Shown one piece after another: positions 1 to 64,000 of a stretch of 64,000 nt of DNA (within the stretch, counting starts at the first letter, position 1; each line of letters begins with the position of its first letter). A program made the position numbers and the translations under genes. This stretch comes from Sphaerimonospora thailandensis (lineage in GTDB: Bacteria; Actinomycetota; Actinomycetes; Streptosporangiales; Streptosporangiaceae), in the NCBI RefSeq assembly GCF_016863115.1, contig NZ_BOOG01000037.1:1-64000 (forward strand), read 5' to 3'. Under the pieces are notes generated by a model. That model was given only the letters and a program-made list of their open reading frames with translations. It searched no databases and was not told the origin of the DNA.

Positions 1-189
1 GTGCCACCCCGCGACGGTGATCGCCGCCGGAAGGCGACACGCGGCGACCGCCGACAGGCGGGTGTTTATTCCACCGCATAGAAGAAATCCCATCCCGGCG
101 GTGCGGACTACTGCTACGCTCCGCGCTAGAACGATCACGTTTCGTTCCACCCCGCCCCCGTATCCGAGAGCATCCGGAGAGCGAGTTCC

Positions 190-1050
190 ATGGTCGGCCT
201 CGTGGACGGCGCGCAGCCGTCCCTCCCCCCCGCCGACGACCCCGTACCGGAGTCGTGGCGGCAACTGCACGATGTCCGGGCACGAGCCGCCGAGCGGGCC
301 CATGTCGCCACCGGCCTGCGGGACGCGGTCCTGCCCGGGCCGACGAGCTCGAACGACCTCCCCTACGCCGGCATCGCGGTCCGCTCCGTCCCGGCCGGCG
401 ACGCCACCGGCCTGGGAGGCGACTGGTACGAGGCGGTTCAGCTGCCGGACGGACGGCTGTTCCTGGCCGTCGGCGACGTGTCCGGCCACGGAGAGCCGGC
501 GATCGACACGATGACCCGCCTGCGACGGGCGCTGCTCGGGCTGAGCATGACAGGGGCCTCCCCGGGTCTGCTGCTCGCCCAGCTCAACGCCCTCGTGCTG
601 GACGGGTTCGCGGACACGACCGCAACGGTGGTCTGCGGCCACTTCGATCCGGCCACGCGCCGGCTCTCCTGGGCGCAGGCCGGTCACCCCGCCCCCATCC
701 TGGTAAGGCGCGGCGCCGCCCGCCAGCTCGCCGCCCCCGCCGGGGTCGTGCTGGGGGCGACGGCGAACCCGCCGTACGGCATGGCGGAGGTCGGGCTCGC
801 CCCCGGCGACCTGCTGCTGATGTTCACCGACGGCCTCGTCGAACGGCGCGACCGCGATATCGGCGAGGGGGTGACACTCGCCGTCCGCGCCGCCGAGGAG
901 GTCGCCACCGAGGAGGTGGCCGCCGACGCCGGAACGGATCCCGGCGCGGACTTCGACACGAGGCTCGACCGGTTCGTCGAGGCGGTCGGCGGGCCCGACC
1001 CCGAAGACGACGTGTGCCTGCTGGCCATGCGGCTGACCGACCCCGCGTGA
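190..1050 (+). CDS. PP2C-type (SpoIIE/RsbU family) protein serine/threonine phosphatase
   Basis: This 286-aa soluble protein is a metal-dependent phosphatase of the SpoIIE/RsbU type, which in actinobacteria usually dephosphorylates anti-sigma-factor antagonists. Visible motifs are GGDWY at residues 76-80, GDVSGHG at 95-101, TDGL near 213-216 and a terminal EDD near 272-274. Together these supply the Asp ligands for Mn/Mg. Only about 60 residues precede the catalytic domain, so there is no PAS, GAF or membrane sensor in the same chain, and the input signal must come from elsewhere. The ATG lies shortly after a GGAG stretch. No anti-sigma or antagonist gene is adjacent, so the target is unknown. 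Confidence 0.88.
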   Translation: MVGLVDGAQPSLPPADDPVPESWRQLHDVRARAAERAHVATGLRDAVLPGPTSSNDLPYAGIAVRSVPAGDATGLGGDWYEAVQLPDGRLFLAVGDVSGHGEPAIDTMTRLRRALLGLSMTGASPGLLLAQLNALVLDGFADTTATVVCGHFDPATRRLSWAQAGHPAPILVRRGAARQLAAPAGVVLGATANPPYGMAEVGLAPGDLLLMFTDGLVERRDRDIGEGVTLAVRAAEEVATEEVAADAGTDPGADFDTRLDRFVEAVGGPDPEDDVCLLAMRLTDPA

Positions 1051-1069
1051 CACGGCCGGAGCCGGCCGT

Positions 1070-1759
1070 TCAGAGGGTTCGGGCGCCCGGCCGGGCGACG
1101 AGCCAGATCGACACCGCGACGATCCACAGCAGGCGCAGCTGGTTTGTGGCGAGGAAGACGGCCGATGTGTCCGGCATCAGGATGAGCGGGACGACCGCGA
1201 AGGCGGCGACGGCTCCGAGACCGAGCACGATTCGGGGCACCTGGACACCCCGGCGGCGGGCGGCGAGCCCTGCCATCGTCGCCGCCCCGATCGCCACGCC
1301 GAGCGCCAGTTGTGCCTCGACCAGTGCGACCAGCCAGCCGCGGTCGAGCAGTGCCACGAGTTCGGGTGGCACGGTCATCGCGGGCGCGGTCCGGCGGGTC
1401 AGTGGCACCGCCCAGGCGAACGCGTCGCTGACCAGCGCCCCCGCCAGGAAGAGGACCAGGGCGAGGCCGGTGACGGACGGCCAGATGCCGTCCGGGTCCC
1501 ACATGCCGACGAGCCTTCGGATGCCTCCGAGGAACACCAGGAGGAGGACGTAGGACAGGGCACCGACGGCCAGCGCGGTCAGGGCGGTGGACGCGGTGGC
1601 CGGATCGGCGAGCCAGGCGGTGATCGCACCGGGCGCGTCCGAAGCCGTCACGTCCGGCAGGGTCGCGAAGGTGATGAAGTAGCCGAGCACCACTACGCCT
1701 ACCAGCCCGGCGATGCCTGTGGTCAGCCGGGCGCCGCGGCCGAGGTCTGTTGAAGTCAT
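1070..1759 (-). CDS. hypothetical integral membrane protein
   Basis: A 229-aa protein with about six hydrophobic helices by eye (near residues 13-33, 52-75, 86-108, 130-152, 162-185 and 190-212). The overall pattern resembles the DUF4386-like membrane proteins, but I do not recognise a specific family motif. The open frame extends further upstream, but that part is Arg/His-rich and unlike protein. The ATG at 1759 beginning MTSTDLGRG gives a compact membrane protein and is preferred. It converges on the phosphatase gene with 19 nt between stops and diverges from the sensor kinase at 1889. Function unknown. Confidence 0.7.
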   Translation of the reverse strand: MTSTDLGRGARLTTGIAGLVGVVVLGYFITFATLPDVTASDAPGAITAWLADPATASTALTALAVGALSYVLLLVFLGGIRRLVGMWDPDGIWPSVTGLALVLFLAGALVSDAFAWAVPLTRRTAPAMTVPPELVALLDRGWLVALVEAQLALGVAIGAATMAGLAARRRGVQVPRIVLGLGAVAAFAVVPLILMPDTSAVFLATNQLRLLWIVAVSIWLVARPGARTL

Positions 1760-1888
1760 GGCGGCAGGGTGCGCGCGGATCAGTCCCGATGTCATGAGCC
1801 GGGCAGCGGTGGGCGCCGGGAAATCCTCCCGGTCGGGCCGGGAAGTCAGCCCGTGACGAGCACCGGGGCGACCTGGTGAAATTGTGAC

Positions 1889-3901
1889 GTGGCGGGTCGT
1901 GTGCGGTGGTGGGTGGCGGTCGTGTTCGTGCTCGGCGGCGCCCTGACGGCCCTCGCCGTCGCCGACTACGCCCACGCCGGATGGACCGGCGGCCGATGGC
2001 GGGTGCCGGCCGAGGCCGTGACCGCGATGAGCTGGCTCACCGCCGGCACGGTGACGGCGTACGCACGACCGAGGATGCCGTTCGGGTGGCTGCTCGCGGC
2101 GGGCGGACTGTGCCTGGCGGCGAGCGGAGCCTTGACCGCGCATGCGTCGCTCGCGGCGATCGACGGACGCGTCGCGGAGGCGGCCTGGACCGGCTGGGTG
2201 GGCGGTTGGGTGTTCTTCCCCCACCTCGGGGCGGCCGCCGCCGTCTATCTGCTCTTCCCTGCCGGTGACCTGCCGTCGCCCCGGTGGCGGGTCGCGCTTC
2301 CGCTTGTCGGCGCGGCCAACGTCGCCGCCGTGCTGGTGACCGCGCTGACCCCCGGTCCGCTCGCGGCCGACGGGCCTCTGGCGTCCGTCGCGAACCCGAT
2401 CGGCGGCGTCGCGTGGGCGCCCTCGGCACTGCCGTTCGCGGTGGCCGCCATCAACGCCACCTTCCTCAGCTCTGTCTTCGCCATGCGATTACGGCTACGC
2501 GGCATCGACGCCCGCCTGCGGCCGACCGTGCGCCTGGTGTTCTGGCTCGCCGTCGTGAACACGGGGATCGGCCTGCTGCTGATCGAGCCGCCAGGCCCCT
2601 GGATATACGGGATGGCCGTGCCGAGCACGGTGTGCCTGACGGCCGCCGTCAGTTTCGGCATCGTCCGCGGCGCGTTGTGGGACGTCCGCGCCACGGTCGG
2701 ACGCGCACTCACCTTCCTGGCGCTCACCGGCTGCGTCGTCGCGGTGTTCGTCGGCGCCGTCACCGCATCGACCATCCTTCTCGGCAACGACGTCACCGGC
2801 GTGCCGATCGCGGCTCTGATCGTGTGCATCGGGCTGACCCCCGTGCAGCGGCGGCTACGCGACTGGATCGAACGTCTCCTCTACGGTCGGCGAACCGAGC
2901 CGTACGCCGTCCTGTCGGCGTTCGGCACCACCTTGGAAGCGGCCGGCGAACCAGGTGAGGGATTGCGGCACCTCACCGAGTTGGCCGCCGCCAGTCTGCG
3001 ACTGCCCTGGGTGGCCGTCGAACTGCGGGCGGCCGGTACGACCCCCGTCGCATCCGCCGGCCGACCACAGGGCAGCGTGGTTCGTCTGGCCCTGCGCCAT
3101 CACGGTGAAGATCTCGGCGCCCTCGTCGTCGGGCTGCGTGCCGGGGAGACGGAGTTCGCCCCGGCCGACCGGCGGCTACTCGAGGATCTCGCGCGGCAGG
3201 CCGGAGCTGCCGCCTACGCCAGTTCGTTGACCGCCGCGTTGCGGCGGCATCGGGCGGACCTCGTGGCCGTCCGCGAGCAGGAGCGCCGACGGCTACGCCG
3301 GGACCTGCACGACGGAGTCGCCTCCACGCTGACGGCACTCGGACTGAAAACCGAGGTAGCGGCCGAGCTGCTGCCGCACCGACCGGAGCGCGGCGCGGTG
3401 TTGATCGCCGAGGTACGCGCCGATCTCGCCACGGCGCTGTCGGACATCCGCCGGGTCATCGAGGACCTCGGTCCGGCGGTGGTGACGGATCTGGGACTGC
3501 GCGGCGCGCTCGCGACGCTCGCACGGCGCTTCTCGTCGGACAACATGACGGTGACGGCCGACATCGCACCGGGAGCCGACCGTCTCGATCCCTCGGTCGA
3601 AGCCGCCGTGTACTGGATCGTCAACGAGGCCCTGCAGAATGTCGCCAAGCACGCGCAGGCATCACGGTGCGAGGTCACGATGACGGTCGCCGGGACCGAT
3701 GTGGACCTGAGGATCGCCGACGACGGCCGGGGCGTCCCGCCGGACGCGACGGCCGGCGGCGGAATGCCGAACATGCGGTTGCGCGCCGAGGAGGTCGGCG
3801 GTTCCTGGTCCGTCGGCGGCCCCGGTGTCGGAACCGAAGTGCGAGCGACTCTGCCCCTGGCCGTGCCCCTGACGGCAACGGAGGAACGTCTCGATGACTG
3901 A
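1889..3901 (+). CDS. sensor histidine kinase, NarL/DesK class, with membrane and GAF-like regions
   Basis: A 670-aa two-component sensor. The N-terminal ~330 residues form a multi-pass membrane region. It is followed by a GAF-like domain (about 350-450), then a HisKA_3 dimerisation helix with the sequence RRDLHDGVAS and the phosphoacceptor His at 474. The C-terminal HATPase has an N-box (VNEALQNVAKHA) and glycine box (DDGRGV). The family autophosphorylates and passes phosphate to a LuxR-type regulator. Its stop overlaps the start of that regulator by 8 nt, so the pair is translationally coupled. The start is a GTG; the next in-frame ATG would remove the first membrane helix. The signal is unknown. 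Confidence 0.9.
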   Translation: MAGRVRWWVAVVFVLGGALTALAVADYAHAGWTGGRWRVPAEAVTAMSWLTAGTVTAYARPRMPFGWLLAAGGLCLAASGALTAHASLAAIDGRVAEAAWTGWVGGWVFFPHLGAAAAVYLLFPAGDLPSPRWRVALPLVGAANVAAVLVTALTPGPLAADGPLASVANPIGGVAWAPSALPFAVAAINATFLSSVFAMRLRLRGIDARLRPTVRLVFWLAVVNTGIGLLLIEPPGPWIYGMAVPSTVCLTAAVSFGIVRGALWDVRATVGRALTFLALTGCVVAVFVGAVTASTILLGNDVTGVPIAALIVCIGLTPVQRRLRDWIERLLYGRRTEPYAVLSAFGTTLEAAGEPGEGLRHLTELAAASLRLPWVAVELRAAGTTPVASAGRPQGSVVRLALRHHGEDLGALVVGLRAGETEFAPADRRLLEDLARQAGAAAYASSLTAALRRHRADLVAVREQERRRLRRDLHDGVASTLTALGLKTEVAAELLPHRPERGAVLIAEVRADLATALSDIRRVIEDLGPAVVTDLGLRGALATLARRFSSDNMTVTADIAPGADRLDPSVEAAVYWIVNEALQNVAKHAQASRCEVTMTVAGTDVDLRIADDGRGVPPDATAGGGMPNMRLRAEEVGGSWSVGGPGVGTEVRATLPLAVPLTATEERLDD

Positions 3902-4517
3902 CCCGATCCGCGTCGTCCTCGTCGACGACCACCCGATGCTCATCGACGGCCTCCGCCTGGCCCTCGACGTCGAAGGCATCTCGGTCGTGGGCGTCGCAGG
4001 CACGGCCGCCGAGGCCGCGGCCCTGGTCGGCGAGCAGGCACCCGACGTCGTCGTGATGGATGTGCACCTGCCGGACGGTTCCGGCATTCACGCCCTGCCG
4101 CGTCTGCTCGCGCTACAGCCCCGCCTGGGGATCCTCATGCTGACCATGGCCGCCGACGACCACCTCATCGGTGCGGCCATGGCCGCCGGGGCGAGCGGCT
4201 ACCTCCTCAAGGGAGCCTCGCGTGAGGAGATCGTGCGGGCGATCAGGGCGGTTGCCGACGGTCAGGTCATCTTCGGCTCGTCCGTCGGCCGCCGGGCGGT
4301 CGCAGGCCTGAGCTTCGCTCCGCCGTTCCCCCAGCTGACCCAGCGGGAACGTGAGGTCCTCGCACTGGTCGCCGCCGGCCACGACAACCCCGCGATCGCC
4401 CGTACCCTGCGCATCTCGGCCAAGACGGCCGCCAACCACGTCTCGGCGATCCTGGTCAAGCTCGGCGCGGCCGACCGCACCCAGGCCGCGCTCATCGCTC
4501 TCAAGGCCGGGCTGTGA
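3894..4517 (+). CDS. LuxR/NarL-family response regulator
   Basis: A 207-aa two-domain response regulator. The receiver domain starts with the acidic pair in VLVDDHPM and has the phosphoacceptor Asp at residue 56 (VVMDVHLP). A conserved Lys follows in GYLLKGAS. The C-terminal GerE-type helix-turn-helix (LTQREREVLALVAAGHDNPAIA and following) begins near residue 145. It overlaps the 3' end of the sensor kinase gene by 8 nt and is almost certainly its cognate partner. Target promoters cannot be deduced here. Confidence 0.93.
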   Translation: MTDPIRVVLVDDHPMLIDGLRLALDVEGISVVGVAGTAAEAAALVGEQAPDVVVMDVHLPDGSGIHALPRLLALQPRLGILMLTMAADDHLIGAAMAAGASGYLLKGASREEIVRAIRAVADGQVIFGSSVGRRAVAGLSFAPPFPQLTQREREVLALVAAGHDNPAIARTLRISAKTAANHVSAILVKLGAADRTQAALIALKAGL

Positions 4518-4553
4518 ACCCCGCGACACCTGCGATCGGGACACAATGGGCGG

Positions 4554-5465
4554 GTGCTGATGCTTCTCGACACCCCGTCGCTCTACTTCCGCGCGTTCTA
4601 CGGCGTGCCCGAGTCGGTGACCGCTCCCGACGGCATGCCGGTCAACGCGGTGCGGGGGCTCATCGACATGATCGCAACGCTCGTCCGGGACCACTCCCCC
4701 ACGCGGCTCGCGGCGTGCATGGACGCCGACTGGCGGCCCGCGTTCCGGGTGGCCGCGATCCCGTCGTACAAGGCGCACCGGGTGGCGACCGATGACGGGG
4801 CGGAGACCGTGCCCGACGCGCTGACCCCGCAGGTTCCCGTGATCGAGCAGGTCCTGGACGCCGTCGGCATCGCCCGGGTCGGCGTTCCCGGCTACGAGGC
4901 CGACGACGTGATCGGCACGCTCACGGCCCGGGCGTCGGGCGCGGTGGACATCGTCACCGGTGACCGGGACCTGTTCCAACTCGTCGACGACGCGAAACCC
5001 TGCCGGGCCCTTTACACAGTAAGGGGAATTCGCAACCTTCAGGTGGTCGATGAGGCGTTTGTCGGTCAGAAGTACGGAATCCCGGGCCGGGCGTACGCCG
5101 ACTTCGCCACGCTGCGCGGCGACCCGAGCGACGGCCTGCCCGGCGTGGCCGGAATCGGCGACAAGACGGCGGCCGCCCTGATCACCCGGTTCGGTTCGCT
5201 GGCGGCCCTGCTGGCCGCGCTGGACGCGCCCACGACCGCGGGCGCCGCCGACACACTCCCCCGTGGCGCCCGCGGCAAGCTCGCGGCCGCCCGCGACTAC
5301 CTGGAGGTCGCCCCGGTCGTGGTCAGGGTGGCGCAGGACGTGCCGGTTCCCGAGCTGGACCTGACCCGCCCGGCCAAGCCGCGCGATCCCGAGCGCCTGG
5401 TCGCACTGTCGCAGAGGTACGGCCTGGACAGCCCGCTGAACCGCCTGCTCGCCGTGCTCAGCTGA
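4554..5465 (+). CDS. stand-alone 5'-3' exonuclease (FEN/PolI N-terminal type)
   Basis: A 303-aa structure-specific 5' nuclease homologous to the N-terminal domain of DNA polymerase I but without polymerase domains. It would remove RNA primers or 5' flaps. Acidic metal-site motifs are visible: LLLDTPSLYFRAFYG at the N-terminus, YEADDVIGTL, and IVTGDRDLFQL. A helix-hairpin-helix DNA-binding stretch (GVAGIGDKTAAALI) follows. The GTG at 4554 is two codons upstream of an ATG; either could be used. It corresponds in position to Rv2090 of M. tuberculosis, next to helY, and converges on helY with a 16-nt gap. Confidence 0.92.
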   Translation: MLMLLDTPSLYFRAFYGVPESVTAPDGMPVNAVRGLIDMIATLVRDHSPTRLAACMDADWRPAFRVAAIPSYKAHRVATDDGAETVPDALTPQVPVIEQVLDAVGIARVGVPGYEADDVIGTLTARASGAVDIVTGDRDLFQLVDDAKPCRALYTVRGIRNLQVVDEAFVGQKYGIPGRAYADFATLRGDPSDGLPGVAGIGDKTAAALITRFGSLAALLAALDAPTTAGAADTLPRGARGKLAAARDYLEVAPVVVRVAQDVPVPELDLTRPAKPRDPERLVALSQRYGLDSPLNRLLAVLS

Positions 5466-5481
5466 GCCGCGCCGGCCGCGC

Positions 5482-8226
5482 TCAGCTCACCGAGGAGTAG
5501 GCGACGACGCCGCGGCGCATGGCCTCGATCGCCTTGGCCGCGGTGTCGCCCACCTTGGCGCCGCGCGGAGAGGCGTCCTTGAGCTGGCCGAGCAGGTCGA
5601 GCAGTTGCTTGACCCAGCGCACGAAGTCGCCCGCGGCCAGGTCGCAGTCGGTGAGCACGGCGTCGAGGCTGTGGCCCTTGGCCCAGCGGAAGGCCGCCCA
5701 GGCGAACCCCAGGTCGGGCTCCCGGATGAACGACAGGCCGTGGTCCCGCTCGATCTCCTCCAGCTCACCCCAGAGCCGGACCATCTCGGCGAGCGCGTCG
5801 CGGGCCGCCCCGCCGGGGATCTTCGGGCTGCGCGTGTCGTCCGACTGCCGGGACTCGTACACCAGCGACGACACGCACGCGGCCAGCTCGGCCGGGTCGA
5901 GCCCCTCCCACACGCCCGCGCGCAGGCACTCGGAGGTGAGCAGGTCCAGCTCGGTGTAGATCTTGGCCAGGCGCCGGCCCTGCTCGGTGACCGTCTCGCC
6001 GTCCAGGTAGCCGAGCTGGTCGAGCACCCCGCAGACCCGGTCGAAGGTCCGCGCGATCACGTGGGACCGGCTCTCGACCCGGCGGCGCAGCCCCTCGGTC
6101 TCCCGGAGCAGTTTGTGGTAGCGCTCGGCCCACCGGGCGTGATCCTCGCGCTCGTCGCAGCCGTGGCAGGGATGCCGGCGCAGCTCCCGCCGCAGCCGGG
6201 CCACCTCCTCGTCCTCCACCGCGTGGTCCCGGGCCCGTTCGGGCTTGCCGAGGTCACGGTCGCCGATCTTGGCGTGCATGGTGGCGACCAGGTCGGCCCG
6301 CTCCTTCGGGGAGCGCGCGTTGAAGTTCTTCGGGATCCTGATCTTCTCGATGGGCTCGACCGGCACCGGGAAGTCCGCCGCCGACAGCCGCTTGACCTGC
6401 TTGCCGATGGTCAGCACGAGCGGAGACGGTCCCTCGCCGCGCCCGTTCACCCCGCGCCCGCTCACGCCGCGCGGGTTCACCCCGGGGTCGAGCACCACCG
6501 CCAGGCCCGCGCGGCGGCCGCCGGGCACACGGATGACGTCCCCCGGTCGCAGCACCTCCAGGGACTGTACGGCCTGCGCCCGGCGGGCCGCGCCACGCTG
6601 CCGCGACAGCTCGGCCTCCCGGTCCGACAGCCGCCTGCGCATCGCCGCGTACTCCTGGAAGTCCCCCAGGTGGCAGGTCATCGCCTCCGCATAGCCCTCG
6701 AGCGCCTGCTCGGCCTTGCGGAGCTGCCGGGCCAGCCCGACGACCGCCCGGTCGGCCTGGAACTGGGCGAAGGAGTCCTCCAGCAGCGTCCTGGCGCGGT
6801 CGCGGCCGACCTGGCCGACGAGGTTGACGGCCATGTTGTACGACGGCTGGAAGCTGGAGCGCAGCGGGTAGGTCCGGGTGCCGGCGAGACCGGCGACGCC
6901 GAGCGGATCCATGCCCGGCTGCCAGATCACCACGGCGTGGCCCTCGACGTCGATGCCGCGCCGCCCGGCCCGGCCGGTGAGCTGGGTGTACTCCCCCGGG
7001 GTGAGATCGGCGTGGGTCTCGCCGTTCCACTTGTCGAGCTTCTCGATCACCACGGACCTGGCCGGCATGTTGATGCCGAGCGCCAGCGTCTCGGTGGCGA
7101 ACACGGCCTTGACCAGGCCCCTGGTGAACAGCTCCTCCACAACCTCCTTGAAGGCCGGGAGCATGCCCGCGTGATGGGCCGCCAGGCCGCGCTCCAGGCA
7201 GTCACGCCACTCCAGATAGCCCAGCACGGCGAGGTCCTCGTCGGGCAGGTGCGCGGTGCGCTCGTCGACGACGTGGCGGATCTCCATCCGCTCCCGATCC
7301 GTGGTCAGGCGCAGCCCGGCGTAGTTGCACTGCATCACGGCGGCGTCGCAGCCCGCCCGGGAGAAGATGAAGGTGATCGCGGGCAGCAGCCCCTCCGCGT
7401 CGAGCTTCTCGATCACGTCCGCGCGGTTGGAGGTGTTCACCCGCCCCGGCCTCGAATAGCCCCGCCTGCCTCGCGTCTGCGCCAGACGGGCCTCGTCCCG
7501 GGTGATCCGCATCAGCGCCGGGTTGACCCGCTGGCTGTCGTCGCCCTCGTAGACGAACAGGTCGTACATCCGCTTGCCGACCAGCATGTGCTGCCACAGC
7601 GGCACCGGGCGGTGCTCGTCGACGATCACGGTGGTGTCGCCGCGGACCTCGCCGAGCCACTCGCCGAACTCCTCGGCGTTGCTGACCGTCGCGGACAGGG
7701 CGACCACGCGGACCGACTCGGGCAGGTGGATGATCACCTCTTCCCAGACCGCCCCCCGGAACCGGTCGGCGAGGTAGTGCACCTCGTCCATCACGACGTA
7801 GGCGAGCCCGGCCAGCGTGGGCGAGCCCGCGTACAGCATGTTGCGCAGCACCTCGGTGGTCATGACCACGATCGGCGCCTCGCCGTTGACGCTGTTGTCC
7901 CCGGTCAGCAGGCCCACCCGGGCGGCGCCGTACCGGCGGACCAGGTCGTTGTACTTCTGGTTGGACAGCGCCTTGATGGGGGTGGTGTAGAAGCACTTGC
8001 TGCCGCGCTGGACGGCGAGGTGGACGGCGAACTCCCCGACAACGGTCTTGCCCGACCCGGTCGGCGCCGCCACCAGCACGCCGTCGCCCGCCTCGAGCGC
8101 CCGGCAGGCGTCGAGCTGGAACTCGTCGAGCTCGAATTCGTACAGGCCACGGAACGAGGTGAGGGCGGGCCCGGATTCGGCCTGCTGTTGACGGAATGCG
8201 GCGTAGCGTTCCGCAGGCGTACTCAT
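5482..8226 (-). CDS. helY: Ski2/Mtr4-like DEAD/DEAH-box helicase HelY
   Basis: A 914-aa superfamily 2 ATP-dependent RNA helicase related to Ski2/Mtr4. Walker A is APTGSGKT (Lys60) and the Walker B box is DEVH at 147-150. A helicase C-terminal segment with TGRAGRRG lies near residue 420. The remainder has the Mtr4-type insertion with a KOW-like segment (PGDVIRVPGGRRAGLAVVLDPG) and a C-terminal DSHCT-like helical domain. In actinobacteria helY sits beside tatC, as here. It is first in direction from the convergent exonuclease and 68 nt downstream of tatC, so it may be read from the paf-tat transcript. The exact RNA role in actinobacteria is not established. Confidence 0.93.
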   Translation of the reverse strand: MSTPAERYAAFRQQQAESGPALTSFRGLYEFELDEFQLDACRALEAGDGVLVAAPTGSGKTVVGEFAVHLAVQRGSKCFYTTPIKALSNQKYNDLVRRYGAARVGLLTGDNSVNGEAPIVVMTTEVLRNMLYAGSPTLAGLAYVVMDEVHYLADRFRGAVWEEVIIHLPESVRVVALSATVSNAEEFGEWLGEVRGDTTVIVDEHRPVPLWQHMLVGKRMYDLFVYEGDDSQRVNPALMRITRDEARLAQTRGRRGYSRPGRVNTSNRADVIEKLDAEGLLPAITFIFSRAGCDAAVMQCNYAGLRLTTDRERMEIRHVVDERTAHLPDEDLAVLGYLEWRDCLERGLAAHHAGMLPAFKEVVEELFTRGLVKAVFATETLALGINMPARSVVIEKLDKWNGETHADLTPGEYTQLTGRAGRRGIDVEGHAVVIWQPGMDPLGVAGLAGTRTYPLRSSFQPSYNMAVNLVGQVGRDRARTLLEDSFAQFQADRAVVGLARQLRKAEQALEGYAEAMTCHLGDFQEYAAMRRRLSDREAELSRQRGAARRAQAVQSLEVLRPGDVIRVPGGRRAGLAVVLDPGVNPRGVSGRGVNGRGEGPSPLVLTIGKQVKRLSAADFPVPVEPIEKIRIPKNFNARSPKERADLVATMHAKIGDRDLGKPERARDHAVEDEEVARLRRELRRHPCHGCDEREDHARWAERYHKLLRETEGLRRRVESRSHVIARTFDRVCGVLDQLGYLDGETVTEQGRRLAKIYTELDLLTSECLRAGVWEGLDPAELAACVSSLVYESRQSDDTRSPKIPGGAARDALAEMVRLWGELEEIERDHGLSFIREPDLGFAWAAFRWAKGHSLDAVLTDCDLAAGDFVRWVKQLLDLLGQLKDASPRGAKVGDTAAKAIEAMRRGVVAYSSVS

Positions 8227-8294
8227 ACCGCCAACCCTACCGATAACCGGATTCCGGGCCGTCCCGTCTGGCGGAAAGCTCCTCGTTCAGATCC

Positions 8295-9143
8295 TTAGGT
8301 CTCGGGGTCGGAGGTCGTGACCGGGCCGTCGAGCTCCTCCTCGATCGCGCGGGCATGTGCCGCCTCGGCGGCGTCGCGTTTCCTGTCGCGGAAGAACATG
8401 ATCGCCTGCGCGACGTAGAACAGCCCGACCATCGGCAGGGCCAGCATCAGCATGCTGATCGGGTCCTGGCTGGGCGTGGCCACCGCCGAGAAGACGAACA
8501 GCAGGAAGACGACCATCCGCTGGTGCTTGGCCACGGTGGCGAAGCGCAGCACACCGACCACGTTCAGGAACACCATCAGCAGCGGCATCAGGAACGACAC
8601 CCCGAAGATCGCCAGCATGCCGAGCGTGAAGTTCAGGTAGTCGTTGATGGTGAGGAGGTTCAGCGTGTCCTCGGGGGCGAAGCCGAGGAGCAGCCCCAGT
8701 CCCTTGTCCATGATGAAGTAGGCCAGCGCAGCCCCGGCGGTGAACAGCGGCACCGCCAGTCCGAGGAACGCCACGGTGTAGCGCCGCTCGTTCCGGTACA
8801 GCCCCGGGGTGACGAACGCCCACAGCTGGTACAGCCAGAACCCGGCCGACACCACCAGGCCGAACATCAACGCGACCTTCAGGTTCACGAAGAACGAGTC
8901 GAACACCCCGTTGACGAACAGCAGGCACTTGTCCTTGTCCAGCTGGTGGGCCTGGGGGAGCCGGCAGTACGGCTGCTTCAGGAACTTCCAGATGGGTTCG
9001 AAGAAGACGAACCCGAGGACGGTGCCCGCCACCACGGCCAGGATGGCCTTGATCAACCGGTTGCGGAGCTCGCGGATGTGCTCCATCAGAGTCATCCGCC
9101 CGTCATCCGACGCGGAGGGAGTCGACCGCTTCAGCAGAGCCAT
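8295..9143 (-). CDS. tatC: Sec-independent protein translocase subunit TatC
   Basis: A 282-aa polytopic membrane protein, the receptor for twin-arginine signal peptides in the Tat pathway for folded proteins. The family signature region is visible: MTLMEHIRELRNRLIKA at the N-terminus, then six hydrophobic helices and the FVTPGLYRNERRY loop. The C-terminal ~30 residues are charged and cytoplasmic. A GTG directly precedes the ATG used here; either start is possible. It lies 56 nt downstream of tatA, the usual actinobacterial tatA-tatC arrangement. A Tat-signal amidase is encoded later in the window (62735). Confidence 0.95.
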   Translation of the reverse strand: MALLKRSTPSASDDGRMTLMEHIRELRNRLIKAILAVVAGTVLGFVFFEPIWKFLKQPYCRLPQAHQLDKDKCLLFVNGVFDSFFVNLKVALMFGLVVSAGFWLYQLWAFVTPGLYRNERRYTVAFLGLAVPLFTAGAALAYFIMDKGLGLLLGFAPEDTLNLLTINDYLNFTLGMLAIFGVSFLMPLLMVFLNVVGVLRFATVAKHQRMVVFLLFVFSAVATPSQDPISMLMLALPMVGLFYVAQAIMFFRDRKRDAAEAAHARAIEEELDGPVTTSDPET

Positions 9144-9199
9144 CACGCTAGTCCTATGTCAAGAGACGGGTGGGAGGCCGGCGAAAGTCGGTGAGAGAC

Positions 9200-9520
9200 T
9201 CAGCCGGGGTTCCGCTCGTTCTGCGCCTGCGCGCTGACCGGAGCCTGCGACTCCTTGAGCCGCCGGTTCTCCTCCTCCAGCGTGCGCAACCGCTCCTCGA
9301 CGGACGGGCCCGCGGGCGGGAGCTGCGCGGCCGCGGCGGGCTCCGTCTTCGCCCGTACGGCGTCGTCGGCCTCCTCGTCGCTGAGCTTGCTGGTCTCCTT
9401 CTTGAACATGCGCAGCGACTGCCCCAGCGCCTTGGCGGTGTCGGGCAGCTTCTTCGCGCCGAACAGGAGGACCAGAACCAGGAGGATCAGAATCCATTCC
9501 ATCGGACCAAGAGTGGGCAT
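9200..9520 (-). CDS. tatA: Sec-independent protein translocase subunit TatA
   Basis: A 106-aa TatA/E protein that oligomerises to form the Tat passage. It has one N-terminal transmembrane helix (about residues 7-20), the conserved FGAKKLPDTAKALGQSLRMF hinge and amphipathic helix, and an acidic, Ala/Pro-rich cytoplasmic tail ending in a coiled-coil-like RLRTLEEENRRLKES segment. TatB-type proteins are longer and have a different hinge, so TatA is the better call. Upstream lies a small membrane protein and then pafC, and tatC follows downstream. Confidence 0.95.
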   Translation of the reverse strand: MPTLGPMEWILILLVLVLLFGAKKLPDTAKALGQSLRMFKKETSKLSDEEADDAVRAKTEPAAAAQLPPAGPSVEERLRTLEEENRRLKESQAPVSAQAQNERNPG

Positions 9521-9529
9521 GTCATGTCC

Positions 9530-9736
9530 TTAAAGCGAGGGCCATGCTGTCTCCCCCGATCGTACGCGCAACCCGGGCGGTTCGTCCCCCTCCCGCGGCA
9601 GCATGCGCCTCGCCCGGTCCAACTCCGCGCCGAGGCCACGGGCCGCGGCGGTCATCCGTACGGCCAAGACCGCCAGGATGGCGAGCCCGGCGACCGCCAG
9701 ACCACTTCCGGCGAAGATCCACATCATGCCCACCAT
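9530..9736 (-). CDS. small single-pass membrane protein between pafC and tatA
   Basis: A 68-aa open frame with one hydrophobic helix (about residues 3-25), then a basic amphipathic stretch (RMTAAARGLGAELDRARRM) and a polar tail. It fills the gap between pafC and tatA on the same strand, leaving 9 nt before tatA and 35 nt after pafC, which argues for a real gene in the operon. The topology (short N-terminus, one helix, charged helix) is superficially TatA-like, but the FG hinge is absent. No known function; called from position, topology and codon pattern only. Confidence 0.6.
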   Translation of the reverse strand: MVGMMWIFAGSGLAVAGLAILAVLAVRMTAAARGLGAELDRARRMLPREGDEPPGLRVRSGETAWPSL

Positions 9737-9771
9737 GCTAATTGGATGCTATCGGGACGTGATGGGGGCGG

Positions 9772-10725
9772 TCAGCCGGCCGACATGTAGTTGGCCAGCG
9801 CCTCCTCGGCGGTGGCCGCGACCTGGTCGGCCAGGGACGCGGGAGACACCACGCGCCCGCTCTCGCCGAGCCGCAGCGCGAGCCGTACGACCCAGGACTG
9901 GTCGCGGGCGCGGAGCGCCACCCGCAGGCGGCCCTCGCCCAGCTCGGCGACCTCCTCACACGGGTAGTACTCGGCGACCCAGCGGCCGGCCGGACTGAGC
10001 TCCAGCTCGACGAGTTCGTCGCGGTCGGAGGGCCGGAAGACGCCCTCGGCGACGTCCATCGGCTCGGCCTCGGCCGGCGGATCAGCCGGCACGTCCAGGA
10101 CCTCGACGTCGATGATCCGGTCGATGCGGAACATCCGCATCGCCTCGGCCCGGTAGCACCAGCCCTCCAGGTAGTGCCGCCCGTCCACCAGCACCACGCG
10201 CAGCGGGTCGACCTCGCGCGGAGTGATCTCGTCGCGCCCCGGCACGTAGTAGCGCAGGGACAGCCGCCGGCCGCGCCGGGCCGCGTCCGTGATCACCGCG
10301 TGGGCGTCGGGCGCCGCGCCGAGCTCCACGTGCACCTGGCTGCTGACCGTGGCCGCGCCCTCGCCCGCCGCCTGCTCCAGCTTGGCGATCACCCGGCCCA
10401 GCACGTCGCGGCCCTGGAACTCCGGCAGTTCGTCGAGCATGCGCAGCGCCACCAGCAGCGCGCTCGCCTCGTCCACGCCCAGCTTCAGCGGGCGGGCGAT
10501 CGTGTCGGCGTTGTCGATGAGGATCTCGCCGCCGTCCCACGACACGTCGATCAGGTCACCCGGGGTGTGCCCCGGCAGCCCGCACATCCAGACGAGCTGC
10601 AGGTCGTCGATGAGCTGCTTCTCCGACAGGCCGAACAGCCGCGCCACCTCGGGGACCTGCGCCCCCGGATGCGACATCAGGTACGGCACGAGCGCCAGCA
10701 GCCGCGGCAGCCGGTCGGAACTCAT
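9772..10725 (-). CDS. pafC: PafC, WYL-domain transcriptional regulator of the DNA-damage response
   Basis: A 317-aa regulator that acts with PafB as a heteromeric activator of the RecA-independent mycobacterial-type DNA-damage response. An N-terminal winged helix-turn-helix (LPRLLALVPYLMSHPGAQVPEVARLF) is followed by a WYL domain around residues 140-230, with HYLEGWCYRAEAMRMFRIDRI, and a WCX-type C-terminal domain. The start at 10725 was chosen because it forms a 4-nt ATGA overlap with the pafB stop. The open frame continues upstream only in pafB antiframe sequence. WYL domains are thought to sense nucleic-acid ligands. Confidence 0.93.
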   Translation of the reverse strand: MSSDRLPRLLALVPYLMSHPGAQVPEVARLFGLSEKQLIDDLQLVWMCGLPGHTPGDLIDVSWDGGEILIDNADTIARPLKLGVDEASALLVALRMLDELPEFQGRDVLGRVIAKLEQAAGEGAATVSSQVHVELGAAPDAHAVITDAARRGRRLSLRYYVPGRDEITPREVDPLRVVLVDGRHYLEGWCYRAEAMRMFRIDRIIDVEVLDVPADPPAEAEPMDVAEGVFRPSDRDELVELELSPAGRWVAEYYPCEEVAELGEGRLRVALRARDQSWVVRLALRLGESGRVVSPASLADQVAATAEEALANYMSAG

Positions 10726-11708
10726 CGCAGTGATTCCTTCCCCTGTGCCTCCTTCACCTGAGCCCCCTTCGACTGGGTCCCCTTCAGCCGGCGGATCACG
10801 GCCTCCCGCGCGTCCGGTGGATCGACGACCTTCGCGTGCGGGCCCAGGCTGGCGATCCAGCCCGCCAGCCGCTCGGGTTCGGCGAACATCACCTCGGCCT
10901 CGTCCCACCCGTCGGACCCGGTCCGTACGGCTCGGGCGAGGTGCCGCAGGCCCAGGCAGGTGCCCTGCCGTACCAGGACCAGCGCGACCCGCTCGACCGG
11001 CCGCTCCTGGTAGCCGACCATCGCCCGCAGATCCACGCCCTCGGGCACGGTGAACGCTCCGGGGCGGCCGACCGTCGCGACGCGGCCGGCGATCCGGCTC
11101 AGCCGGAAGACCCGGGAGGCGTCCCGGTCGCGGTCGTGTCCCACGACGTACCACCTCCCGTAGCGGCTCACCACTCCCCAGGGTTCGACGACCCGGGTGA
11201 GCACGGCCTCGCTGCCGGCCGAGCGGTAGTCGAAGGTCACCACCCGCCGGTCGCGCACCGCCTCCCACAGTGTGGGGAAGGCCGGGTCGCGGGTGTGCAG
11301 CCGCAGCTCCAGCGGGGTTTCCGCGAGGTCGGTGCGCACTCCCCCGGCCCGGAGCTTGAGCAGCGCCCCGCCGGCCGCGTCGGCGAGGCTGGCCCGCTGC
11401 CAGACCTGGGCGGCCAGGCCGAGCACGGCGGCCTCGTCCGGCTCCAGGGTGATCTCGGGCAGCTCGTAGGCCTCACGCGGGATCCGATAGCCGGGATCGT
11501 CCTCCCACGGGTCCTTGTGCACCTCGAGCGGGATTCCGATCTCGCGCAGCTCGTTCTTGTCGCGCTCGAACATGCGCTGGAAGGCCTCGTCGTTGTCCGG
11601 GTCGTAGCCCGGGACGGCATGCCTGATCTGCTCCGCGCTCAGCGGCCGGTGCGTGGCGAGCAGGCAGATCACCAGGTTGAGCAGCCGCTCGGTCTTCCGC
11701 CGTGACAT
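10722..11708 (-). CDS. pafB: PafB, WYL-domain transcriptional regulator of the DNA-damage response
   Basis: A 328-aa partner of PafC. It starts MSRRKTERLLNLVICLLATHRPLS, a winged-helix DNA-binding domain typical of PafB. The WYL-domain core (GVVSRYGRWYVVGHDRDRD and then ASRVFRLSRI) lies near residues 183-211, and the C-terminal WCX-like domain follows. The last ~20 residues are a Lys/Gln/Gly-rich repeat-like tail. It is translationally coupled to pafC and diverges from the DUF3866 gene at 11747, so the 38-nt gap must hold both start regions. Despite the paf name, it is not needed for pupylation chemistry in the studied species. Confidence 0.93.
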   Translation of the reverse strand: MSRRKTERLLNLVICLLATHRPLSAEQIRHAVPGYDPDNDEAFQRMFERDKNELREIGIPLEVHKDPWEDDPGYRIPREAYELPEITLEPDEAAVLGLAAQVWQRASLADAAGGALLKLRAGGVRTDLAETPLELRLHTRDPAFPTLWEAVRDRRVVTFDYRSAGSEAVLTRVVEPWGVVSRYGRWYVVGHDRDRDASRVFRLSRIAGRVATVGRPGAFTVPEGVDLRAMVGYQERPVERVALVLVRQGTCLGLRHLARAVRTGSDGWDEAEVMFAEPERLAGWIASLGPHAKVVDPPDAREAVIRRLKGTQSKGAQVKEAQGKESLR

Positions 11709-11746
11709 AAGGCCTCCTTTCCCAGGCAGAACGCTACCCTTTCCTG

Positions 11747-12826
11747 GTGATCCGATGGCGCAAAGGCGAGGTGACGGGGGTCCGGCGCGAGTGGCCGGGG
11801 GCGGTGGAGCTGGAGGTCGCCACCGAGGACGGCCGCTGCCGGGCGCTGGCCTATCCCGCGCTGGTGGGCCGGCCCGAGACCGGCGACGTCGTGCTGCTCA
11901 ACACGACCGCGCTCGCCATGGGCCTCGGCACGGGAGGGTACGCCATGGTGGTCGCGGTGCCCGACCGGTTGCCGGCCGATCCCACCGGTCCCGGCCATCT
12001 GGTCAAGGCACGCTACACGCCGCTGCAGGCGACCGTGGCGGGCGCGGACGAACAGGAATCGCCGTACCACGAGGCGCTCCGGGATGCGGACTCGGTCGAC
12101 GGCATGCCGGTCGTGATCGCCGATCTGCACTCGGCGCTGCCCGCGATCCTGTGCGGCCTCTACTCGCATGCGGGCGATGGCGACCGGCCCCGGGTGGCGT
12201 ACGTGATGCAGGACGGCGGGGCGCTCCCCGCGTGGTTCTCGATGTCGTGCGCTGAGCTGAGGGCGCGCGAATGGCTGTGCGGGGTGATCACCGTCGGGCA
12301 GGCGTTCGGCGGCGACCTGGAGGCGGTCACCCTGCACACCGGGCTGCTCGCCGCCCGCCACGTGCTCCGCGCCGACGTGGCCGTGGTGGCGCAGGGCCCG
12401 GGCAACCTCGGCACCGGCACCCGCTGGGGCTTCTCCGGCGTGTGCGCCGGAGAAGCGGTGAACGCCGCCGCCGTGCTGTCCGGACGGCCGGTGGCCGCCC
12501 TTCGGATCAGCGAGGGCGACCGGCGCGACCGCCACCTAGGGGTGTCACATCACTCGCTCACCGCCTATGGACGCGTGGCGCTGGCCCCGGCCCGGGTCGT
12601 GCTGCCCCAGCTGCCGGGTGAGCTGGGCGATCGGGTGCGCGAGCAGGCCGCGCCGCTGGCCGCGCGCCACGAGCTCGTCACCGTGCCCGTCGACGGGCTG
12701 CTCGACGCGCTCAAGGCCGCACCGGTCCGGCTGTCCACGATGGGCCGCGGCCTGGAGGAGGACACCGCCTACTTCCTGGCCTCGGCAGCCGCCGGCCACC
12801 ACGCCGCCGACCTGCTCGCCCAGTGA
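11747..12826 (+). CDS. DUF3866 family protein
   Basis: A 359-aa protein matching the DUF3866 family by its start (MIRWRKGEVTGVRREWPGAVELEV), the NTTALAMGLGTGGYAMVVA motif and the RWGFSGVCAGEAVNAAAVL segment. Members are widespread in actinobacteria and often neighbour pafB divergently, as here. No biochemical role is established. It has no signal peptide or clear membrane helix, so it is probably cytoplasmic. The GTG start at 11747 follows the divergent pafB start by 38 nt. It converges on the DUF3291 gene with a 27-nt gap containing a GACAGCTGTC palindrome. Confidence 0.85.
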   Translation: MIRWRKGEVTGVRREWPGAVELEVATEDGRCRALAYPALVGRPETGDVVLLNTTALAMGLGTGGYAMVVAVPDRLPADPTGPGHLVKARYTPLQATVAGADEQESPYHEALRDADSVDGMPVVIADLHSALPAILCGLYSHAGDGDRPRVAYVMQDGGALPAWFSMSCAELRAREWLCGVITVGQAFGGDLEAVTLHTGLLAARHVLRADVAVVAQGPGNLGTGTRWGFSGVCAGEAVNAAAVLSGRPVAALRISEGDRRDRHLGVSHHSLTAYGRVALAPARVVLPQLPGELGDRVREQAAPLAARHELVTVPVDGLLDALKAAPVRLSTMGRGLEEDTAYFLASAAAGHHAADLLAQ

Positions 12827-12853
12827 CAGCTGTCGATCAAGCCCGGGTGGCGT

Positions 12854-13306
12854 TCAAGCGACATCCGGGGTGGCCGGCTCGTGGAAGTCGTGGAAGGTGA
12901 ACGCCTCGGGGGTCGGGCCCTGGGATCGGAGCAGGTCGAGGCGGTCCATACCCTCCTCAAGCGACGGCGTGTGCCCCTCGGGAACCCACCACATCACCGT
13001 GTACGGCTCGGCCACCCGCTGGAACCACTCCCGCCGGCGGCGGAGCACGGGCAGGTGCGGGCTGCGGTAGACGAAGTTCCACAACGCCTCGCGAGACTCC
13101 CACACCGAGAAGTTGACCAGCAGATGGTCGCCGTAGTCGTGCCTGACCGTGTCGGTCGGCTGATCACCGCCTTTGAGCCGCCAGACGAACCCGGGTGCGG
13201 CGTCGGCGATCGCGTTGATCGGTTCGAGGGCGGCGACGAAGTCGGCCAACTGGGGGGTGTCGAGGGGAGCGATCAGGTGGGCGACGTTCAACTGGGCCAG
13301 ATGCAT
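12854..13306 (-). CDS. DUF3291 domain protein
   Basis: A 150-aa protein of the DUF3291 family, recognisable by MHLAQLNVAHLIAPLDTPQLADFV, the GFVWRLKGGD segment and the VNFSVWESREALWNFVYRS motif. The fold is expected to resemble dimeric alpha/beta-barrel monooxygenase-like proteins; no reaction is established for this group. It lies 56 nt downstream of the Cys-rich HTH regulator on the same strand. The gap holds an AT-rich stretch and a perfect CTCTTC/GAAGAG palindrome, so the two may form a regulator-target pair. Confidence 0.82.
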   Translation of the reverse strand: MHLAQLNVAHLIAPLDTPQLADFVAALEPINAIADAAPGFVWRLKGGDQPTDTVRHDYGDHLLVNFSVWESREALWNFVYRSPHLPVLRRRREWFQRVAEPYTVMWWVPEGHTPSLEEGMDRLDLLRSQGPTPEAFTFHDFHEPATPDVA

Positions 13307-13347
13307 GCCTCAAGTCTAAGTCAATTTTCATTGTTTTTAGAAGACTC

Positions 13348-13360
13348 CTCTTCAGAAGAG
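13348..13360. promoter_or_regulatory. 13-nt palindrome, candidate operator
   Basis: The sequence CTCTTCAGAAGAG is a perfect inverted repeat with a 1-nt centre. It lies 2 nt beyond the stop of the HTH regulator gene and about 40 nt upstream of the DUF3291 start, followed on the minus strand by an unusually AT-rich tract. Placement fits an operator or short attenuator for the DUF3291 gene; binding is inference. Confidence 0.35.
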
Positions 13361-13362
13361 CC

Positions 13363-14022
13363 TCAGGTGAACACGACGCAGCACTCCCCGGGGCGCGGGT
13401 CGAGCATCGCGGTCTCCTCCGCGTCCAGCGCGCTGAGCAGGCCCTGACACAGGGCGAGGTTCATCGAGCAGACGAGCAGCGGGCGGTCCTCGGACAACAC
13501 ATGGAAGGGGCAGTTGCGCAGCCGGATGCGCCCGTCCTCCTCGTACGGCTCGTAGCCGCGCCGCGCCAGGACCGCGGACAGAACCGCCGGCAGATCGGTC
13601 TCGGGCGGGGCATCGGCGGCCATGCGCTCCCCTGCCCGCCGGGCGGCCGCCTCGGCCTGTTCCTCGCCGCCCAGCCTCTCGACGACCTCGGCCAGGATCA
13701 GGGCCATGGTGCGGTAGTCGCGTGGCGGCAGGCTGACCGTGCGCTCGCCGGGCGCCCTCCGGTAGACCTTCGCCGGGCGGCCGCTGCCCGGCCCGGTGCG
13801 GTCGGTGAGCCGCCTGAATCCGGCCTCCAGCAGCCCCGCCTCGACCAGCTTGTCGAGGTGGAACGCGGCGAGTGTGCGCCCTATGCCGGTCGCGGCCGCC
13901 GCCTCCTCGCGGCCCACGTCGCGCCCCTGCGCGACGACGAAACGGTACAGCGCACGCCGTACGGGATCACCCAGCGCTGTGACGGAGTCGAGGTCGTCCC
14001 CGTCACGCTCATCGATCTCCAC
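13363..14022 (-). CDS. HTH transcriptional regulator with C-terminal cysteine cluster (SufR-like)
   Basis: A 219-aa regulator. An ArsR/MarR-like winged helix (residues ~12-70: ALGDPVRRALYRFVV and then GIGRTLAAFHLDKLVEAGLL) precedes a dimerisation and sensor region. The C-terminus holds Cys171, Cys185, Cys192 and Cys214-215. The spacing of the first, second and last cysteines resembles that of SufR-type repressors that bind a 4Fe-4S cluster, so redox or iron sensing is plausible; I infer this from the pattern only. No suf operon is adjacent. The GTG start follows a weak ribosome-binding site. The neighbouring DUF3291 gene is the likeliest target. Confidence 0.8.
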   Translation of the reverse strand: MEIDERDGDDLDSVTALGDPVRRALYRFVVAQGRDVGREEAAAATGIGRTLAAFHLDKLVEAGLLEAGFRRLTDRTGPGSGRPAKVYRRAPGERTVSLPPRDYRTMALILAEVVERLGGEEQAEAAARRAGERMAADAPPETDLPAVLSAVLARRGYEPYEEDGRIRLRNCPFHVLSEDRPLLVCSMNLALCQGLLSALDAEETAMLDPRPGECCVVFT

Positions 14023-14051
14023 AGGCGGAGTCTAGGTCCTGCTGCAGGAGG

Positions 14052-14558
14052 TCACACGCTGCGAGATCGAGATGAACCGGCCGACACGAACCGGCTCAGT
14101 GCGTCCTCTATCACGGTCTCCGCGTTCGGACGAGGCTCCCATCCTCGGGTGTCGGCGCTCTTGCCGGGTTCGAGTGCCTTGTAGACCTCGAAGAAGTGGC
14201 CGATCTCGTTCAGCACGTGCGGCTGGACATCGGTGATGTCCCGGATATGGGCGAAGCGGTCATCCGTGGCGGGCACGCACAGGATCTTCGCGTCGGGACC
14301 CTTCTCGTCGTGCATCCAGAAGACGCCGACCGGTCGTACGGCGATCACGCAGCCGGGGAAGGTCGGCAGCTCGCCCAGCACCATCGCGTCCAGCGGGTCG
14401 TCGTCTTCGGCCAGGGTGCACGGCAGGAAGCCGTAGTCGTAGGGATAGGCGGTGGCGGTGAACAGCAGCCGGTCCAGGCGGATCCGCTGCCGTCCGGGAT
14501 CCATCTCGTACTTGTTGCGTGATCCCCGCGGCGTCTCCACCACCATGTCGAAGCGCAC
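14052..14558 (-). CDS. ppa: inorganic pyrophosphatase (family I)
   Basis: A 168-aa soluble pyrophosphatase that hydrolyses PPi to two phosphates and so pulls nucleic-acid, protein and activated-acyl synthesis forward. Family I active-site residues are visible: the ETPRGSRNKYE segment near the N-terminus, YPYDYGFLPCTLAEDDDPLDAMV with the signature Asp trio, and a later Lys/Tyr pair near HFFEVYKALEPGK. The GTG start at 14558 is supported by AAGGAGG six nucleotides upstream. Length is normal for actinobacterial enzymes. Confidence 0.95.
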   Translation of the reverse strand: MRFDMVVETPRGSRNKYEMDPGRQRIRLDRLLFTATAYPYDYGFLPCTLAEDDDPLDAMVLGELPTFPGCVIAVRPVGVFWMHDEKGPDAKILCVPATDDRFAHIRDITDVQPHVLNEIGHFFEVYKALEPGKSADTRGWEPRPNAETVIEDALSRFVSAGSSRSRSV

Positions 14559-14652
14559 GACACCCCTCCTTCAACGGAGCAAGGCCATCGTCGCCATCGT
14601 ATGACCACCGCCGCCGGCACGTCCGGCGGCGGTCTTCCGCGCCTCAGAGGAG

Positions 14653-15639
14653 TCAGGCCGCGCCGAGGACGTCGACGACGAAGACCAGGGTGTCGGTGCC
14701 CTTGATCCCGGCGTCCTTGTTGCCGTCCTTGCCGTACCCGAGGTCCGGCGGGATCGTGAGCAGCACGCGGCTGCCGACCGGGACCCCGGCGAGGCCCTGG
14801 GACCATCCCTTCACGACCTGGTCGAGGGAGAACGACGCGGGCTCGCCGCGCTTCCAGCTGGAGTCGAACTCCTTGTCGCTGCCCCAGATCTTGCCGACGT
14901 AGTGGGCCATGATCGTCTGACCGGCCTCGACCTTGGGCCCGGTGCCCTCGATCACCGTCTTGACGACGAGCTTGTCGGACGGCTTGGCGTCGGTCTTGGT
15001 GGTCAGCGTCGGCGCCTTGTCCCCACCCGGGTTCTCCACCTTGACGCCCTTGACACCGGGGTCGACGGCGTTGCCCTCCACGGACTTCCGCACCGCCGAC
15101 TCCACGTCGATCACCATCACCTGGTTGGTGGTGTCGAAGTCGACCCCCTGCTGCTTGGCCTCCTCGACCTGCTGGGGCGGCAGGACGTCCTTGGCGATGA
15201 CCGCCAGCGTCCGGCTGCCCGGCTTCGCGCCGACCAGGGCCTCGTGCAGCGGCTTGGGCAGCTGCTGGCTGACGCTGACGAACTCCGCCCTGCCCTGGTC
15301 GTAGGCCGAGCCCGCCGACTTGTTCTCCTTGCCGTCCCAGGTATAGACGGTGACGCTCGCGGCGAGCACGTCCCCGTCCTTGGCCGGCGTGCCCTCACCC
15401 TCGATGATCCTGCGGGAGACCGAGGTCAGGGCGGGATTTCCGGCCGGGAAGGTGACGTCGGGCTTCTTGCCGACCTTCCCCTCGACCTTGATGCCGTCGG
15501 CGGAGGCCACCGGCCCCGACGGCGCCGCGGCACTGGCGGAGGGGCTCGCACCGGCGGTGGTCCGCTGGGCGGTGCCGCAGGCCGCGGCGAGCATCAAGGG
15601 TATGACGGTGGCGGCGGCGATTGCCGTACGGCGGCGCAT
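14653..15639 (-). CDS. FKBP-type peptidyl-prolyl cis-trans isomerase lipoprotein
   Basis: A 328-aa exported protein. Residues 1-22 are a signal peptide ending in an Ala-rich lipobox-like LAAACGT, so it is probably a surface lipoprotein. Residues ~75-195 form a degenerate FKBP-like domain. The C-terminal ~110 residues are a canonical FKBP domain with VKTVIEGTGPKVEAGQTIMAHYVGKIW, FDSSWKRGEPASFSLDQVVKGWSQGLAGV and GSRVLLTIPPDLGYG. It would catalyse prolyl isomerisation of exported proteins. The start at 15639 (MRRRTAIAAATVIPL) is chosen because it gives a proper signal peptide. FKBP genes next to pafA recur in actinomycetes. Confidence 0.9.
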   Translation of the reverse strand: MRRRTAIAAATVIPLMLAAACGTAQRTTAGASPSASAAAPSGPVASADGIKVEGKVGKKPDVTFPAGNPALTSVSRRIIEGEGTPAKDGDVLAASVTVYTWDGKENKSAGSAYDQGRAEFVSVSQQLPKPLHEALVGAKPGSRTLAVIAKDVLPPQQVEEAKQQGVDFDTTNQVMVIDVESAVRKSVEGNAVDPGVKGVKVENPGGDKAPTLTTKTDAKPSDKLVVKTVIEGTGPKVEAGQTIMAHYVGKIWGSDKEFDSSWKRGEPASFSLDQVVKGWSQGLAGVPVGSRVLLTIPPDLGYGKDGNKDAGIKGTDTLVFVVDVLGAA

Positions 15640-15711
15640 GTGAGATTCCTCGGGACGACAAGTGGGTCCGGGAAACACTACCCGAACCCACCGTCTGCAC
15701 GACGTAAAAGA

Positions 15712-17070
15712 TCACATTCCTGCGATCAGCTTCTCCACTCGCTCGTCCACGCTGCGGAACGGATCCTTGCACAGCACCGTGCGCTGGGCCTGGTCGTTCA
15801 GCTTCAGGTGGACCCAGTCGACGGTGAAGTCGCGCCGTTTCTCCTGCGCCTTGCGGATGAACTCTCCGCGCAGCTTGGCTCTCGTGGTCTGCGGCGGAAC
15901 CGACTTCGCCTCGAAGATCTTGACGTCGCTCGCCACCCGCTCGACCGCCCCGCGCTTCTGCAGGAGGTAGAACAGACCTCGCTTGCGGTGCACGTCGTGG
16001 TAGGCCAGATCGAGCTGCGCGACGCGGGGGGACGACAGCGGCAGATCGTACTTCTGTCTGTAACGTTCAATCATCTGGTACTTGGTGACCCAGTCGATCT
16101 CCCGCGAGACGAGGTCGAGATCGCCCGTCTCCACCGCCCTGAGCGTGCGCTCCCACAACTCCAGGACCCGCTTGCTGATCTCGTCGCCGCCGCGTCGCTC
16201 GACGAAGTCGGCGGCCTTGGTGAGGTACTCCTGCTGGATCTCCAGTGACGAGGCCTCCCGTCCGTTGGCCAGGCGGACCCGTCGCCGGCCGGTCATGTCG
16301 TGGGAGACCTCCCGGATGGCCCTGATCGGGTTCTCCAGGGACAGGTCACGCATCACGACGCCGGCCTCGATCATGCGCAGCACCAGGTCGGTCGCGCCGA
16401 CCTTGAGCAGCATGGTGCTCTCGCTCATGTTCGAGTCGCCGACGATCACGTGGAGCCGGCGGAACCGCTCGGCGTCGGCGTGCGGCTCGTCCCTCGTGTT
16501 GATGATCGGCCGCGATCGGGTGGTCGCCGAGGAGACCCCCTCCCAGATGTGCTCGGCCCGCTGCGACACGCAGTAGACCGCGCCGCGCGGGGTCTGCAGA
16601 ACCTTTCCGGCGCCGCAGATGATCTGCCGGGTCACCAGGTACGGGATGAGGACGTCGGCCAGCCGGCCGAACTCCCCGTGTCGTCCGACCAGGTAGTTCT
16701 CGTGGCAACCATAGGAGTTGCCCGCCGAGTCGGTGTTGTTCTTGAACAGGTAGATGTCCCCTGCGATGCCCTCCTCGCGGAGCCGCTTCTCCGCGTCCAC
16801 GAGGAGTCCTTCGAGGATGCGCTCACCCGCCTTGTCGTGGGTGACCAACTCCACGACGTTGTCGCACTCCGGGGTGGCGTACTCCGGATGGCTTCCCACG
16901 TCGAGGTAGAGGCGCGCACCATTGCGCAGGAAGACGTTGCTCGATCGGCCCCAGGACACCACTCGCCGGAACAGGTACCGCGCCACCTCGTCCGGTGACA
17001 GCCTCCGCTGTCCACGGAACGTGCAGGTGACGCCGTACTCGTTCTCCAGCCCGAAGATGCGTCTGTCCAT
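15712..17070 (-). CDS. pafA: Pup-protein ligase PafA
   Basis: A 452-aa enzyme of the glutamine-synthetase-like superfamily. It uses ATP to join the C-terminal Glu side chain of Pup to substrate lysines, marking them for the proteasome. The metal-binding Glu9 lies in GLENEYGV and the catalytic Asp57 in [34 protein letters not shown] loop and the [27 protein letters not shown] block follow. The ATG at 17070 rather than the GTG one codon upstream gives the numbering and length known for M. tuberculosis PafA. It lies downstream of a small lipoprotein gene and the prcBA genes on the same strand. Confidence 0.97.
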
Positions 17071-17110
17071 CACCCAACCCTATTCCCCGTTTCGGGGAAT
17101 CGAACAGGGA

Positions 17111-17806
17111 TCAGGCCGCGTAGATCTGCACGACCTTGACGATCTGGCGGTTCTTCACCGTGATCAGCGCGTACAAGCCGCCCTTGTCGGTCAGCGAGAC
17201 CAGCCTGTCCCGCGAGCAGCGCTGGGTGCCCAGGTAGTTTCCGTCGATCGTCTGATCCTTACCGTCGCAGCCGGCGGCGCTCAGGAAGACGACGTCCTTG
17301 GCGATCGGCGCGGCGAAGGCCGTCACGTCGCCCTCGGGCGGGCCCTCGAAGTGGCCGGTCGTCGAACCGCCGTACTCCCGCACGAAGCGCACGGGAACGT
17401 ACTCGGCCACGTTCGCGTCCTGCATGGCCCGCATCTCCCCGCGTACGATGCCGTCCCGGCTCGGACCGATGCCCTTGGTGAAGTCGTGCCCCGGATCGGA
17501 CTGGATGACCTCGCCGTGGATCGGCGGGGTCTTGGCCGAGATCGGCGGCCGCTCATCGTCCTCCGTCGGTTGGGCGGCCGGTCCGGGACTCGCCGAGCCC
17601 TCCGGCGCCGGCGTCCCCTCGGTCGGCGCCTCCGCGGACGGCTCGGCTGACGGCTCGGCGGGCTGCTCCGACGGCGTCGCGGTCACCGTGACCGTCACGG
17701 CGGGCGCGGGGGAGCCGTCGGCGCCGGAGCAGGCGGCCAGGGAGAGGAGGGTGACGGCGGCCGCGGCCGGGACCGCCGCCCGCCGGAAGAGGTCAAATGT
17801 CGTCAT
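17111..17806 (-). CDS. hypothetical lipoprotein with Pro/Glu-rich linker
   Basis: A 231-aa predicted lipoprotein. The signal peptide has a clear lipobox LAAC at about residues 23-26. Residues ~36-85 are a low-complexity Pro/Ala/Glu/Ser linker with PSAEPSAE-like repeats. The C-terminal ~130 residues form a folded domain with two Cys (GCDGK and QRCSRD) that could pair outside the cell. No family is recognised. It lies between prcA and pafA on the same strand, 40 nt from pafA, so it may share their transcript; a link to protein degradation is not shown. Confidence 0.78.
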   Translation of the reverse strand: MTTFDLFRRAAVPAAAAVTLLSLAACSGADGSPAPAVTVTVTATPSEQPAEPSAEPSAEAPTEGTPAPEGSASPGPAAQPTEDDERPPISAKTPPIHGEVIQSDPGHDFTKGIGPSRDGIVRGEMRAMQDANVAEYVPVRFVREYGGSTTGHFEGPPEGDVTAFAAPIAKDVVFLSAAGCDGKDQTIDGNYLGTQRCSRDRLVSLTDKGGLYALITVKNRQIVKVVQIYAA

Positions 17807-17903
17807 AACCGGATGAGACTAGCGAACTCTCAATCTGGTTGTGACCATGAGTATGACCTCGATCACGACTCCGCACGATCCGACGGCCCCGGACTGCTCC
17901 CGG

Positions 17904-18749
17904 CTACTCCGGCGAGCCGGTGTCGACGTCGCCCTCCGGCGCGGTGGGCGGCGGAGCCTCGCCGCCCGCGGGAGCCGTACCCTCATCCGCGGTTCCCGGG
18001 CTCTCGGCGCTCTCGGCGCTCTCGGCGCCCTCGGGGGTCTCGGGCGGCCCTGCGGATGCCTCGGCCTCGGCCAGCAGACGCTCCAGCCGTGCGCCGGTGA
18101 GCCGGAGGAACTTGCGATGCTCCCGGCTCCGGTCCAGGACCGCCACCTCCAACTGGGCGGCCGGCGGCCGGTCGCCACCCGGCTCGGTCAGCGCGGCCAG
18201 GGCCGCGTCGAGAGCGCGCGGCAGTGGCAGCCCGTCCTGGTAGCGCTCCTTGAGCCGCCCGGCCACCGCGTCGGACTGACCGCCGATGACGGCCATGCCC
18301 TGCTCGTCGAAGACCGAGCCGTCGAAGGTGAGCCGGTAGATCTGGTCGTCGGCCGGGGCCTCCCCGACCTCGGCCACGACGATCTCCACCTCAAGCGACT
18401 TGATCGACTCAGTGAAGATCATCCCGAGCTGCTGGGCGTAGAGGTTGGCGAGCCCCCTGCCGGTCACGTCGCTGCGGTTGAACGTGTATCCGTTGATGTC
18501 GGCGTAGCGGATGCCGGCCAGGCGGAGCGACTCGAACTCGTTGTACCGCCCGACCGCAGCGAAACCGATCCGGTCGTAGATCTCGCTGATCTTGTGGAGG
18601 GCCTTGGAGGGGTTGGGCGCCACGAACAGGATGCCGTCCGCGTACTGCATGACGACCACACTGCGGCCACGCGCGATGCCCTTACGCGCATACTCCGCCC
18701 TGTCCCGCATGATCTGCTCGGGTGAGGCATATCCAAAGGGCATGGACAC
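17904..18749 (-). CDS. prcA: 20S proteasome alpha subunit PrcA
   Basis: A 281-aa alpha subunit forming the outer, non-catalytic rings of the bacterial 20S proteasome. The N-terminal gate sequence [20 protein letters not shown] and the [13 protein letters not shown] block match the family. A GTG at 18749 is preferred over the ATG two codons later because it aligns with the usual MS...SPEQ start and with the GAGAGG site. The C-terminal ~45 residues form an acidic Ala/Glu/Ser/Pro tail encoded partly by a 9-bp triplication. It lies 21 nt downstream of prcB in a two-gene unit. Confidence 0.97.
18003..18029. repeat. 9-bp tandem repeat x3 within the prcA 3' end
   Basis: Three near-identical units of CTCGGCGCT encode AES repeats ([11 protein letters not shown]) in the acidic C-terminal tail of PrcA. 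Such a repeat is a likely site of copy-number slippage between related strains. The tail projects from the outer ring face in known structures, so length changes should be tolerated. Confidence 0.7.
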
Positions 18750-18770
18750 CGGGGGTGTTCCTCTCTATCG

Positions 18771-19607
18771 TCAGCGCAGCGGCGCGGTCGGGCCTTCCGG
18801 TTCGGTCATCCGCCCCTCCAGCATCGACTGGACGAGCTCGGCGACCTCCTCGTCCGGCAGGCGGCGGAACCCGTCCTCAGTGATCACGGCGACCACCGGC
18901 CAGATCTTCCTCGTGACGTCGGGCCCGCCGGTCGCCGAGTCGTCGTCGGCCGCGTCGTAGAGCGCGTGCAGGCACGCCAGCACCGCGTCCCGAGGGGTGG
19001 AGTCGGGCCGGTACAGCTTCTTCAGCGAGCCCCGGGCGAAGATCGAGCCCGAGCCGATCGAGTGGTGATCATGCTGTTCGTACGGCCCGCCGCCCACGTC
19101 GTAGCTGAAGATGCGGCCCTTGCCCGCATTCGGGTCGTACGCCGCGAACAGCGGGACGACCGCCAGGCCCTGCATGGCCATGCCCAGATTGCCACGGATC
19201 ATGGTGGCCAGGCGCTGGGCCTTGCCCTCGGTGGACAGCGACCTGCCCTCCGTCTTCTCGTAGTGCTCCAGCTCGACCCGGAAGAGCCGGGCCACCTCCA
19301 GACCCATGCTCGCGGTGCCCGCGATGCCCATACAGGAATAGTCGTCGGTGCGGAAGACCTTCTCGATGTCCCGCTGCGAGATGATGTTTCCGGAGGTCGC
19401 GCGCCTGTCACCTGCCATGACGACTCCGCCCGCGCAGGTCACGGCGACGATCGTGGTCGCGTGCGGGATCTGGTCGCCCACCGGGGCCGCCAGTGCCTGC
19501 TCCCGGGTGGGCAGCAGATTCGGGGCGTACGCCCCGAGGAACTCGGTGAACGACGCCGACCCCGTGTTAGTGAAGAGGTGGTTCATCCAGGCCTGCTGAG
19601 ATGCCAC
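18771..19607 (-). CDS. prcB: 20S proteasome beta subunit PrcB
   Basis: A 278-aa catalytic subunit made as a precursor. The propeptide (about 50 residues) ends at PHA, and self-cleavage exposes Thr51 in [12 protein letters not shown] as the N-terminal nucleophile. The AGDRRATSG motif (catalytic Asp, Arg, Lys-region) and [12 protein letters not shown] follow. With PrcA it forms the 20S core that degrades pupylated proteins unfolded by Mpa. The GTG at 19607 is used; an ATG seven codons later is an alternative. It diverges from the Gfo/Idh gene and precedes prcA. Confidence 0.97.
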
Positions 19608-19760
19608 GCGACTCCCTCCAAGATTGCGTTGTTACGCCCGACCCTACTCATGTCTCCCCACTCGTTGCACTCTTCCCGATCAGCTCAACGCGAACCGGAG
19701 CCCGCGCCGTACGGTTTCCACCAGTTCGGGCCGGGGGACGTCAGATGCCGTGAACAGGTG

Positions 19761-21053
19761 ATGCGGGGGGACGGTAAGGCCGTGGACGCGTTGAGGGTGG
19801 GCCTCGTAGGGCTGGGCGTGGTCGCGCAGGTGGTCTACCTGCCGCTGCTGGCCCGGCGGCGGGACATGTTCCGGGTCGCCGCGGTGTGCGATCTGGACCT
19901 CGGCCACGCCGAGGAGGTCGGCGGCGAGATCGGCGCCCGGGCGTACGGCGACCCGGTGGAGATGCTGGACGGGGACGGGTTCGACGCGGTGCTCGTGCTC
20001 ACCCCCGGATGTCACGGCGGCCTCGTGCGGGCGGCGCTGGAGCGCGGCCACTGGGTGCTGTGCGAAAAGCCCCTGGCCTACAGCCACGCCGAGGTGCGCG
20101 GCCTGACGGAGCACGGGGCCCGGCTGATGGTCGGCTACATGAAGCAGTACGACCCCGCGGTCCAGCGGCTGCTGGAGTGCCTCCATGAGGCCGGGGGCCC
20201 GGAGTGCGTACGCCATCTGGACGTCACCGTGCTGCATCCCTCCGGGGAGTCCCAACGCCTGTTCGCCCGGCCCCGCGCCTCCGGCCATGCCCCCGAGCGG
20301 CTCGCGCCGTACCTGGAGGCCGAGGAGCGCTCGATCACCGCGGCGCTGGGCACCGCGCCCGATCGGGTGCGGCGGCTCTACTCGCAGGTCCTGCTGGGGA
20401 GCATCAGCCACGAACTGTCACTCATCCGGCTGTTCACCGAGCCGCCCCCTGGGCCGTCCACTGGGCCGCCCGCCGGTTCATCCGCCCGTTCGTCCCCTGG
20501 TTCGTCCTCCGGGCCGGACACCGAGGCGGTGCCGACCGTGGATCACGTGGCCGTCTGGCCGCTGGACGCCTTCCCACCGTCGGTCGAGGTGGCCGGGGTC
20601 CTGCCCGGGCCACCGGCGGGATCATCGGCAGGGTCGTGCTCCGGGAGGTTCGGCGTGCGCTGGCACTATCTGCCGAGCTATCCGGCCTACCACGAGACGG
20701 TTACGCTGCACCACGAGCACGGCTCGCTGGAACTGCACTTCCCCTCCCCGTATCTCCTCAACGCGCCCACCCGGCTCACCGTCCGGTCGCGGGTGGGCAC
20801 CACCGAACGGACGATGGTCTTCCGGGATGTCGCCGAGGCGTTCGAGCGGCAACTCGTCGCCTTCCACCGGTTCGTCACCCAGGGCGAACCGCCGCTCACC
20901 GGGCTGGACGGGGCGCTGCGCGACATCGCCACCGCCCAGTTGATCGCCCGCAGATACGCCGAATCCGTCGGGATCCCCCTGGGAGGCGAGTGCGCCGAGA
21001 TCTCTCCAGCCGGGATCTTTCCGGGCGGCGAGCGAACAGCGGAACGTAGGTGA
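19761..21053 (+). CDS. Gfo/Idh/MocA-family oxidoreductase
   Basis: A 430-aa NAD(P)-dependent dehydrogenase-like protein. The Rossmann motif GLVGLGVVAQVVYLP is at the N-terminus, then LVLTPGCHGGLV and the family motif CEKPLAY with its catalytic-site Lys. The substrate is unknown; the family acts on sugars, inositols and related compounds. Residues ~228-260 are an inserted Gly/Ser/Pro low-complexity run, with a second short run near 285-300, which is unusual for this fold. A GTG lies one codon upstream and another seven codons downstream of the ATG used. It diverges from prcB and converges on pup, interrupting the proteasome gene order. Confidence 0.82.
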   Translation: MRGDGKAVDALRVGLVGLGVVAQVVYLPLLARRRDMFRVAAVCDLDLGHAEEVGGEIGARAYGDPVEMLDGDGFDAVLVLTPGCHGGLVRAALERGHWVLCEKPLAYSHAEVRGLTEHGARLMVGYMKQYDPAVQRLLECLHEAGGPECVRHLDVTVLHPSGESQRLFARPRASGHAPERLAPYLEAEERSITAALGTAPDRVRRLYSQVLLGSISHELSLIRLFTEPPPGPSTGPPAGSSARSSPGSSSGPDTEAVPTVDHVAVWPLDAFPPSVEVAGVLPGPPAGSSAGSCSGRFGVRWHYLPSYPAYHETVTLHHEHGSLELHFPSPYLLNAPTRLTVRSRVGTTERTMVFRDVAEAFERQLVAFHRFVTQGEPPLTGLDGALRDIATAQLIARRYAESVGIPLGGECAEISPAGIFPGGERTAERR

Positions 21054-21362
21054 ACCCGCCGGGGGGCGCGCACGGCCGGAGCCGACGAGGGGGTGCTTTC
21101 CGGTGTTTCGGCTGAGGGAGTGATGGCGATCGCACAGCGGGAGAGGGGCGGATGGCTGGAGTCCGCCCGGTGGCCGCGCATCCGGTGGCCACCGAGGCCA
21201 TCATCCACGGGGGTTTCCTGGCCGATGTGCTCGGCTTCCCCGCCGCCCCGCTGGAGGTCTCAGAGAATTCGGTGCGGTTCGCGCCCGTCCCTTCGAAGTC
21301 CCTTCGAAATCGCGCCTGACCGGCTTTCCCGGCTCTGACCCGCTCTCCTACTCCTGGAGCTG
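21054..21362. other. 309-nt spacer between the oxidoreductase and pup
   Basis: This gap holds the convergent 3' ends of the oxidoreductase and pup genes. I see a possible 55-codon frame (entry at 21152), a tandem CCCTTCGAA direct repeat around 21289-21309, and only a weak CCGG-based stem as a terminator candidate for pup. No RNA gene is recognised. Confidence 0.5.
21152..21319 (+). CDS. possible small ORF, 55 aa, unknown
   Basis: A frame beginning MAGVRPVAAHPVATEAIIHG and running 55 codons to TGA, preceded by a GGGAGAGGGG ribosome-binding-like stretch. The middle reads like folded protein (IIHGGFLADVLGFPAAPLEV), while the last part repeats SKSLRN from a DNA direct repeat. It could be a genuine small gene, a remnant of a longer one, or chance. 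I do not recognise it. Confidence 0.25.
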   Translation: MAGVRPVAAHPVATEAIIHGGFLADVLGFPAAPLEVSENSVRFAPVPSKSLRNRA

Positions 21363-21572
21363 CTACTGCCCGCCCTTCTGCACGTAGCTGCGGACGAACT
21401 CCTCCGCGTTCTCCTCGAGGACCTCGTCGATCTCGTCGAGGATCGCGTCGACGTCGTCGGTGAGCTTCTCCTGGCGCTCCTGCACATCCGGGGACGCCTG
21501 CGCCTCGACCTCCTCGACCTCATGATCCTGACGGCCGGTCTGCTTCTGACCGCCGGTCTCCTTGGTCGCCAT
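21363..21572 (-). CDS. pup: prokaryotic ubiquitin-like protein Pup
   Basis: A 69-aa intrinsically disordered modifier. It starts MATKETGGQKQ and has the central helix-forming segment (VQERQEKLTDDVDAILDEIDEVLEENAEEFVRSYVQ) that binds the Mpa coiled coil. It ends in Gly-Gly-Gln, so Dop must deamidate the terminal Gln to Glu before PafA can ligate it. The start at 21572 has a GGGAGAG site directly upstream; upstream in-frame codons do not look like Pup. A kinase-like gene on the opposite strand separates it from dop. Confidence 0.97.
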   Translation of the reverse strand: MATKETGGQKQTGRQDHEVEEVEAQASPDVQERQEKLTDDVDAILDEIDEVLEENAEEFVRSYVQKGGQ

Positions 21573-21787
21573 CTCTCCCACCTCCGGTGCTCGGGGGCCC
21601 CTCTCCCTCCATATCTTCCCCGAACCGGCCGACAATGCGCGCGAAAGGTCCCGCGATCTTTACCACAATCGCCCAGGTAGACCGGATCGTTATCGGGGTC
21701 GGGCCCCTTGGCGCCCCCAACGGTCACGCCTGGGGACCGTTCCCGGGGAGAATGTGATCCACGGGATCAGGGGACGACAGGTGGCTG

Positions 21788-22681
21788 ATGGAGACCGGAG
21801 AACGGAGACTGCTGGCGGAACGCTACCTGCTGCTTTCCCCACTGCGCCGCGACGGCGCGGGGATCATGTGGCACGCGCACGATCTGCGCCTCAAGCGGGA
21901 CGTCGCGATCAAGGAGGTGCAGCCACCGTACCGGGCGGATGAGGTCGACCTCCCGGCGGCTCGGCGGCAGGCTCTGCGCGAGGCGCGCTCGGCCGCCCGG
22001 CTGAGCCATCCGGCGATCATCACCGTGCACGATCTGCTGGAGGACCGGGGCCGACTCTGGATCGTCACCGAACTGCTGCAGGGCCTCACGCTCGCCGATA
22101 CGGTACGGCACCTGGGGCGCCTGCCGATGCACTGGGGCGCCTGGGTGGGTTTCCAACTCCTGGCCGGCGTACGGCACGCGCACGCGATGGGCGTGCTGCA
22201 CGGGGACATCCGGCCGGGAACGGTCCTGCTGACCGAGGACCGCGTGGTCCTCACGGATTTCGGGATCGCGGCCTTCGACCGTGACTCCTCGTCGTCCGTC
22301 ACGGTCCCGATCGCGCGGACCGGGGTCTACCTCGCGCCCGAGCGGCTGCACGGGGCGCCGGCCTCGGCCGCGGCCGACCTGTGGTCGTTCGGCGCCACGC
22401 TGTATTACGGCATCGAGGGCGCGCCCCCCACCCCCGCAGACGAACCCGTCCCGCCGCGGTCGGCCGGGCCGCTCACCGGCCTGCTGACGGCGCTGCTGCG
22501 ACGTGATCCGCGTCGACGGCCGACGGCCGAGCAGACGGCAGCCGTGCTGATCGAGTTTCTCCGGCGGCGCGGCATCCCGGCCGCGCCGCCGGGCCGACGC
22601 GCGCTGAGCGCCGCTCCCCACGGCCCGGCGCCCCACAGCCCAGATCCCCACGGCCCGGCGCCCCACAGCCCAGCTCTCTGA
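21788..22681 (+). CDS. degenerate serine/threonine protein kinase-like protein (candidate pseudokinase)
   Basis: A 297-aa soluble Hanks-type kinase-like protein. Retained features are the VAIK Lys42, a Glu in the C-helix (near 65), the catalytic-loop Asp140, DFG at 158-160 (LTDFG) and an APE motif near 183-185. Degenerate features are the glycine loop (LRRDGAGIMW, two of three glycines lost), HRD changed to HGD, the catalytic-loop Lys changed to Arg142 and the metal-binding Asn changed to Thr145. No membrane helix or PASTA sensor follows. The C-terminus is a His/Pro/Ala repeat from a 30-bp duplication. It lies on the opposite strand between pup and dop. Weak activity or a scaffold role is possible. 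Confidence 0.8.
   Translation: METGERRLLAERYLLLSPLRRDGAGIMWHAHDLRLKRDVAIKEVQPPYRADEVDLPAARRQALREARSAARLSHPAIITVHDLLEDRGRLWIVTELLQGLTLADTVRHLGRLPMHWGAWVGFQLLAGVRHAHAMGVLHGDIRPGTVLLTEDRVVLTDFGIAAFDRDSSSSVTVPIARTGVYLAPERLHGAPASAAADLWSFGATLYYGIEGAPPTPADEPVPPRSAGPLTGLLTALLRRDPRRRPTAEQTAAVLIEFLRRRGIPAAPPGRRALSAAPHGPAPHSPDPHGPAPHSPAL
22616..22675. repeat. 30-bp tandem duplication at the 3' end of the kinase-like gene
   Basis: Two adjacent 30-bp units (22616-22645 and 22646-22675) differ by a single base. They encode the PHGPAPHSPxPHGPAPHSP tail of the kinase-like protein. This looks like a recent slippage duplication and may vary in copy number among relatives. Confidence 0.85.
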
Positions 22682-22732
22682 GCCCCGGTCTGGGAACGGG
22701 CCCCTGTAACGGGGCCTGGGAACGGGACTCGG

Positions 22733-24250
22733 TCAGCTCTCCCCGGTGAGCGCGGCGACGAGGTCGGCGGCGGTGCGGCACCGGTCGAGGAGGCCCCCCA
22801 CGTGCGCCTTGGTCCCGCGCAGCGGCTCCAGGGTCGGCACGCGCTGCAGCGACTCCCGGCCCGGAATGTCGAAGATCACCGAATCCCAGGAGGCGGCCGC
22901 CACCGCGTCGCTGTACTGGCGCAGGCACCGGCCGCGGAAGTAGGCGCGGGTGTCGGTGGGCGGCAGCTCGACGGCACGGTCCACCTCCTCCTCGCTCACC
23001 AGCCGCTGCATCCGGCCCCGCGCCACGAGGCGGTTGTAGAGGCCGCGGTCGGGGCGGATGTCGGAGTACTGCAGGTCGACGAGTTGGAGGCGCGGGTGGG
23101 ACCAGGGCAGACCGTCCCGGGTGCGGTAGCCCTCCAGGATCTCCAGCTTGGCCACCCAGTCGAGCTCCCTGGAAAGTTGCATCGGATCCTCGGCGAGCCG
23201 GGTGAGCACGGACTCCCAGCGGGCCAGCACGTCCTTGGTCATCTCGTCGACGCCCGTGCCGAACCGGTCCTCGACGTACTTGCGTGCCTGCTCGAGATAC
23301 TCCATCTGGAGCTGGACGGCCGTCATCTTCCGCCCGTTGCGCAGGGCGATCTCGTACCGGCAGGTCGGGTCGTGCGACACCGCCCGTAGCGCCGCGACCG
23401 GCGACTCGGGCGTGAGGTCGACGGTGAGGAAGCCCTCCTCGATCATCGCCAGCACCAGCGCCGTGGTCCCCAGCTTCAGATATGTCGAGATCTCCGACAT
23501 GTTGGCGTCGCCGATGATCACATGCAGGCGGCGGTACTTCTCGGGGTCGGCGTGCGGTTCGTCCCGGGTATTGATGATCGGCCGCTTGAGCGTGGTCTCC
23601 AGGCCGACCTCGACCTCGAAGAAGTCGGCCCGCTGGCTGATCTGGAAGCCGTCGCCGCGCGAGTCCTGGCCGATGCCGACCTTCCCCGCGCCGCAGACCA
23701 CCTGGCGGGACACGAAGAACGGCGTCAGGTGGCGGACGATGTCGGCGAACGGCGTGGCCCGGCGCATCAGGTAGTTCTCGTGGCAGCCATAGGAGGCGCC
23801 CTTGGCGTCGGTGTTGTTCTTGTAGAGCTGAATGGGGGCGTTGCCGGGCATCGCCGAGGCGCGGACCGCCGCGTCGTACATGACCCGCTCCCCCGCCTTG
23901 TCCCAGATCACCGCCGCGCGCGGATTGGTGCACTCGGGCGTGGAGTACTCCGGATGGGCGTGATCCACGTACAGCCGGGCGCCGTTGGTGAGGATCACGT
24001 TGGCCAGGCCGAGGTCCTCGTCGGTGAGCTGGCTCTGGTCGGCCACCTCACGGGCCAGGTCGAAGCCCCGGGCATCGCGGAGCGGATTCTCCTCCTCGAA
24101 ATCCCACCGCGCGCGGCGCGCACGCGCGGCCGATGCCGCCAGGTAGGCGTTGACGACCTGTGAGGAGGTCACCATCGCGTTCGCCCCGGGCTGCCCGGGC
24201 ACGGCGATGCCGTACTCGGTCTCGATGCCCATCACCCGCCGTACCGTCAT
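22733..24250 (-). CDS. dop: deamidase/depupylase of Pup, Dop
   Basis: A 505-aa paralogue of PafA. It converts the C-terminal Gln of Pup to Glu and also cleaves Pup from substrates, using bound nucleotide as cofactor. The metal-site Glu10 is in GIETEYGI and the key Asp96 in [15 protein letters not shown]. The Dop-specific loop lies around residues 40-80. The [16 protein letters not shown] and [27 protein letters not shown] blocks are shared with PafA. The ATG at 24250 is preferred over a GTG two codons upstream because of spacing to the G-rich site. Confidence 0.97.
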
Positions 24251-24383
24251 TCGCACCCCGCCCGCTCAAGGCCGTCATCACTTATATCCCCGAGCCTAGG
24301 TCATGTTTCACAAACCATGCCCTGCCGGACGCGGGCCGCGTCAACACTCCCTGGCCCTTTCTCTATGCCCTGTTGCCGGACAC

Positions 24384-25595
24384 TTACGGCACAGATGCCC
24401 GATGACTTCGCCCGGACCCTCCGGCGGGGCGGACACTGCCGCGCAACGCCTCCAGCGCGGCCCTGAGCAGCCGCTGGCCGGGCTTGTCGACGATTCGGTA
24501 AACCAGATAGGCCAGCACCGCCGAGACGCCCATCGTGATGGCGGTGAGCAGCCATGGGTTGAGATCGTCCCGGTAGCTGGGGATGAGGACCGCCGAGACG
24601 TTCTGATGCAGCAGGTAAAGCGGGTAGGTGAGCGCCCCCACGGCGATCAGGGGCCGCCAGCGCAGCCACCGCAGCCAGCCGAGCGCGACGCCGGCCATCA
24701 GTAGGTAGATCAGCGCTATCGCGACGATCACTCCCTCCGGCGGCGCAGGGAAGTGCTTGAGACCGATCGCGTCCACCCGCGACCCCACACGCTCCTGGGC
24801 CGCGTAGAGGGACATCGCGAAGGAGGCGGCCACGAACACCCACGGCGCCCAGGCCCGCGCGCCGAACCGGTAGATCAGGTAGAAGGCCATTCCGCCGATG
24901 AAGTAGGAAGCCTGCCGGGGCAGGAAGACGAAGACCAGCACCTCGTTCTGGGTGATCTCGGCTGCCAGGGCCAGCAGGAGCCAGGCCCCCATGAAGACCA
25001 GGCACCGCCGTACGGTGATCCCGAACAGCGAGAACACCGCGACGAGGACGTAGAACCGCAGTTCCACCCACAGCGACCAGAAGACACCGCCCGCGTGTCC
25101 CACCCCGAACGCGCCCTGCAGCATGGTCAGGTTGAGCAGGTATTCGCCGTCGTCGAGTTTGGGGTCGAAGCCCGCGACGCCGCTGAAGCGGTAGAGAATG
25201 AAGATCACCAAGACGGCGAACCAGTACGCCGGGTACAGCCGGGCCACCCGGGAGATCGCGAACCGGCCGACCGTGCGGCCCCACACGCTCATCAGGATGA
25301 CGAACCCGCTGATGAGGAAGAACAGCTCCACACCGAGGATGCCGAGCGTCGTCAGACGGCTCACCTCGGGAAACACCGTGGTCGGGAACTGGTTCCACAG
25401 GGAGCGGCTGGCCGCCATGAAGTGGAACGACATCACGGCGAACGCCGCGACGAATCTGAGGGCGTCGAGTTCGATGAGGCGGGGGCCCTTGAACACCTGG
25501 GCGCCGCCGCCCCCGGTGGCCGTGTCTCCGGTGTCCCTGTCCGCGGCAGCCCGGCCCCCCGCGGCCTTGTCCCCGGCAACGCCTAGGTAGATCAC
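24384..25595 (-). CDS. acyltransferase family 3 membrane protein (OafA/YrhL type)
   Basis: A 403-aa integral membrane acyltransferase that would O-acylate an exported or surface glycan or lipid. After a Gly/Ala-rich N-terminus, the family start LIELDALRFVAAFAVMSFHF is seen with the catalytic-region His. Next comes GVELFFLISGFVI, then RLYPAYWFAVLVIFI, and about ten hydrophobic helices in total. The GTG at 25595 sits very close to an AAAGGGGA site. The conserved part begins only near residue 36, so the true start could be an internal GTG at VFKGPRLIE. The acceptor is unknown. It is separated from mpa by a strong hairpin. Confidence 0.85.
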   Translation of the reverse strand: MIYLGVAGDKAAGGRAAADRDTGDTATGGGGAQVFKGPRLIELDALRFVAAFAVMSFHFMAASRSLWNQFPTTVFPEVSRLTTLGILGVELFFLISGFVILMSVWGRTVGRFAISRVARLYPAYWFAVLVIFILYRFSGVAGFDPKLDDGEYLLNLTMLQGAFGVGHAGGVFWSLWVELRFYVLVAVFSLFGITVRRCLVFMGAWLLLALAAEITQNEVLVFVFLPRQASYFIGGMAFYLIYRFGARAWAPWVFVAASFAMSLYAAQERVGSRVDAIGLKHFPAPPEGVIVAIALIYLLMAGVALGWLRWLRWRPLIAVGALTYPLYLLHQNVSAVLIPSYRDDLNPWLLTAITMGVSAVLAYLVYRIVDKPGQRLLRAALEALRGSVRPAGGSGRSHRASVP

Positions 25596-25708
25596 TCCCC
25601 TTTGACGTGATCACCTCCGGACTGGTTCCCCGATTTACGAATCTCGTCCATTCGGAGACGCGGCCGATATACCGCCGAGACATCGCGTTCGAGGAGATTC
25701 GACAAGAA

Positions 25709-25744
25709 GGCGGGGGCGCGATCCGGCCGGATCGCGCCCCCGCC
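25709..25744 (-). terminator. hairpin terminator downstream of mpa
   Basis: A perfect 36-nt inverted repeat (two 18-nt arms meeting at CCGG|CCGG), entirely GC-rich. On the minus strand it is followed by a short pyrimidine-rich run, TTCTTGTC. It begins 32 nt beyond the mpa stop and should end mpa transcription before the acyltransferase gene. The U-tract is imperfect, as is common in actinobacteria. Confidence 0.75.
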
Positions 25745-25775
25745 TCCCATCACGTCGCGGACAGGCACCGGGTGG

Positions 25776-27539
25776 TTACAGGTACTGGCCCGTGTTGGCG
25801 ACCGTGTCGATCGACCGGCCGGCCTCGGTGCCCTGCTTGCCCTGGACGAGCGTGCGGATGTAGACGATCCGCTCGCCCTTCTTGCCGGAGATGCGGGCCC
25901 AGTCGTCGGGGTTGGTGGTGTTGGGCAGGTCCTCGTTCTCGGAGAACTCATCGACGCACGCGGCCAGCAGGTGCGAGATCCGCAGGCCCTTCTGCCCGGT
26001 GTCGAGGAACTCCTTGATCGCCATCTTCTTACCGCGGTCCACGATGTTCTGGATCATGGCCCCGGAGTTGAAGTCCTTGAAGTACAGGACCTCCTTGTCG
26101 CCGTTGGCGTAGGTCACCTCCAGGAAGCGGTTCTCCTCGCTCTCGGCGTACATCCGCTCGACGACCCGCTGGATCATCTCCAGGATCGTGCTCGCGCGGC
26201 TGCCGTCATGCTCGGCCAAGTCGTCCCCGTGCAGCGGCAGTTCGCTGACCAGGTACTTCGAGAAGATGTCCTTGGCCGCCTCGGCGTCCGGCCGCTCGAT
26301 CTTGATCTTCACGTCCAGGCGGCCGGGCCGCAGGATCGCAGGGTCGATCATGTCCTCGCGGTTGGACGCGCCTATGACGATGACGTTCTCCAGGCCCTCG
26401 ACGCCGTCGATCTCCGACAGCAGCTGAGGGACGATGGTGTTCTCCACGTCGGAGGAGACGCCGGATCCCCGGGTCCGGAAGATCGAGTCCATCTCGTCGA
26501 AGAACACGATCACCGGGGTGCCCTCGGACGCCTTCTCCCGGGCCCGCTGGAAGACCAGGCGGATGTGCCGCTCGGTCTCACCGACGTACTTGTTCAGCAG
26601 TTCGGGGCCCTTGATGTTGAGGAAGAAGCTCTTGCCGGACTGGCCGGTCTTCTCCGCGACCTGCTTGGCCAGGGAGTTGGCCACCGCCTTGGCGATGAGC
26701 GTCTTGCCGCAACCGGGCGGGCCGTACAGCAGCACACCCTTCGGCGGGCGGAGCTGGTGCTCCCGGAACAGGTCGGCGTGCAGGTAGGGCAGCTCGATGG
26801 CGTCCCTGATCTGCTCGATCTGCCGGCTGAGACCGCCGATCTCCTCGTAGGAGATGTCCGGGACCTCCTCCAGCACGAGCTCCTCGACCTCGGCCTTCGG
26901 AATCCGCTCGTACACGTAGTTCGACCGGGGTTCGAGCAGGAGGGAGTCGCCGGCGCGCAGCGGCTGGTCCAGCAGCGAGTGCGCGAGCTTGACCACCCGC
27001 TCCTCGTCGGCGTGCGAGATGACGAGGGCGCGGTCGCCGTCCTCAAGGAGCTCCTTGAGCATGACGATCTCGCCGACATCCTCGTAGCCGAGGGCCTCCA
27101 CGACGTTGAGCGCCTCGTTCAGCATGACCTCCTGGCCACGCCTGAGCGACTCGACGTCCACGGCCGGGCTCACGTTCACCCGGAGCTTGCGGCCGCCGGT
27201 GAACACCTCCACCGTGTCGTCTTCCCTGGCCTCGAGGAACACCCCGAAGCCGGACGGCGGCTGTGCCAGCCGGTCGACCTCCTCCTTGAGGGCGACTATC
27301 TGGTCCCTGGCCTCCTTGAGGGTGGAAACCAGCCGCTCGTTCTGGCTGGTGAGGGCGGCCACCTGGGCCTGCGTCTCATGGAGACGCTCTTCGATGATCC
27401 TGGCCTGCCGGGGAGACTCGGCCAGCTTCCGCCTCAGCGCGGTGATCTCCTCCTGCAGGAAGGAGACCTGTGTTGTGAGATCCGCGACCTCCCGTTCGCG
27501 CTGCGCGGCTCGAGCCTCGGCGTCGTCGCGAGCTGCCAC
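25776..27539 (-). CDS. mpa: proteasome-associated AAA+ ATPase Mpa (ARC)
   Basis: A 587-aa hexameric unfoldase that captures Pup-tagged proteins and feeds them to the 20S proteasome. An N-terminal coiled coil (about residues 5-95) binds Pup. Two OB-like inter-domains follow. The AAA module has Walker A GPPGCGKT, pore-loop NKYVGETE and Walker [10 protein letters not shown], with arginine-finger-region RPGRLDVKI. The protein ends GQYL, with the penultimate Tyr that docks into the PrcA ring. The GTG start is supported by AAGGAGGTGA at the right distance. It forms its own unit bounded by a hairpin. Confidence 0.98.
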
Positions 27540-27545
27540 GCCCCG

Positions 27546-27555
27546 TCACCTCCTT
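27546..27555 (-). promoter_or_regulatory. strong ribosome-binding site of mpa
   Basis: AAGGAGGTGA, a full anti-16S match, lies six nucleotides before the GTG at 27539. This decides the start in favour of GTG and predicts high translation. Confidence 0.85.
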
Positions 27556-27744
27556 CCCCGTCGAGAACGACTACTCAAGACCCTACCTATCTTGGCGCTG
27601 TACGTAACCTGGCCGGGCAGTGTTCGTGTAGTTACGTTGGGTGTTCGGCGTTTGATACCTAATGGACCGTTTAATCGGCTCAGCATTAGGAACACACCCT
27701 TATGGTCCCATGTCACGCGGTTTTGCCGGTTTGTGGCTGAATCG

Positions 27745-29808
<2,064 letters not shown>

Positions 29809-29830
29809 GGGTCAACGGGACCCGTAAGGG

Positions 29831-31300
29831 TCATCCGCCGCGGCGGGCCTCGTAGCGCATGGTCCGGGAGACGCCGACCCGTACGGTCGTGCCGGGCAGG
29901 ATCGGGACCGGCTCGTTCGGCGGGATGTCGTAGAAGTTCGGGTCACCCGGCGGCTGGATCTGCGTCCCGTTGACCGAGCCGAGGTCGATGAGGTTGACGT
30001 CCCAGCCGATCAGGGACACCCGCAGGTGCCGCCGCGACACCGAGCCGTCAGGGCTGGTGACCCGGGCCGGCCTGGCCTCACCCGACTGGACCTCGGAAGC
30101 GCGCTCGGGGTCACGGCCCAGCACGTAGTCGCCGTCCAGCGACAGCGCCACCCCGTCGTCGAGCACGAGCGCGCCCAACTGCGGGCGGGGCCCCTTGTAG
30201 GGCACGACGGCCCGCTGGTCGATCCCGACGCCGCAGACCGCGCAGTACGGCGCGCGCGGATCGTTGAAGTGGTCGTTCATGCAGTCGACGCCGTAGACCA
30301 TGAACAGCCCCCCGGAGTCGGAGGGAGCCTCGAGCCGCGTGATCTCTCCCGGCTCCTCGTCCGCGGCGGCCAGGTCCGGCGGCATGTTTTCCGGCAGTGC
30401 CTGCTCCTCGGACGGCGCGCGGTCTCCCGGCCCCGCGCCGGGCCCTGAAATCGGGCCCGGAATCGGCTCGGAGATCGGTCCGGGTACGGGTCCCGGGATC
30501 GGCTCAGAGATCGGCCCGAAGAACGGTCCCCCATTCGGACCGGATATGTGGCCTTGATCGGGCATGGGGGGCATGGGCTCGGCCAGGGGCTGGGAGGCCT
30601 GCGGCGGAGGCGCCGGAAGCGGAGGCGGCAGGGGCGGGGACGACAGCAGCGGCGGGGGCGGCGCGGGCGGCGCTATCGGCCCGGGGGCGACGGGCGCCGG
30701 AACCACCGGCTCCTGTGCGGCGATCGGCTCGGGCGGGCCGGGCAGGGAGGGCCGCACCGGCTGGGGCTGGTGCTGCGGCACGGCGGACGGCTGCGGAGGG
30801 AACGCGCGCTCGCCGCCCTGGGTGAGGTCGCATTCGAGGCCTGCTCCGGTGACCACGCCGCCGTCGAGTCGCGCGTACGGGGCCGCCGGTCCGGCTCCCG
30901 GAAGCCGCAACTCGATCTTGGCGACCGGGCCGGCCACCAGCCGGTCGGTCCAGGTGAGCGCGTCCCGCCCGGCCAGGTGGACGTCGCCGTCCGGGCCGCC
31001 CGAGACGGTCGCGAGCGCGGCGCCACTCACCAGCACGGCCGCGCCGCCGTCGACCGGGCCGGCCACCGCGCAGGCCACCGGCTCACTCATGACCTGGCCG
31101 CCCATGGCCCGGGCGAGGACATGGGCGACCCTGCGGGCCAGGGCGCGGCCGTCCCCGCCGGCCACGGCCGTCTCGTGCAGCGCGCCCAGCAACTCCTCGA
31201 CCGGCTGGCCGGTCGCGCACACCAGCAGTAAGCCGTTCAGATGAGCGACCACGCCCTCCCCCGGCAGCGGGCGGACCACCCCCACGCCCTGTTCCGTCAC
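29831..31300 (-). CDS. FHA-domain protein with long proline-rich linker
   Basis: A 489-aa protein. Residues 1-160 form a domain I cannot assign with confidence. Residues ~165-320 are a Pro/Gly-rich linker with SEPIPGP tandem repeats. A possible zinc ribbon follows (Cys340, then YCAVCG with Cys353 and Cys356). The C-terminus (about 378-485) is a forkhead-associated phosphothreonine-binding domain with LGRDP, SRRHLRV and GSVNGT. It probably reads Ser/Thr kinase signals. The GTG start at 31300 has a GGAG site; the frame upstream of it enters the neighbouring M50 gene. No partner is evident. Confidence 0.82.
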   Translation of the reverse strand: MTEQGVGVVRPLPGEGVVAHLNGLLLVCATGQPVEELLGALHETAVAGGDGRALARRVAHVLARAMGGQVMSEPVACAVAGPVDGGAAVLVSGAALATVSGGPDGDVHLAGRDALTWTDRLVAGPVAKIELRLPGAGPAAPYARLDGGVVTGAGLECDLTQGGERAFPPQPSAVPQHQPQPVRPSLPGPPEPIAAQEPVVPAPVAPGPIAPPAPPPPLLSSPPLPPPLPAPPPQASQPLAEPMPPMPDQGHISGPNGGPFFGPISEPIPGPVPGPISEPIPGPISGPGAGPGDRAPSEEQALPENMPPDLAAADEEPGEITRLEAPSDSGGLFMVYGVDCMNDHFNDPRAPYCAVCGVGIDQRAVVPYKGPRPQLGALVLDDGVALSLDGDYVLGRDPERASEVQSGEARPARVTSPDGSVSRRHLRVSLIGWDVNLIDLGSVNGTQIQPPGDPNFYDIPPNEPVPILPGTTVRVGVSRTMRYEARRGG

Positions 31301-31421
31301 AGAACTCTCCCTCCCGGAAACGCCACCGGATGAACGGCGCCGCGGCCGATACCGTTCGCCCCCCAGAACGTAGCAAAAGTGACAGCCAATGGTCTCCTGG
31401 GACCGACCCCAACCGGAGCGT

Positions 31422-32555
31422 TCAGACCCCGCTGAACACGCGGTTGACGTCGGCGGTGGCCAGCACGCCGTAGATTTCGCCGCCCCGCTCGACCAGCAGG
31501 TACTCCCCCGCCGGGGCATCGCGCATGGCGTCGAGCAGCGACTCCCCCTCCAGATCGGCACCGAGCACGAGCGACGGCTCCAGGCTGCGCGTCACGGAGC
31601 CGACGTCGACCCACGGCCTGCGATGCTCGGGGGTGGCGTTGACGGCGGCCTCGTTGACGATCCCGGCCGGCCGGCCGTCGTGGTCGACCAGGACCATCGC
31701 GCCCGCGCCCGCCTCGGCGGCGCGGCGCAGCGCCTCGGCCAGCGGCGTGCCCGCGGTGACCGGGATCGCCCGCCGGGCCAGCAGCCGGGCCCGCAACCGC
31801 GGCAGCCGGGCCCTGACCCGGGCGACTCGCAGAGATTGGGACGCCCCGACCCAGATGAACGAGGCGAGCACGACCGACCACAGCATCTGGCCGAGCCTCG
31901 GCTCCTGACCGGCCATCAGGTTCAGCAGCAGCGGCACCGCGACCACCGCGACGGCCACGCCGCGGCCCACCCAGGCGGCGGCGAGCGTGCCGGTCCCGGA
32001 CCGGTTGGTGACCTTCCAGACCGCGGCGCGCAGCATCCTGCCGCCGTCGAGCGGCAGCCCCGGCAGCAGGTTGAAGATGCCGACGATCAGGTTCGACACC
32101 CACAACTGCCAGACCAGCACGGTGACGATGCCGGTGGGCGGCACGAGGAACTCATACGCCAGGAAGCCGATCCCGGCCAGCCCCAGTGACAGGAGCGGAC
32201 CGGCGAAGGCGACGTTGAACTCGCGGCCCGCCGTCTCCGGCTCGCGCTCGATCTCCGAGACGCCGCCCAGCATGTACAGCGTGATGCGGCGCACCGGCAG
32301 CCCGTAGTGTTTGGCGACGACGCAGTGGGCCAGTTCGTGCAGCAGGACCGAGAGGTACAGCAGGACGGCGAAGACCAGCGCCACCGCGTACGTCGCCATC
32401 TCGTCGTAGCCGGGCAGGCTGTCGGCGACCTGCGGCTGGAAAGTGATCGTGATGAACGCCGCCACGATGAGCCATGTCGGTGAGACGTACACCGGAATAC
32501 CGAACGGGCGCCCCATCCGCAGCCCGGGGGACGACCCGTTGACAGGTGTGCTCAT
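31422..32555 (-). CDS. site-2 protease family (M50) membrane metalloprotease with CBS domains
   Basis: A 377-aa intramembrane zinc protease. HELAH (His73, Glu74, His77) lies in a membrane helix, and the third ligand is in NLLPGLPLDGGR (Asp170). About six hydrophobic helices are seen. The C-terminal ~130 residues form a CBS-domain pair that may bind adenine nucleotides. Such proteins cleave membrane-bound anti-sigma factors or other single-pass proteins, but the substrate is unknown here. It is on the same strand as the FHA gene and upstream of it. Confidence 0.9.
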   Translation of the reverse strand: MSTPVNGSSPGLRMGRPFGIPVYVSPTWLIVAAFITITFQPQVADSLPGYDEMATYAVALVFAVLLYLSVLLHELAHCVVAKHYGLPVRRITLYMLGGVSEIEREPETAGREFNVAFAGPLLSLGLAGIGFLAYEFLVPPTGIVTVLVWQLWVSNLIVGIFNLLPGLPLDGGRMLRAAVWKVTNRSGTGTLAAAWVGRGVAVAVVAVPLLLNLMAGQEPRLGQMLWSVVLASFIWVGASQSLRVARVRARLPRLRARLLARRAIPVTAGTPLAEALRRAAEAGAGAMVLVDHDGRPAGIVNEAAVNATPEHRRPWVDVGSVTRSLEPSLVLGADLEGESLLDAMRDAPAGEYLLVERGGEIYGVLATADVNRVFSGV

Positions 32556-32641
32556 GCTCGCCGCCCTCCATCCCTTGACCCCGATGCTACGCGCCGCGAG
32601 GTGAGATCAGCCTAAGAGCTTTCCGGAAGGCCGCCGACAGT

Positions 32642-32938
32642 CTAGGGGCCCCCCTCCAGCCGGTCACTGGGGTGAACCTCTCTGGTCACCCTGGGCAGGA
32701 TCTCCGGCAGATACACCTTCTGGATGGCGTCCAGCTCGCCGTGGGCCTCCCAGTGTTCACGGCTCTCCCAGCGCTCCACCAAGGTGAACTCAGCCGGGTC
32801 AGCCGTGGAGTGCAGAGCCTCCCAGCTCACGCAGCCCGGTTCAGCCAGACAGAGTGGACGCATCCTGACCAGGGCGTCGACGACCGCCGGTATGTCCGCC
32901 GCTTCCTTCACCGTGAGCAATACGATCAGGTCGAACAT
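32642..32938 (-). CDS. small ABM-type monooxygenase-like protein
   Basis: A 98-aa dimeric ferredoxin-like-fold protein of the antibiotic-biosynthesis-monooxygenase type. It begins MFDLIVLLTVKEAADIPAVVDALVRM and has PGCVSWEALHSTADPAEFTLVERWESREHWEAH. The family includes quinol and anthrone oxygenases that need no cofactor. The ATG at 32938 lies 1 nt past the epimerase stop with GGAGAG before it, so the two are co-translated. It is the last gene of the biosynthetic operon and may tailor or detoxify the product. Confidence 0.78.
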   Translation of the reverse strand: MFDLIVLLTVKEAADIPAVVDALVRMRPLCLAEPGCVSWEALHSTADPAEFTLVERWESREHWEAHGELDAIQKVYLPEILPRVTREVHPSDRLEGGP

Positions 32939-32939
32939 G

Positions 32940-33884
32940 TCATCTCTCCGCATCGATGGCGGCCCGGGTGATCTGGGGCAGCCAAGTGCTGATCCGGGTG
33001 AACTCGAAGCCGGCGGCCATCGCCGACGTCACCGACAGTCCGAAGTCCGCCGGGCAGGAGAACGCGGACAGGTCGGGGTCGCCCGGAGCGTCCCCGACCT
33101 CCTCGATCACGACTTTGCCGCCGATGACCTCGGACATCATCGCGGTCATGTCGTAGAGGCTCGCCGGGTCCGGTGAGGCGCCGTTGACCGCCCCGGTCAA
33201 CGGCGCCTCACCCAGCCATGAGAGGAAGGCCGCCGCGTCGGAGGCACTGACGAAGGACGTCCGGCCCGGGGTGGGGAACGACGCCATGCGCCTTCCATCC
33301 CGAATACGATCGAAATGAAACCGGAAGCGCCCGGTGAACTCGTCCTCGAAGGCGAGCACGTGCGCGAGGCGGGCGAAGGCGACCGGGAAGGTCGCGTTCC
33401 GCGACAGGTACGCCTCCGCCTGACGCTTGCCCTCTCCGTAGTTGGTACCGGCGAAGTCCGGGTCCGACCACGGCAACTCGACGTCGTAGTCGTAGGACGA
33501 CGGGTCGAGCTCCGCCTCCTCGGCGAAGGCGCTCATCGGCGGTGCCGACATCCTCCAGCGGAAGGTGTCCTTGTTGTACACCTCTAGGCTGGAGGTCATC
33601 ACCAGCTTGCCCGCACGCCCGTCGAATGCGCGGACGGCGGCCAGCGCGGCGGCCGGCGAGTAGCACATCTGGTGGTAGACCACGTCGAACGCGCTGCCGG
33701 TGACCGCGGCCGTCAGGCGGTCGGCGTCGTTGGCGTCGGCCCTGAGCCGGGTCACGGTGTCGCCGAAGTCGTCAGGGGCCAGACCTCGGGTGATGATCGT
33801 GACCTCATGTCCCTGAGCGAGCAGATCACGCACCAGAGTCTTGCCGAAGAACCGTGTGCCACCGACCACGGCGATCGTCGCCAT
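32940..33884 (-). CDS. NAD-dependent epimerase/dehydratase (SDR)
   Basis: A 314-aa extended short-chain dehydrogenase/reductase-like protein. The nucleotide-binding motif is VVGGTRFFGKTLVRDLL, and an active-site-like YGEGKRQAEAYL supplies Tyr and Lys. It resembles the epimerases/reductases found in secondary-metabolite clusters; the substrate is not deducible. The ATG at 33884 has GGGAGAG upstream, and the frame further upstream is antisense to the MFS gene. It is separated from the MFS gene by 101 nt and coupled to the ABM gene. It could set a hydroxyl or amine stereocentre of the product. Confidence 0.83.
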   Translation of the reverse strand: MATIAVVGGTRFFGKTLVRDLLAQGHEVTIITRGLAPDDFGDTVTRLRADANDADRLTAAVTGSAFDVVYHQMCYSPAAALAAVRAFDGRAGKLVMTSSLEVYNKDTFRWRMSAPPMSAFAEEAELDPSSYDYDVELPWSDPDFAGTNYGEGKRQAEAYLSRNATFPVAFARLAHVLAFEDEFTGRFRFHFDRIRDGRRMASFPTPGRTSFVSASDAAAFLSWLGEAPLTGAVNGASPDPASLYDMTAMMSEVIGGKVVIEEVGDAPGDPDLSAFSCPADFGLSVTSAMAAGFEFTRISTWLPQITRAAIDAER

Positions 33885-33985
33885 CGCGGGCTCTCTCCCT
33901 TTCTCCAGAGATTTCAAACGGAAGCGGACCAGGTACCGGCGAACCGCTTCCCACCTGGCCCGTCGCCGATTCCGCCCAAGCCTCC

Positions 33986-35209
33986 CTAGCTCTCCACGGG
34001 TTCGGCCCGCGGTTCCGCCACCACCCCGGTGACTCGCTTTCCCGCCGTCTCCCTGTTGGCGTTGACCATGGAGAAGAGAGCGCACAGCAGGGCGACAGCG
34101 CCCGCGATGTACCAGTTCAAGCCAGGAATCCCGGCCTTGATCGCCAAGTCGAACAACAGGCCGGCGGTCAGGCTGCCGACCATGTTGCCGAAGCTCCGGA
34201 AGAAGTGCATGGCGCCCATGGCCTTCGCCAGTCGATCCTTGGGCATCTTCTTGGACACCCACAGGTCGAACGACGGGGTGAACAGGATGTCGCCGAACAC
34301 CACGATGACACAGCCGATCACCACCCACGTGGCGGAACGGCCCGCGCCGAAGAGCATGTGGGCGGCGAACACCGAGCCGAATCCGACTGCCATCACGTGT
34401 CCGGGTTCGAAGCGTTTGATCATGAACTTGAACGTGGGGAACTGCAGGACGAGCAGCGCGACCCCCGTGATCCAGAACGGCACCGACGGGAACCACTCCG
34501 GAACGAACTCGGACATGTGCAGCGGCATACCGACGAAGAACGTCACCGCGAGCACCCAGAACACGCTCGACAGCAGGAAGTACTGCGCGCCGCCGCCGAC
34601 TCGCAGGCCCTTGAGCACCGCGGCGCTGAACAGCGGCGTGGCTTCCTCGGGCCGGTCCTCGAGATCCACGGGGATCATGGAGAACGCCGCCAGGCAGTAG
34701 ACCAGGAACAGCGCGAAGACCACCGTGAACAGCACCCGCAGGTCGACTCCGGCGAACACGCCGCCGAGCATCGCCCCGCCGAGCAGACCCAGCTGGCAGG
34801 CCATCTGGAACGAGGCGAACGCCTTGGGCCGGTACTCCTCCGAGAACTTGCCGATGATGTTCTTCAGGCCGGGGAACGACATGCCCGAGCCGAACCCGAC
34901 GAAGAACGCCAGGACGCTGAAGAGGGGAATTCCAGAGACGAAACCCATCAGGCCGATGGCAAAGGCCTCGATCAGCACGCCGACGATGACGCCGTTGCGG
35001 TTGCCGAGCCGGGCGGTTACGCCTTCGTAGAAGAACGTCGACAGCAACCTGCCCACATAGGTCAGGAAGATCACGAACCCCGCCCAGAAACCGCTGTGGG
35101 CGGCGGCGAGCGTCGGCACCAGAATGGGGAGGTAGATGTAGTTCCCCACGTGCGCCAGGGAGATCCCGGCGTTGATGCCGATCAGCGTTCTCTTCTCCGT
35201 GGCTCTCAC
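33986..35209 (-). CDS. major facilitator superfamily transporter
   Basis: A 407-aa polytopic membrane protein with about 12 hydrophobic helices and MFS-like loops (GFVIFLTYVGRLLSTFFYEG near helix 2-3, and VGFGSGMSFPGLKNIIG). Its GTG start overlaps the amidohydrolase stop by 4 nt (GTGA), placing it firmly in the biosynthetic operon. By position it is the likely exporter of the cluster product and so a self-protection factor. Uptake cannot be excluded. Confidence 0.88.
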   Translation of the reverse strand: MRATEKRTLIGINAGISLAHVGNYIYLPILVPTLAAAHSGFWAGFVIFLTYVGRLLSTFFYEGVTARLGNRNGVIVGVLIEAFAIGLMGFVSGIPLFSVLAFFVGFGSGMSFPGLKNIIGKFSEEYRPKAFASFQMACQLGLLGGAMLGGVFAGVDLRVLFTVVFALFLVYCLAAFSMIPVDLEDRPEEATPLFSAAVLKGLRVGGGAQYFLLSSVFWVLAVTFFVGMPLHMSEFVPEWFPSVPFWITGVALLVLQFPTFKFMIKRFEPGHVMAVGFGSVFAAHMLFGAGRSATWVVIGCVIVVFGDILFTPSFDLWVSKKMPKDRLAKAMGAMHFFRSFGNMVGSLTAGLLFDLAIKAGIPGLNWYIAGAVALLCALFSMVNANRETAGKRVTGVVAEPRAEPVES

Positions 35210-36540
35210 AGCGTCACCTTGCCCGTCGTATCGGACGTGCGGAAAGCGCGGATCTCCCGCTCGATCGCCCCGCGGTCCACGGTCGCACCGTCGATCACGG
35301 TCGTTTCGGGCAGCGCCGACAGCGCCGTACCGGGATTGGTCCGGAACAGGTTGAAGGTCGCGGGTTCGCCGACCGCGATCGGCGGCCCACCCGCCGGCCG
35401 TCCGGACAGTTCCTCGAAGAACCGCCGGCCCTCCACGGTCGCCGTCCTGCGCAGCGCGTCACCCAGTCCCGGCGCCCCGGCGCCGTCACTCAGAAGGAGA
35501 TCGAGCTCTCCGAGAAGACTGTAGCCGTGGAACGCGCCGGTGTTGCCCGAGTCGGTCCCCACCAGCAGCACACCACCCTCCAGCGCGGCGAGCGCGTTGG
35601 AGCGCATCACCTCCAGCGCCACGGTACGCGTCTCCTGGCAGCCCAACTCGATGCCGTACGGCTCCGTGCGCTTGGCCACGAAGTCCAGATTCGCGGGATC
35701 CTGGGTCTCCACGAAGCCGGCCCTGCTGTAGTCGGCGAGGAAATCCCGCGGATACATGATCATCGGCCGCAGGCCGCTGAGCGTGGAGATGAACCTCGCG
35801 CCGTCCAGCGCCGCCCAGTCGTCTTCGGAGAGCACGTGGTCCCGTACCGAATGGGCGAACAGCCGGAACCCGCATTCGTACGCCTGCAGCACCTCCTCCC
35901 GGGTGTTGCAGTCGATGACCGCCGGAATGCCCCTGGCCGCGGTCGTCCGCGCCGCGTGGGCGAGGATCCGTTCGGTGAGCCTGGAGAACCGCACGGCGGC
36001 TCCCGGCTGCTCCGTGCCGTCCGTGAACATGACCTTGAGGAACTTCGCGCCCCTGGCCGAGTTCGCCGCCAGCACATGCTCGACGTCGCCCTCGACGCCG
36101 AGCATGTGGACGGGCGCGGGGAACTCGACGCCGTGGCCGGTGCGGCCGACGTTGTCGCGCATGGACGTCGCCGCATAGCCGCAGTGCACCAGGTTCGGGT
36201 ACGGCACCGCGCTCTCCGCGCGGCCCTGCTCCCACAACGCCTCGACCAGTGGGAAGCCGAACATATCCACGACGTGTGTGACGCCGTGGTACAGGTACTG
36301 CAACGCCGTTACGCGCGGATCGTCGAGCGAGTCGTCGAAGTTCGCGGGGAGTGCCAGATGGGCGTGGGTCTCCACGTAGCCGGGCCACAGCTCCGGCGTG
36401 CCTGCCGCACGGGCGCCGGAGACCGGCTCCACACGGGCGATCACCCCGTCCTCGACGGCGACGTCGAAAACGTTCTCGGGGTCGATGACGGGGATGGCGA
36501 CCCGGCTGAAGGTCCTGTTCCGGTCGATCACTCTGGTCAT
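35206..36540 (-). CDS. metal-dependent amidohydrolase
   Basis: A 444-aa amidohydrolase-superfamily enzyme. The first metal motif is ETHAHLALPANF, and the chain shows the small N-terminal beta-domain and a TIM-barrel body. Later features include VIDCNTREEV, LFAHSVRDHV and a GTDSGNTGAFHG segment with a metal-site Asp. It is closest in feel to imidazolonepropionase/prolidase-like members. In the operon it overlaps both neighbours by 4 nt. It could remove a protecting acyl or amide group, close or open a ring, or inactivate the product for self-resistance. The reaction is not assigned. Confidence 0.85.
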   Translation of the reverse strand: MTRVIDRNRTFSRVAIPVIDPENVFDVAVEDGVIARVEPVSGARAAGTPELWPGYVETHAHLALPANFDDSLDDPRVTALQYLYHGVTHVVDMFGFPLVEALWEQGRAESAVPYPNLVHCGYAATSMRDNVGRTGHGVEFPAPVHMLGVEGDVEHVLAANSARGAKFLKVMFTDGTEQPGAAVRFSRLTERILAHAARTTAARGIPAVIDCNTREEVLQAYECGFRLFAHSVRDHVLSEDDWAALDGARFISTLSGLRPMIMYPRDFLADYSRAGFVETQDPANLDFVAKRTEPYGIELGCQETRTVALEVMRSNALAALEGGVLLVGTDSGNTGAFHGYSLLGELDLLLSDGAGAPGLGDALRRTATVEGRRFFEELSGRPAGGPPIAVGEPATFNLFRTNPGTALSALPETTVIDGATVDRGAIEREIRAFRTSDTTGKVTL

Positions 36541-37793
36541 CGGGCGACGTCCACCGCTACTTCGAGAGTGATCAGGTCGAGCGCCCGCTCGGCGCGCTCC
36601 GCCGCCTCGTCCCGGTTGGCGCCGGTGAAGATGAGGTGTCCCAGCCAGTCGAAGTTGCTGGTCGCGAGGCGGGTGATCGAGGCGCCGCGCTTGCGGTAGC
36701 CCTGCGCCTCGTGGAATCCGGGGAGGCCGTCGAGCCTACTGAAGTCCAGGTTGGTCACCGTGCCGGCCACGGGGGAGCCGAACCACCTGCCGGTCGCGAT
36801 GACCTCCCCCGGGACCGGCAGCCTCGGCGTCTCCCCGAGCGCCTGCCGGATGACTTCCAGGTACGGGTCCACCCCACCGCTGGTGATCTTCATCAAGCTG
36901 GGCACGATACCACCGGTGAGCCTGCCGTTCACCTCGCACAATACCGGGCCGTCCGGTCCGAGGATGTACTCGACGTGTACGAAGCCGAAGTCGATGCCCA
37001 GTTCCTTGAGCACCACGCTGTTCAGCGCGTACAGCTCGTCGCGCAGCGGGTGGTCGTCGAAGAAGGTGAGGCCCATCTCCAGGAAATACGGGAACCCGCT
37101 CATCACCCGGTCGGTGATGCCGAGGTTGACGACGTCACCACCCTGGAGCACGCACGCCTCCACCGAGACGATCTCGCCGGGCACGAACTCCTCGATCAGG
37201 ACGTCCGGGATGCGTACGACACCGCGGCCGTAGTCGGTGACCCCGGACAGCGTCTCGAGATACCCGGCGAGGTCGGTCTCGTCCTTGAGATGCAGCACGT
37301 GCAGACTCGCGGTGCCGTCGGAAGGCTTGACCACACAGGGGAAGCCGATCTCCCGGATCGCGGCCTCGACATCGGCCTCGCTCTTGACGTGAACGAACTC
37401 GGGCTGCCTGACCCCGCTGCCCTGGAGGGTGAGCCTGGTGCGGTGCTTGTGCCGGGCGTTGAGCGCCCCCTCCACGCTCATGCCGGGCAGTCCCAGCACC
37501 CGCGCGACGTGAGCGGCGTGCACGGTGTGGTACTCGCTGTAGGTCATGACGCCGTGCACCGGGCGCTCAGCATGCACGTTCCGGACGATCTCCTCGAGCG
37601 CGTCGAGGGAGAAGGCCGTGTCGCTCTTGAGAACGTGGCAGCGCTCGTGCGCGAAGGCATCCTTGGCCAGCGGCGACACGGTGAGGTAGAAGTCCGGGTC
37701 GGCGGTGACCAGTGTGACCTCGTGCCCCAGATCGAGGGCGTTGGCGATACCCGCGATCCCGTTGGGATTGCATTCGACCATGAATACGTGCAT
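36537..37793 (-). CDS. ATP-grasp ligase (possible dipeptide/amide-forming)
   Basis: A 418-aa ATP-grasp enzyme. An N-terminal pre-ATP domain (MHVFMVECNPNGIAGIANAL) is followed by the grasp core: FPCVVKPSDGTASLHVLHL, VLIEEFVPGEIVSVEACV and HVEYILGPDGPVLCEVNGRLTGG, which contain the ATP and Mg residues. The layout resembles the carnosine-synthase/L-amino-acid-ligase group, which joins two amino acids using ATP. An AAGGAG site precedes the ATG by 9 nt, so it restarts translation after a 45-nt gap from the transketolase genes. It could condense the cluster's amino acid with another one, replacing an NRPS. Confidence 0.85.
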   Translation of the reverse strand: MHVFMVECNPNGIAGIANALDLGHEVTLVTADPDFYLTVSPLAKDAFAHERCHVLKSDTAFSLDALEEIVRNVHAERPVHGVMTYSEYHTVHAAHVARVLGLPGMSVEGALNARHKHRTRLTLQGSGVRQPEFVHVKSEADVEAAIREIGFPCVVKPSDGTASLHVLHLKDETDLAGYLETLSGVTDYGRGVVRIPDVLIEEFVPGEIVSVEACVLQGGDVVNLGITDRVMSGFPYFLEMGLTFFDDHPLRDELYALNSVVLKELGIDFGFVHVEYILGPDGPVLCEVNGRLTGGIVPSLMKITSGGVDPYLEVIRQALGETPRLPVPGEVIATGRWFGSPVAGTVTNLDFSRLDGLPGFHEAQGYRKRGASITRLATSNFDWLGHLIFTGANRDEAAERAERALDLITLEVAVDVAR

Positions 37794-37838
37794 CTGAACT
37801 AGCTCCTTAGATTTCTCTGTGCCGTCGGACGGTGCCGG

Positions 37839-38756
37839 TCACCCTCCGAGCTCGGCTCGGTCGACAGCGGACCGCACCGCATCGAGGTCGAGCCCGAGCT
37901 GGGCCATCACTTCGTTGTGGTCACCGCCCTGGACGGGCCAGCCGTGTCCCGCGTTGACCCCCACCACGATGCGCCCCGGCAGCAGCAGGGCAAGTGCCTC
38001 GGCCACGCCCCCCTCCGCCCGGTGCTCCTCGACGACGACGAACCTGGAGTGCCGCTCGGCCAGCTCCACCGCTGCCGCCGCCAGGTGCGCGTGGTCCAGG
38101 TAGCACAGGTGCGCGTGCCCGAGGCCGGGGCGTTCCAGGCGGGCCTCCAGAGCCATCCGCGTGCCCTCCTCTCCTACCGAGACCAGGCACACCGCGCCGG
38201 AATCAGCCGTGCTCTCCCAATTGACCGCGGGCGGAGACTCGCCCTCCCACGGAAGGCTCTCGTACGCGGCGTTGCGACCGGTGCGAATGTAGTGCGGCCG
38301 CCCGGAGATCGCGGCGGCGCCGACCACGGCCCGCATCTCAGCCTCGCCGTACGGAGCCGCGATCACCACGCCGGGGATGCTCCGCAGCACGGCGAGATCT
38401 TCCAGGCAGTGGTGAGTGGTGCCGAACCAGGCTCCGGACACGCCCGCATAGGGCGCGACCACGGTCACGCCGGCCGAGAGGTAGCCGAGGGTCAGCTTCA
38501 GGCTCTCGGCAGCGCGTAGTGCCGCGAACGGCGCGAACGTACTCAGGAACGGCTTGTAGCCGCCTGCGGCGAGGCCGGCCGCCATGTCGACCATGGCCGC
38601 CTCGGCGATTCCGAAGTTGAAGAACCGGCTCGGGTGGGCGAGGGCGAACGGATGGTTCTTACCGCCCAGATCCGCCTCGATGCAGAGGATCCGTTCGTCG
38701 TCATAGGCCAGGCGGGTCAGCGCGTCCCGGTAGGCGTCACGGCCGGAGAGGGTCAT
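37839..38756 (-). CDS. transketolase C-terminal subunit (Pyr and C-terminal domains)
   Basis: A 305-aa subunit equivalent to the second half of transketolase. The pyrimidine-binding domain has the TPP-activating Glu in FFNFGIAEAAMVDMAAGLA, followed by PFLSTFAPFAALRAAE and the C-terminal domain ending GGDHNEVMAQLGLD. It pairs with the upstream N-terminal subunit to make a TPP enzyme moving two-carbon ketol units. The start at 38756 forms an ATGA overlap with the N-subunit stop. In carrier-protein clusters of this kind the enzyme is thought to add a C2 unit to the carrier-bound semialdehyde. Confidence 0.92.
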   Translation of the reverse strand: MTLSGRDAYRDALTRLAYDDERILCIEADLGGKNHPFALAHPSRFFNFGIAEAAMVDMAAGLAAGGYKPFLSTFAPFAALRAAESLKLTLGYLSAGVTVVAPYAGVSGAWFGTTHHCLEDLAVLRSIPGVVIAAPYGEAEMRAVVGAAAISGRPHYIRTGRNAAYESLPWEGESPPAVNWESTADSGAVCLVSVGEEGTRMALEARLERPGLGHAHLCYLDHAHLAAAAVELAERHSRFVVVEEHRAEGGVAEALALLLPGRIVVGVNAGHGWPVQGGDHNEVMAQLGLDLDAVRSAVDRAELGG

Positions 38757-39550
38757 CTGATCGTTCGCTTCCACTTCTCGGCGCGGTCCTCGCCGATCGT
38801 CACGTAGTGCGCCCCCGCCCTGCCCTGTACGGCGGGCACGCCCATGCCCTTGACCGTCGCGGCGATCACCGCCAGCGGCCGGTCGGCGCCTTCCCTGTCG
38901 TCGGCGAACACCGCCGAGAGCTCGGCGAGGTCGTGTCCGTCCACTTCGAGGACGTCGCAGCCGAAGGCGGTGAACCGCTCGGCCAGTTTGGGCAGCGGGG
39001 AGATGTCGGCGACCAGGCCGTCGTTCTGGCCGCCGTTGCGGTCGACGACGATGACGAGGTTGCCGAGCCGGCGGGCCACGGCGACCTGGACCGTCTCCCA
39101 GACCAGGCCCTCCTGCAACTCGCCGTCGCCCGCGATCGCGACGCCCAGCCCGTGGCGGCCGCCGAGCTTGAGCGCCATCGCCCATCCGGCGGCGTACGGC
39201 ACGCCGTGGCCGAGGCTGCCCGTCGGGAACGCGATCCCGGGCACCTTCGGTCCGGGGTGGCCCGTGTAGGGGCTGCCCGGCAGTCCGTAGACCGGAGCCG
39301 GGTTCTCCTCGATGACCCCGCTCACGTGCAGCGCCGCGTACAGCCCCGCGGCCGCGTGTCCCTTGCTCAGCACCACCCGGGTGCCTTCGTCGCGGTTCGC
39401 CCGCTCCAGCGCCGCGATCAGGATGTCCATCACCGATAGGCTGCCGCCGAGGTGACAGCCACGCGGGCTCGCTGCCATGTCGACCACGAGCTCACGTGCA
39501 CGCCGCGCGCGTTCGGCGAGCACCCGCGTCGCGTCCAGTACCGTCGTCAC
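38753..39550 (-). CDS. transketolase N-terminal subunit (TPP-binding)
   Basis: A 265-aa subunit equivalent to the first half of transketolase. TPP/Mg motif GDGELQEGLVWE through to VVDRNGGQNDG is intact, as are the His motifs CHLGGSLS and KGHAAAGLYAAL. The GTG at 39550 overlaps the upstream stop as GTGA; the longer frame is antisense-like sequence from the neighbouring gene. With the C-subunit it makes a split transketolase distinct from the housekeeping single-chain enzyme. A pentose-phosphate role is less likely given the cluster context. Confidence 0.92.
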   Translation of the reverse strand: MTTVLDATRVLAERARRARELVVDMAASPRGCHLGGSLSVMDILIAALERANRDEGTRVVLSKGHAAAGLYAALHVSGVIEENPAPVYGLPGSPYTGHPGPKVPGIAFPTGSLGHGVPYAAGWAMALKLGGRHGLGVAIAGDGELQEGLVWETVQVAVARRLGNLVIVVDRNGGQNDGLVADISPLPKLAERFTAFGCDVLEVDGHDLAELSAVFADDREGADRPLAVIAATVKGMGVPAVQGRAGAHYVTIGEDRAEKWKRTIR

Positions 39551-41397
39551 GACTTTCCCCCAGTGATCACAAACCAGTTGGCGACGGCCTCGGCGAGCAC
39601 GCCGACCGCCTGGCGGTACTCCGCGACGCCGATCCGCTCGACGTCGGTGTGATCGAGTGAGGAGTCTCCCGGGCCATAGGCGACCATCGGCACGCCCGTC
39701 CACGTGGTGGCCAGCGTGTTCATGTCCGACGTGCCCTTCTTCACCACGAACCGCGGGCGGATCCCGGCTTTGCCGAACGACCGGGTGAACGCCTTGGCCA
39801 GCGAGGTGGTGCGGCTGCCGGAGAAACCCGGCGTCGCCCGCTGTACCTCGATCGACGCATCCGCGCCGGCGTGCGCGAGCGCCGCCTCCTCGATCGACGC
39901 GAGGTCTGCGTCCGGCGGGACCCGGAAGTTGAGCACGGCCACCGCCCTGTTCGACCGGCTGCCCGGCTCGGTCCACATGTCGATGACCGCGCTCAGCGCC
40001 TCCGGCGCCTGCTTGAGCACGGATTCACGGATGGCCTGGGTCACCTCGATCAGCCGGTCGGGCCCGGAGACCGCGTCCATCCCCGCTGAGTGCCCACTCG
40101 AGACCGTCGCGGTGATCTTCAGCTTGAACAGGCCGAAGTACCCCAAGGTCAGCGTGGCCGAACCGCTGGGTTCACCTATCACCACCGCGTCGGCCGGGTA
40201 GTTGTCGCGGACATGGAAGGCGCCCTTGCTGGACGAGATCTCCTCCTCCACCGCCCCCACCACACGCAACTGACCGTCCGGTGGCACCTCCGCGACGCTC
40301 AGCACCTCCAGGAAGCCGGCCAGGCAGCCCTTGGCGTCGACTGATCCCCGGCCGAAGAGGTGCTCGCCGGCCTCCCAGCGCACCGGCCAGCGGAACGGGA
40401 CGGTGTCCAGGTGGCCCAGCATCATCAGCCGCCGGGGTCCGCCGCCCTTCACCGCGACCAGGTTTCCCGCCTCATCGATCCACGCCTCGATGCCCCGTTC
40501 CGCACACCATCGGACGAGGTACCGGGCGAGCTCGTACTCGTCCCGTGAGACGGAGGGGATCGTGACCGTACGGCTGAGCAGGGCCAGATCCTCGGCGGGA
40601 GGAGGCTCCGGCCAGAACCGCGTCCATCCGCCGTCGTCGGCCATCGTATGCGGACCGGTGATCGCCACGTCCGCGCTGCCCGCCAGTGCGATCTCCGCGG
40701 CCCGGACCTTCTGCCGCATCCGGCCACCGGCGAACTGCCCGCCCTCCCCCGGGTGGAGATGACGCAGTGTGGACGACGGATCGGCCGGGTCACGCAGCAG
40801 CCCGGGTGTTCCGGTGACCAGGCGCAGATGATCGGCGTCCAAGGCGTTGGCCAGGACAGCGGCCAGCACGTCGGCGTCGACGTTCAGCGGCGCCTCGCCG
40901 TCCGCCCCGGCGACCGGTGGTGACAGGCACACCACGTCGTAGGCGTCCAGCAGCGCGGTGAGCCGTCCAGTGTCCACCGCGTCCGGCACACCGGCGCGAT
41001 GGTCGCGCACCACGCTGATCCGGCCCTCGTCGGACACCACCCGGATCGGTTTGTTCGGCGTGCCGGAGACCAGTGCGGCGCGGCCGGCGACGGAGGCGAA
41101 CACCGCCAGCCTGTGGGCGCCGAGGCCCGCCTCCACCACCGGCAGGGCCACCTGCTCGTACGCGGCCACCACGAATGGCATCTCCTCAGCCGGGCAGTAG
41201 CGGAACTCGTCCCCGCCGGCCATCCGGCGGATCGGCACGGCCCGGTTCAGTGATTCGTAGTGGCGCTCGATGAACACCGCGCCGCCGGCGACCAACAGCA
41301 CCCGTGCGCCGCGCGCGCTCAGCTCCGCGATCTCACGGAAGATCGTTTCGTGGTCGAGTGTCGCGCTGCCCGCCTTGACCACGTAGAGCGGCCTCAT
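39547..41397 (-). CDS. fusion of LysZ/ArgB-type amino-acid kinase and LysK/ArgE-type M20 deacylase
   Basis: A 616-aa two-domain protein. Residues 1-~262 form an acetylglutamate-kinase-like domain: VVKAGSA with Lys8, LLVAGGAVF, NVDADVLAAVLANAL and FAGGRMRQKVRAAEIAL. Residues ~268-616 form an M20 metallopeptidase: GHLD (His329, Asp331), VDAKG (Asp354), VEEE near 383-386, GEPS (Glu409) and a C-terminal SSLDHTD. In LysW pathways the kinase phosphorylates the carrier-bound acid and the peptidase releases the finished amino acid from the carrier. These steps open and close the pathway yet are joined in one chain here. It overlaps both neighbours by 4 nt. Confidence 0.93.
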   Translation of the reverse strand: MRPLYVVKAGSATLDHETIFREIAELSARGARVLLVAGGAVFIERHYESLNRAVPIRRMAGGDEFRYCPAEEMPFVVAAYEQVALPVVEAGLGAHRLAVFASVAGRAALVSGTPNKPIRVVSDEGRISVVRDHRAGVPDAVDTGRLTALLDAYDVVCLSPPVAGADGEAPLNVDADVLAAVLANALDADHLRLVTGTPGLLRDPADPSSTLRHLHPGEGGQFAGGRMRQKVRAAEIALAGSADVAITGPHTMADDGGWTRFWPEPPPAEDLALLSRTVTIPSVSRDEYELARYLVRWCAERGIEAWIDEAGNLVAVKGGGPRRLMMLGHLDTVPFRWPVRWEAGEHLFGRGSVDAKGCLAGFLEVLSVAEVPPDGQLRVVGAVEEEISSSKGAFHVRDNYPADAVVIGEPSGSATLTLGYFGLFKLKITATVSSGHSAGMDAVSGPDRLIEVTQAIRESVLKQAPEALSAVIDMWTEPGSRSNRAVAVLNFRVPPDADLASIEEAALAHAGADASIEVQRATPGFSGSRTTSLAKAFTRSFGKAGIRPRFVVKKGTSDMNTLATTWTGVPMVAYGPGDSSLDHTDVERIGVAEYRQAVGVLAEAVANWFVITGGKS

Positions 41398-42461
41398 GGC
41401 GCCGACGCTGTCAACGGGAGGCCGAGGGCCTCGTCGAAACCGTACGCCAGGTTCATCACCTGAACCGCCTGGCCCGCCGCGCCCTTGATGAGGTTGTCCA
41501 GCGCGGCGACGGCCACGACCCGCTCACCGCGCACGCTCACCGCGATCTCGGCCACGTTCGAGCCCACGACCGCCTTGAGCATCGGGAAGTCCTGAGGGTG
41601 CCTCGGCGTGGTGCGCACCCGCACGAAGCGCTTTCCCACGTACGCCTTGCCGAAGGCTCGTTTGACGTCCAGCGTCGACACACCGGGCAGCAGCGTCGCG
41701 TACGCGGTCACCATGATCCCGCGGGGCACGTCCAGGCTGAAGGTGGAGAAGTGCAACTCCGGTGCGCTGCCGGTGACCTCCGCCACGGCCTGCCGGATCT
41801 CCGGAGTGTGGCGGTGGCCGTGGAGCTTGTGCACCCGGAAGTTGCCCGCTCGTTCCGCGTGGTGCTCGCCAGCGGTGCGGCCGGCGCCGGTCGACCCGGT
41901 CTTGGCGTCCACGACCACCTGCGGACGCACCAGCGGTGCGGCGAACAGCGGGTACAGCGCGTAGATCGTGGTGACTGCCATGCAGCCGGGCAGGTTGATC
42001 AGACGTCCCTCCGGCACAGATGCCGCCAGTTCCGGCACGAAGTAGTCGAACTTCGCCGGATTCTCCGCCGATCTCGGGTAGTGCTCACGCAACTCGGCCT
42101 CGTCCCGCAGGCGGTAGTCGCCTGCCAGGTTGAACACCCGCTTGGCCTGTTCGGTCACCTGAGGCAGCACCCCGGGCAGCGCCCCCGTCGGCAGGCAGGC
42201 AAAGGCCACGTCCACGGGGCCGACATCGGACAGTTCGGCCAGCGGCCGGAACTTCAGCCCGGTCACGCCCGGATGGTTGCGCAACCACGGATGGACCGCA
42301 CCGACGATGGAGCCGGCGTTACGCTCCGCCGACAGGAAGGTAAGCTCGACCATCGGGTGATCGAGCAGCAGCCGGATCAGCTCGCCGCCGGAGTAGCCGC
42401 TGGCCCCGATCACGGCGACCTTGATCTTCTCACCGGCTCCGGTGTTCCGCGTCTCAGCCAA
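41394..42461 (-). CDS. argC: LysY/ArgC-type N-acyl-gamma-glutamyl-phosphate reductase
   Basis: A 355-aa NADPH-dependent reductase converting the acyl phosphate made by the kinase domain to the semialdehyde. Rossmann motif VAVIGASGYSGGELIRLL, active-site Cys in NLPGCMAVTTIYALYPL, and the GSTGAGR and HRHTPEI motifs match ArgC/LysY. The TTG at 42461 is chosen because GGGAGAAGG lies 9 nt upstream and it overlaps the aminotransferase stop by 8 nt. An upstream start at 42497 would add 12 Arg-rich residues. The carrier protein nearby argues for a LysY role rather than arginine synthesis. Confidence 0.9.
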   Translation of the reverse strand: MAETRNTGAGEKIKVAVIGASGYSGGELIRLLLDHPMVELTFLSAERNAGSIVGAVHPWLRNHPGVTGLKFRPLAELSDVGPVDVAFACLPTGALPGVLPQVTEQAKRVFNLAGDYRLRDEAELREHYPRSAENPAKFDYFVPELAASVPEGRLINLPGCMAVTTIYALYPLFAAPLVRPQVVVDAKTGSTGAGRTAGEHHAERAGNFRVHKLHGHRHTPEIRQAVAEVTGSAPELHFSTFSLDVPRGIMVTAYATLLPGVSTLDVKRAFGKAYVGKRFVRVRTTPRHPQDFPMLKAVVGSNVAEIAVSVRGERVVAVAALDNLIKGAAGQAVQVMNLAYGFDEALGLPLTASAP

Positions 42462-43773
42462 GGCGCGCCGCCTTCTCCCACGGACGGCGGTAACCACCGT
42501 CGGCGACGAGCTTGCGGATCACGTCCGGTCGCCGGGCCACCTTGCGGAACGCGTCCGCGTAGCGGAGCACGCGCTCGTACTCCACAGGCGACCGCAGCTC
42601 GCGGCAGAGCGTCAGCGTGCTCTCCAGCATCCGCAGTGTCACCGGGAAGTCATCCGGGGTGTGGTCACGTACGGCGTCGGGGTTGAGGGTGAACGGGTAG
42701 GAGCCACCGAACCCCGCCCGCTTCCGGAACGGCAGATGGCACGGGATGGGGGTGTTCTGCCACTCGCGCGCCGGTACGCCTTCGGCGACCAGCAGCTCGT
42801 GCACCGCCTCCTTGACCGCGTATACGGGCAGGTCCTCCAGCCCCACGGCCTCAGGCACCAGAGTGATCCGGTACATGTTGTACGCGTGTACGTATCCCGC
42901 TGGCACGTACGGCGGGCGGAACAGGCCGGTCTCCGCGAGCGCATCGCCCAGGAGTTCGGCGTTGCGGGCGCGGATCTGGTCGTAGTAGGGCAGCCGTGCC
43001 AGCTGGCTAGCGCCGAACGCGGCGGCGATCCACGACATGCCGTAGTCGATGCCGTGCCGCTCCAGGTAGTCCCTCGCCCGCCGGTAGGCCGCTTCGGTGG
43101 CGAAGAACGCGATGCCCCCCTCACCGCCGAGTGGGAAGTTCTTGTCGGCCATCAGGCTCTGGCCGGCCGCGTCGCCCAGCGACCCCGCGACGGCGCCGTC
43201 GATCCTGGCCGAGTGGGCGTGCGAGGCGTCCTCGACCAGGCGCACGCCGCACCTGTCGGCCAGCGCACGCAGGGCGGGAACATCGGCGGGCAATCCATGC
43301 ACGTGCACCGGCATGATCGCTTTAGTGCGCGGGGTGACGGCCGCCTCGGTGGCGCCTGGGTCCATGCAGTACGTCTTCGGATCGATGTCCACGAACACCG
43401 GCACCGCGTGCGCGGCCACCACGGCCTGGGCGGTGGCGATAAACGTGAAGGCGGGCACGATGACCTCGTCGCCGGGCTCGACGCCCGCCCCGGCCAATGC
43501 CATGTGCAGGCTCGCCGTTCCGCTGGCCGTGGGCAGGGCGAACTCAGCGCCGACGTAGGCCCGGTAGGCCTCGGCGAAGTCGGCGACGACCTTCTCCGGA
43601 GCCACGCGTTGCGAGAGCAACATCGTGAACACGTCTTCCTTCGTGATCACCGGAAACACCGTGCGCCCCAGCCCCTTGGGGATCATCGGTCGACCGCCCA
43701 GGACGGCCAGCTCGCCGGCCGCCTCCTCCTCGCGGGGAAGGGGAAGCGGCGACGACGGGAAGTCCGTGATCAT
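42454..43773 (-). CDS. DegT/DnrJ/EryC1-family PLP aminotransferase
   Basis: A 439-aa fold-type I aminotransferase of the sugar/secondary-metabolite type. The SGTASLHMAL phosphate-binding region is followed by PAFTFIATA, the cofactor Asp182 in EDASHAHSA, and the PLP Lys211 in ADKNFPLGGEGG. It would aminate the ketone made by the transketolase step, with Glu or Gln as likely donor. It starts with an ATGA overlap to a truncated relative of the same family at 43770-44387, suggesting that the two work as a pair or arose by duplication. Confidence 0.93.
   Translation of the reverse strand: MITDFPSSPLPLPREEEAAGELAVLGGRPMIPKGLGRTVFPVITKEDVFTMLLSQRVAPEKVVADFAEAYRAYVGAEFALPTASGTASLHMALAGAGVEPGDEVIVPAFTFIATAQAVVAAHAVPVFVDIDPKTYCMDPGATEAAVTPRTKAIMPVHVHGLPADVPALRALADRCGVRLVEDASHAHSARIDGAVAGSLGDAAGQSLMADKNFPLGGEGGIAFFATEAAYRRARDYLERHGIDYGMSWIAAAFGASQLARLPYYDQIRARNAELLGDALAETGLFRPPYVPAGYVHAYNMYRITLVPEAVGLEDLPVYAVKEAVHELLVAEGVPAREWQNTPIPCHLPFRKRAGFGGSYPFTLNPDAVRDHTPDDFPVTLRMLESTLTLCRELRSPVEYERVLRYADAFRKVARRPDVIRKLVADGGYRRPWEKAARLG
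42471..42479 (-). promoter_or_regulatory. ribosome-binding site deciding the TTG start of the LysY/ArgC-type gene
   Basis: GGGAGAAGG on the minus strand, inside the end of the aminotransferase gene, lies nine nucleotides before TTG 42461. It supports translational coupling within the operon. Confidence 0.6.
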
Positions 43774-44387
43774 GATGCGGCTCCTGCGGGCTGGGCGGCT
43801 TTGGTCAGGGCCATCCGCACGCACGCGGCGACCAGTGGGCTGAGTCGGTAGTTGAACTGGACACCCGGCACGAGATCGGGATCGGCCTCCTCCTGGGTCC
43901 ACATCGTTCTCAGGTCGAAGGCACCGAAGATCTTCAGACGCTCGCCCCTGGCCCAAGCCTTGGGGTCGTCGGTGAGAACTGCGGCGGCCGGGCCGAACCC
44001 GAGGCCCGTCAGGTTCACCACCAGCGCGGGCGCACCGGTGGCGGCCAGCTCCCTCAGCCTGCCGGCGTTGCCGCCGTCGACGCCGATCGAGTCGAAGGTC
44101 GCCGGGCTCCCGTCCCGTACGGAGACTCCGAGCCACGCGAGGAAGGCGGCGGTCCTGTCATCGAGGCCCGGCTGGGTGATCTCCGCACCGTGACCGATGC
44201 CCTGAGCGACCAGTGCGGTGTGAACCGCGGCCGTGTAGCTGTTGACCAACACGGCATTGGATCGTCCGGTGAGCTTTTTGAGCGCACGTTCGAGACCGGG
44301 CAGTTCCCGGTCGTTCTTCTCGATGCTCATCACCACGCCCGAGGTGAGGACGCGGGTGAGCACCGTGGCCGTGTCGTACGGCTCCAT
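43770..44387 (-). CDS. truncated DegT-like aminotransferase homologue lacking the PLP lysine
   Basis: A 205-aa protein. Residues ~32-75 (LERALKKLTGRSNAVLVNSYTAAVHTALVAQGIGHGAEI) align by eye with the SGTAALH region of DegT aminotransferases. Residues ~152-195 (IFGAFDLRTMWTQEE ... GVQFNYRLSPLVAACVRMAL) align with the segment after the PLP Lys. The lysine itself and about half of the large domain are missing. It has a clean ATG, normal codon use and ATGA coupling to the full enzyme, so it is probably a maintained pseudo-enzyme or partner subunit, not decay. It begins 29 nt after the LysX-type gene. Confidence 0.75.
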   Translation of the reverse strand: MEPYDTATVLTRVLTSGVVMSIEKNDRELPGLERALKKLTGRSNAVLVNSYTAAVHTALVAQGIGHGAEITQPGLDDRTAAFLAWLGVSVRDGSPATFDSIGVDGGNAGRLRELAATGAPALVVNLTGLGFGPAAAVLTDDPKAWARGERLKIFGAFDLRTMWTQEEADPDLVPGVQFNYRLSPLVAACVRMALTKAAQPAGAAS

Positions 44388-44416
44388 AGAACATCCCCTA
44401 AATGAGCTGATCCGCT

Positions 44417-45298
44417 TCAGGCGGCTGAAGGTTGCGACCTCTCCCTGGCCCTCTCCGCGAGGTATTCGGCCAGGTGCCGTGCGACGTCCACCCCGTGGAC
44501 CGCGGAAGATCTGGCGAACTCCGGGTTGGCGTTCACCTCGAGAACCTTCAGTTCCCCGGTCGTCCGGTCGGCCACCAGGTCCACGCCGTAGAAACCGTCT
44601 CCGAGCACGTCGACGACCTGGGCGCAAAGCTTCTCGATCTCGTTGGTGATCTCGGTACGGCGGACCTCCGCCCCCAGATGGGTGTTGGTGCGCCATTCCT
44701 TGGAGATCCGCTGTATGGCCACGATCGGGGTTCGCCCGACCACGATCACCCGCAGGTCGTGTCCCGGCTTCTCGACGTACTCCTGCACGAGCACCGGAAA
44801 GAGCTTGCCTGCCGCGTCAGCGGATTCGCGTCCACCGATCCACGCATCCAGGCAATCGAGGTCGAGCAGCCGGGTGACCCCGCGCCCCCATGAGCCGCTG
44901 ACCGGCTTGACCACGGCCGGCCACCCGAGCGTGTCGACCGCGTCGCGCACCTGCTCGAAGCTGAAGGCGTGGTATGACGCCGGATGCGGCACACCGCTGC
45001 GGGCGAACACCAGCGCCTGCAGGCCCTTGTCGTTGCAGACCTCGATGGCGGAGGAGGTGTTGACCGTGCGCACCCCCGTGCATTCAAGCCTGCGTGCCGC
45101 GTCGACCGCGTCGCGGTGGGAGAGATTGCGGATGACGGCGAGCGCCGGAGGATCCGTTCGCAGCGCCACCACCTCGGCCAGGTCGCCCATGACCGCGACC
45201 TCCACGCGGAGGTCCTGATCACGAAGTGCCCCCAGCAGCAGCTTCTCGTCCGGACGAAGCATCGTTAGGGACAAGACGACATCTGGCACGCGGTTCAC
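44417..45298 (-). CDS. lysX: LysX-type ATP-grasp ligase for the amino-group carrier protein
   Basis: A 293-aa ATP-grasp ligase of the LysX/RimK type. It has the N-terminal TMLRPDEKLLLGAL, core motifs WPAVVKPVSGSWGRGVTRL, VLVQEYVEKPGHDLRVIVVG, KEWRTNTHLGAE and the metal-site VLEVNANPEF. It would attach the amino group of an acidic amino acid, glutamate by inference, to the C-terminal Glu of the carrier. The GTG at 45298 overlaps the carrier stop as GTGA, a tight coupling of ligase and carrier. Similarity to RimK leaves other acceptors possible, but the adjacent EDWGE protein is decisive. Confidence 0.93.
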   Translation of the reverse strand: MNRVPDVVLSLTMLRPDEKLLLGALRDQDLRVEVAVMGDLAEVVALRTDPPALAVIRNLSHRDAVDAARRLECTGVRTVNTSSAIEVCNDKGLQALVFARSGVPHPASYHAFSFEQVRDAVDTLGWPAVVKPVSGSWGRGVTRLLDLDCLDAWIGGRESADAAGKLFPVLVQEYVEKPGHDLRVIVVGRTPIVAIQRISKEWRTNTHLGAEVRRTEITNEIEKLCAQVVDVLGDGFYGVDLVADRTTGELKVLEVNANPEFARSSAVHGVDVARHLAEYLAERARERSQPSAA

Positions 45299-45483
45299 TC
45301 GCCCCAGTCCTCTTCCACCTCGGGGGCGAGACCGACGCTGACGCTGGTGCCGTTGATCTCGGTGACCTCGTGCTCCTGGCCGCAGCCAGCACACTCGATG
45401 ATCTCACCTTTCTCCCAGTCAGCGGACACCTCGAACGCCGTGTCGCAAACCAGGCACTGTGGAGCGGAAACACTCACAGTCAT
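45295..45483 (-). CDS. lysW: LysW-type amino-group carrier protein
   Basis: A 62-aa carrier with a zinc ribbon (Cys10, Cys13, Cys31, Cys34) and an acidic C-terminus ending EDWGE, the hallmark of LysW proteins. The side chain of the last Glu forms an isopeptide bond with the amino group of the substrate, protecting it and presenting it to acidic-surface-reading enzymes. AGGAGG lies seven nucleotides before the ATG. It heads an operon that runs to about 32642. In Thermus and archaea LysW serves lysine/arginine synthesis. Here the transketolase and aminotransferase point to secondary metabolism. Confidence 0.96.
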   Translation of the reverse strand: MTVSVSAPQCLVCDTAFEVSADWEKGEIIECAGCGQEHEVTEINGTSVSVGLAPEVEEDWGE

Positions 45484-45834
45484 CTCACGTCCTCCTGTTC
45501 TAAATATCCAGGCGAGCTCACACGCACATGAGAGGCAGGTGAGAGCCCGCGCACGCGAAAAGGCCGACGGCCTCGCGTACCACCGAAGAAGACCATTACC
45601 GGACGAAGGACGAGCCTTTCGGGCATGTACCGGCTGTGGCCGCCGAACACCATACGACGCCCATCAGCCGTCGGCGATCGGCCACCGCACAGGACCAGCC
45701 AATGCCCAACCCTCCCCAATGAGCGGCCGAAAACGGCGGCATGTCGGAAGCGCACACCTGCGACTGACCGAAACAGACATACTGCTCCGGGCCGGATTGG
45801 TGCAAGCTGCGACTGCAGTCCCAATCATGGCCAA
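45484..45834. promoter_or_regulatory. 351-nt leader/promoter region of the carrier-protein operon
   Basis: The space between the AraC-type gene and the carrier gene has no convincing coding frame. It should hold the promoter of the operon and perhaps AraC-type binding sites. A stem-forming stretch at 45554-45577 reads CGCG, then AGGCC-GAC-GGCCT, then CGCG, and could be an attenuator hairpin or operator. The AGGAGG ribosome site of the carrier gene is at 45491-45496. I could not pick a reliable -10/-35 pair. Confidence 0.5.
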
Positions 45835-46866
45835 TCACACCTGGGAAGTCTTTGGTGTTCCCTGCACAGCTGTTGACGATGTCTGCATTCCCGGACGCCG
45901 CCGGGTCAGCTGACGGTATTCACTGGGCGACAGTTCGTACACGGTCCGGAACGCGCGGCTGAAATGCGCGCTGTCGATGAATCCCCAGCGAGCCGCGATC
46001 GCCCGGACCGGTACCGATCCGAGATGGGGGTTGGCCAGATCACGCCGGCAGCGCTCGAGCCTGAGCTGTCGTATCCAGCTGGCGATCGGCAGGCTCTGCT
46101 CTTCGAACAGCTGGTAGAGGTAACGCGGCGAGATCTTGTGAGCAGTGGCGATGGTGGCGGGTGAGAGTTCCGGATCGCCGAGACGTTCCAGGACGAACCG
46201 GTGGATCTGCGCCTGCAGGACCCGTCGGCGGCTTTCAGGAGGCAGCGAGGAGGCGGCCTCGAGTTGGTTGGCGCAGAGGGCCGCGACCAAGTCCAGCGTA
46301 ATGGTGGTCAGCCGGTTCACGTCGGCCTCCGTGTACGTGGTGGCCTGGCGGACCAGCTCGCCGAGGTGGCGGCTCACCAGTTCCGTAAGCCCGTGCCCGC
46401 CCGGCAGGCGCACGGCGACGAGCCGGCCGAGGCCGTCGGCGGACAACGGCAGCAGGGTCTTGGGGATCTGCACGATCACGCACTGGGGCGGATTGTCGCC
46501 GTCGGTGTCGGCCCAGCCCTGGAAAGGGGATGAGGTCTCGTAGAACATGAAATCGCCGGGGCCGCAGGCGGCCTCCCGGCCGGACTGGGCGATTCCCCTC
46601 CTCCCGCTGACGGTGAGTGACAGGCAGTACATTTCAGGGTCGAACCGCCAGATCAGCTTCCTGCTCCGGTGCACATGCAGCGGAGAGTATGTCTGCGAAC
46701 ACACCCGTATCGCGCCGAAGTCCAGTGCGTACGCCGTCGCCTGGAAGTTCTCCTTGTGGTCGCTGCGAACCACGGCGGGTGTGAGCATCTTGCGGGACAT
46801 CTCATGCCACGCGGCAAATCGGTCCGCTACTGGGAAATCGTCGGTGCGAAACTCGAACGTTATCAC
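45835..46866 (-). CDS. AraC/XylS-family transcriptional regulator
   Basis: A 343-aa regulator. The N-terminal ~200 residues form an AraC-binding-like domain (FEFRTDDFPVADRFAAWHEM, and GPGDFMFYETSSPFQG). The C-terminal ~100 residues contain the two helix-turn-helix motifs typical of AraC/XylS (SPRYLYQLFEEQSLPIASWIRQLRL and RWGFIDSAHFSRAFRTVYELSPSEYRQ). The GTG start is supported by GGAGGG six nucleotides upstream. It is on the same strand as, and just upstream of, the carrier-protein operon, making it the likely pathway regulator. It diverges from the RecB-like gene. Confidence 0.92.
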   Translation of the reverse strand: MITFEFRTDDFPVADRFAAWHEMSRKMLTPAVVRSDHKENFQATAYALDFGAIRVCSQTYSPLHVHRSRKLIWRFDPEMYCLSLTVSGRRGIAQSGREAACGPGDFMFYETSSPFQGWADTDGDNPPQCVIVQIPKTLLPLSADGLGRLVAVRLPGGHGLTELVSRHLGELVRQATTYTEADVNRLTTITLDLVAALCANQLEAASSLPPESRRRVLQAQIHRFVLERLGDPELSPATIATAHKISPRYLYQLFEEQSLPIASWIRQLRLERCRRDLANPHLGSVPVRAIAARWGFIDSAHFSRAFRTVYELSPSEYRQLTRRRPGMQTSSTAVQGTPKTSQV

Positions 46867-47094
46867 TGAGATCCCTCCGGCAACTCACGGCAGGTCACAC
46901 CGAATGATATCAACCGCCATTTTCACAACTCTGTGTACATCCCCGCCAAGGCGAGATCAGCCCAGCGGGTCAGGCATCTCTCTCCGCCGGCTCACGTTCT
47001 CACTGGTGGCGGATCCGCGTCCGCGCCGCGACGTGCCGCCTCTGCCCTGAGACTGAGGGGCGTTCTGTCGGCCCGGTGCCCTACAGTTCGGGAC

Positions 47095-47955
47095 ATGACC
47101 CTCGCCGAAGAGCGCTCGATCGTCGGCGCGCTGTCCCCCTCCCGTGCCGGCGACTTCATGACCTGCCCCCTGCTCTACCGGTTCAGAGTGATCGACCAGC
47201 TTCCCGAGCGGCCCTCCGCCGCGGCGGTACGGGGCACGCTCGTCCACGCGGTGCTGGAGCGGTTGTACGACCTGCCGGCGCAGGGCCGTACGGTCGCGGC
47301 GGCACTCGACCTGCTGGAGCCGCAGTGGAACCGGCTTCTGGAGGAGGAGCCGGAGTACGGCGGGCTCTTCTCGGCCGACGAGGAGCGGGACGCGTGGCTG
47401 GCGCAGGCGCGTGGCATGGTCGAGCGCTACTTCACGCTGGAGGACCCGCAGCGGCTGGAGCCCGCGCAGCGGGAGATGTACGTGGAGGCGGTGCTCGACA
47501 GCGGCCTGCTGTTGCGCGGTTACATCGACCGTCTCGACGTGGCGCCCACCGGCGAGACGCGGATCGTGGACTACAAGACCGGCGCCGCTCCTGGGCGCGA
47601 CTTCGAGGCGAAGGCGCTGTTCCAGATGAAGTTCTACGCGCTGGCGCTGTGGCGCAGCGGCGGCGCCGTGCCGCGGATGCTCCAGCTCATGTACCTGGGC
47701 AACGGCGAGATCCTACGCTACGTGCCGGACGAGGCCGACCTGCGGGCCACCGAGCGCAAGGTGCAGGCGCTGTGGACGGCGATCGAGCGTGCGGTCCGCA
47801 CCCGCGAGTGGCGGTCCCGGCGCTCCCGGCTGTGCGACTGGTGCGACCACCAGACGCTGTGCCCGGAGTTCGGCGGCACGCCGCCGCCGGTCCCGGACCG
47901 GGAGCCGCGTCTGTCGGCGCGGGTGAGCAGGCGGGCCGCCACCGACGAGATGTGA
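47095..47955 (+). CDS. RecB-family PD-(D/E)XK nuclease with Fe-S cysteines
   Basis: A 286-aa single-domain nuclease of the RecB/Cas4/AddB C-terminal type. The PD-(D/E)XK core is seen in RLDVAPTGETRIVDYKTGAAPG with Asp and Lys. Four cysteines (Cys24 in FMTCPLLYRF; Cys247, Cys250 and Cys256 in CDWCDHQTLC) have the split arrangement that binds a 4Fe-4S cluster in this family. It is the likely equivalent of Rv2119, which likewise follows trmI in M. tuberculosis. The ATG at 47095 is preferred; upstream in-frame sequence is Pro/Arg-rich and unlike the family. A DNA-repair role is inferred. Confidence 0.9.
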   Translation: MTLAEERSIVGALSPSRAGDFMTCPLLYRFRVIDQLPERPSAAAVRGTLVHAVLERLYDLPAQGRTVAAALDLLEPQWNRLLEEEPEYGGLFSADEERDAWLAQARGMVERYFTLEDPQRLEPAQREMYVEAVLDSGLLLRGYIDRLDVAPTGETRIVDYKTGAAPGRDFEAKALFQMKFYALALWRSGGAVPRMLQLMYLGNGEILRYVPDEADLRATERKVQALWTAIERAVRTREWRSRRSRLCDWCDHQTLCPEFGGTPPPVPDREPRLSARVSRRAATDEM

Positions 47956-48061
47956 CCCAACCGTGACCGGCAGGTCCTCAGGTGTGCCTCATCCGTTGGG
48001 AGGAGCCCGATATCCCTCCCGAGCAGGGTGGACTGCCAGATCGACGGCCTAGATTTGGAAC

Positions 48062-49336
48062 GTGCGCACCACCCCCGCCGGTCTCCGGTCCTGGTTCAGG
48101 TCTCATCCCCTGTTCGGCGACTCGCTCCTCGCGGTGGTGCTGACGACCTGTTCACTCGCCATGATCGTGCTGATGGGCCCGGAGGGGGTTGCGCGGTTAC
48201 AGGCGGCCCTGCACGTGGAGATCCGCCCGCCGGACGCGCTGAACCTGATCCTGGCGGCGCTGTGCACACTGCCCGTGGCGCTGCGGCGGCGCTGGCCGTT
48301 CATGCTGCTGGCGCTGACCACGGTCCCGGAGTGGGCGCTCGACTCGCTCAGTTACCACACCGGGCTCAGCGAGATCGCCGGCCTGATCCTGCTCTACACG
48401 GTGGCCGCGCACCGGGGGCTGGCGCTGAGCCTGGCCGGCCTCGCCGTCACCATGGTCGGTTACGCCGTCGGGACCGGCCTTTCACCTCTCCCGCTGGCGT
48501 GGCCCGACCACGCGGTGATCATTGTGATCATCATGCTCTGCTGGGTGAGCGGCCGGGCCATCCGGCTGCGCCGCGCCTACCTCGCCGAGCTGGTGCAACG
48601 GGCGGACCGGCTCGAGCGTGCCCGCGAGGCCGACACCCGGGCGGCGCGGGCCGAGGAGCGCTCCCGGATCGCCCGCGAGCTGCACGACGTCGTGGCGCAC
48701 CATGTCAGCGTGATGACCGTCCAGGCCGCGGCCGCGCGCAAGATGCTCGACAGTGATCCCGGCGTCACACGCGACGCGCTGACCGCGATCGAGGAGATGG
48801 GCCGTACGGCGATGGCCGAGATGCGCAACATCGTGGGCGTGCTGCGTACGGACGGCCCGGCCGAGCGCGGTCCCCAGCCGGGCATGGCAGATCTGCAGAC
48901 GCTGGTCGAGCAGATGCGGGAGGCCGGCCTGCGCATCCGGTTGCGCGTGGAGGGCGACCGGTGTGCGCTGCCGCCGGGCATCGACCTGGCCGCCTACCGC
49001 CTGGTGCAGGAGGCCCTCACCAACAGCCTGCGTCACGCCGGGCCGGCGGCCGGCGCCTGGGTGACCGTACGGTACGAGCCGGACCGGCTGACGGTCCACG
49101 TCGAAGACGACGGGCGCGGCGCGGCGGCCGATCCCGCCCGCCCCGACGGGAAAGGGCACGGGCTGGTGGGCATCAGGGAGCGCGTCGCGCTCTATGGTGG
49201 TGTCCTGCGGATCGGCCCCCGGAGCGGGGGTGGATTCGAGGTCCGCGCTCAGTTCCCCCTCACACACAGCCCCCGCACACACAGCCCCCGCACACACAGC
49301 CCCCTCGGGGGCGGCCCCCTCAAGGAAACAGCATGA
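48062..49336 (+). CDS. sensor histidine kinase, DesK/NarL class
   Basis: A 424-aa sensor with about four to five N-terminal hydrophobic helices (residues ~20-170), then the HisKA_3 helix with the phosphoacceptor His208 in ARELHDVVAHHVSVM. The C-terminal ATPase shows VQEALTNSLRHAG and DDGRGA boxes. There is no extracellular sensor domain, so it may sense membrane state. Its last ~25 residues are a His/Ser/Pro repeat from a 15-bp tandem repeat, and the stop overlaps the regulator start by 4 nt (ATGA). The GTG start is used. Confidence 0.92.
   Translation: MRTTPAGLRSWFRSHPLFGDSLLAVVLTTCSLAMIVLMGPEGVARLQAALHVEIRPPDALNLILAALCTLPVALRRRWPFMLLALTTVPEWALDSLSYHTGLSEIAGLILLYTVAAHRGLALSLAGLAVTMVGYAVGTGLSPLPLAWPDHAVIIVIIMLCWVSGRAIRLRRAYLAELVQRADRLERAREADTRAARAEERSRIARELHDVVAHHVSVMTVQAAAARKMLDSDPGVTRDALTAIEEMGRTAMAEMRNIVGVLRTDGPAERGPQPGMADLQTLVEQMREAGLRIRLRVEGDRCALPPGIDLAAYRLVQEALTNSLRHAGPAAGAWVTVRYEPDRLTVHVEDDGRGAAADPARPDGKGHGLVGIRERVALYGGVLRIGPRSGGGFEVRAQFPLTHSPRTHSPRTHSPLGGGPLKETA
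49261..49303. repeat. 15-bp tandem repeat x3 at the 3' end of the sensor kinase gene
   Basis: Three units of CACACACAGCCCCCG (the third incomplete) encode THSPR repeats at the kinase C-terminus, just before the ATGA overlap with the regulator gene. Slippage by whole units would keep the frame and the coupling intact. Confidence 0.85.
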
Positions 49337-50016
49337 CGATCAGGGTGTTACTGGTTGACGACCAGCCGCTGCTGCGTACGGGCTTCCGGTTCATCCTCGA
49401 GGCAGAGCCCGACATCACCGTCGTCGGCGAGGCCGGCGACGGTGCGACCGCGATGGACCAGTCCAGGGCCCTGCTGCCCGACGTCGTGCTGATGGACGTG
49501 CGCATGCCGGGGACCGACGGCATCGAGGCGACCCGGCGCATCGTCAAGGAGGCGGCGCCGAGCGCGCACGTGCCGAAGGTGCTCGTGCTGACCACGTTCG
49601 ACCTGGATGAGTACATCGTGGAGGCGCTGCGCGCCGGCGCGAGCGGGTTCCTGCTGAAGGACGTGCCGCCGGACGACCTGGTGCAGGCCATCCGGGTGGT
49701 GGCCGCCGGCGACGCGATCGTGGCGCCGAGCGTGACGCGGCGGCTGCTGGACAAGTTCGCGGCCCGGCTGCCCTCGGCGCACCAGCAGGCGACCCCGGCG
49801 CGGCTCGACCGGCTGACCGAGCGCGAGCTGGAGGTGCTCCGCCTGATCGCCAAGGGCATGTCGAACGCCGAGATCGCCGCGGGGCTGGTGGTCAGCGAGA
49901 CGACCGTCAAGACCCATGTCGGCAACGTGCTCACGAAGCTGGGGCTGCGCGACCGGGTCCAGGCGGTCGTCCTCGCCTACGAGACCGGGCTGGCCGTTCC
50001 CGGTTCCTTCTCCTGA
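49333..50016 (+). CDS. LuxR/NarL-family response regulator
   Basis: A 227-aa response regulator. The receiver ([18 protein letters not shown]) has the phosphoacceptor Asp55 in VLMDVRMPG and Lys in [10 protein letters not shown]. The GerE-type DNA-binding domain ([22 protein letters not shown]) starts near residue 160. It is coupled to the sensor kinase by ATGA. Its last 40 nt overlap the 3' end of the convergent ABC ATPase gene, so the two genes are antisense at their ends. Confidence 0.94.
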
Positions 50017-51056
50017 CCGTCCGCCGGCGCCGACGGCGCGTTCCCCGAGGGATTTCCGGCGAAGTTCTCGGGGAAGTGGCAGGCGACCTGGTGACCGGGG
50101 GCGAGCGCGGTCAGCGGCGGCTCGACCGTCCGGCAGATCTCCTGTGCCTTCCAGCACCGGGTGTGGAACCGGCACGCCGGCGGCGGGTTGAGCGGTGAGG
50201 GAACGTCACCCTGCAGGCGGATGCGCTCCCGATCGGTGCGGCGCTTGGGATCGGGGATCGGGACCGCCGACAGCAGCGCGTTGGTGTACGGGTGCATCGG
50301 CGTCTCGTACAGGTCCTTGCGGTCGGCCATCTCGACGATCTTGCCGAGGTACATCACCGCGACGCGGTCGCTGATGTGACGGACCACCGACAGGTCGTGC
50401 GCGATCACCACATAGGTGAGATCGAGCTCGTTCTGCAGGTCCTCCAGCAGGTTGACCACCTGGGCCTGGATCGACACGTCGAGCGCGGAGACCGGCTCGT
50501 CCGCGATGATCAACTTCGGTTTGAGCGCGAGCGTCCTGGCGATGCCGATCCGCTGCCGCTGGCCGCCGGAGAACTCGTGCGGATAGCGGTTGTAGTGCTC
50601 GGGGTTGAGGCCGACCAGTTCCAGGATCTCCTGCACGGCCTTCTTGACGCCGTGTTCGGTCTTGATCCCCTGAATCCGGAACGGCGCGCCGACGATGGCG
50701 CCGACGGTGTGCCGGGGGTTCAGCGAGCTGTAGGGATCCTGGAAGATCATCTGTATGTCGCGGCGGAGCGGGCGCATGCGGCCCTGCGACATGTGCGTGA
50801 CGTCCTCGCCCTCGAACGCGATCTTTCCGCCGGTCGGCTCGATCAGCCGGGTGATCAGGCGGCCGGTGGTGGTCTTGCCGCACCCGGACTCCCCCACCAG
50901 GCCCAGCGTCTCTCCCTTGACCACGTCGAAGCTGACGCCGTCCACGGCCCGGACCGCGCCGACCTGCCGCTTGAGCAGGCCGGCGGTCACCGGGAAGTGC
51001 TTCTCCAGCCCCCGGACGGACAACAGCGGCTCCGTCAGCAGCGGCTCAGTCGTCAC
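49977..51056 (-). CDS. oligopeptide-type ABC transporter ATP-binding protein (OppF/DppF-like)
   Basis: A 359-aa ATPase energising peptide or nickel/sugar-type import. Walker [11 protein letters not shown]-loop [10 protein letters not shown], signature SGGQRQR, Walker [13 protein letters not shown] and the H-switch His are present. The C-terminal oligopeptide-transporter extension ([15 protein letters not shown] ... HQVACHF) has the Cys cluster seen in this subfamily and may hold an Fe-S centre. The GTG overlaps the OppD-like stop as GTGA. It ends 40 nt inside the convergent response-regulator gene. Confidence 0.94.
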
Positions 51057-52078
51057 GACGCCTCCAGGTTCGGCTTGATCTCGTTCTCCCAGATGCCGCG
51101 CCTCTGGTCGCTCGGCAGGTGGCAGCGCACCCGGTGGCCGCCGTGGGTCTCCAGCAGTTCGGGTACCTCGGTCTGTGAGCGGCCCGCCGTACGGTCGGCG
51201 TAGGGACAGCGCGGATGGAAGGCGCATCCGGGCGGCACGTTGATCAGAGACGGCGGCGACCCCTGGATCGGGAGCAGCCGCTCGGTCGGCTCCCGGTCCA
51301 GGCGCGGCATCGAACCCAGCAGTCCCCAGGAGTAGGGGTGCTCGGGCCGCTCGAAGATGTCCTCGGCCGAGCCGTACTCGATGCACTTTCCGCCGTACAT
51401 CACGAGGATGTCGTCGGACAGCTCGGCCACGACGCCGAGGTCGTGCGTGATGATGATCAGCGCCGCGTTGAAGTCGCGCTGCAGGTCGCGCATGAGATCG
51501 AGGATCTGCGCCTGCACGGTCACGTCGAGCGCGGTGGTCGGCTCGTCGGCGATCAGCAGCTCGGGGTCGCAGCACAGCGCCATCGCGATCATCGCCCGCT
51601 GCCGCATGCCGCCGGAGAACTCGTGCGGGTAGGAGTCGACCCGCCGGTCGGGCTGCGGGATTCCCACCCGGGCGAGCATGTCGATCGCGTGCTTGCGTGC
51701 GACCTTCTTGCTGACGTCGTGGTGGATCCGGTACGCCTCGATGATCTGGTTGCCGACCGTGTAGTACGGATGCATCGCGGACAGCGGATCCTGGAAGATC
51801 ATCGCCATCTTCTTGCCGCGCAGCTTGCGCACGTGCTCGACGCCGGCGCCGACGAGCTCCTCGCCGTCCAGCCAGATCTCGCCGGAGATCCGCGCCCGGG
51901 TGCCCTTGTGCAGGCCCAGGATGCCCAGGCTGGTGACGCTCTTGCCCGACCCGGACTCGCCGACGATGCCGAGCGTCTTGCCGCGCTCCAGCGTGAAGGA
52001 CAGTCCGTCGACCGACTTGACCAGTCCGTCGTCGGTGGGGAAGTGGATCCGCAGGTCTTTCAGTTCGAGGAAACTCAT
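51053..52078 (-). CDS. oligopeptide-type ABC transporter ATP-binding protein (OppD/DppD-like)
   Basis: A 341-aa ATPase partner of the downstream OppF-like subunit. Walker A is [10 protein letters not shown]-loop [10 protein letters not shown], signature SGGMRQR and Walker [13 protein letters not shown]. The C-terminal [15 protein letters not shown] Cys motif is typical of the oligopeptide subfamily. ATGA overlap with the upstream permease stop and GTGA overlap with the next gene fix both ends. Confidence 0.94.
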
Positions 52079-53091
52079 CTCAGCCTCACCCTCGGGTCCA
52101 CCACCGCGTACAGAAGGTCGACGAGCAGGTTGGCCATGACGACGAAGAAGGCCACCAACATGGTCACACCCATGATCTTGGGAAGGTCGTTCGCGGAGAT
52201 CGCCTGCACCGCGTACTTGCCGAGGCCGGGTAGCGAGAACGTGGTCTCGGTCAGGATGGCGCCGCCCAGCAGCAGGCCGACGTCCATGCCGAAGATCGTG
52301 ATAATCGGGGTGAGCGCCCCGCGCAGACCGTGCTTGACGATCACCGTGGGCTCCCGCAGCCCCTTCGCCCGGGCGGTGCGGATGTAGTCTTCGCCCATGG
52401 TCTCCAGCATCCCGGCGCGGGTCAGCCGCGCGTACACGGCGGCGTAGAGGAAGGCCAGCGTGATCCACGGCAGGATCAGGTTGTACGCCCACCGCACCGG
52501 GTCATCCACGAAGGACGTGTAGCTGCGGCCGGGGGCGGTGATACCCAACTTGTAGCTGAAGAACACCAGGGACATCATGCCGGTGAAGAAGATCGGCAGA
52601 GAGACGCCCGCGAGCGCGACGCCCATCGCGGCCCGGTCGAAGAAGCTGCCCCGGCGCAGCGCGGACAGCACTCCGGTTGACACACCGGCCACAAGCCAGA
52701 TCACGGACGCGCCGATGGCCAGCGACACCGTGACCGGCAGCCGATCCAGCAACTCCGGCCACACCGGTGTCTTGGTGATGAAGGAGTAGCCGAAGCAGGG
52801 GGCGGGGCAGTGCTCGATCGAGGCTCCGGTGTCGAAGTCCGAACCGGCGACGATCCCCTTGACCCACCTGCCGTATTGGACGGTGAGGGGGTCGTTGAAG
52901 CCCAGTTTGTCCGCGAGTGCCACTACGGTCTCCGCGGTGGCGCCCTTGCTCCCGACGTAGCGGTTGGCGAAGTCGGTGGCGGTGACCCCGGCGAGCCGCG
53001 GCACCACAAAGAAGATCGAGAATGTGACGATGCTCACCACAACCAGCATGAGCACCGCGGCGATGAGCCGCCGGATGATGTAAGTGACCAC
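52075..53091 (-). CDS. oligopeptide-type ABC transporter permease (OppB/DppB-like)
   Basis: A 338-aa membrane subunit with about six helices. The N-terminal [23 protein letters not shown] and the EAA-type cytoplasmic loop ([27 protein letters not shown]) are typical of OppB. The first periplasmic part has two cysteines (EHCPAPCFG) that may pair. The GTG at 53091 is chosen with a GGGGGAA stretch before it. Between it and the binding-protein gene lies a strong hairpin. Confidence 0.92.
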
Positions 53092-53107
53092 TGTTCCCCC
53101 GGCTCCA

Positions 53108-53136
53108 GGGGTCGGCCGGACCGTCCGGCCGACCCC
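53108..53136 (-). terminator. 29-nt GC-rich hairpin between binding-protein and permease genes
   Basis: Two 14-nt arms (GGGGTCGGCCGGAC and its complement) flank a single central base, giving a perfect stem without a U-run. It lies 32 nt after the binding-protein stop and 16 nt before the permease start. Such intra-operon stems usually stabilise the upstream mRNA or cause partial termination, letting the binding protein be made in excess. Confidence 0.65.
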
Positions 53137-53168
53137 CTTGCGCCTAGCCTGTCGGCTTCTCGACTCGG

Positions 53169-54932
53169 TTACTCGACGCCCAAGTTCAGGTAGTCGTACA
53201 TGTCGTAGGCGCCGGTGACGAACACGTTGGTCAGACCCTTGCCCCGGAGGGTCAGGCCCTTCGCCCACACCGCGGGCAGCACGTAGGCGCCCTCCATGAC
53301 CTTACGGTCGACCTCGCCCCAGATCGCGTCACGCGTGGCGGCGTCCTGCTCGAGGTTCGCCTTGTCGATCAAGGCGTCGATCTCGGGGCTTTTCACGCCG
53401 AGGTTGTAGTTGCCGGCCTCCCGGATGACCCGGCTGTCCACGATCTGTGAGAAGAAGCCGAAGCCGTCGTTCCAGTCGGCCGCCCACCCGTTGGTCGCGA
53501 TACCGATGTTGTTCTTCTTCGTGTACGCCGGCTTGCCCGCGTAGCTGGGGAAGTACTCGCTGGTGGGGAAACCCTTCAGGGTCAGCTTGATGCCCGCCTT
53601 GGCGAGCGCCTGCTGCATCGACTCGGCGGCAGCCTGCTCCTTCGGCCGGTCGGAGCGGAAGGTCATGGTCGTCTCGAAGCCGTCCGGCTTCCCGCAGGCC
53701 GCCAAGGCCTCCTTGGCCTTCGCCACGTCACCGGTGCCGGTCGGGTAGAGGTCGAGCTTCTGCCAGCCACCGATCGACGGCGGCATGAGACCTGAGGCGA
53801 TCTCTCCGGCGAGCTGGCCGCCGTAGGCGTTCTGCAGGCCCACCCGGTCCGCGGCGTAGATGACCGCCTTGCGGCACTCGACGTTGTCGAACGGCGGGGT
53901 GTCGCTGAGGAGCGAGATGTACCAGGTGCGGGCCGCGGTCGGGTTGTCCGCCCGGGCCTTGAGCTCGGGGTCGTTCTGGACGGTCGCCGTCGCCGCGGCC
54001 TGGACACCGGTACCCGCGAGGTCGATGTGCAGGTCCCCCGACATGATCCGGTTGTCCAGGTCATTCGCCTCGACGCCGAGCTGGAGCTCGTACCGGTCCG
54101 GCAGCGCCTTGCGAATCGGGTCGGTCGCCGGGTCCCAGTTGGGGTTGCGCACCAGGGTGTACTGCTTGCCCTCCTCGACCTTCTCGAACATGTAGGGGCC
54201 GGAGGCGATCGGGTGCTGGCGGTACTTGATGCCGCTGTCCTTGTCCTTTGGCACCGGCACCGTCGCGGGCGTCGCGGCGAAGTTGTCGAAGCCCGCGTAG
54301 GGCTTCTTCAGGTGGAAGACGATCGTCTGGTCGTCCGGCGTCTCGATCGCGGAGTCGGTGTTGACGTCCGGAGTCTTGTAGACGCTCTTGAAGTCCTTCG
54401 GCAGGTCCAGATAGTCGCCGAAGTAGGTCGGGCCGTTGACGAACGTGTCCTTGTCGAGTTGGCGCAGCACGGCGTACTTCACGTCCTTGGACGTGATGAT
54501 GGTGCCGTCCTCGAACTTGACGCCCGGCCGGATCTTGTAGGTCCAGGTCTTGCCGCCGTCGGACGCCTCGCCCAGGCTCTCCGCCAGGTCGGGTACGAGC
54601 TTGCGGCCCTCCGCCCCGGGCGCGGGGTTGTAGGTCACCAGCGGCCGGCCGTAGATGCGCGAGAAGTTCCAGGACAGGGCGTAGTAGGTGTCACCCGGGT
54701 CGATGGAGTCCCACGCCTCGGTGATCGCCATCTTCAGCGTGCCCCCCTTCTTGTCAGAGGGGTTCACCACCTTCTCCAGCGCCGCGTTGAACCCGGCCGC
54801 ATCGCCCTGGCCGGCCGCGCCGCCGGAGTCCGCGCTCTGTCCGCCGCCGCCACCGCCGCCGCACGCGGACAGCCCGAGGCAAAGCGCGACGCCGGTGGCC
54901 ACGAGGGCCGGCGTGGCGTATCTCTTTCTCAT
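53169..54932 (-). CDS. ABC transporter substrate-binding lipoprotein (family 5)
   Basis: A 587-aa extracellular receptor. A signal peptide with lipobox LSACGG (Cys near residue 24) precedes a poly-Gly linker. The family 5 fold is indicated by GGTLKMAITEAWDSIDPGDTYY, the WTYKIRPGVKFEDG motif and VKYAVLRQL. It binds peptides or another small solute and delivers it to the permeases. The ligand is unknown. It sits between the two permease genes, with a 56-nt gap to the OppC-like gene upstream. Confidence 0.93.
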   Translation of the reverse strand: MRKRYATPALVATGVALCLGLSACGGGGGGGQSADSGGAAGQGDAAGFNAALEKVVNPSDKKGGTLKMAITEAWDSIDPGDTYYALSWNFSRIYGRPLVTYNPAPGAEGRKLVPDLAESLGEASDGGKTWTYKIRPGVKFEDGTIITSKDVKYAVLRQLDKDTFVNGPTYFGDYLDLPKDFKSVYKTPDVNTDSAIETPDDQTIVFHLKKPYAGFDNFAATPATVPVPKDKDSGIKYRQHPIASGPYMFEKVEEGKQYTLVRNPNWDPATDPIRKALPDRYELQLGVEANDLDNRIMSGDLHIDLAGTGVQAAATATVQNDPELKARADNPTAARTWYISLLSDTPPFDNVECRKAVIYAADRVGLQNAYGGQLAGEIASGLMPPSIGGWQKLDLYPTGTGDVAKAKEALAACGKPDGFETTMTFRSDRPKEQAAAESMQQALAKAGIKLTLKGFPTSEYFPSYAGKPAYTKKNNIGIATNGWAADWNDGFGFFSQIVDSRVIREAGNYNLGVKSPEIDALIDKANLEQDAATRDAIWGEVDRKVMEGAYVLPAVWAKGLTLRGKGLTNVFVTGAYDMYDYLNLGVE

Positions 54933-54988
54933 TGCTTGACACCCCTTGTAGGTAGGAGTTGGGGAGGATAGGTGATCTACTCGGGAGA

Positions 54989-55990
54989 TCAGCGGGATGA
55001 CCTGGGGTCGAGCGCGTCGCGCAGCCCGTCACCGAAGAGGTTGAAGGCCAGCACGGTGATGAAGATCGCCATGCCCGGGAAGAACATGAAGTGCGGCACG
55101 GTGTAGTACTTCACAGCAGCGGCGAGCATTCCACCCCAGGTCGCCGTCGGCGGCTGAATTCCCACTCCGAGGAAGGACAGCGCCGCCTCGAAAAGCACGT
55201 TGCTCGGGATCAGCAGCGTCGCGTAGATGAGGATCGGCGCGATGAGGTTCGGCAGGATCTCGCGGAACAGGATGTAGGGGCCACGTGCACCGATGCTGCG
55301 CGCCGCGTCCACGAACTCCCGCTCGCGCAGCGAGAGCGTCTGCCCCCGGATGATCCGCCCGATGTAGGGCCAGTTGAAGAAACCGATGATGAAGACCAGC
55401 AGCAGGATCCGGAGTGTGTCGCCCTTGATCGCGAGCTGGGTTTCGAACTGGCCGAGGACGCCGACCAGTGAGAGCGCGAAGACCAGCAGCGGGAAGGCGA
55501 GGAAGACGTCCATGAGCCGGCTGATCAGGGCGTCGACCCAGCCACCGAAGTAGCCGGCGACGACTCCCATGATCGAGCCGATGACGACCGACAGCAGCGT
55601 GGCCAGGAAGGCGACGAGCAGCGAGATCCGCGCCCCGTACACGACGCGACTGAACAGGTCCCGGCCGTTGACCGGCTCAACACCGAACAGGAAGTCGGCG
55701 CTGATGCCGGTGCCGCCCTTGGGCTGCATCGTCAGCGTGTCGATCATCTCCTGGTGGAACTCGTTGGGCGGGTGGCCGAACCAGCCGACGACGACGGGTG
55801 CGAAGACCGCGGCGAGGATCAGGAAGACAACGACGCCGGCGCCGCCCATCGCGACCTTGTCGCGTTTGAGGCGCGTCCACGCGATCTGGCCGAGCGAACG
55901 GCCCTGGATGGCTTTGGCGCCCGCGCCCTGGGAGACGGCTTCCGGTGCGGCGTGCTGCTCGTCACCGGAGACGTCGAGCGGTGCGGTCAT
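54989..55990 (-). CDS. oligopeptide-type ABC transporter permease (OppC/DppC-like)
   Basis: A 333-aa membrane subunit, first gene of the transporter operon. A hydrophilic N-terminal ~40 residues and an OppC-type segment (IAWTRLKRDKVAMGGAGVVVFLIL) precede about six helices. The EAA loop is REREFVDAARSIGARGPYILFREILPNL. The ATG at 55990 opens the operon, and the 245-nt gap upstream must contain its promoter. A repeated TTGATCT lies there near 56147 and 56170. Confidence 0.92.
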   Translation of the reverse strand: MTAPLDVSGDEQHAAPEAVSQGAGAKAIQGRSLGQIAWTRLKRDKVAMGGAGVVVFLILAAVFAPVVVGWFGHPPNEFHQEMIDTLTMQPKGGTGISADFLFGVEPVNGRDLFSRVVYGARISLLVAFLATLLSVVIGSIMGVVAGYFGGWVDALISRLMDVFLAFPLLVFALSLVGVLGQFETQLAIKGDTLRILLLVFIIGFFNWPYIGRIIRGQTLSLREREFVDAARSIGARGPYILFREILPNLIAPILIYATLLIPSNVLFEAALSFLGVGIQPPTATWGGMLAAAVKYYTVPHFMFFPGMAIFITVLAFNLFGDGLRDALDPRSSR

Positions 55991-56235
55991 GTGCTGTCAG
56001 CCCCCTGGATCCCAGACGACGTTGTCCAAGAAGGTCCACTGGGTATGCGGACCCCCGGAGGCAGAATCTATGGCCTGAGCTGGGATGACCAGTCCCCAGG
56101 GACGCGCTGTGGCTCAACTGTGATTGACGCGAAACTCATTCGTGTTGATCTTGAGTGAACTATCTGGGCTTGATCTCGGTTGTGTCCCAGAACCGTGACA
56201 TTGCACAAGATCTGTAACACGGCCCCAGAATGCGG

Positions 56236-56757
56236 TCAGCTGATGCCACGCCGCTTGAGGATCTCCTCGATGTCAGAGAAGTCGTCAGAGGGCGGCGCCG
56301 ACTTGGCGGCCCCAGACTTGGCGGGCTCGGACTGGCCCGTCCCGGACTTGCCCGAGCCGATGCTCCCGGCGGTCGCGGGTCCGGCGGTCGCGGGCCGCTC
56401 CACCTGACGCGGCTCGGTCTTCCCCGGCGTGCCCGCGCCGCGGGCCCGGGACAGGGCGCGGCCGCGCATGGCGCCGGAGACGACGAAGAGCACAGCGGAC
56501 AGCCCGGCCAGGACGACCCCTGCCCAGACCACAGGCGAGAGCACCAATCCGGTGACGAAACGGACGGCGGCGGAGCCGATGTCCCACAGCGTGCGGTGCG
56601 CACCGGTCAGATACGCGGCCAGCGGCAGCAACGACCACGCGGTGGCGCGCAGGCCTGCGGTCGCTCCCCTGCGGCGGAAGGCCAGGAAGCTGAGGACGAT
56701 CCCGACGGCTGTGAGTCCGGCGCAAAGCGGCAGCCACGCGATCTGATCATATGTCAT
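56236..56757 (-). CDS. hypothetical membrane protein with conserved acidic C-terminus
   Basis: A 173-aa protein with three to four hydrophobic helices (about residues 5-25, 35-53 and 72-95) and a cytoplasmic Pro/Ala/Gly/Ser linker ending in DDFSDIEEILKRRGIS. The clearly composed C-terminus suggests a protein-interaction motif. No family is recognised. The ATG at 56757 with a GAGGGG site is preferred over a start 14 codons upstream. It lies between the transporter operon and the HAD gene on the same strand. Confidence 0.72.
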   Translation of the reverse strand: MTYDQIAWLPLCAGLTAVGIVLSFLAFRRRGATAGLRATAWSLLPLAAYLTGAHRTLWDIGSAAVRFVTGLVLSPVVWAGVVLAGLSAVLFVVSGAMRGRALSRARGAGTPGKTEPRQVERPATAGPATAGSIGSGKSGTGQSEPAKSGAAKSAPPSDDFSDIEEILKRRGIS

Positions 56758-56867
56758 GACGAACCCCTCGTCTCGTACGGCGTTCTTCCATCCTGGCACG
56801 CCATACGGCCCTCCGCCGGGGCCTGTCCGGACGGTGAGCTGAGGGATGAACGGGCCCGGGCGGGCGA

Positions 56868-57509
56868 TCAGACGACGAGCGAGCGGAGCAGTTCCACGTC
56901 CACGTGCCGCAGCGACGGCATGACGACCCGTCCGGCCGCCTGGGCGATCGGCAGGACGCTCGGTACGGCGACCACCGGGCAGCCGGCCGCCCTCGCCGAG
57001 GCGACCCCGTTCGGCGAGTCCTCGAGCACGACGCAGCGCGCGGGGTCGGCCGACAGCAGGCGGGTCGCCGTGAGGTACGGCTCCGGGTGGGGCTTGGTGC
57101 GGGTGACGTCGTCGGCCGTCACGATCACCTCGAAGTGCTCGCGGCCGACGAACTTGAGCACCGCGTCGGCGATCGCCCGCAGGGACGAGGTGACAAGCCC
57201 GGTGCGGATCCCGTGGTCGGCCAGCTCACGCAGCAGTTCGACCGCCCCCGGCATGGGCGCCACGCCCGCCGCCAGGCGCCGCTCCATGCCGTCCATCAGC
57301 CACGATCCGACGACGATCGGGGCCACGTCGGCCCCGGTCAGCTCCAGCATGTAGGCGATGCTCCGCTCCCACGAGCCGCCGACGAGCCGCTCCTGGTGCT
57401 CCGGCCCCCACGACCCGCCGAGACGGGTGACCACCTCGCACTCGACCTCGAACCACACCCGCTCGGTGTCGACGAGCAGACCGTCCATGTCGAACAGCAC
57501 CGCGTCCAC
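56868..57509 (-). CDS. HAD-family hydrolase (beta-phosphoglucomutase/phosphatase type)
   Basis: A 213-aa HAD phosphatase. Motif I is FDMDGLLVDTE with nucleophile and acid Asp near residues 7 and 9, motif II is VTSS, motif III Lys is in TRTKPHPEPY, and motif IV is VLEDSPNGV. The helical cap between motifs I and II marks it as subfamily I. The substrate is unknown; relatives act on sugar phosphates or nucleotides. The GTG at 57509 has AAAGGGG before it. It lies 38 nt downstream of metH. Confidence 0.9.
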   Translation of the reverse strand: MDAVLFDMDGLLVDTERVWFEVECEVVTRLGGSWGPEHQERLVGGSWERSIAYMLELTGADVAPIVVGSWLMDGMERRLAAGVAPMPGAVELLRELADHGIRTGLVTSSLRAIADAVLKFVGREHFEVIVTADDVTRTKPHPEPYLTATRLLSADPARCVVLEDSPNGVASARAAGCPVVAVPSVLPIAQAAGRVVMPSLRHVDVELLRSLVV

Positions 57510-57547
57510 GTCGCCCCTTTCCCCCGACTCCCCTAGATCTTGCCCAG

Positions 57548-60500
57548 CTAGACGTTGAAGTACTTCGCCTCCGGGTGATGGGCGACCAGCGCCGAGGTGG
57601 CCTGCTCGGGGTGGAGCTGGAACCCCTCCGACAGCTCGACGCCGATCCGCGCCGGCTCGAGCAGCCCCATGAGCTGGACCTGATCCTCGAGGTTGGGACA
57701 CGCGGGGTAACCGAAGGAGTAGCGGCAGCCGGTGATGTCGACCTTGAGCATGTCGGCCAGCGACTCCTCACCCCCGATGCCCAGCTCCGAGCGCACCCGG
57801 GCGTGCCAGTACTCCGCCAGCGCCTCGGTGAGCTGGACGGACAGCCCGTGAAGCTCCAGGTAGTCCCGGTAGGCGTCCTTCGCGAACAGTTCGGCCGTGG
57901 CCTGGCTGATCCGGTGGCCCATCGTGACGACCTGGAAGGCGACCACGTCGACCTCGCCGGACTCGCGGCGGCGGAAGAAGTCGGCCAGGCACAGGTGCCG
58001 GTCGCGGCGCTGGCGCGGGAACGTGAAGCGGGTGCGTTCTTCGCCGGCCTCGTCGAGGATGATCAGGCTGTCGCCCTCGCTCACGCAGGGGAAGTAGCCG
58101 TAGACGACGGCCGCCTCCAGCAGGTTCTCGGTCTGCAGCCGGTCCAGCCACATGCGCAGCCGCGGCCGGCCCTCGGTCTCGATGAGCTCCTCGTACGACG
58201 GCCCGTCGCCGCCCCTGGCCGCCTTCAGCCCCCACTGGCCCATGAACGTGGCCCGCTCGTCGAGGAACGCGGCGTAGTCGGCGAGCGGAATGCCCTTGAT
58301 CACCCGGTCGCCGAAGAAGGGCGGCACGGGCACCGGGTTGTCGCCGGCCACGTCCGACCGGTCCGGCAGGTCCTCGACGGCCGTACGCTTCAGCACCGCG
58401 CCCGTCTTGACCCGGCGCTCCCGTCGCGGGGGCAGCGCGGCCCCTTCCTCGCCGCGCTTGACCGCCATGAACGCGTCCATCAGCCGCAGGCCCTCGAACG
58501 CGTCTTTGGCGTAGCGCACCTCGCCCTGGAAGAGGTCGGCCAGGTCCTGCTCGACGTACGCCCTCGTGAGCGCCGCGCCGCCGAGCAGCACCGGGAATCT
58601 GCCGGCGATCCCCCGGGAGTTCATCTCCTCGAGGTTCTCCTTCATGACGACCGTCGACTTCACCAGCAGCCCGGACATGCCGACCACGTCGGCCTGCTTC
58701 TCCTCGGCCGTCTCCAGGATCGCCGACACCGGCTGCTTGATGCCGAGGTTCACCACCTCGTAGCCGTTGTTGGACAGGATGATGTCGACCAGGTTCTTGC
58801 CGATGTCGTGGACATCGCCCTTGACCGTGGCCAGCACGATCCGGCCCTTCGTGGCGCCCTCGACCCGGTCCATGTGCGGTTCCAGGTACGCCACGGCGGT
58901 CTTCATGACCTCGGCCGACTGCAGCACGAACGGGAGCTGCATCTGGCCGGAGCCGAACAGTTCGCCCACGGTCTTCATGCCGTCGAGCAGCACGTCGTTG
59001 ATGATCTCCAGGGCGGGCCGCTGGGCGAGCGCGTCGCCGAGGTCGGCCTCCAGGCCCTTGCGCTCCCCGTCGATGATCCGCCGCTTGAGCCGCTCCCACA
59101 GCGGCAGCGCGGCCAGCTCCGCCGCCTTGCCGGCCTTCATCGCCGCCGCGTCGACGCCCTCGAACAGCTCCATGAACCGCTGCAGCGGGTCGTAGCCGTC
59201 CCGGCGCCGGTCGTAGACCAGGTCGAGCGCGACCTGGCGCTGCTCGTCGGGGATCCGGGCCATTGGCAGGATCTTGGACGCGTGCACGATGGCCGAGTCG
59301 AGCCCGGCGTTGACGCACTCGTTCAGGAAGGCCGAGTTGAGCACCATGCGCGCGGCCGGGTTGAGGCCGAACGAGATGTTGGACAGGCCGAGCGTGGTCT
59401 GCACGCCCGGATAGCGGCGCTTGAGCTCGCGGATCGCCTCGATCGTCTCCAGGCCGTCGCGGCGGGTCTCCTCCTGGCCGGTGGCGATCGGGAAGGTCAG
59501 GCAGTCGACGACGATGTCCTCGACCCGCATGCCCCAGTTGCCGACGAGGTCGTCGACCAGGCGGGAGGCGATCCCGACCTTCCACTCGGCGGTGCGGGCC
59601 TGGCCCTCCTCGTCGATGGTCAGCGCGACCACGGCGGCGCCGTGCTCCCGGACCAGTCGCATGATCTTCGTGAAGCGCGAGTCGGGCCCGTCGCCGTCCT
59701 CGTAGTTCACCGAGTTGACGACCGCCCGCCCGCCGAGCATCTCCAGCCCGGCCTCCAGCACGGCCGGCTCGGTCGAGTCGATCACGATCGGCAGCGTCGA
59801 GGCGGTGGCGAAGCGGAACGCCAGCTCCTTCATGTCGGCGACGCCGTCCCTGCCGACGTAGTCGACGCACAGGTCCAGCATGTGCGCGCCGTCGCGGGCC
59901 TGCGCCCGGGCGATCTCGACGCACTCCTCGTAGTCGCCGGCCAGCATCGCCTCGCGGAACGCCTTGGAGCCGTTGGCGTTGGTCCGCTCGCCGATCGCCA
60001 GATAAGACGTGTCCTGCCGGAACGGCACGCTCTGGTAGAGGGAGGCCGCCCCCGCCTCGGGACGCGGCCGCCGTACGGTCCGGGACCGGCCGTTCACGCG
60101 CTCGACGACCTGGCGCATGTGCTCGGGGGTGGTGCCGCAGCAGCCGCCCACCAGCGCGAGCCCGTAGTCGCGCAGGAACGCGTCGTGCGCGTCGGCGAGC
60201 TCGCCGGGCGTGAGCGGGTAGTGGGCGCCGTCGGCCGTGAGCTGCGGCAGCCCGGCGTTCGGCATGCAGGACAGCGGCAGGCGCGAGTGCTTGGCGAGGT
60301 GGCGCAGGTGCTCGCTCATCTCGGTCGGCCCGGTGGCGCAGTTGAGGCCGATCAGGTCGGCGCCCAGCGGCTCGATCGAGGTCAGCGCCGCGCCGATCTC
60401 CGAGCCCAGCAGCATCGCGCCGTTGGTCTCGATGGTCACCTGCGCGATGATCGGCACGTCGCGCCCGGCGGCCTCGATCGCCCGCTTCGCGCCGACGATC

Positions 60501-61015
60501 GCGGCCTTGACCTGCAGCAGATCCTGGCAGGTCTCGATGATCAATGCGTCGGCCCCGCCCGCGATCAGCCCGGCCGCGTTGTCACGGTAGGCGTCGCGCA
60601 GGGTCGCGTACGGCAGATGCCCCAGGGTGGGGAGCTTGGTGCCTGGTCCCATCGAGCCGAGCACGAACCGGGGGTGATCGGCGGTGGACCAGGAGTCGGC
60701 CCGCTCCCGGGCGAGCCGTGCGCCGGCCTCGGAGTACTCATGGATCCGGTCGGCGATGCCGTACTCGCCGAGGGCCGCGCGGTTGGAGTTGAAGGTGTTG
60801 GTCTCGACGCAGTCGACGCCGGCCGCGAGGTAGGCGTCGTGGACGGCCCGCACGATGTCGGGACGGCTGACGTTGAGCACGTCGTTGCAGCCCTCGTGGC
60901 CCTGGAAGTCGTCGAGCGTCGGGTCGTAGGACTGCAGCATCGTCCCCATTGCCCCGTCTGCGACCAGAACTCGCTGGGACAGCACTTCTCGGAAGGACGG
61001 TCTGCTGCTGCTCAT
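57548..61015 (-). CDS. metH: cobalamin-dependent methionine synthase
   Basis: A 1155-aa enzyme transferring a methyl group from methyl-tetrahydrofolate via cobalamin to homocysteine. Four modules are visible. The homocysteine-binding barrel (1-~310) has zinc Cys226, Cys292 and Cys293 (GGCCGTT). The pterin-binding barrel spans about 335-600. The cobalamin domain (about 640-880) has the lower-ligand His736 in DVHDIGKNLV. The reactivation domain (about 900-1155) binds SAM. The length is normal. The 112-nt divergent gap to the PAC2 gene is too short for a complete cobalamin riboswitch. The position matches Rv2124c. Confidence 0.97.
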   Translation of the reverse strand: MSSSRPSFREVLSQRVLVADGAMGTMLQSYDPTLDDFQGHEGCNDVLNVSRPDIVRAVHDAYLAAGVDCVETNTFNSNRAALGEYGIADRIHEYSEAGARLARERADSWSTADHPRFVLGSMGPGTKLPTLGHLPYATLRDAYRDNAAGLIAGGADALIIETCQDLLQVKAAIVGAKRAIEAAGRDVPIIAQVTIETNGAMLLGSEIGAALTSIEPLGADLIGLNCATGPTEMSEHLRHLAKHSRLPLSCMPNAGLPQLTADGAHYPLTPGELADAHDAFLRDYGLALVGGCCGTTPEHMRQVVERVNGRSRTVRRPRPEAGAASLYQSVPFRQDTSYLAIGERTNANGSKAFREAMLAGDYEECVEIARAQARDGAHMLDLCVDYVGRDGVADMKELAFRFATASTLPIVIDSTEPAVLEAGLEMLGGRAVVNSVNYEDGDGPDSRFTKIMRLVREHGAAVVALTIDEEGQARTAEWKVGIASRLVDDLVGNWGMRVEDIVVDCLTFPIATGQEETRRDGLETIEAIRELKRRYPGVQTTLGLSNISFGLNPAARMVLNSAFLNECVNAGLDSAIVHASKILPMARIPDEQRQVALDLVYDRRRDGYDPLQRFMELFEGVDAAAMKAGKAAELAALPLWERLKRRIIDGERKGLEADLGDALAQRPALEIINDVLLDGMKTVGELFGSGQMQLPFVLQSAEVMKTAVAYLEPHMDRVEGATKGRIVLATVKGDVHDIGKNLVDIILSNNGYEVVNLGIKQPVSAILETAEEKQADVVGMSGLLVKSTVVMKENLEEMNSRGIAGRFPVLLGGAALTRAYVEQDLADLFQGEVRYAKDAFEGLRLMDAFMAVKRGEEGAALPPRRERRVKTGAVLKRTAVEDLPDRSDVAGDNPVPVPPFFGDRVIKGIPLADYAAFLDERATFMGQWGLKAARGGDGPSYEELIETEGRPRLRMWLDRLQTENLLEAAVVYGYFPCVSEGDSLIILDEAGEERTRFTFPRQRRDRHLCLADFFRRRESGEVDVVAFQVVTMGHRISQATAELFAKDAYRDYLELHGLSVQLTEALAEYWHARVRSELGIGGEESLADMLKVDITGCRYSFGYPACPNLEDQVQLMGLLEPARIGVELSEGFQLHPEQATSALVAHHPEAKYFNV

Positions 61016-61127
61016 GGGGAAAGACTATCGGCACGCCCGTCAAAGCCGCCGAACGTGCCTCCCCGCTCCCCCCAGCGAATAGTCTTGGACTTGACCATAC
61101 GTCCCGTGGGCCAGTGAGGGAGGCGGC

Positions 61128-61982
61128 GTGATCGAGCTCGAAGGGCTCCCAGAGCTCGTCGACCCGGTGCTGATCGCCGCGTTCGAAGGGTGGAACGACG
61201 CCGGCGAGGCGTCGAGCGGCGTGCTCGCTCACCTCGAGGCGGAGTGGAAGGCGACACCGCTCGTCGAGCTGGATCCGGAGGACTACTACGACTTCCAGAT
61301 GACCCGTCCCATCGTGGAGATGGGCGACGGTCTCACCCGGTCCATCACCTGGCCGACGACGCGGCTGCTGCTGGCCCGGCCGCCGGGTGCCGAGCGTGAC
61401 GTGGTGCTGCTGCGCGGCATCGAGCCCAACATGCGCTGGCGGTCGTTCTGTGCGGAGATCGTCGGCCTGTGCCAGGACCTGGGAGTGGAGTTCGCCATCC
61501 TGCTCGGCGCGCTGCTCAACGACTCCCCGCACACCCGGCCGGTGCCCATCGTGGGCTCGGTGAGCGACCCGGGCATGGCCCGCTCGCTCAACCTCGAACC
61601 GACCAAATACGAAGGCCCCACGGGCATCGTGGGCGTGCTGCAGCACACGCTCGGCCATGCCGGGCTGCGTACGGTCTCCCTGTGGGCCTCGGTCCCCCAC
61701 TACGTCGCCCAGCCGCCGAACCCGAAGGCCACGCTGGCGCTGCTGCGCCGCATCGAGGACGTCCTCGACATCCCCGTGCCGTACGGCGACCTGGCCGAGG
61801 AGGCTCGAGCCTGGGAGCACGGCGTCGATGAGCTCGCATCGCAGGACAGCGAGGTCGCCGACTACGTCAGGGAGCTGGAGGAGCGCAAGGACGCGGCCGA
61901 GCTCCCCGAGGCGAGCGGGGACGCCATCGCGGCCGAGTTCGAGCGTTACCTGCGCCGCCGCGACCGCGGCACCGACCGCTGA
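61128..61982 (+). CDS. PAC2 family protein
   Basis: A 284-aa protein of the PAC2 (proteasome assembly chaperone-like) family. It begins MIELEGLPELVDPVLIAAFEGWNDAGEASS and has GIEPNMRWRSFCAEI, GALLNDSPHTRPVPI and GPTGIVGVLQHTL. The eukaryotic relatives help assemble proteasomes. In actinobacteria the role is unproven, though the gene recurs in this neighbourhood (Rv2125). The GTG start has GGGAGGCGGC before it. It diverges from metH. Confidence 0.92.
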   Translation: MIELEGLPELVDPVLIAAFEGWNDAGEASSGVLAHLEAEWKATPLVELDPEDYYDFQMTRPIVEMGDGLTRSITWPTTRLLLARPPGAERDVVLLRGIEPNMRWRSFCAEIVGLCQDLGVEFAILLGALLNDSPHTRPVPIVGSVSDPGMARSLNLEPTKYEGPTGIVGVLQHTLGHAGLRTVSLWASVPHYVAQPPNPKATLALLRRIEDVLDIPVPYGDLAEEARAWEHGVDELASQDSEVADYVRELEERKDAAELPEASGDAIAAEFERYLRRRDRGTDR

Positions 61983-62028
61983 GCCGGCGTTTACGAAAGG
62001 TTGGCCTCCCGCCGAAGCGGGCATCGTC

Positions 62029-62058
62029 TTCTCTGTGATCGTTTTCTCTGTGATCGTC
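62029..62058. repeat. 15-bp tandem repeat upstream of the deformylase gene
   Basis: Two units of TTCTCTGTGATCGTT/C lie 20 nt before the deformylase start, in the 95-nt gap after the PAC2 gene. The repeat could be a regulatory site or a slippage duplication; no function is shown. Confidence 0.7.
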
Positions 62059-62077
62059 GTCGCCGCGGGGAGCGTGC

Positions 62078-62557
62078 ATGGCCGTCCGGCAGATCCTGAT
62101 GTTCGCCGATCCGGCGCTGCGTGCCCCGGCCGAACCCGTCACCGCCTTCGACCGGTCGCTGCGTGATCTCGTCAAGTCGCTCACCGCGACGCTGCGGGCC
62201 GGTCCCGGCCGGGCCGGGCTCGCCGCGCCGCAGATCGGGGTCCCGCTCCGGGTGATCGCCTACGCCGTCGAGGGCAGGTCGGGGCACGTGGTGAACCCGC
62301 GCCTGGAGCTTTCGGCGCGGACCGTGGTGGCCGACGAGGCGTGCCTTTCCGCGCCCGGCGTCTGGTGGCCCAGGGAGCGGTCGTTCTCCGCTGTCGCCCG
62401 TGGCAGGGACATGTACGGCAGGCCGGTGACGCTGCGGGCGATCGGCACCCTGGCCCGGGTCCTCCAGCACGAGGTCGATCACCTGGACGGTGTGCTCTTC
62501 ATCGATGATCTGCCCGCCGAGGAGCAGCAGCGCTTCCACTCCGCAATTTCTGAGTGA
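62078..62557 (+). CDS. def: peptide deformylase
   Basis: A 159-aa metalloenzyme removing the formyl group from nascent protein N-termini. All three motifs are present: GRAGLAAPQIG (44-54, with Ala for the usual GxG second residue), EACLS (metal Cys89; Ala replaces the common Gly), and QHEVDHLDG (His131, Glu132, His135). It is slightly shorter than the usual 170-180 residues and may be a secondary deformylase beside a housekeeping copy elsewhere. No fmt gene is adjacent. It may also act as a resistance-type paralogue, which cannot be judged here. Confidence 0.93.
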   Translation: MAVRQILMFADPALRAPAEPVTAFDRSLRDLVKSLTATLRAGPGRAGLAAPQIGVPLRVIAYAVEGRSGHVVNPRLELSARTVVADEACLSAPGVWWPRERSFSAVARGRDMYGRPVTLRAIGTLARVLQHEVDHLDGVLFIDDLPAEEQQRFHSAISE

Positions 62558-62722
62558 TTTATCCCGACATAGTTGCATTTCTCGTACGCCGCTTTCGCGT
62601 TTCCGAGCAATCCGGGCATTTCGCTAGACATTTCGGTCGACATGTGACCGGTTCGCGACCTGCAGGAATAGCCGGGGCGGGCGCGGGGGACTACCGATGC
62701 ATCCTCCCGACGGACCTTTCCT

Positions 62723-62729
62723 GGGAGGG
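62723..62729 (+). promoter_or_regulatory. ribosome-binding site deciding a TTG start
   Basis: GGGAGGG lies five nucleotides before TTG 62735 and supports this rare start for the amidase gene, which then begins with a complete twin-arginine signal. Confidence 0.7.
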
Positions 62730-62734
62730 CGCAT

Positions 62735-63478
62735 TTGCCAGCGATCACACGCCGGTCGTTCCTGTCGGCCGGAAGCGGAATCGCCTTGGCGGTCCTGAGC
62801 GGCGCGCGGGCCGAGGCCGGCGTGGCGGGGGCGGCGGCGGACGGGCCGTCGCGCCCCCGCATCCACACCAGGGACGAGTGGGACGCCGTCGCGCCGAAGA
62901 GCAAGGCCGTCGTGCTCGACACCCCGCCGGACCGGATCGTCATTCACCACACGGCCACGGCCAACACCACCGATCTGAGCCTCGATGCGGCCTACCGGCT
63001 CTCCCGCGCGATCCAGCGCTACCACATGCGGCACAACCGCTGGGCGGACATCGGCGAGCAGTTCACGGTCAGCAGGGGCGGCCACATCATGGAGGGCCGC
63101 AACCGGACGTTGCCCGCGATCGCCCGGGGCGGCAACGTGATGGGCGCGCAGGCCGCCGGCCACAACCGCCACACGCTCGGGATCGAGACCGAGGGCACCT
63201 ACACCGCCGAACTGCCCCCGCCCGCCCAGCTCGCCTCGCTGACCACGCTGCTGGCCTGGCTCTGCTCGACCTACCGGCTCGACCCCGAGGTCGCCATCAT
63301 CGGTCATCGCGATCTCAACAAGACCGCCTGCCCCGGTGACCGCCTCTACGCGTACCTGCCGGAACTGCGGGAGGGGGTGGCCCGCAAGCTGGGCCGCCGC
63401 CGCCCGCCGGAGGACGAGCCGCCGGACGGCGAGCCGCCCGATCCGGACGAACCCGACGACGCGCCGGACGACCGGTGA
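62735..63478 (+). CDS. Tat-exported N-acetylmuramoyl-L-alanine amidase / PGRP-type protein
   Basis: A 247-aa exported peptidoglycan hydrolase. It begins with a twin-arginine signal (TRRSFLSAGSGIALAVLSG), so it should be exported folded by the TatAC system encoded in this window. The amidase_2/PGRP domain (about 43-215) shows the zinc residues: IVIHHTATAN (His71-72), RYHMRHNRWADIGEQF and IGHRDLNKTACPGD. The last ~30 residues are an acidic Pro/Asp/Glu tail. It would cut the bond between muramic acid and the stem peptide. It converges on mshC with a 46-nt gap. Confidence 0.92.
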   Translation: MPAITRRSFLSAGSGIALAVLSGARAEAGVAGAAADGPSRPRIHTRDEWDAVAPKSKAVVLDTPPDRIVIHHTATANTTDLSLDAAYRLSRAIQRYHMRHNRWADIGEQFTVSRGGHIMEGRNRTLPAIARGGNVMGAQAAGHNRHTLGIETEGTYTAELPPPAQLASLTTLLAWLCSTYRLDPEVAIIGHRDLNKTACPGDRLYAYLPELREGVARKLGRRRPPEDEPPDGEPPDPDEPDDAPDDR

Positions 63479-63524
63479 GCGGCTCGCCGTCATCGGTCAG
63501 AGGGCACTGATCCGAGGGCACCGG

Positions 63525-64000
63525 TCAGAGGGCGATGCCGAGGAGCGCGTCGGCGGTGTCACGGACCAGTCGGGGGGCGGTGGCGTCGTCCCCCTCTGCC
63601 GCCGCCCACGCGTCGATGAGCTCGAGCGCCCCGGACGCGTCCAGGTCGTCGGCCACCCGCTCACGCACCGCGGCCAGCAGGGCCGCGCCGTCCGGCCCGG
63701 CGGACCGGGCCACCGCCGTCCGCCACCGGGCCAGCCTGGCCTCGGCCTCGGCGAGCTGTGCCGGCGTCCACTCCCAGTCGGCTCGGTAGTGGCGGGCCAG
63801 CAGCGCGAGCCGGATGGCCATCGGGTCGGCCGTCTCCCGCAACCGGGACACGAACACGAGGTTGCCCCGGGACTTCGACATCTTCTCGCCGTCGAGGCCC
63901 ACCATGCCGGCATGCACGTACGCCCGTGCGAACGGCCACTCGCCGGTGGCCACATGCCCCTCACAGGCGCCCATCTCATGGTGGGGGAAGATCAGGTCGG
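63525..64000 (-). CDS. mshC: MshC, cysteine:GlcN-Ins ligase (3' part; runs off the window)
   Basis: The C-terminal ~158 residues of a class I cysteinyl-tRNA-synthetase-like ligase. MshC joins cysteine to glucosaminyl-inositol in mycothiol synthesis. Visible are [16 protein letters not shown], the ATP-site [10 protein letters not shown] and the short helical C-terminus ending DALLGIAL. A true cysteinyl-tRNA synthetase would carry a longer anticodon-binding domain, which is absent, so MshC is preferred. Its place after metH and the PAC2 gene matches Rv2130c. The N-terminus with the HIGH-like motif lies outside the window. Confidence 0.93.

Follow-up and report, generated by a model that had tools for sequence, protein, structure and literature searches.

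A pup-linked kinase-fold gene family with repeated loss of catalytic residues in Streptosporangiaceae

The proteasome locus and its kinase-like gene

The analyzed stretch of DNA (the window; 64,000 nucleotides from Sphaerimonospora thailandensis) carries four Pup-proteasome genes, all located on the minus strand. These are prcB, which encodes the proteasome beta subunit (18771..19607; TIGR03690, 364 bits), pup, which encodes the bacterial protein-disposal tag Pup (21363..21572; PF05639, 4.6e-30, and TIGR03687), dop, which encodes a protein of 507 amino acid residues (22733..24256; TIGR03688, 777 bits against a cut-off of 492), and mpa/arc, which encodes the proteasome ATPase (25776..27539; TIGR03689, 847 bits). 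The longest frame of pup spans 21363-21635, and comparison with relatives indicated the ATG at 21572 as the likelier start, from which a protein of 69 amino acid residues runs from MATKETGG to GGQ. A kinase-like gene, assigned below to family B, lies between pup and dop on the plus strand (21788..22681, with the ATG at 21788 and the stop codon at 22679-22681), where the initial annotation had correctly placed it, and it encodes a protein of 297 amino acid residues (Pfam Pkinase, 1e-31). According to the coordinates, pup and the kinase gene are separated by a common divergent intergenic region of 215 bp (21573..21787), and the convergent gap between the kinase gene and dop is 51 bp. A promoter scan of the region 21573..21787 found no sigma-70-type consensus. 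Other genes are interspersed in the cluster: a plus-strand ORF ending at 21053 and coding from about 19640 encodes a Gfo/Idh/MocA-type oxidoreductase between prcB and pup, and an acyltransferase-3 family protein is encoded between dop and mpa (24384-25595, minus strand). Gfo/Idh/MocA-type genes recur close to pup in many relatives, and the acyltransferase-3 gene at the dop-mpa position is also recurrent in many relatives of the group.

By sequence, the product of the kinase-like gene has the Hanks-type kinase fold (PF00069, 110.8 bits against a gathering score of 31.7). As shown by the alignment, K42 of VAIK, the catalytic D140 and an intact DFG motif (D157-F-G, residues 157-159; 22256..22264, plus strand) are present, and alpha-C E65, APE E185 and alpha-F D197 are also retained. 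The glycine loop, L-R20-R-D22-G-A-G25 (R20 to G25 at 21845..21862, plus strand), is degenerate, its first two glycines being replaced by R20 and D22 and the third being retained. In the catalytic loop, H138-G139-D140-I-R142-P-G-T145 (residues 138-145; 22199..22222, plus strand; canonical HRDxKPxN), the HRD Arg is changed to Gly, the Lys to Arg and the Asn to Thr. All of these residue assignments agree with those of the initial annotation. The same five changes are present in G034, the other available genome of the genus (RRDGAG and HGDIRPDT), which rules out sequencing errors as their source.

The stretch after helix F is shortened in the window protein (residues 211-226; 22418..22465, plus strand). 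The rows of G034, G064 and G077 share this shortening at the place expected for helix G, whereas most of the remaining parsed rows are longer by about 9-12 residues; the window protein probably has no helix G. An AlphaFold model built from a nine-row alignment placed a loop in the helix-G region, but with a mean pLDDT of 58 this low-confidence model is too poor to give more than a weak hint on the missing helix. The C-terminal tail, with a PHGPAPHSP repeat (22601..22678, plus strand), replaces the PPxAFTx-like tail of the family. A Kyte-Doolittle scan of the window protein detected no hydrophobic stretch of transmembrane strength. Every NCBIfam match of the protein was below its cut-off, and its PADLOC matches, for which no cut-offs are given, resembled general kinase-domain matches.

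A search of the host genome returned 44 kinase matches in all, and the window protein was aligned with 27 of the remaining 43, mostly those with the highest scores. Of the 28 aligned proteins, the window protein was the most altered, with 5 of 15 scored sites changed. Both HRD and the catalytic Lys were retained in 26 of the 27 others, and HGD was found in one; given HRD in 26/27 of those aligned (of 43 others), the idea that this genome is rich in degenerate kinases was rejected. The one exception, at L253 (G000:C40:64300-65600), is a second kinase of the genome with degraded motifs (VAVR and HGDVRPSN). The nearest paralogue of the window protein in the host genome is 49% identical to it and has, beyond its kinase domain, a segment of strong hydrophobicity. 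With the family B profile, in which it is itself included, the window protein scored 462.9 bits, and the next best match in the genome scored 380.9 bits.

Distribution of family B and its position beside pup

The survey covered 120 drawn genomes of the family, a sample of a larger family, and dop was found above cut-off in 116 of them. The DNA around dop was examined for 70 of the 116 dop-bearing genomes, some of these and a few others being covered by longer or additional stretches, and the members of family B were counted by a whole-genome profile search of all 120 genomes. Family B is defined here by a profile score above 410 bits and by a gene that adjoins pup and diverges from it; to construct the profile, 32 of the 35 members from the survey were combined with three named ones, and the profile leans to syntenic members. 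Family B was found in 35 of the 120 genomes, in 18 genus-level groups, with scores of 427-518 bits. The next class under the profile (at most 385 bits) is a larger kinase, found in 47 genomes that include all 35 with family B. A class-wide search detected family B in 10 of 296 genomes, all of the same family, the position of the gene having been checked in all of them except G269. The genera that carry it make up Streptosporangiaceae in the narrow sense.

The family B gene adjoins pup and is transcribed away from it in all 35 genomes, and the members of G058, G105 and G118, which had not contributed to the profile, were also found adjoining pup. The initial annotation had regarded random presence at unrelated loci as a refutation of its reading; no such scatter was observed, and a chance insertion between pup and dop was ruled out by the position at pup in 35/35. 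The gap from pup to the first kinase was 153-822 bp in the 35 genomes, as measured between matched segments and thus approximate by tens of bases. The distance from the kinase to dop, calculated by hand from the coordinates and likewise between matched segments, was 26-180 bp in 14 genomes, 2.1-3.8 kb in four and 5.4-19.7 kb in 14, with exclusion of the three genomes in which dop lies on another contig (G058, G105 and G118). Among the 35 scored rows of the 38-row table described below, this distance exceeded 1 kb in 20, with 5 changes on the tree. On the prcB side, the distance was 0.2-9.9 kb in the 16 of 35 loci where prcB was within the stretch. Since the pup-kinase gap is narrow and the dop and prcB sides are variable, the pup-kinase pair is the stable unit, and the tie is to pup and not to the pup-dop interval. 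The location proposed at the outset was thus borne out for the pup neighbor, which is fixed in 35/35, but not for the interval, dop being 2-20 kb away in 18 of the 35 genomes and on another contig in three. Likewise, the statement that pup and dop are usually adjacent was found to hold outside this group of genera (the gap in Actinomadura loci is mostly 0.1-0.4 kb) but not inside it, where the interval is often occupied.

Twelve of the 47 family genomes with the nearest paralogue had no family B, and no kinase was found in any of the 11 named Nonomuraea loci (pup was seen in 10), from which it follows that the Pup system runs without family B. The Pup sequences of genomes with and without family B, compared by eye, showed no evident difference.

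A second kinase family, family A, occupies the same slot in 9 of the 120 family genomes (L207:6476-7267 (-), L111:2252-3043, L054:2954-3745 and others). It is a canonical kinase of 264 amino acid residues, intact at the scored sites in 11/11 rows. Family A stands between pup and family B, as tandem genes, in seven of the 35 family B genomes and is missing in the other 28; both families use the slot in Streptosporangium and Planobispora. G005 and G100 have family A beside pup and no family B in the genome. The loci of S. carneum and S. saharense also contain family A there, and their pup-dop stretches showed no family B. The family B gene of Streptosporangium subroseum (L133:17404-18300 (-)) sits on a long branch and combines a degraded loop with HRDINPGS. 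Given this gene and the four cases of family A without family B, family B has possibly been replaced by family A. A conserved hydrophobic protein of 134 amino acid residues (for example, L207:7370-7771 (-)) was also observed in the interval that separates pup from the kinases or, in Nonomuraea, from dop, and its gene has the same orientation as the kinase. It was present in 45 loci, some from the same genome, and in 9 of the 11 named Nonomuraea loci, and in many genomes with the longer gap it is the first gene of the interval; it matched no Pfam family above cut-off and was not found in the window.

On the best explanation, the gene of the window is one member of a vertically kept, pup-linked kinase-fold family, confined within the survey to Streptosporangiaceae in the narrow sense.

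Loss of catalytic residues and selection on family B

Sixteen sites were scored in a table of 38 family B rows, consisting of the 35 survey members together with those of Planotetraspora, S. subroseum and Sphaerisporangium TRM90804. The alpha-C Glu, the His, the DFG Phe, the APE Glu and the alpha-F Asp and Trp were invariant (38/38). The beta-3 Lys and the DFG Gly were each retained in 37 rows and the DFG Asp in 32. Within the glycine loop, retention was 10/38 for the first Gly, 14/38 for the second and 31/38 for the third, and within the catalytic loop it was 16/38 for the HRD Arg, 29/38 for the catalytic Asp, 10/38 for the catalytic Lys and 29/38 for the Asn. Only four rows, all of the Sphaerisporangium clade, were fully canonical. 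The substitutions listed for the window protein are therefore widespread in its relatives, where the initial annotation had suggested looking for them: the HRD Arg is lost in 22/38, the catalytic Lys in 28/38 and the Asn in 9/38. As a control, the nearest paralogue was scored in 21 of the same genomes, and all 16 sites were intact in 21/21.

As described in part of PMC12599244, a pseudokinase is marked by loss of the beta-3 Lys, the HRD Asp or the DFG Asp. At least one of these residues was absent from 11 of the 38 rows, and G022 was the sole row without all three (Arg, Gly and Gly in their places). The designation of candidate pseudokinase, given at first to the window protein, thus suits part of family B, but the window protein itself, with K42, D140 and D157, falls outside the strict definition and, with all three defining residues kept, may retain activity.

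Family B formed one clade, with support of 99/98, and of 94/94 without the motif columns. On the tree built without motif columns, three changes of the catalytic Asp, three of the DFG Asp and five of the Asn were counted. The three changes of the catalytic Asp are those of Microtetraspora (HGA), Planotetraspora (HDG) and Sinosporangium/G004 (HES/HQA). The Sphaerisporangium clade was separated from all other family B members with support of 98/85 with the motif columns and 75/65 without them; because of this drop, it is uncertain whether canonical family B branched off first.

It was considered whether phosphorylation of a substrate, possibly a protein of the proteasome or of the Pup pathway, might persist in the window protein and in the majority of family B, the site tolerating the changes. 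The catalytic Asp, DFG Asp and beta-3 Lys are retained in most rows and a few rows are fully canonical, as counted above, and the fully canonical family A occupies the same slot, in some loci without family B. Active examples are known both among non-RD kinases (BUB1, with HGD) and among metal-poor kinases (CASK, with GFG), and with K42, D140 and D157 kept, a low but real activity of the window protein is possible. In addition, the part of the 2025 review PMC12288473 that deals with mycobacterial 20S particles states that these can undergo phosphorylation, the effect of which is unknown. On the other side, most rows have lost loop glycines 1 and 2 as well as the catalytic Lys, and the 11 rows without a residue regarded as necessary showed no sign of gene decay, which indicates that the lasting role of family B needs no phosphotransfer in those genera. 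That the window protein and the majority of family B are active kinases is regarded as rather unlikely.

No inner stop was found in the 35 family B matches. The dN/dS ratios of family B, obtained by pairwise counting for chosen pairs and without confidence limits, had a full range of 0.09-0.39. The ratio was 0.20 for the window pair, 0.15-0.23 for the HGA clade (catalytic Asp gone), 0.15-0.28 for canonical family B and 0.29-0.39 for the HDG/GFG (Planotetraspora) clade; for family A, it was 0.06-0.29. In 16 matched pairs, dN/dS was 0.11-0.35 for family B and 0.01-0.22 for the paralogue, and it was higher for family B in 15 of the 16. Constraint on family B is relaxed but real. That family B in general is a dying pseudogene was ruled out by the absence of stops in 35/35 matches, with dN/dS below 0.4 in all computed pairs.

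Features specific to the family were also conserved. Of the 18 listed near-invariant residues that differ from the paralogue, eight, among them T105, W116 and W119, are located at positions 100-127, in the region of helices D and E. A short C-terminal tail (PPxAFTx-like), with Phe in the last four residues, was present in 32 of 38 rows and absent in the window clade (five rows) and G064.

These data bear on a further explanation, namely that family B, under relaxed selection, stands beside pup by chance and follows its own business or slow loss, its place being kept because insertions harm the pup promoter. Relaxed constraint would give the dN/dS of up to 0.39 in the Planotetraspora clade and the excess over the paralogue in 15/16 pairs; the long branch of the S. 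subroseum gene, the loci of S. carneum and S. saharense, and the absence from 12/47 genomes with the nearest paralogue point the same way, and protection of the pup promoter alone could account for the fixed pup-kinase spacing. However, dN/dS remains far below 1 in every computed pair, even after loss of the catalytic Asp, and the intact frames in 35/35, the tail with Phe near its end in 32/38, the near-invariant T105, W116 and W119, and the sharing of one slot by two kinase families argue against it. Mere proximity by descent is judged unlikely.

Comparison with known systems and putative role in pupylation

Family B resembles the PknB-like Hanks-type Ser/Thr kinases (PF00069) in having the same fold by sequence, and the nearest solved structure to the window protein is that of M. 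tuberculosis PknB (6.4e-28). It differs from them in that no row has a stretch of transmembrane strength and 34 of 38 rows depart from the canonical residues. Against the PASTA kinase model PknB/Stk1 (NF033483), the window protein scored 147.6 bits with a cut-off of 450, matching the kinase part only and no PASTA part.

Bacterial Ser/Thr pseudokinase families, namely ActPs1, ActPs2, ActPs3 (MviN), GLW, CP1, DYD and DLHK, have been described in PMC12599244. In the parts of that paper used for comparison, these families are, like family B, kinase folds with degraded motifs, and several are actinobacterial. About 60% of ActPs1 members are reported there to be without helix G, as is probable for the window protein. 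Whereas ActPs1-3, GLW and CP1 diverge in all three motifs according to the same parts, family B keeps the beta-3 Lys in 37/38 rows, and a single row (G022) lacks all three residues; many members of ActPs1-3 also carry a further domain or a transmembrane region, unlike family B. Compared by description, the window protein does not fit ActPs1, in which all three catalytic residues are substituted, since it has all three. It has none of the features given for ActPs2 (beta-3 Lys to Arg, HRD Asp to Asn, a DFG deletion and a transmembrane region), and its intact VAIK and DFG do not fit ActPs3/MviN, with wholly degraded motifs and an activation-loop deletion. DYD and DLHK are described as divergent in the ATP- and metal-binding motifs, with the ATP-binding Lys degraded, whereas K42 is kept in the window protein. 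As to GLW and CP1, for which motifs are named in that paper, the window protein shows HGD and not GLW. The main text of PMC12599244 mentions neither Pup nor the proteasome.

The retention of the fold and of the nucleotide-pocket residues, together with the repeated loss of transfer residues, fits a protein that acts by binding. Family B would have begun as an active Hanks-type kinase. From the beta-3 Lys (37/38), the alpha-C Glu (38/38) and the DFG Asp (32/38), most members are predicted still to bind nucleotide; phosphotransfer would be dispensable, and ATP would serve as a structural or sensing ligand of a protein that acts by binding a partner. The window protein, with three defining residues kept and five supporting ones lost, may have weak kinase activity or none and stand partway along this course; it further lacks the family C-terminal tail and probably helix G. 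That family B is a pup-linked kinase lineage becoming a pseudokinase under purifying selection and working by partner binding is held with confidence evenly balanced between acceptance and doubt.

Because the place of family B is fixed, divergent from pup, the Pup pathway is the first suspect for its partner. More weakly, the divergent arrangement suggests that family B may be made together with Pup and may act on the Pup-proteasome system; from its position, it is a candidate regulator of pupylation and could, for instance, serve Dop, PafA or Mpa as an adaptor, akin to CoaX on Dop. CoaX is a homologue of pantothenate kinase and is unrelated to Hanks-type kinases. In Mycobacterium tuberculosis, it does not work as a dimeric kinase but binds Dop and tunes depupylation (Kahne et al., 2024, as summarized in part of PMC12288473), so that the likeness to the proposed role of family B lies in a kinase homologue acting on the Pup system by binding. 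In the same part of this review, no direct regulator of PafA is recorded as found, and CoaX is the Dop regulator described. Accessory roles have been inferred for genes kept by pup and the proteasome: FKBP-type isomerases, a DeoR regulator and PAC2 are listed as neighbors by Iyer et al. (2008; PMC2588565), and family B resembles them in its constant position; a Hanks-type kinase is not named in the passages of that paper on kinases and gene neighborhood. In the literature covered, which was mainly open-access and consisted of titles, abstract beginnings and parts of PMC12599244, PMC12288473 and PMC2588565, nothing was found on a kinase or pseudokinase adjacent to pup. A fuller version of the preferred reading is suggested only tentatively. 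In it, family B members stand at successive stages from kinase to pseudokinase at a fixed place by pup, the catalytic and DFG Asp each having been lost about three times independently, because the lasting job is non-catalytic, that of an ATP-sensing adaptor controlling pupylation or depupylation.

Pseudokinase-kinase pairs are a common design, and family B might instead pair with its nearest active paralogue or with family A, regulating that kinase and not the Pup system. The larger paralogue is present in 35/35 family B genomes, that of the host genome has its strongly hydrophobic segment beyond the kinase domain, and families A and B are in tandem in 7/35. However, family A is missing in 28/35, and the linkage of family B is to pup and not to the paralogue; such a partnership is considered highly improbable.

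On the preferred reading, by which family B acts by binding and is linked to the Pup pathway, a family kept by pup in 18 genus-level groups of the survey provides a concrete candidate regulator for the choice of when and what the Pup-proteasome system tags or frees. Its orthologues at one place range from intact kinase to clear pseudokinase, which allows the timing and cause of the dispensability of catalysis to be tested, and matched controls for this series are located in the same genomes.
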